Source: Bacillota bacterium
Lineage (GTDB): Bacteria; Bacillota; DTU030
Reading direction: 5' to 3'
DNA: 12,560 bases
NCBI GenBank assembly: GCA_012841005.1
Contig: DUVO01000030.1
Location: 1 to 12,560 of the forward strand
In this document: positions 1-12,560 of the stretch, one piece after another
How positions within the stretch are numbered: position 1 is the stretch's first letter
How the letters are laid out: every line of letters begins with the position of its first letter
Notes under the pieces: generated by a model
Databases searched by the model: none
What the model was told of the DNA's origin: nothing
The model's input: only the letters and a program-made list of their open reading frames with translations
Made by a program: the position numbers and the translations under genes

Positions 1-213
1 CTGTATTTTATTGATAATACCATCCCGGAGATCAGCCGGAGGTTCCACTTCGCCTAAATTACGCAAAAGGGCCACTGTTTCCTCCAGCTGCCGCAGCTCC
101 TCCCGGCAGTCGGGGCAAAGGGACAGGTGTTCATCAACGGCCTGCATCAGCTCAGCCGACAGCATACCATCCATATAACTAGATAAGTGCTCACGAACTT
201 CACTGCATCTCAT
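1..213 (-). CDS. Zinc-binding anti-sigma factor (zf-HC2 type), N-terminal part, cut by window edge
   Basis: The 71 codons visible start at ATG 213-211 and run off the left edge. The N-terminus carries the anti-sigma zinc-finger pattern: Cys3, then His29-x3-Cys33-x2-Cys36 in the stretch HLSLCPDC. In this family these residues bind zinc in a small helical domain that holds an ECF sigma factor inactive; the C-terminal half usually contains a membrane helix and a sensor part, which is not visible here. The ATG overlaps the stop of the upstream sigma gene in an ATGA arrangement (4 nt), which suggests translational coupling and a 1:1 supply of the two proteins. The partner is therefore almost certainly the sigma factor at 210-830. 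What signal it senses cannot be told from this fragment. Confidence 0.85.
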   Translation of the reverse strand, partial: MRCSEVREHLSSYMDGMLSAELMQAVDEHLSLCPDCREELRQLEETVALLRNLGEVEPPADLRDGIINKIQ

Positions 214-830
214 ACCCTGCTCCCCCCTTTCCCCTGTTTCAGACGCAAGTGGGACCCAAAAGGTTCCCCACTGGCCAGGAGCTTTTCCTTAAGGGCGTTA
301 CGAGCCCTGCTCAACCGGGATTTAACTGTACCCAGGGAGCATTGTAGGGCTGCAGCTATCTCTTCATAGGTCAGATCCTGGAATTCCCGCATTACCAAAA
401 CCAGTCGCTGCTCCGGGGGCAGGGTACTGATGAGCTGCTGCATGAGCTTCTGGAACTCTCGCCTTTCGACAATTCCTTCCGGCCCTTCTCCCTCGGCAGG
501 CAGTTGGCGCGCCAGAGCTCCCTTTTCCGTCTGCAGGGGTTCGTCCAGGGAAAAGGCAATGTTATTCTTTCGCCGCCGGAGGACATCAAGACAAAGGTTA
601 GTTGTAATACGATACAACCAGGTGGAAAAGGTGGAATCCCCGCGAAAATCGGGCAGGGCATGATAAGCCTTTAAAAAGGCCTCCTGGGCCAGATCCCGGG
701 CGTCCTCTCCATCGCCCAGCATCCGGTAGGCCAAATTGTAAACCTTTTTTTCGTACCGCTCCACCAATTCTGTAAAGGCAGCCTGTTGCCCCTTCTGGCA
801 CAGGCTGACCAGATCGGTATCTGAACTCAT
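210..830 (-). CDS. ECF-subfamily RNA polymerase sigma factor (SigW/RpoE-like)
   Basis: A 206-aa ECF sigma factor. Region 2 (about residues 15-88) includes the core-binding and -10 recognition segment with DARDLAQEAFLKAY and FSTWLYRITTNLCLD. A linker of about 45 residues follows, then region 4 (about 132-185) with LPPEQRLVLVMREF, LTYEEIAAAL and the recognition helix GTVKSRLSRARNAL. An in-frame ATG lies 18 nt further upstream (848), but AAGGAGG sits 6 nt before the ATG at 830-828 and inside the longer version, so 830 is chosen. It ends in a 4-nt overlap with the anti-sigma gene. An ECF-type promoter (864-892) precedes it, which suggests autoregulation. The length is normal for the family; the target regulon is not visible. 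Confidence 0.93.
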   Translation of the reverse strand: MSSDTDLVSLCQKGQQAAFTELVERYEKKVYNLAYRMLGDGEDARDLAQEAFLKAYHALPDFRGDSTFSTWLYRITTNLCLDVLRRRKNNIAFSLDEPLQTEKGALARQLPAEGEGPEGIVERREFQKLMQQLISTLPPEQRLVLVMREFQDLTYEEIAAALQCSLGTVKSRLSRARNALKEKLLASGEPFGSHLRLKQGKGGSRV

Positions 831-863
831 GGGATGCCTCCTTCCCATAGCAAAACCCTATAT

Positions 864-892
864 TTAGACGCAGGAAACCGGGGGAAAGTTCC
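864..892 (-). promoter_or_regulatory. Probable ECF-type (autoregulatory) promoter of the sigma gene
   Basis: Reading the minus strand, GGAACTT (892-886) is followed after 15 nt by CGTCTAA (870-864). The AAC of the -35 and the CGTC of the -10 are the hallmarks of promoters read by ECF sigma factors of the SigW/RpoE class. Transcription would start near 857, leaving a leader of under 30 nt with the ribosome site for the start at 830. The -35 lies inside a perfect inverted repeat (876-899). Seen: the two elements and the spacing. Inferred: self-activation by the sigma factor it drives. Confidence 0.6.
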
Positions 893-899
893 CCCGGTT
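876..899. repeat. Perfect GC-rich inverted repeat (11-nt arms, 2-nt centre) between lyase and sigma genes
   Basis: AACCGGGGGAA and TTCCCCCGGTT are exact reverse complements separated by AG. In RNA the usable stem is about 9-10 bp with a 4-6 nt loop. It could end transcription of the methionine gamma-lyase gene, but the tail on the minus strand is only TTT before C-rich sequence, so it is not a convincing rho-independent terminator. It also covers the -35 of the sigma promoter, so it could instead be a protein-binding site. Confidence 0.6.
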
Positions 900-988
900 A
901 ATTATATTTCCATACCCGTTGCCATCTTCCTCTATTGTTCTCAGACCATTTCCTGGCAATTGCTGTCAGAAGGAAAACAGATGTGCCT

Positions 989-2182
989 TTAGCCCAGGAG
1001 CCCATCAAGACCCTTTTTCAGATCGGTAATAATATCGACAGCATCCTCGATTCCTACCGACATCCGGACCAAACCGTCGGTAATCCCTGCCTTCAGGCGT
1101 TCTTCCGGCGGGTAGGGGGAATGGGTCATAGAGGCAGGATGCTGGATCAATGTCTCCGTATCACCGAGGCTGACGGCCAGGGAACAGAGTTCCAGGGTGT
1201 TCATGAGCTGTTTTCCGGCTTCCAGGCCACCCTTCAACTCAAAACTAACCATTCCGCCGAAACCGCCCTGCATTTGTTTTGCCGCCAGCCGGTGTTGGGG
1301 GTGACTGGCCAGGCCCGGATAATACACCCGCTCCACCGCCGGATGCTCCTCTAGAAAAGCGGCCACTTCCATGGCATTGGCGCTATGCTTTTCCATACGC
1401 AGGGCAAGGGTTTTCAGACCCCGCAGCAAGAGCCAGGCTTCAAAGGGCCCGAGGACTCCCCCGATATCCTTTAAGGTAGTAACACGGACCTCGTCGATAA
1501 ATTCTTTGCTCCCGACGGCGGCACCGGCAATAACATCACCATGACCGCCGATGTACTTGGTTGCACTGTGTACCACCACATCCGCCCCCAGATCCAGGGG
1601 ACGTTGCAGATACGGGGTAGCAAAGGTATTATCAACAACAACCTTGGCTCCAATCTTACGGGCCAATTTCACCATGGCCTCGATATCAACGAGCTTCATA
1701 GTGGGATTGGCCGGTGTTTCCAGGTAGATTACCCTGGTGTTGGGCTGCACGGCCGCCGCTGCCCTTTGGGGATCGGATAGGTCAACAAAGGTAGTGTCAA
1801 TGCCATAACGGGAGAGAATGGAAGATAAAAAGGCATGGGTACAGCCATATATGGTATCGCAGGAGACAATATGATCACCCTGTTTCGTCAGGGCAAAAAG
1901 GACAGCGCTTATGGCCGCCATACCGGAACTAAAGGCCAGCCCCGCTTCTCCTCCTTCCAATGTGGCAATCTTTTCTTCAAAGGCGGCCAGGGTCGGGTTG
2001 CCCAGGCGGGTATAAATATAACCTGCCTCTTCCCCGGCAAAACGGGCCGCACCCTGGTCTACATTCTGGAAAACAAAGGTAGAAGTCTGATAGATAGGAG
2101 TACTCAGGGCTCCCGTCAGGGGACAGGGCCCCTGCCCGGCGTGAACGGCGCGGGTACTGAAACCAGCCTCCTTTAATTTCAT
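989..2182 (-). CDS. megL: Methionine gamma-lyase (PLP-dependent Cys/Met metabolism enzyme)
   Basis: A 397-aa PLP enzyme of the Cys/Met metabolism family. The expected product splits L-methionine into methanethiol, 2-oxobutyrate and ammonia (EC 4.4.1.11). Visible active-site residues are Tyr57 and Arg59 (YTRLGNPT, phosphate binding from the neighbouring subunit), Tyr112, Asp184 ([10 protein letters not shown]), and the PLP lysine Lys209 in [11 protein letters not shown]. Cys114 in YGCTHAF matches the Cys116 that marks methionine gamma-lyases; most cystathionine lyases and synthases have another residue there. Lys238-Asp239 and the C-terminal [18 protein letters not shown] also fit. The numbering is offset by 2 from the Pseudomonas putida enzyme. 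The ATG at 2182 has AAAGGAGG about 8 nt upstream. A sigma-54 promoter lies 58 nt before it and the adjacent upstream gene codes for a sigma-54 activator. O-acetylhomoserine sulfhydrylase is the main alternative. Confidence 0.85.
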
Positions 2183-2239
2183 AGGACCTTCCTCCTTTTG
2201 GCATACTCGTTTTTATCAACCCTTGCTGTCTTCTTAATT

Positions 2240-2254
2240 GCAAAGAACGTGCCA
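2240..2254 (-). promoter_or_regulatory. Sigma-54 (-24/-12) promoter of the methionine gamma-lyase gene
   Basis: On the minus strand the sequence is TGGCACGTTCTTTGC, an exact match to the consensus TGGCACR-N4-TTGC, with GG at 2253-2252 and GC at 2241-2240. Transcription would begin near 2228, giving a leader of about 46 nt that ends in a strong ribosome site before ATG 2182. Sigma-54 promoters need an enhancer-binding AAA+ activator, and the gene directly upstream codes for one with the required GAFTGA loop. No similar match was seen elsewhere in the window. Confidence 0.93.
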
Positions 2255-2323
2255 AATAGGGTCAGGTCAATTCACCAGGAAAACCAGGCATAGAGCTTAT
2301 TCCAGTAATAGAGAAAAGAAGGT

Positions 2324-2343
2324 TTGGAAACATATGTTTCCAA
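2324..2343. promoter_or_regulatory. Enhancer site 1: perfect 20-bp palindrome (TyrR-box-like)
   Basis: TTGGAAACATATGTTTCCAA is a perfect 20-bp palindrome centred at 2333.5, about 105 nt upstream of the predicted sigma-54 start site. Its core TGGAAA-N6-TTTCCA resembles the E. coli TyrR box TGTAAA-N6-TTTACA, with one changed position per half. That fits the TyrR-type helix-turn-helix of the neighbouring activator. The position is typical for a sigma-54 upstream activating site. Confidence 0.8.
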
Positions 2344-2376
2344 GCAGTCCCATTTTCCAGAAAAGGAAGACAACGT

Positions 2377-2396
2377 TCGGAAACATAAGTTGCCAT
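2377..2396. promoter_or_regulatory. Enhancer site 2: degenerate copy of the palindrome
   Basis: This 20-bp stretch matches site 1 at 16 of 20 positions, with an intact left half GGAAACAT and a weaker right half AAGTTGCC. Its centre (2386.5) is 53 bp from that of site 1, about five helical turns, so bound dimers would face the same side of the DNA. Confidence 0.6.
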
Positions 2397-2398
2397 TA

Positions 2399-2418
2399 TT
2401 GGTACCCTAGGTTTCCAA
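2399..2418. promoter_or_regulatory. Enhancer site 3: degenerate palindrome overlapping the activator stop codon
   Basis: This 20-bp stretch also matches site 1 at 16 of 20 positions, with an intact right half GTTTCCAA and matching TTGG at the outer left. The centre at 2408.5 is 22 bp from site 2, about two helical turns. It covers the last codons and stop (2409-2407) of the activator gene. Confidence 0.5.
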
Positions 2419-3972
2419 CAGGCTGCGTAAATTGTATTTATGAATCTTGCGCAATAGGGCTGTATGGGAAATACCCAGGGCCCTGGCCGCCGGCCTGGCC
2501 GCCCCGTATTTGGCCAGCATCCGGGAAATGACTTCCCGTTCCAACCGTTCCTTGAGCTCCTTCAGGGAATGTCCGGAAATCTGTTGGAGGTCTGGCCCGG
2601 GGATACATAAATCTTCGAAAAGGATATGCTCAGGCCTTATTTCTTCACCCTCGACCAGGTTCATAGCCCTTTCCATAACGTTTTCCAACTCCCTGACGTT
2701 ACCGGGCCAGGTGTGCTGGAGGAACCGTGCCAGAACCTGGGGGTGAACCCTTTTTACCCTTTTTTTCAGAACCCGGTTAAATTTTTGCAGGCAGTTTTCC
2801 ATGAGGACCGGCAGGTCCTCCATTCTATCCCGCAGGGGAGGAATGTAGAGGGGAATCACATTGAGGCGGTAGTATAATTCTTCCCGGAAATCACCTTTGC
2901 GGACCATCTCCTTCAAATTCCGATTGGTGGCCGCAATAACCCGGACATCAACGGATATTTCCTCTCTGCCGCCAACCCGCCTCACCTTGTTCTCCTGCAA
3001 AACCCGGAGGAGTTTTACCTGGAGGTGGGGGGACAATTCTCCAATCTCATCTAAGAAAATTGTTCCCTGATGGGCAAGTTCAAAGAGCCCCTGTTTTCCA
3101 CCCCGTTTGGCCCCGGTAAAGGCTCCCTCCTCATAACCAAAAAGCTCACTTTCCACCAGGGCATCGGGAAGGGCCGCACAGTTCAAGGCAACAAAGGGCT
3201 TTCTCCGCCGGGGTCCAGCAGTGTGTATAGCCCGGGCAAATAGTTCTTTACCGGTGCCGCTCTCCCCGCAAATCAATATGGTCGAATTGCCCCGTGCAAC
3301 CATTTTGGCCATCTCCACAACCCGCCCCATGGCTTCACTGGCATAAATAATGTCAGAAAAAGTAATGACTGGGGGGCGGGTAAGGGAAAAGACCAGCTCC
3401 CGCACCTCGGACATGTCCTTGAGGGCCGCTACGGCACCTACAGTCTCTCCCCGCTCATCCTTGATGGCCCTGCCGGTGGTAATATAGTGGCTGCGTCCCC
3501 TTTGGGTAGTGAGGATAATTTCTTTATTATTGTAGCCCTGTCCCGTTTCCAGGATCCTGAGCATGGGAACATCGGCGGGAACAACATCGGCCAGGTGCTG
3601 CCCGATGGCCTTCTCCCGGTTTACCTGCAGGATCTGTTCCGCCACCGGGTTCAGGGTGGTAATCATACCCTTCCTATCAACGGCTATGATTCCCTCGCTG
3701 ACCGAGTCCAGAACAGCCTTGAGCTGCCGTTCCCTTTCTTCGTGGGGAAGGACCTCTATCTCCCTGATCCTGTAAATATCGGGCAGCAGGCGCAATTTCT
3801 CCTCCAAACGCAAAAACCCCGCTGCAGCAACCCCGGTAAACTTAACATTGATTACCCCAGGGGCCACATCCATGGTAATAATGTTCGCCCCTTCCTGTGA
3901 CAACACCCGGAGTACATCCAGCACCATTCCCACCCGGTCTCGGGTATTAATACACCACCGATAGGTCTGCAT
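2407..3972 (-). CDS. TyrR-like sigma-54-dependent transcriptional activator (ACT-PAS-AAA+-HTH)
   Basis: A 521-aa enhancer-binding protein. An ACT-like domain spans about residues 1-75 (DRVGMVLDVLRVLSQEGANI) and a PAS domain about 82-190 (AVLDSVSEGIIAVDRKG). The AAA+ domain spans about 205-440, with Walker A GESGTGKE (236-243), the sigma-54-contacting loop GAFTGA (283-288), Walker B GTIFLDEIGEL (303-313), Arg369 in YYRLN as the likely arginine finger, and WPGNVREL (422-429). The C-terminal helix-turn-helix (about 483-515, AARALGISHTALLRKIHKY) is of TyrR/Fis type. E. coli TyrR has this layout but lacks GAFTGA; here the loop is intact, so true sigma-54 activation is expected. ACT domains usually bind amino acids, so methionine or a relative is a plausible effector (inference). 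The ATG at 3972 has AGGGGG upstream and lies inside the 3' end of the transpeptidase ORF. The methionine gamma-lyase promoter with three palindromes is the obvious target. Confidence 0.93.
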   Translation of the reverse strand: MQTYRWCINTRDRVGMVLDVLRVLSQEGANIITMDVAPGVINVKFTGVAAAGFLRLEEKLRLLPDIYRIREIEVLPHEERERQLKAVLDSVSEGIIAVDRKGMITTLNPVAEQILQVNREKAIGQHLADVVPADVPMLRILETGQGYNNKEIILTTQRGRSHYITTGRAIKDERGETVGAVAALKDMSEVRELVFSLTRPPVITFSDIIYASEAMGRVVEMAKMVARGNSTILICGESGTGKELFARAIHTAGPRRRKPFVALNCAALPDALVESELFGYEEGAFTGAKRGGKQGLFELAHQGTIFLDEIGELSPHLQVKLLRVLQENKVRRVGGREEISVDVRVIAATNRNLKEMVRKGDFREELYYRLNVIPLYIPPLRDRMEDLPVLMENCLQKFNRVLKKRVKRVHPQVLARFLQHTWPGNVRELENVMERAMNLVEGEEIRPEHILFEDLCIPGPDLQQISGHSLKELKERLEREVISRMLAKYGAARPAARALGISHTALLRKIHKYNLRSLLET

Positions 3973-5330
3973 TGACGCCGTCCCCCTGGCTGCTTAGATG
4001 TTGTATTAAAACTTCGCACTGCCAGCGGCAATTCCCTGCTGAAAATACTTTCCGGTAAAAAGAATAGAGGCCGGGTATCTTCACCAGCCTCTGCCCCGGG
4101 CAGATCATAAAGGCGAAACTCGTAACTTTCTTCTATCCACTCCAAGCCCCAACCATAGCGGGTGCCCAGCTTTTCTGCCAGGTCGAACAGGGAGAGGTAG
4201 AGCTCCCCTTCCAGCTCTATACCCGGTATTTGTTCCTCAAGGATATAAGCTAGACCCTCCTCCGGTTCCCACTGATATGGCAGACCTAAAGCTGTGGCCA
4301 AAAAGCGGGCTCCAATAAAATACTCACCTTCTTCCCGGATGATGGCATCGGTAAGATAACAATTGTCATAGGTAGCAACGATCCGGTAAAGGGCGAGGTT
4401 CTGCTCTTCAGGCTGCCATTCTGCCTTTACCCCCAGGAGCTCCCGGAAGCGGGGAAGGGTAAGATAGGTAGTTCCCTCCACAACAACCCCTTCCTGCACC
4501 GGTTCCCCCTCCAGGAGAGGCCCCCTTTGCGGCTCCCAGGAAACGGCGAAACCCAAACCTTCGGCAATGGGCCTCAGGGGTAATAGAAGTTCCCCCTCCA
4601 CCCAAAGGAAATCCAAGTCCAAGGGGATGTCGTTGAGGGTAAGGGAAATCTGGGGAATCGTTATACTTACCGGCCACTGCCTCCCCTGCTCCAATAAATC
4701 TGCCAGGGCTTCTTCCGTCCACAGCCCCCCCAACCCCAGTTCCCCAATTTTTTGCTGCAAATGTTCCAGGGTATTCACTCCCCGGCCATAGACATCGGGG
4801 TAAAGGGTCAGGGCAAACTGCCCCTCTTCGGGCTGCCACCGAGCTTCCAGCGTCTCATAGGTAATATGTACCGGTGTGCCTGGGGGAATGTTGGCATAAA
4901 GCTCCTCTACATCCCTGTTGTGCATCCGTACACAGCCGAGGGAAACGGCCTTGCCTATGGAACCTGGGGCATTGGTACCGTGGATACCATAGCCCGGGGC
5001 AAATCCCAGCCATCTTCTACCCAGGGGATTGCCTGGCCCCGGCGGTACCGGATTACCTCCATTGGGAGGATACCAGGTGGGATCCACCAGCTTGTTGATA
5101 ACGGTGAAATTACCTTCCGGTGTCGGGGAAGCAGGTTTACCTACTGCCACCGGGTATTCCTTAACCAAGCGGCCATTTTCCCAGTAGCTAAGGCGAAAGG
5201 CTGGTATGTTGAGCCAAATCTCCCTTTGCCCACCTGTCACCGTGTTTGGAAAGGTTTGCGAAGCGGTAACGGAACCGGAGTACAACAATATGATTGCAGT
5301 CACAAGGATCAGCATTAACCTTCTACCCAT
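3852..5330 (-). CDS. Secreted L,D-transpeptidase (YkuD) with copper-amine-oxidase-N-like repeats
   Basis: A 492-aa exported cell-wall enzyme. Residues 1-24 form a signal peptide (MGRRLMLILVTAIILLYSG, then TAS-Q). A YkuD domain (about 36-155) has the catalytic signature His117 in GIHGTN and Cys133 in SLGCVRMHN; this family makes 3-3 peptide cross-links or attaches proteins to peptidoglycan. After a short helical segment (about 185-215), two repeats resembling copper-amine-oxidase N-terminal domains follow (about 222-315 and 318-410, with LPLRPIAEGLGF and ARFLATALGLPYQW); these are common surface modules in Clostridia. A longer frame begins at 5396, but GAGGAG lies 9 nt before the ATG at 5330 and only this start puts the signal peptide first. 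The last 40 or so residues, rich in Trp and Cys, come from reading 121 nt of the next gene out of frame and look unnatural; a 3' frameshift is possible. Confidence 0.88.
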   Translation of the reverse strand: MGRRLMLILVTAIILLYSGSVTASQTFPNTVTGGQREIWLNIPAFRLSYWENGRLVKEYPVAVGKPASPTPEGNFTVINKLVDPTWYPPNGGNPVPPGPGNPLGRRWLGFAPGYGIHGTNAPGSIGKAVSLGCVRMHNRDVEELYANIPPGTPVHITYETLEARWQPEEGQFALTLYPDVYGRGVNTLEHLQQKIGELGLGGLWTEEALADLLEQGRQWPVSITIPQISLTLNDIPLDLDFLWVEGELLLPLRPIAEGLGFAVSWEPQRGPLLEGEPVQEGVVVEGTTYLTLPRFRELLGVKAEWQPEEQNLALYRIVATYDNCYLTDAIIREEGEYFIGARFLATALGLPYQWEPEEGLAYILEEQIPGIELEGELYLSLFDLAEKLGTRYGWGLEWIEESYEFRLYDLPGAEAGEDTRPLFFLPESIFSRELPLAVRSFNTTSKQPGGRRQCRPIGGVLIPETGWEWCWMYSGCCHRKGRTLLPWMWPLG

Positions 5331-5534
5331 AGTGACCCACTCCTCATTTTGTGATGCAATTTTCAGATACAGCAGGCGGTGGAACACCCCCTCCAAAATC
5401 CCATAGTATTCAACGCCCTACAGAAGTTGTAGGTTTTACCCGTAAATCTACTAGCTAAATATACGCCCAGAGACACTCCTATATGCCTTTCTCTTAAAGA
5501 TGACGCTTTAGCAATGCAGTCGGCATGTTTTAGT

Positions 5535-5563
5535 ACTATGCATGGCTCCCGACAATTGTTCAA
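5535..5563 (-). promoter_or_regulatory. Candidate sigma-A promoter for the transpeptidase gene
   Basis: On the minus strand TTGAAC (5563-5558) and CATAGT (5540-5535) are separated by 17 nt. Both match the sigma-A consensus only partly. The leader to ATG 5330 would be about 198 nt, which is long, so the call is tentative. Confidence 0.35.
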
Positions 5564-5661
5564 TCCGTTTTTTCCCCCACAGATGCCCATGTCTTTTTTA
5601 AGCGATTAGATTTCTGTGAACGAAACTCTGGTCGGTCTACGCCACTTTAGTGTGACCCTAC

Positions 5662-5690
5662 TTGACAGTTAGCCCATTATTGGCTATACT
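5662..5690 (+). promoter_or_regulatory. Sigma-A promoter of tRNA-Leu
   Basis: TTGACA (5662-5667) and TATACT (5685-5690) are separated by exactly 17 nt. Transcription would start near 5697, only a few bases before the mature tRNA 5' end at 5704. The near-consensus strength fits a stable RNA gene. Confidence 0.9.
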
Positions 5691-5703
5691 AAAGTATGCA
5701 CAA

Positions 5704-5792
5704 GCCGAAGTGGTGGAACTGGTAGACGCGCTGGACTCAAAATCCAGTGGAGTTCAAACTCCGTGTGGGTTCGACTCCCACCTTCGGCACCA
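5704..5792 (+). tRNA. tRNA-Leu (anticodon CAA)
   Basis: A class II tRNA with a long variable arm. The acceptor stem GCCGAAG (5704-5710) pairs with CTTCGGC (5782-5788), followed by discriminator A and an encoded CCA (5790-5792). The anticodon stem is CTGGA/TCCAG, with loop CTCAAAA giving anticodon CAA (5738-5740), which reads UUG. The T arm is GTGGG-TTCGACT-CCCAC. The D loop includes GGTAGA. It is a single gene with its own promoter and terminator on the plus strand, between minus-strand genes. Confidence 0.97.
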
Positions 5793-5803
5793 GTGATAAT
5801 TAT

Positions 5804-5838
5804 AACTTCCGGGATTTCAGGTGCCCCGGAAGTTTTTT
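5804..5838 (+). terminator. Rho-independent terminator of tRNA-Leu
   Basis: AACTTCCGGG (5804-5813) pairs perfectly with CCCGGAAGTT (5825-5834) across an 11-nt loop, with a run of six T (5833-5838) at the foot of the stem. It lies 11 nt after the tRNA CCA end. Confidence 0.93.
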
Positions 5839-5939
5839 GTGGAAAGACCTTCACAATGCAGACTTAATGCAATTGAGGGTAAAAAAATAGCAGGGGTTTA
5901 TCCCTACCTGGAATACCTTAGATAAATTTTTTGTCATAC

Positions 5940-5971
5940 GCCTTGCGCTTACGCGAGGCTTATTTTTCTTT
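5940..5971 (+). terminator. Terminator-like hairpin without an obvious upstream gene
   Basis: GCCTTGCG (5940-5947) pairs with CGCGAGGC (5952-5959), one G-T wobble, loop CTTA, followed by TTATTTTTCTTT. It has the form of a plus-strand intrinsic terminator. It lies about 100 nt after the tRNA terminator, so it could be a backup terminator or end a short transcript from 5839 onwards. Confidence 0.5.
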
Positions 5972-6136
5972 ATAATTCTCTTCTATTTTATCATGTTTAG
6001 CTGGATAAGGAATTAATAATACACTACTCGCCTTACCTTCGATATCGATATAACTCTATTGCTTTGTCGTATTTTCCCAGGTTAAGCATTGACTGTATGG
6101 TCTGTACATGCCTTGCATACTCTCTACAATAATAAT

Positions 6137-6181
6137 ATTTATATAAGACTAGTGCCCCAAGGATACTAGCCTTATATAAAT
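6137..6181. repeat. Long AT-rich inverted repeat (17-nt arms)
   Basis: Left arm 6137-6153 and right arm 6165-6181 are reverse complements except for one position, around an 11-nt centre (GCCCCAAGGAT). Arms begin ATTTATATAAG. No clear T-run follows on either strand. It may be a transcription end for the pseudogene side, a mobile-element remnant or a structured RNA. Confidence 0.6.
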
Positions 6182-6228
6182 TCTACAGATATTCTCTTCT
6201 TTTGCCGATTTTTTCCGGCAAAATGGCA

Positions 6229-6810
6229 CTAGTTCAGATACTCGATAATTGACTCGGCAGCAATCTTGCCGTATACATAGGCTGCCGTGAGGGCCTCGGC
6301 ACCGAAGAGTTTTACGTCGGCAACATCGCCGGCTGCGTAGAGGCCAGGAATTGGTTGACCGGCAGTGTCCAATACCTGGGCTTTCATATCAACGGTAATA
6401 CCGCCATGGGTGTTGTGGGCACCAGGGAACACCGGTACAGCGTAGTACGGGGGAGTGTCCAGCCTGCAGCGCATATCTGTACGACCGAAATCTTCGTCAT
6501 AACCATTATCATAGTACTTGATGTATTTTGCTATGGTTTCGGCCAGTCCTTCCGGATCAACACCAATCTTTTCCGCCAGCTCTTCCGGTGTATCTCCCGA
6601 CTCTACGTCTGGGTAATCCTTGAATTTACCGACTGAATTTGCGTCCAGGATGCCGAAAGCTGTCTTTTCCGGAAGTGCCAGCTCTGCAGGTCTACACCCA
6701 TCTCCTTAACCTTTTCCGTCAACAAAACGATTGCTTCTGCAGTCAGCTTCTTGCCAGAATCATCCGGCGCATAGATTTACTTTCCGTTGACAATTTTTCC
6801 CACTGGGGTA
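6229..6810 (-). pseudogene. Decayed FAD-dependent fumarate-reductase-like flavoprotein
   Basis: An open frame from codon 6705-6703 down to the TAG at 6231-6229 encodes about 158 residues resembling the C-terminal part of FAD_binding_2 reductases (fumarate, urocanate and related reductases). It shows TPEELAEKIGVDPEGL, DFGRTD, LDTPPYYAVPV, the GAHNTHGGITVD strand and the terminal PGLYAAGDV and AYVYGKIAAESI. The nearest ATG (6474) falls in the middle of this homology, so it is not a start. Upstream, the coding-like sequence continues in another frame (about 6690-6810: YAPDDSGKKLTAEAIVLL, TEKVKEMGVDLQ), broken by a TAA at 6779-6777. The FAD-binding N-terminus is absent. This suggests an internal deletion with frame change plus a nonsense mutation. 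Such enzymes often work with FMN-binding domains, and an FMN-binding lipoprotein gene lies divergently at 7056. Assignment of the upstream piece is less certain. Confidence 0.7.
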
Positions 6811-6978
6811 AAATTATGTTTTGTTAAATAAAAAAATGAGGGTTAATAGCGGCCCGGGGGAGAAATCTAATTAAGTAATTATGACAACGAATTAACAGAA
6901 AGACATAAGATCGCATAAAATCTGAAGCATATTACGTCTTATTAAGGTCTGATTAACTATATGGTTATTTTTTGGCCA

Positions 6979-7009
6979 TTGACACGGATATACCTAATTG
7001 GTTTAAAAT
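6979..7009 (+). promoter_or_regulatory. Candidate sigma-A promoter for the FMN-binding lipoprotein gene
   Basis: TTGACA (6979-6984) is followed by TTTAAA (7002-7007, spacer 17) or TAAAAT (7004-7009, spacer 19). An operator-like imperfect palindrome ATTAAC-TATATG-GTTATT lies just upstream at about 6953-6970. The start site would be near 7016. Confidence 0.45.
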
Positions 7010-7055
7010 AAAGCTATTATTGCCATTACTACTATATACGTTAGGAGGAATAATG

Positions 7056-7454
7056 ATGTCAACTTCACCTTCAAAAAAGGTACTCAGTTTACTATTGGGC
7101 TTGGCCATTATTTTTAGCCTGGCGGCCTGCTCAGCATCAGGTTCTGAGGCGGAGGCCCTTTACGAACCGGGTACCTACACAGTAACCACCCGGGGGCACA
7201 ATGGTGATGTCACAGTCGAAGTGGAATTTGATGAAACATCTATTGTTGCTGTTAAAGTTGTCGAGCACAGTGAATCACCGGGTATCGGGGATGTTGCCAT
7301 TGAGCGCATACCGCAAGCGATCGTGGAAGGACAAACATTGGCAGTAGATACTATTTCCGGGGCCACTGTATCTTCTAACGCAATCCTCACCGCTGTCGAG
7401 GAAGCCATAGCACAGGCCGGCGGTGATGTCGAGGCTCTTAAAGGAAATAATTAA
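7056..7454 (+). CDS. FMN-binding-domain lipoprotein
   Basis: A 132-aa exported flavin carrier. Residues 7-24 are a lipoprotein signal peptide ending in the lipobox LAAC (Cys25 lipidated). The mature part is one FMN_bind domain (about 36-122) with YEPGTYTVTTRGHNGDV and the motif SGAT (101-104) in DTISGATVSS; in this family the Thr is joined to FMN by the transferase ApbE. Its likely role is electron transfer at the outer face of the membrane. AGGAGG at 7043-7048 is 7 nt from the ATG at 7056 and 4 nt from an in-frame ATG at 7053; either may serve. The frame stays open back to 6972 but lacks a ribosome site there. The neighbour on the other strand is a broken flavoprotein reductase, so the original partner may be lost. 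Confidence 0.9.
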   Translation: MSTSPSKKVLSLLLGLAIIFSLAACSASGSEAEALYEPGTYTVTTRGHNGDVTVEVEFDETSIVAVKVVEHSESPGIGDVAIERIPQAIVEGQTLAVDTISGATVSSNAILTAVEEAIAQAGGDVEALKGNN

Positions 7455-7574
7455 GGGAATAAAGGTAGTAGATTTTACGTGGAGAAGATGCAGGTATTAC
7501 AATCGTAACTATGCCTAGACCACAATTAAGAGCTATTTTCCAGAACTAAACGACAAGGAAAAAGCTTCGGTAGA

Positions 7575-7618
7575 AAGACAAGAGTTCCGAGGGCTTATCT
7601 CCTCGGAACTCTTGTCTT
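7575..7618. terminator. Bidirectional terminator between convergent genes
   Basis: A perfect 18-bp stem (AAGACAAGAGTTCCGAGG at 7575-7592 and its complement at 7601-7618) encloses an 8-nt loop. It lies between the plus-strand lipoprotein gene and the minus-strand membrane-protein operon. T-tracts are weak on both sides (TCTTTCT on the minus strand), but stem length and placement support termination for both. Confidence 0.7.
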
Positions 7619-7660
7619 CACTAATTCCGTCAGTGGAGGCTGTAGACAAGGCGATACATA

Positions 7661-8515
7661 CTAGACGAAGAGAAGTACAAGAGTCGTGGCAATGACAATG
7701 CCTATTGCAGGCGGGTCAATATGGGTATTCCCATAATTATAGAATAGACGGGCACCCAATTCAGCCGCAACAGCACCAACAATTCCGAAAACTGCCCCCA
7801 GCACCACACTCCCACTGTTAATGGCAGCAAGACCCGCCGGAGCGGCTATTTGATGCCAGGCCGGACCGGCTCCAAGGGTTGCGGAAAACAAGAGACTGAA
7901 AGCAGCTATGCCAAAGGCAGTAACACTATTTCCAGTAGCAATACAGGTATATCCGGATACAGCACCCAAACCGGCACCTAATACCAGCAGCATGGGGAGA
8001 TCCTTTTGCTGGGGAATCCAGACATTGGTCTCAGTAGTTTTCAGGAGGCTGCCCCCCTTGGGAACCTTACCAGTAATGCCGTTCCCCCAAAGAATCCGGG
8101 CCAGTGTGTTGGAAATTATCACCGTAAGGGCGATGGTGTCCGTGGGCAATTGGAGACTGACCCAGAGGGAATTAAGAATATGTCCAAGAATACCAAATGC
8201 CGCCCCCACCAGGAGGACAGTGGGATCGCCCAGTTTAATCAAAGGGGTAGTAACATCTTTACCTGATTCAATCAAACCCCTGCTGCCTGCATAAGCAGCG
8301 GCCGCTGCCCCGGCACTAAAGGCGATATGGGGACCAAAAAAAGGGCCAAAGGCAACATTGTCGATGATCGCCGCCGCTTCAGCCGGTCCAAAGGACGAAG
8401 CAGCAACTCCTGCCAACACAGCCAAACCCGTGAAGATAAAGGTAGGAAGACCACCCAGGGCAGCACCAAAAATACCACCACCGATTGCGGCCAACAGTAA
8501 ATCCATGTCAAACAT
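7661..8515 (-). CDS. Polytopic membrane protein, paralogue A (family not recognised)
   Basis: A 284-aa very hydrophobic protein with about 7-8 likely membrane segments. It is rich in Gly/Ala zipper stretches: GGGIFGAALGG near the N-terminus, VGAAFGILGHIL at about 103-114, and LGAVFGIVGAVA at about 239-250. The similar GxxFGxxG segments hint at internal repeats. Conserved polar motifs that could line a transport path are SFGPAEAAAII (41-51), AFGPFFGPH (55-63), GGSLLKTTETNVW, GYTCIATG and THIDPPA. The family is not one I can name; a permease or membrane sensor role is inferred only from the fold and context. It is the last gene of the dhaL-dhaM-membrane protein-HPr-membrane protein set. The ATG has AAGGAGG 8 nt upstream. 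Paralogue B at 9060-9914 has the same length and aligns without gaps (215 of 284 identical). Confidence 0.85.
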   Translation of the reverse strand: MFDMDLLLAAIGGGIFGAALGGLPTFIFTGLAVLAGVAASSFGPAEAAAIIDNVAFGPFFGPHIAFSAGAAAAAYAGSRGLIESGKDVTTPLIKLGDPTVLLVGAAFGILGHILNSLWVSLQLPTDTIALTVIISNTLARILWGNGITGKVPKGGSLLKTTETNVWIPQQKDLPMLLVLGAGLGAVSGYTCIATGNSVTAFGIAAFSLLFSATLGAGPAWHQIAAPAGLAAINSGSVVLGAVFGIVGAVAAELGARLFYNYGNTHIDPPAIGIVIATTLVLLFV

Positions 8516-8634
8516 TAAATCATCCTCCTTTACTAGTTCAATTATTGCACTATTATTTCCAAATAGAGGTTAAGATATTGGGCCTCGGTGTTTTTACTTT
8601 TTTGCTCTGGATAAGCTTTGGTCTTCCTCCCCCG

Positions 8635-8901
8635 TCATTCCTCTCCGAACTTGTTATAAACTAATTCCTCCAGGGCAGCCAGGGCTTCTTCAGCATCTTC
8701 GCCCTCAGCCCTGATCTTAACTGTCATCCCCTGGCGGACTCCCAGGGCCTGGACATGAAGAATACTCTTGGCATTAACAGACTTGCCATCCCTTTCCAGG
8801 GTAATGTCAGCCTGAAACTCCCCGGCCTTTTTTACAAATTCAGCAGCCGGGCGCAGGTGAAGACCGCTTTTATTTTTTATTTCTACCACAATTTCTGGCA
8901 T
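8635..8901 (-). CDS. HPr-family phosphocarrier protein
   Basis: An 88-aa HPr protein. His15 in GLHLRPAAEFV is the phosphate-carrying histidine charged by PTS enzyme I. Ser46 in NAKSILHVQALG is the regulatory site used by HPr kinase in Gram-positive bacteria, so both functions may be present. The frame stays open to 8982, but GGGAGGAGG lies 5 nt before the ATG at 8901 and the family N-terminus starts there. It sits between two paralogous membrane-protein genes and downstream of dhaM, and so is the natural phosphate donor for DhaM. It could be the general HPr of the cell or a dedicated copy; the absence of an enzyme I gene nearby leaves this open. Confidence 0.94.
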   Translation of the reverse strand: MPEIVVEIKNKSGLHLRPAAEFVKKAGEFQADITLERDGKSVNAKSILHVQALGVRQGMTVKIRAEGEDAEEALAALEELVYNKFGEE

Positions 8902-8957
8902 TTTTGCCTCCTCCCTCTTCCACAGCATTATTATTCCCGAATCCAGGGCAGAAATAA

Positions 8958-8987
8958 CTGATGTGGTCTCCTGTGAGACCACATCAG
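8958..8987 (-). repeat. Perfect 13-bp hairpin between membrane protein B and HPr genes
   Basis: CTGATGTGGTCTC (8958-8970) and GAGACCACATCAG (8975-8987) flank a 4-nt loop. On the minus strand it is followed by TTATTTCT, a weak U-tract. It could partly end transcription or act as an RNA-processing or stabilising element that sets separate levels for HPr. Confidence 0.65.
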
Positions 8988-9022
8988 ACGCTTAGCTGGT
9001 AAAGAAAGGGAGTGCATCCGGT

Positions 9023-9044
9023 CATATCTGACAAACCAGATATG
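9023..9044 (-). repeat. Second hairpin just after membrane protein B stop codon
   Basis: CATATCTG (9023-9030) pairs with CAGATATG (9037-9044) across a 6-nt loop, extendable by a G-T pair. It lies 15 nt past the stop codon of the gene at 9060 and is not followed by a T-run on the minus strand. Confidence 0.5.
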
Positions 9045-9059
9045 GGCTAACAGACTATC

Positions 9060-9914
9060 TTATACTAATAAGAGCACTAAGGTTGTAGCGATGAATATAC
9101 CAAAGGCTGGTGGGTCGATATGAGTATCGCCATAGTTGAAGAGGAGGCGGGCACCCAGTTCGCCCAGTAGGGCTCCAACAACCCCGAAAACAGCCCCCAT
9201 TAGTATGCTGCCGCTGGTAAGGGCTGCAAGACCGGCAGGCGCCGCTATATGATGCCAGACAGGGCTTACACCCAGGGTCAAGTTGAAGAAAAGGGTGAAG
9301 GCCGCAATACCAAAAGCGGTAACCGAGCTACCTGTTGCAATACAAGCATATCCCGATACGGCTCCCAAACCGATACCCATAACAAGGAGCATGGGAATAT
9401 CCTTCTGCCAGGGCACCCAAACGTTGGTTTCAGTAGTTTTCAAGAGGCTGCCGCCTTCCGGAACCTTTCCAAACAGACCGTTCCCCCAGATCATCCGGCA
9501 CAAGGAGTTGGAAATGACCACGGTAAAGGCAATGGTATCAGTAGGCAGAGAAATGTTGACCCACAGGGAATTTAGTATATATCCAAAAATACCAAATACA
9601 GCGCCAACTAGAAGTATCCCGGGGTCATTCAGCTTGATTAATCCCGTGGCAACGTCTTTGCCACTCTCTAGCAGGCCTTTTTTCGCAGCATAGGCCGCAG
9701 CGGCAACGCCGCCACAGAAAGCAACATGGGGGCCAAAGAAGGGGCCAAAGGCAACATCATTGATAATTGCTGCTGCTTCGGCGGGACCAAAGGAAGAGGC
9801 GGCGATTCCCGCTATTACCATTAAACCAGTAAAGACAAAGGCCGGTACGCCACCCAGGGCAGCACCAAATATGCCACCGCCGGCAGCAGCCAAAAGTAGG
9901 TTGAAGTCAAACAT
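9060..9914 (-). CDS. Polytopic membrane protein, paralogue B (family not recognised)
   Basis: A 284-aa membrane protein, collinear with paralogue A over its full length. Conserved blocks are SFGPAEAAAII, AFGPFFGPH, GGSLLKTTETNVW, CIATG, SVTAFGIAAF, IAAPAGLAAL and THIDPPA; most differences are conservative swaps within membrane segments. The loop motifs are better kept than the helices, which suggests that they carry the function. The gene follows dhaM by 61 nt and precedes the HPr gene. The ATG at 9914 has GGGAGG about 10 nt upstream. Tandem duplication with subsequent divergence is the simplest origin; A and B may form a heteromer or have different specificities. The function is unknown. Confidence 0.85.
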   Translation of the reverse strand: MFDFNLLLAAAGGGIFGAALGGVPAFVFTGLMVIAGIAASSFGPAEAAAIINDVAFGPFFGPHVAFCGGVAAAAYAAKKGLLESGKDVATGLIKLNDPGILLVGAVFGIFGYILNSLWVNISLPTDTIAFTVVISNSLCRMIWGNGLFGKVPEGGSLLKTTETNVWVPWQKDIPMLLVMGIGLGAVSGYACIATGSSVTAFGIAAFTLFFNLTLGVSPVWHHIAAPAGLAALTSGSILMGAVFGVVGALLGELGARLLFNYGDTHIDPPAFGIFIATTLVLLLV

Positions 9915-9975
9915 TCTAAACCATCCTCCCTTACTAATTATTTAAACTATTGCCTGCAAACCCTTACGTGCCTCC

Positions 9976-10368
9976 CTAAAGCAGTTTTTCCATCTGGGCT
10001 GCTCCTTCTGCCGCCCTTCTCACCTGATCCAAGGTATGACCCATAGCAGACTCGACGGCAGCCACTACTGCTCCTTCAAGAATCGGAGCATTGCAGAGCA
10101 CAACCCGCCTCTGCAATTCATCTTCGAGCATTTCTACCGCCATCTGGGTATTCATGACCGCACTCCCCAAATCTACCAGCAGTAGCACCCCATCAACCTC
10201 GCCAACCCTTTCAATAGCCTCCTTGATTGCCAGGGGTTCTGTCCCCAGGTCTCCGTCGGTTGTCCCACCGACGGCGACAATAGGAACCTCGCGGCCCATC
10301 TGCTGCGCAATCTCTTTAATACCTTCAGCCGCTTTCAAGCTGTGGGAAATAATAACTATTCCAACCAC
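9976..10368 (-). CDS. dhaM: DhaM: PTS EIIA(Man)-fold phosphotransferase subunit of dihydroxyacetone kinase
   Basis: A 130-aa single-domain protein with the mannose-type EIIA fold. His9 in GIVIISHS matches the phosphorylated His9 of E. coli DhaM. The GGTTDGDLGTEP loop and LLLVDLGSAVMNTQMA are typical. In the known system DhaM takes phosphate from HPr and passes it to ADP bound on DhaL. Unlike E. coli DhaM it has no fused HPr or enzyme-I-like domain; an HPr gene in the same cluster can fill that role. Translation starts at GTG (10368-10366), with AGGGGG overlapping the dhaL stop about 10 nt upstream. The 14-nt gap to dhaL indicates co-translation. Confidence 0.93.
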   Translation of the reverse strand: MVGIVIISHSLKAAEGIKEIAQQMGREVPIVAVGGTTDGDLGTEPLAIKEAIERVGEVDGVLLLVDLGSAVMNTQMAVEMLEDELQRRVVLCNAPILEGAVVAAVESAMGHTLDQVRRAAEGAAQMEKLL

Positions 10369-10382
10369 CTGCTGTTATCCCC

Positions 10383-11015
10383 CTAGCTCTCCAGTACTTT
10401 CAACATTGCCCTCAGAAGCAATTCCGAAGATGTGGCCCCTGGATCCTGATGTCCAATACTTCTTTCTCCCAGGTAGTGAGCCCTACCTTTTTTGGCCACC
10501 AGAGGTATAGTTGCTTTTTTCCCGGCCTCAGCGGCGGCAACAGCTGCCTGGAAGCATGCAAGCAGTTCTTTTCCTGCATCAGCCGCTGCGGCAAAGGCTT
10601 CTACCGCCGGTTCCAGGGCATCTACCATGGTTTTTTCCCCCACCACAGCCTTGCCCCGTTGTTTGATTCCTTCTAAACCAGCCGCCAACATGGCACCAAT
10701 ATCGCTGGTGGTCAGTTCCTCCTTGCCGGCGGCAATCTTACCAAACTGCAGAAAGAAGGTTCCATAGAGGGGCCCAGCCGCTCCCCCCACAGCAGAGATC
10801 AGACCCATTCCCACGTTTTTAAAGATGGTACCAATATCCTTATCTGCAACTGGCGGGAGTTTTTCCAGCACTTTGCGTAAGCCCCTGTCCATGTTGATAC
10901 CGTGGTCCCCGTCGCCAATGGCGCTATCAAGGTCAGTGAGATATTCCTTGTTCTGCGCCACAACTGCAGCCATTTCTTTAATCATGGCCACTACTTGATC
11001 TCTATCAACCTTCAT
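10383..11015 (-). CDS. dhaL: DhaL: ADP-binding subunit of PTS-dependent dihydroxyacetone kinase
   Basis: A 210-aa all-helical nucleotide-binding subunit. The Mg-ADP ligands Asp30, Asp35 and Asp37 are in DLDSAIGDGDHGINMDRG at the same positions as in E. coli DhaL. Other family motifs are GGAAGPLYGTFF, GEKTMVDALEPA and the C-terminal GRAHYLGERSIGHQDPG. In the known pathway DhaL holds ADP as a fixed cofactor, is rephosphorylated by DhaM, and hands phosphate to dihydroxyacetone bound on DhaK. No dhaK lies in this window, before or after it, which is unusual. GGGAGG lies 11 nt before the ATG. It follows the terminator of the E2 gene and should start a new transcript, though I found no convincing promoter in 11016-11156. 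Confidence 0.93.
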   Translation of the reverse strand: MKVDRDQVVAMIKEMAAVVAQNKEYLTDLDSAIGDGDHGINMDRGLRKVLEKLPPVADKDIGTIFKNVGMGLISAVGGAAGPLYGTFFLQFGKIAAGKEELTTSDIGAMLAAGLEGIKQRGKAVVGEKTMVDALEPAVEAFAAAADAGKELLACFQAAVAAAEAGKKATIPLVAKKGRAHYLGERSIGHQDPGATSSELLLRAMLKVLES

Positions 11016-11156
11016 CCTGGGGTACCTCCCTTATCTGACCCTTCGTGTCTTTTTTGTCCTTCCACCTCCCCCCCACATAGTACTCCCAAGGGGAAAAATC
11101 TACTTTCCCTCTACTATAAGTTTATTCGTTTTTCGGCTAAGAAACCCTGCCAATAT

Positions 11157-11201
11157 GAAAAATATTTATTGGGCAGACTCTGGGTCTACCCAATAAATAT
11201 T
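11157..11201 (-). terminator. Rho-independent terminator of the E2 gene
   Basis: Arms 11161-11178 and 11184-11201 form an 18-bp stem with one G-T pair and a 5-nt loop. On the minus strand the stem runs into TTTTTC. It lies 11 nt after the E2 stop codon and separates the dehydrogenase operon from the dhaL set. Confidence 0.88.
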
Positions 11202-11212
11202 ACACCTTTAAT

Positions 11213-12403
11213 TTACAGTAAGAGCAGGTCCGGATTTTCCAGTAAAGCTTTAACCCTTTGCAAGAATTGGGCCGCAACGGAACCATCAATGAGCCGGTGG
11301 TCAAAGGAAAGGCTGAGGGTCATCATAGGCCTGATTACTATTTCGTCATTTACAACCACCGGTTTCTTCTGAATCCTGTTTACACCTAAAATGGCACTCT
11401 CCGGGGGATTAATAATAGGTGTAAAACTGTCGACGCCAAACATACCGAGGTTGGTGACAGTAAAGGTGCCACCCTTGTATTCATCAGGAGTCAGCTTGCC
11501 GCTCCGGGCTTTTTCCGCCAATTCCTTCACCAGCTGGGAGATCGCGCCGATCCCCAGTTTATTGGTATTTTTGATCACCGGTACAATCAGCCCATCTTCC
11601 AATGCAACTGCAACGCCAACATTTATTTCTCCATGATACACAATTTCCTCTTCTTGCAGGGAAGCATTGATTACCGGGAAATCCTCCAGGGCCCTGGCGA
11701 CTACCTTCACAATAATGTCGGTGAAAGAAACCTTACCACCAATACTTTCCGTCGCCACGGCATTGAGGGACTTCCGGAAGGCCGTAGCCTGGCTCATATC
11801 AACTTCCATGTCAACAGTAACATGGGGTGCCGTTCTGGCACTTTCAGCCATCCGCTGGGCTATCACCTTCCGCATGCCGGCAAGGGGTACCCGTTTCCCT
11901 TCCGTTTTAGCTGCCTCTGTAACGGGTGCAGCCGGCTCCGGTTTAGCCTCCTTGCTTTCAACTGCCTTCAGCACATCCTCCCTGGTAATCCTACCACCAG
12001 GACCTGTACCCTCAATATCTGCCAGGGCAATACCATGCTCTTCGGCCAATTTCTTCGCCGCCGGTGAGGCTTTGATTCGTTTCGCCGGTTCTGCCGCCTG
12101 GGTTGCTGTTTCCGCAGCAGGCACCGCCCTTTCTGCCGGTGCTGCCGGAGCTTCTATTTCCTCTCCCGGGGCAGCAATAATTCCGATCGGCTCACTAACC
12201 TTGGCCGTTTCTCCCGGTCCTACCAGGATTTTTTTCAAAATACCGCTGGCAGGTGCTTCCGCCACATTGGTGATCTTTTCGGTCAGGATTTCTACAAGTT
12301 CCTCGCCCTTTTCTACCGTATCCCCTTCATTCTTCAGCCAATTCACCACTGTCCCTTCAGTCATCGTTAAACCTAGTTTGGGCATCAATACTTCCGTAGC
12401 CAA
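11213..12403 (-). CDS. Dihydrolipoamide acyltransferase E2 (AcoC/PdhC type)
   Basis: A 396-aa E2 core of a 2-oxoacid or acetoin dehydrogenase complex. It has one lipoyl domain (1-78) with the lipoylated Lys43 in ILTEKITNV, a flexible Ala/Pro/Glu linker, a peripheral-subunit-binding domain (about 111-148, ASPAAKKLAEEHG and GTGPGGRITREDVL), a second linker, and the catalytic domain (about 170-396) with His369 and Asp373 in DHRLIDG. The start is TTG at 12403: only this places the lipoyl domain start correctly (MATEVLMPKLGLTMTEG), and GGGAGG lies about 9 nt upstream. It follows a probable NAD-kinase/AcoX-like gene by 16 nt. That neighbour favours an acetoin dehydrogenase, but pyruvate dehydrogenase cannot be excluded without the E1 genes. 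Confidence 0.92.
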   Translation of the reverse strand: MATEVLMPKLGLTMTEGTVVNWLKNEGDTVEKGEELVEILTEKITNVAEAPASGILKKILVGPGETAKVSEPIGIIAAPGEEIEAPAAPAERAVPAAETATQAAEPAKRIKASPAAKKLAEEHGIALADIEGTGPGGRITREDVLKAVESKEAKPEPAAPVTEAAKTEGKRVPLAGMRKVIAQRMAESARTAPHVTVDMEVDMSQATAFRKSLNAVATESIGGKVSFTDIIVKVVARALEDFPVINASLQEEEIVYHGEINVGVAVALEDGLIVPVIKNTNKLGIGAISQLVKELAEKARSGKLTPDEYKGGTFTVTNLGMFGVDSFTPIINPPESAILGVNRIQKKPVVVNDEIVIRPMMTLSLSFDHRLIDGSVAAQFLQRVKALLENPDLLLL

Positions 12404-12419
12404 CTTTTAATTCCTCCCT

Positions 12420-12560
12420 TCATACTGCTGCAAAAAAGTTTTGCTGCACAGCCCCCCGGAGGGTCTTTTTGACATCAACAACCAGGGGTCCGTCTGTAGC
12501 CAGTTCTATTTCCACTAGATCATCTGGGCGGATCCTGAGTTCCCGCTCTCCGTCCAGGGC
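12420..12560 (-). CDS. C-terminal end of a probable NAD-kinase/AcoX-like protein (partial)
   Basis: The last 46 codons of a gene entering from the right edge, ending at TGA 12422-12420. The visible residues (LDGERELRIRPDDLVEIEL, then TDGPLVVDVKKTLRGAVQQ and FFAAV at the end) resemble the C-terminus of ATP-NAD kinase family proteins such as AcoX, which are found in acetoin dehydrogenase operons. The identification rests on a short tail and the neighbouring E2 gene, so it is tentative. It is very likely in one operon with the E2 gene. Confidence 0.5.
   Translation of the reverse strand, partial: ALDGERELRIRPDDLVEIELATDGPLVVDVKKTLRGAVQQNFFAAV

Follow-up and report, generated by a model that had tools for sequence, protein, structure and literature searches.

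Genes of the window

The window, that is, the whole 12.6-kb stretch of DNA analysed, is contig C126 of genome G000. A first-pass annotation had read five minus-strand genes in it as dhaL, dhaM, a membrane protein (B), HPr and a second membrane protein (A). These genes are real and correctly read; all five are confirmed by their ORF coordinates, and dhaL, dhaM and HPr also by their family scores:

dhaL, 11015-10383, minus strand: ADP-binding subunit of a PTS-dependent dihydroxyacetone kinase (TIGR02365, 249.3 bits, cut-off 138.3; PF02734)
dhaM, 10368-9976, minus strand: EIIA-man-type phosphoryl donor, 130 aa, GTG start (TIGR02364, 140.2 bits, cut-off 98.25; PF03610)
Membrane protein B, 9914-9060, minus strand: probable C3-polyol/triose channel of the PF25928 family (relatives tagged PF25928.1)
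HPr, 8901-8635, minus strand: phosphocarrier, ATG start (TIGR01003, 100.7 bits, cut-off 47.9)
Membrane protein A, 8515-7661, minus strand: paralogue of B (PF25928 family)

The HPr gene starts at the ATG at 8901, with the mechanical ORF beginning upstream at a GTG (8982). A Shine-Dalgarno-like stretch lies 5' of each of the five starts and, for HPr, precedes the ATG and not the GTG. The active-site residues named earlier were borne out by counting in the translations: D30, D35 and D37 of DhaL (the three ADP/Mg aspartates), H9 of DhaM, and H15 of HPr, numbered from the ATG. HPr also has a Ser46-type serine, and DhaM is a single EIIA-man domain without a fused HPr or EI domain. The two membrane proteins, each of 284 aa, are identical at 215 of 284 positions; within the conserved motifs, the substitutions H222Q and D263N distinguish A from B. 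In the tree, A groups with its counterpart from G001, and this group is the sister of B.

A dihydroxyacetone kinase relay divided between two operons

The first-pass annotation had noted the lack of DhaK and had proposed, as its main guess, a relay that works without DhaK and targets the membrane pair and, as a side guess, a relay acting on a distant kinase. DhaK is indeed missing from the 12.6-kb contig, but this reflects how short the window is. The search for dhaK elsewhere in the genome that the annotation had suggested returned a single dhaK above the family cut-off, on contig C30, in the operon glpK(end)-glpA-dhaK-glpP-DJ1-ptsI (GlpA is to be read as GlpA-like, the best NCBIfam models staying under their cut-offs). 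This DhaK scores 517 bits with the dhaK1 model (TIGR02363, cut-off 406) and contains a GIHGEPG motif with the substrate-binding His220, which we take to be the equivalent of E. coli His218. Its identity as the coactivator DhaQ is ruled out, the DhaQ model giving 290, under its cut-off of 413.

Three other components of the relay have a single match each in G000. The only Enzyme I match is the ptsI of contig C30, in the same operon as dhaK, whereas the window supplies the sole PF00381 match (HPr) and the only DhaL-sized match. Judged by these sequence matches, the genome almost certainly encodes a complete chain from PEP through EI, HPr, DhaM and DhaL to DhaK. With one copy each of HPr and EI in G000, the two operons would need each other.

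Related genomes extend this picture. The gene order dhaL-dhaM-Mem-HPr, in which Mem denotes the membrane gene, is contiguous without dhaK in G000, G003 and G004, and dhaL-dhaM-Mem runs up to the contig end in G001. This arrangement is what speaks for the DhaK-free reading, in which the relay would phosphorylate Mem itself or a substrate that Mem delivers. Against it, dhaK was found in all five genomes of the window genome's family and, in each of the five regions that were read, adjoins the genes for GlpA and EI, the operons of G000 appear interdependent, and relatives have dhaK beside the same Mem gene, as in the single operon glpP-Mem-dhaK-dhaL-DJ1-dhaM-HPr-EI of G011. A DhaK-free relay is therefore highly improbable, and a dihydroxyacetone (DHA) kinase relay lacking its kinase is not needed to explain the locus. 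The side guess of a distant kinase was right, with dhaK and ptsI lying together on contig C30. The annotation had also expected its main guess to fall if a dhaK existed elsewhere and homologues of A and B never occurred beside dha genes; the former was found, whereas such homologues do occur beside dha genes.

The PF25928 family and its gene neighbourhoods

Neither A nor B matches a Pfam family at E ≤ 0.001. Of 8000 candidates scored, 735 are relatives at E ≤ 0.001, and all 120 relatives among the matches listed carry the precomputed tag PF25928.1. On this sequence evidence, A and B are members of PF25928, a widespread uncharacterised family whose signature combines an HH pair with a GDTHIDPPA-type motif; no characterised member was found. 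Two AlphaFold models (pLDDT 95.5, for the AF2 model of B, and 93.4) have urea transporters as their best structural matches, followed by Amt/Rh channels, with sensor and receptor Amt proteins among the matches.

PF25928 genes recur beside glpK/glpA/glpP, dhaKLM, B12 diol-dehydratase (pdu) microcompartment genes and glycyl-radical dehydratase loci. Such neighbours lie within 3 kb in 46 of 80 loci, the best 80 of 534 and including short contigs unable to show neighbours, compared with 1 of 20 control stretches drawn from one phylum; Fe-ADH, HPr and EI were left out of this count. Neighbour gene calls were ORF picks scored by single-sequence phmmer, and "GlpK" here stands for any FGGY kinase resembling a single GlpK query (in the 80-locus survey, with 100 bits or more); both loci checked against NCBIfam, L130 and L081, gave glycerol kinase. 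A further set of 26 genomes was hand-picked from the 80 loci, mostly those with BMC genes. This survey supports the earlier suggestion that the membrane pair takes part in uptake, but the substrates would be C3 polyols or trioses in general, and most of the loci lack DHA-kinase genes, which occur within 8 kb in 8 of these best 80 loci.

The same neighbourhoods bear on a role without transport, in which Mem would sit in the membrane as a sensor or anchor, docking and regulating HPr, DhaM or microcompartment enzymes. The position of Mem between dhaM and HPr in the window genome's family would suit such a role, as would the HPr-domain sigma-54 activator beside Mem in G005 and G006, where PTS-linked regulation is likely, and some Amt-fold proteins are sensors. 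However, HPr, EI or DhaM lies within 8 kb in only 7 of the best 80 loci of 534, and helices make up nearly the whole of both models, whose secondary structure shows no distinct soluble domain. Such a regulatory role is very unlikely.

Among haloarchaea, 30 loci from 35 positive genomes were read, each with flanks of about 1.5 kb, and glpK directly precedes the PF25928 gene in 28 of the 30. Mem could instead conduct another small solute shared by these pathways (an exiting aldehyde or alcohol product, water, ammonia or urea) or be an ion-coupled carrier. Small aldehydes and alcohols are produced in diol dehydratase pathways, the nearest folds are those of urea and ammonia channels, and a MIP gene inside the same cluster as Mem in G005 could already import the polyol. 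Yet the glycerol kinase next to Mem in nearly all the haloarchaeal loci yields no aldehyde, glpK and dhaK encode uptake-side enzymes, and none of the 20 annotated neighbour-cluster representatives is a urease or ammonia gene. A different solute, or a carrier mechanism, is thus unlikely.

A proposed uptake system and its known counterparts

Gene context and predicted fold together make a transport role for the membrane pair likely. In the reading we favour with similar confidence, A and B are non-aquaporin facilitators that let in glycerol, DHA or propanediol and feed a split DHA kinase. The window would then be one of two operons of a glycerol/DHA catabolic system, of which DhaL, DhaM and HPr are encoded here and DhaK and Enzyme I on contig C30. 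A and B, as channel-type proteins with a predicted two-fold repeat fold like that of urea transporters and Amt, would provide a way in for glycerol, DHA or another C3 polyol, and kinases would then trap the solute as its phosphate. By established biochemistry, phosphate would pass from PEP to EI, HPr (His15), DhaM (His9), DhaL-bound ADP and finally DhaK-bound DHA, giving DHAP. The two copies may serve separate substrates or form a hetero-oligomer.

The family probably plays the same role in many lineages, serving glp, dha, pdu and glycyl-radical diol-dehydratase loci. With somewhat less assurance, though still on balance, we regard PF25928 as a channel class for C3 polyols or trioses that is distinct from aquaglyceroporins, with a UT/Amt-like fold and its own signature, present in bacteria and haloarchaea and providing the uptake step for glycerol kinase, DHA kinase, and B12-dependent and glycyl-radical diol-dehydratase pathways; in the window's genus, the A/B pair, with its divergent motif residues, may assemble into a hetero-oligomer or may share out the substrates, glycerol to one copy and DHA to the other. 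At stake is the entry route of glycerol and 1,2-propanediol at loci of anaerobes and haloarchaea without a nearby GlpF/PduF gene. If this proposal is correct, a single uncharacterised family, hundreds of members strong, would be the uptake step for several well-studied pathways, namely glp, dha, pdu and glycyl-radical microcompartments, a fold known from urea and ammonia channels would have been recruited for C3 polyols, and its members would be candidate genes for engineering glycerol or propanediol use.

Several known systems invite comparison. The MIP facilitators GlpF and PduF (PF00230), the latter with its place in the pdu gene cluster, hold a comparable position in glp and pdu clusters and have the same inferred job. 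In contrast, A and B lack a MIP profile match, and G000 (87% complete) has none to PF00230. Urea transporters (UT, PF03253; SLC14) differ in sequence (hhalign probabilities of 0.2 and 0.3% for A1 and A3 against 19 UT sequences) and in length, at 321-358 aa in the solved UT chains listed compared with 284 aa for A and B; PF03253 has no match in G000. From both urea transporters and Amt/Rh channels, the family is set apart by its C3-polyol gene context.

In haloarchaea, the Haloferax glpK-linked membrane gene is presumably the one named glpX. An uptake role for the glpK neighbour has already been suggested in print: in the relevant passages of PMC5496347, such a neighbour is described as co-transcribed with glpK and proposed to act in glycerol metabolism or uptake. 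The Haloquadratum membrane protein HQ1732A shares the glpK linkage of the haloarchaeal loci described above, but one passage words the place of the neighbour as upstream of glpK, whereas the PF25928 genes lie downstream; HQ1732A and the Haloferax gene were matched by description, not alignment. The Haloferax glpK is HVO_1541 in the abstract and methods of PMC3863723 and HVO_1542 in one results passage, and HVO_1542 is placed here by the majority usage.

The closest counterpart of the relay is the PTS-dependent DHA kinase DhaK-DhaL-DhaM (TIGR02363/02365/02364). All three subunits exceed the curated cut-offs and keep their catalytic residues, and HPr and EI are encoded by the same genome. The system differs in that its genes are divided between two operons in the window genome's family, DhaM has a single domain with HPr and EI as separate proteins, and two membrane genes are inserted.

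The window operon and its kinase subunit

Read as open reading frames, the five minus-strand genes of the window are those described in the first-pass annotation, and the residues claimed there are present: D30, D35 and D37 in DhaL, H9 in DhaM, and H15 in HPr, which also keeps a Ser46-type serine. A Shine-Dalgarno-like stretch lies 5' of all five starts, and the intergenic gaps, from dhaL onward, are 14, 61, 158 and 119 bases.

Genes of the window operon
11015-10383, minus strand: dhaL, curated cut-off passed
10368-9976, minus strand: dhaM, curated cut-off passed
9914-9060, minus strand: membrane protein B, no match in local Pfam and NCBIfam at E <= 0.001
8901-8635, minus strand: HPr, curated cut-off passed
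8515-7661, minus strand: membrane protein A, no match in the same searches

A 2-oxoacid dehydrogenase E2 gene (11213-12403, minus strand) lies immediately upstream of dhaL, as it does in the relative G001. Elsewhere in the window, a FAD_binding_2 flavoprotein (6229-6474, minus strand) keeps only its last part as an ORF (81 aa, profile positions 354-409 of 414). Near this remnant is a FMN_bind lipoprotein-like gene (6972-7454, plus strand), the protein of which is 73% identical in G001; a flavoprotein-like frame, recognized by eye, occupies the equivalent place there, its own end cut by the contig. A YkuD L,D-transpeptidase ORF (3852-5396, minus strand) runs in a different frame some 120 bases into the beginning of a PAS/sigma-54 regulator gene (2407-3972, minus strand); the terminal part of the YkuD ORF may reflect a misreading or a frameshift.

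The relay without DhaK, which the same annotation had proposed to phosphorylate a substrate brought in or bound by the membrane pair, or to act on a distant kinase, is an artefact of the short contig. A search of the genome, 87% complete at 1.67 Mb in 339 contigs, found a single DhaK, on contig C30, scoring well above the dhaK1 cut-off and below that of the coactivator DhaQ, with a GIHGEPG motif and its histidine at position 220. The C30 operon comprises a glpA-like gene, dhaK, glpP (PF04309), a DJ-1/PfpI protein gene and ptsI; the contig breaks off within the final 32 codons of a GlpK gene, its product 84% identical to a relative's GlpK. We infer that the window and C30 operons need each other, because EI and HPr are single-copy (the HPr being that of the window) and the only Dak2 match besides the window's DhaL lies in a 561-aa frame, presumably of the FakA/YloV type. 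With no PTS_EIIC (PF02378) match in any of the family's five genomes, the PTS of this genome may serve the DHA kinase alone, as judged on one of several EIIC families. The genes present show the phosphate relay, whose biochemistry is taken from the known PTS-dependent DHA kinase, a system of which this kinase is an ordinary member.

Split and joined arrangements in relatives

All five genomes of the window's family (G000-G004) have dhaK, its product in the other four being 89-93% identical to the C30 DhaK. In G001-G004, dhaK lies between glpK-glpA upstream and EI downstream, and the regions of G001 and G002 also have glpP. In G003 and G004, dhaL-dhaM-Mem-HPr (Mem being any member of the family of A and B, PF25928) is at a separate place from dhaK. 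In G001, dhaL-dhaM-Mem reaches the contig end, which cuts the operon, and no HPr was found; G002 (79% complete) yielded dhaK, with no Mem and no HPr found. The split of dhaK from dhaL-dhaM-Mem-HPr is a feature of this lineage.

In the next family, where dhaK occurs in 4 and Mem in 7 of the 8 genomes examined, the parts are joined in one cluster. The order is glpP-glpK-glpA-orf-(orf)-glpP-Mem-dhaK-dhaL-DJ1-dhaM-HPr-EI in G011; glpP-Mem-dhaK-dhaL-orf-dhaM-HPr, on a short contig, in G010; and MIP, glpP, Mem, an HPr-domain sigma-54 activator, dhaK, dhaL, orf, dhaM, HPr and EI in G005.

The activator gene lies between Mem and dhaK in both G005 and G006 (L123:11832-14096, minus strand; L025:8857-10950, plus strand). 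Its product has an N-terminal PTS-HPr domain, in which the GLHAR/GVHAR histidine is kept, followed by PAS, AAA and HTH domains, and it probably serves the Mem-dhaK operon as a PTS-responsive transcription factor. The DJ-1/PfpI gene lies within the dhaK operon of G000 and the dhaK-dhaL-dhaM operon of G011 (L113:3045-3587, minus strand; L130:11824-12348, plus strand); as a guess, it perhaps acts on methylglyoxal or DHA damage.

Gene neighbourhoods of the membrane protein family

At least 735 relatives of A and B were found at E <= 0.001 in a large protein set (8000 scored candidates), and all 120 relatives among the matches listed carry the PF25928.1 tag. A has Gln at residue 222, where B has the His found in at least 90% of alignment A1, and Asn at residue 263, where B has Asp; the motif was located in 83 members, which at position 263 carry Asp (69), Lys (9), Asn (4) or Glu (1). 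Given these two differences, A and B are probably not interchangeable.

Neighbourhoods were surveyed with a fixed query set in the best 80 of 534 loci encoding a Mem relative in genome_contigs. Genes for glycerol use, DHA kinase, diol dehydratase/BMC or glycyl-radical enzymes lie within 8 kb in 54 of these 80 (L036 and L038 scoring positive only via a kinase about 5 kb off) and within 3 kb in 46, against 1 of 20 same-sized control stretches from one phylum at both distances, the match being PduS-like. By Pfam, representatives of the neighbour clusters include BMC shell, EutN, PduO, PduS, PduP-like aldehyde dehydrogenase, Fe-ADH, FGGY kinase, PFL-like glycyl-radical enzyme and acetate kinase, alongside RuvA/RuvB, dNK, S41 peptidase and others. 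One glycyl-radical enzyme, compared with solved structures, best matched a 'glycyl radical protein' (9rco, 1437 bits), then B12-independent glycerol dehydratase (1080), diol dehydratase (968) and choline lyase (531).

Dehydratase_LU/MU and a reactivase are near Mem in close relatives. Of 26 genomes chosen among those of the 80 loci, 18 have the B12 diol dehydratase large subunit; in 14 of those it shares Mem's strand and, the lengths agreeing, its contig, and Mem follows 9.0-11.2 kb downstream. The L036 subunit lies on the opposite side of Mem at a distance of 13 kb, and for L029, L030 and L041 the dehydratase is present in the genome, its link to Mem not established. Mem occurs in 35 of 59 haloarchaeal genomes, and in 28 of 30 loci read the gene immediately 5' of it, in the same orientation, is glpK; the kinase at L081 is GlpK by NCBIfam. 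In a tree of 91 rows the contexts are scattered over branches, the starred branches requiring a minimum of 10 changes in glycerol, 7 in pdu, 4 in dhaK and 3 in glycyl-radical context.

Two sets of 13 among the 80 loci are exceptions. One is a single acidobacterial clade by ruvB (L028, L035, L039, L045, L049, L051, L054, L059, L072, L074, L084, L088, L090), where ruvA and a deoxynucleoside-kinase-like gene are frequent companions and no queried polyol gene is near Mem; the other has no fitting neighbour or is cut short, with unrelated neighbours in a sample.

A proposed uptake role and its precedents

The membrane pair probably forms a C3-polyol/DHA channel, admitting glycerol, DHA or other C3 polyols, for which GlpK and DhaKLM would act as the trap. 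No MIP was found in G000 (87% complete), yet GlpK, GlpA-like and DhaK are kept, which fits this role. A widespread family, a consistent metabolic setting and a confident structure model make A and B worth attention.

In Haloferax, HVO_1542, reportedly named glpX as a putative facilitator, lies between glpK and the DHA PTS genes and is likely the Mem homologue by position. HVO_1541 is glpK (PMC12607858; PMC3863723 in its abstract and methods), although HVO_1542 is written for glpK at one place in the results of the latter, and HVO_1543-1546 encode a DHA PTS with DhaK/M/L (PMC2841640). Literature searches, at the level of their listings, turned up neither a tie of the Mem family to bacterial glp, dha, pdu or glycyl-radical loci nor its fold. 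For E. coli GlpF, PMC6643234 gives a putative role in DHA transport. The uptake idea itself is already in print for haloarchaea: PMC5496347 describes a Haloquadratum membrane protein whose gene adjoins glpK, is transcribed together with it and is conserved alongside it among haloarchaea, and suggests a role in glycerol metabolism or uptake.
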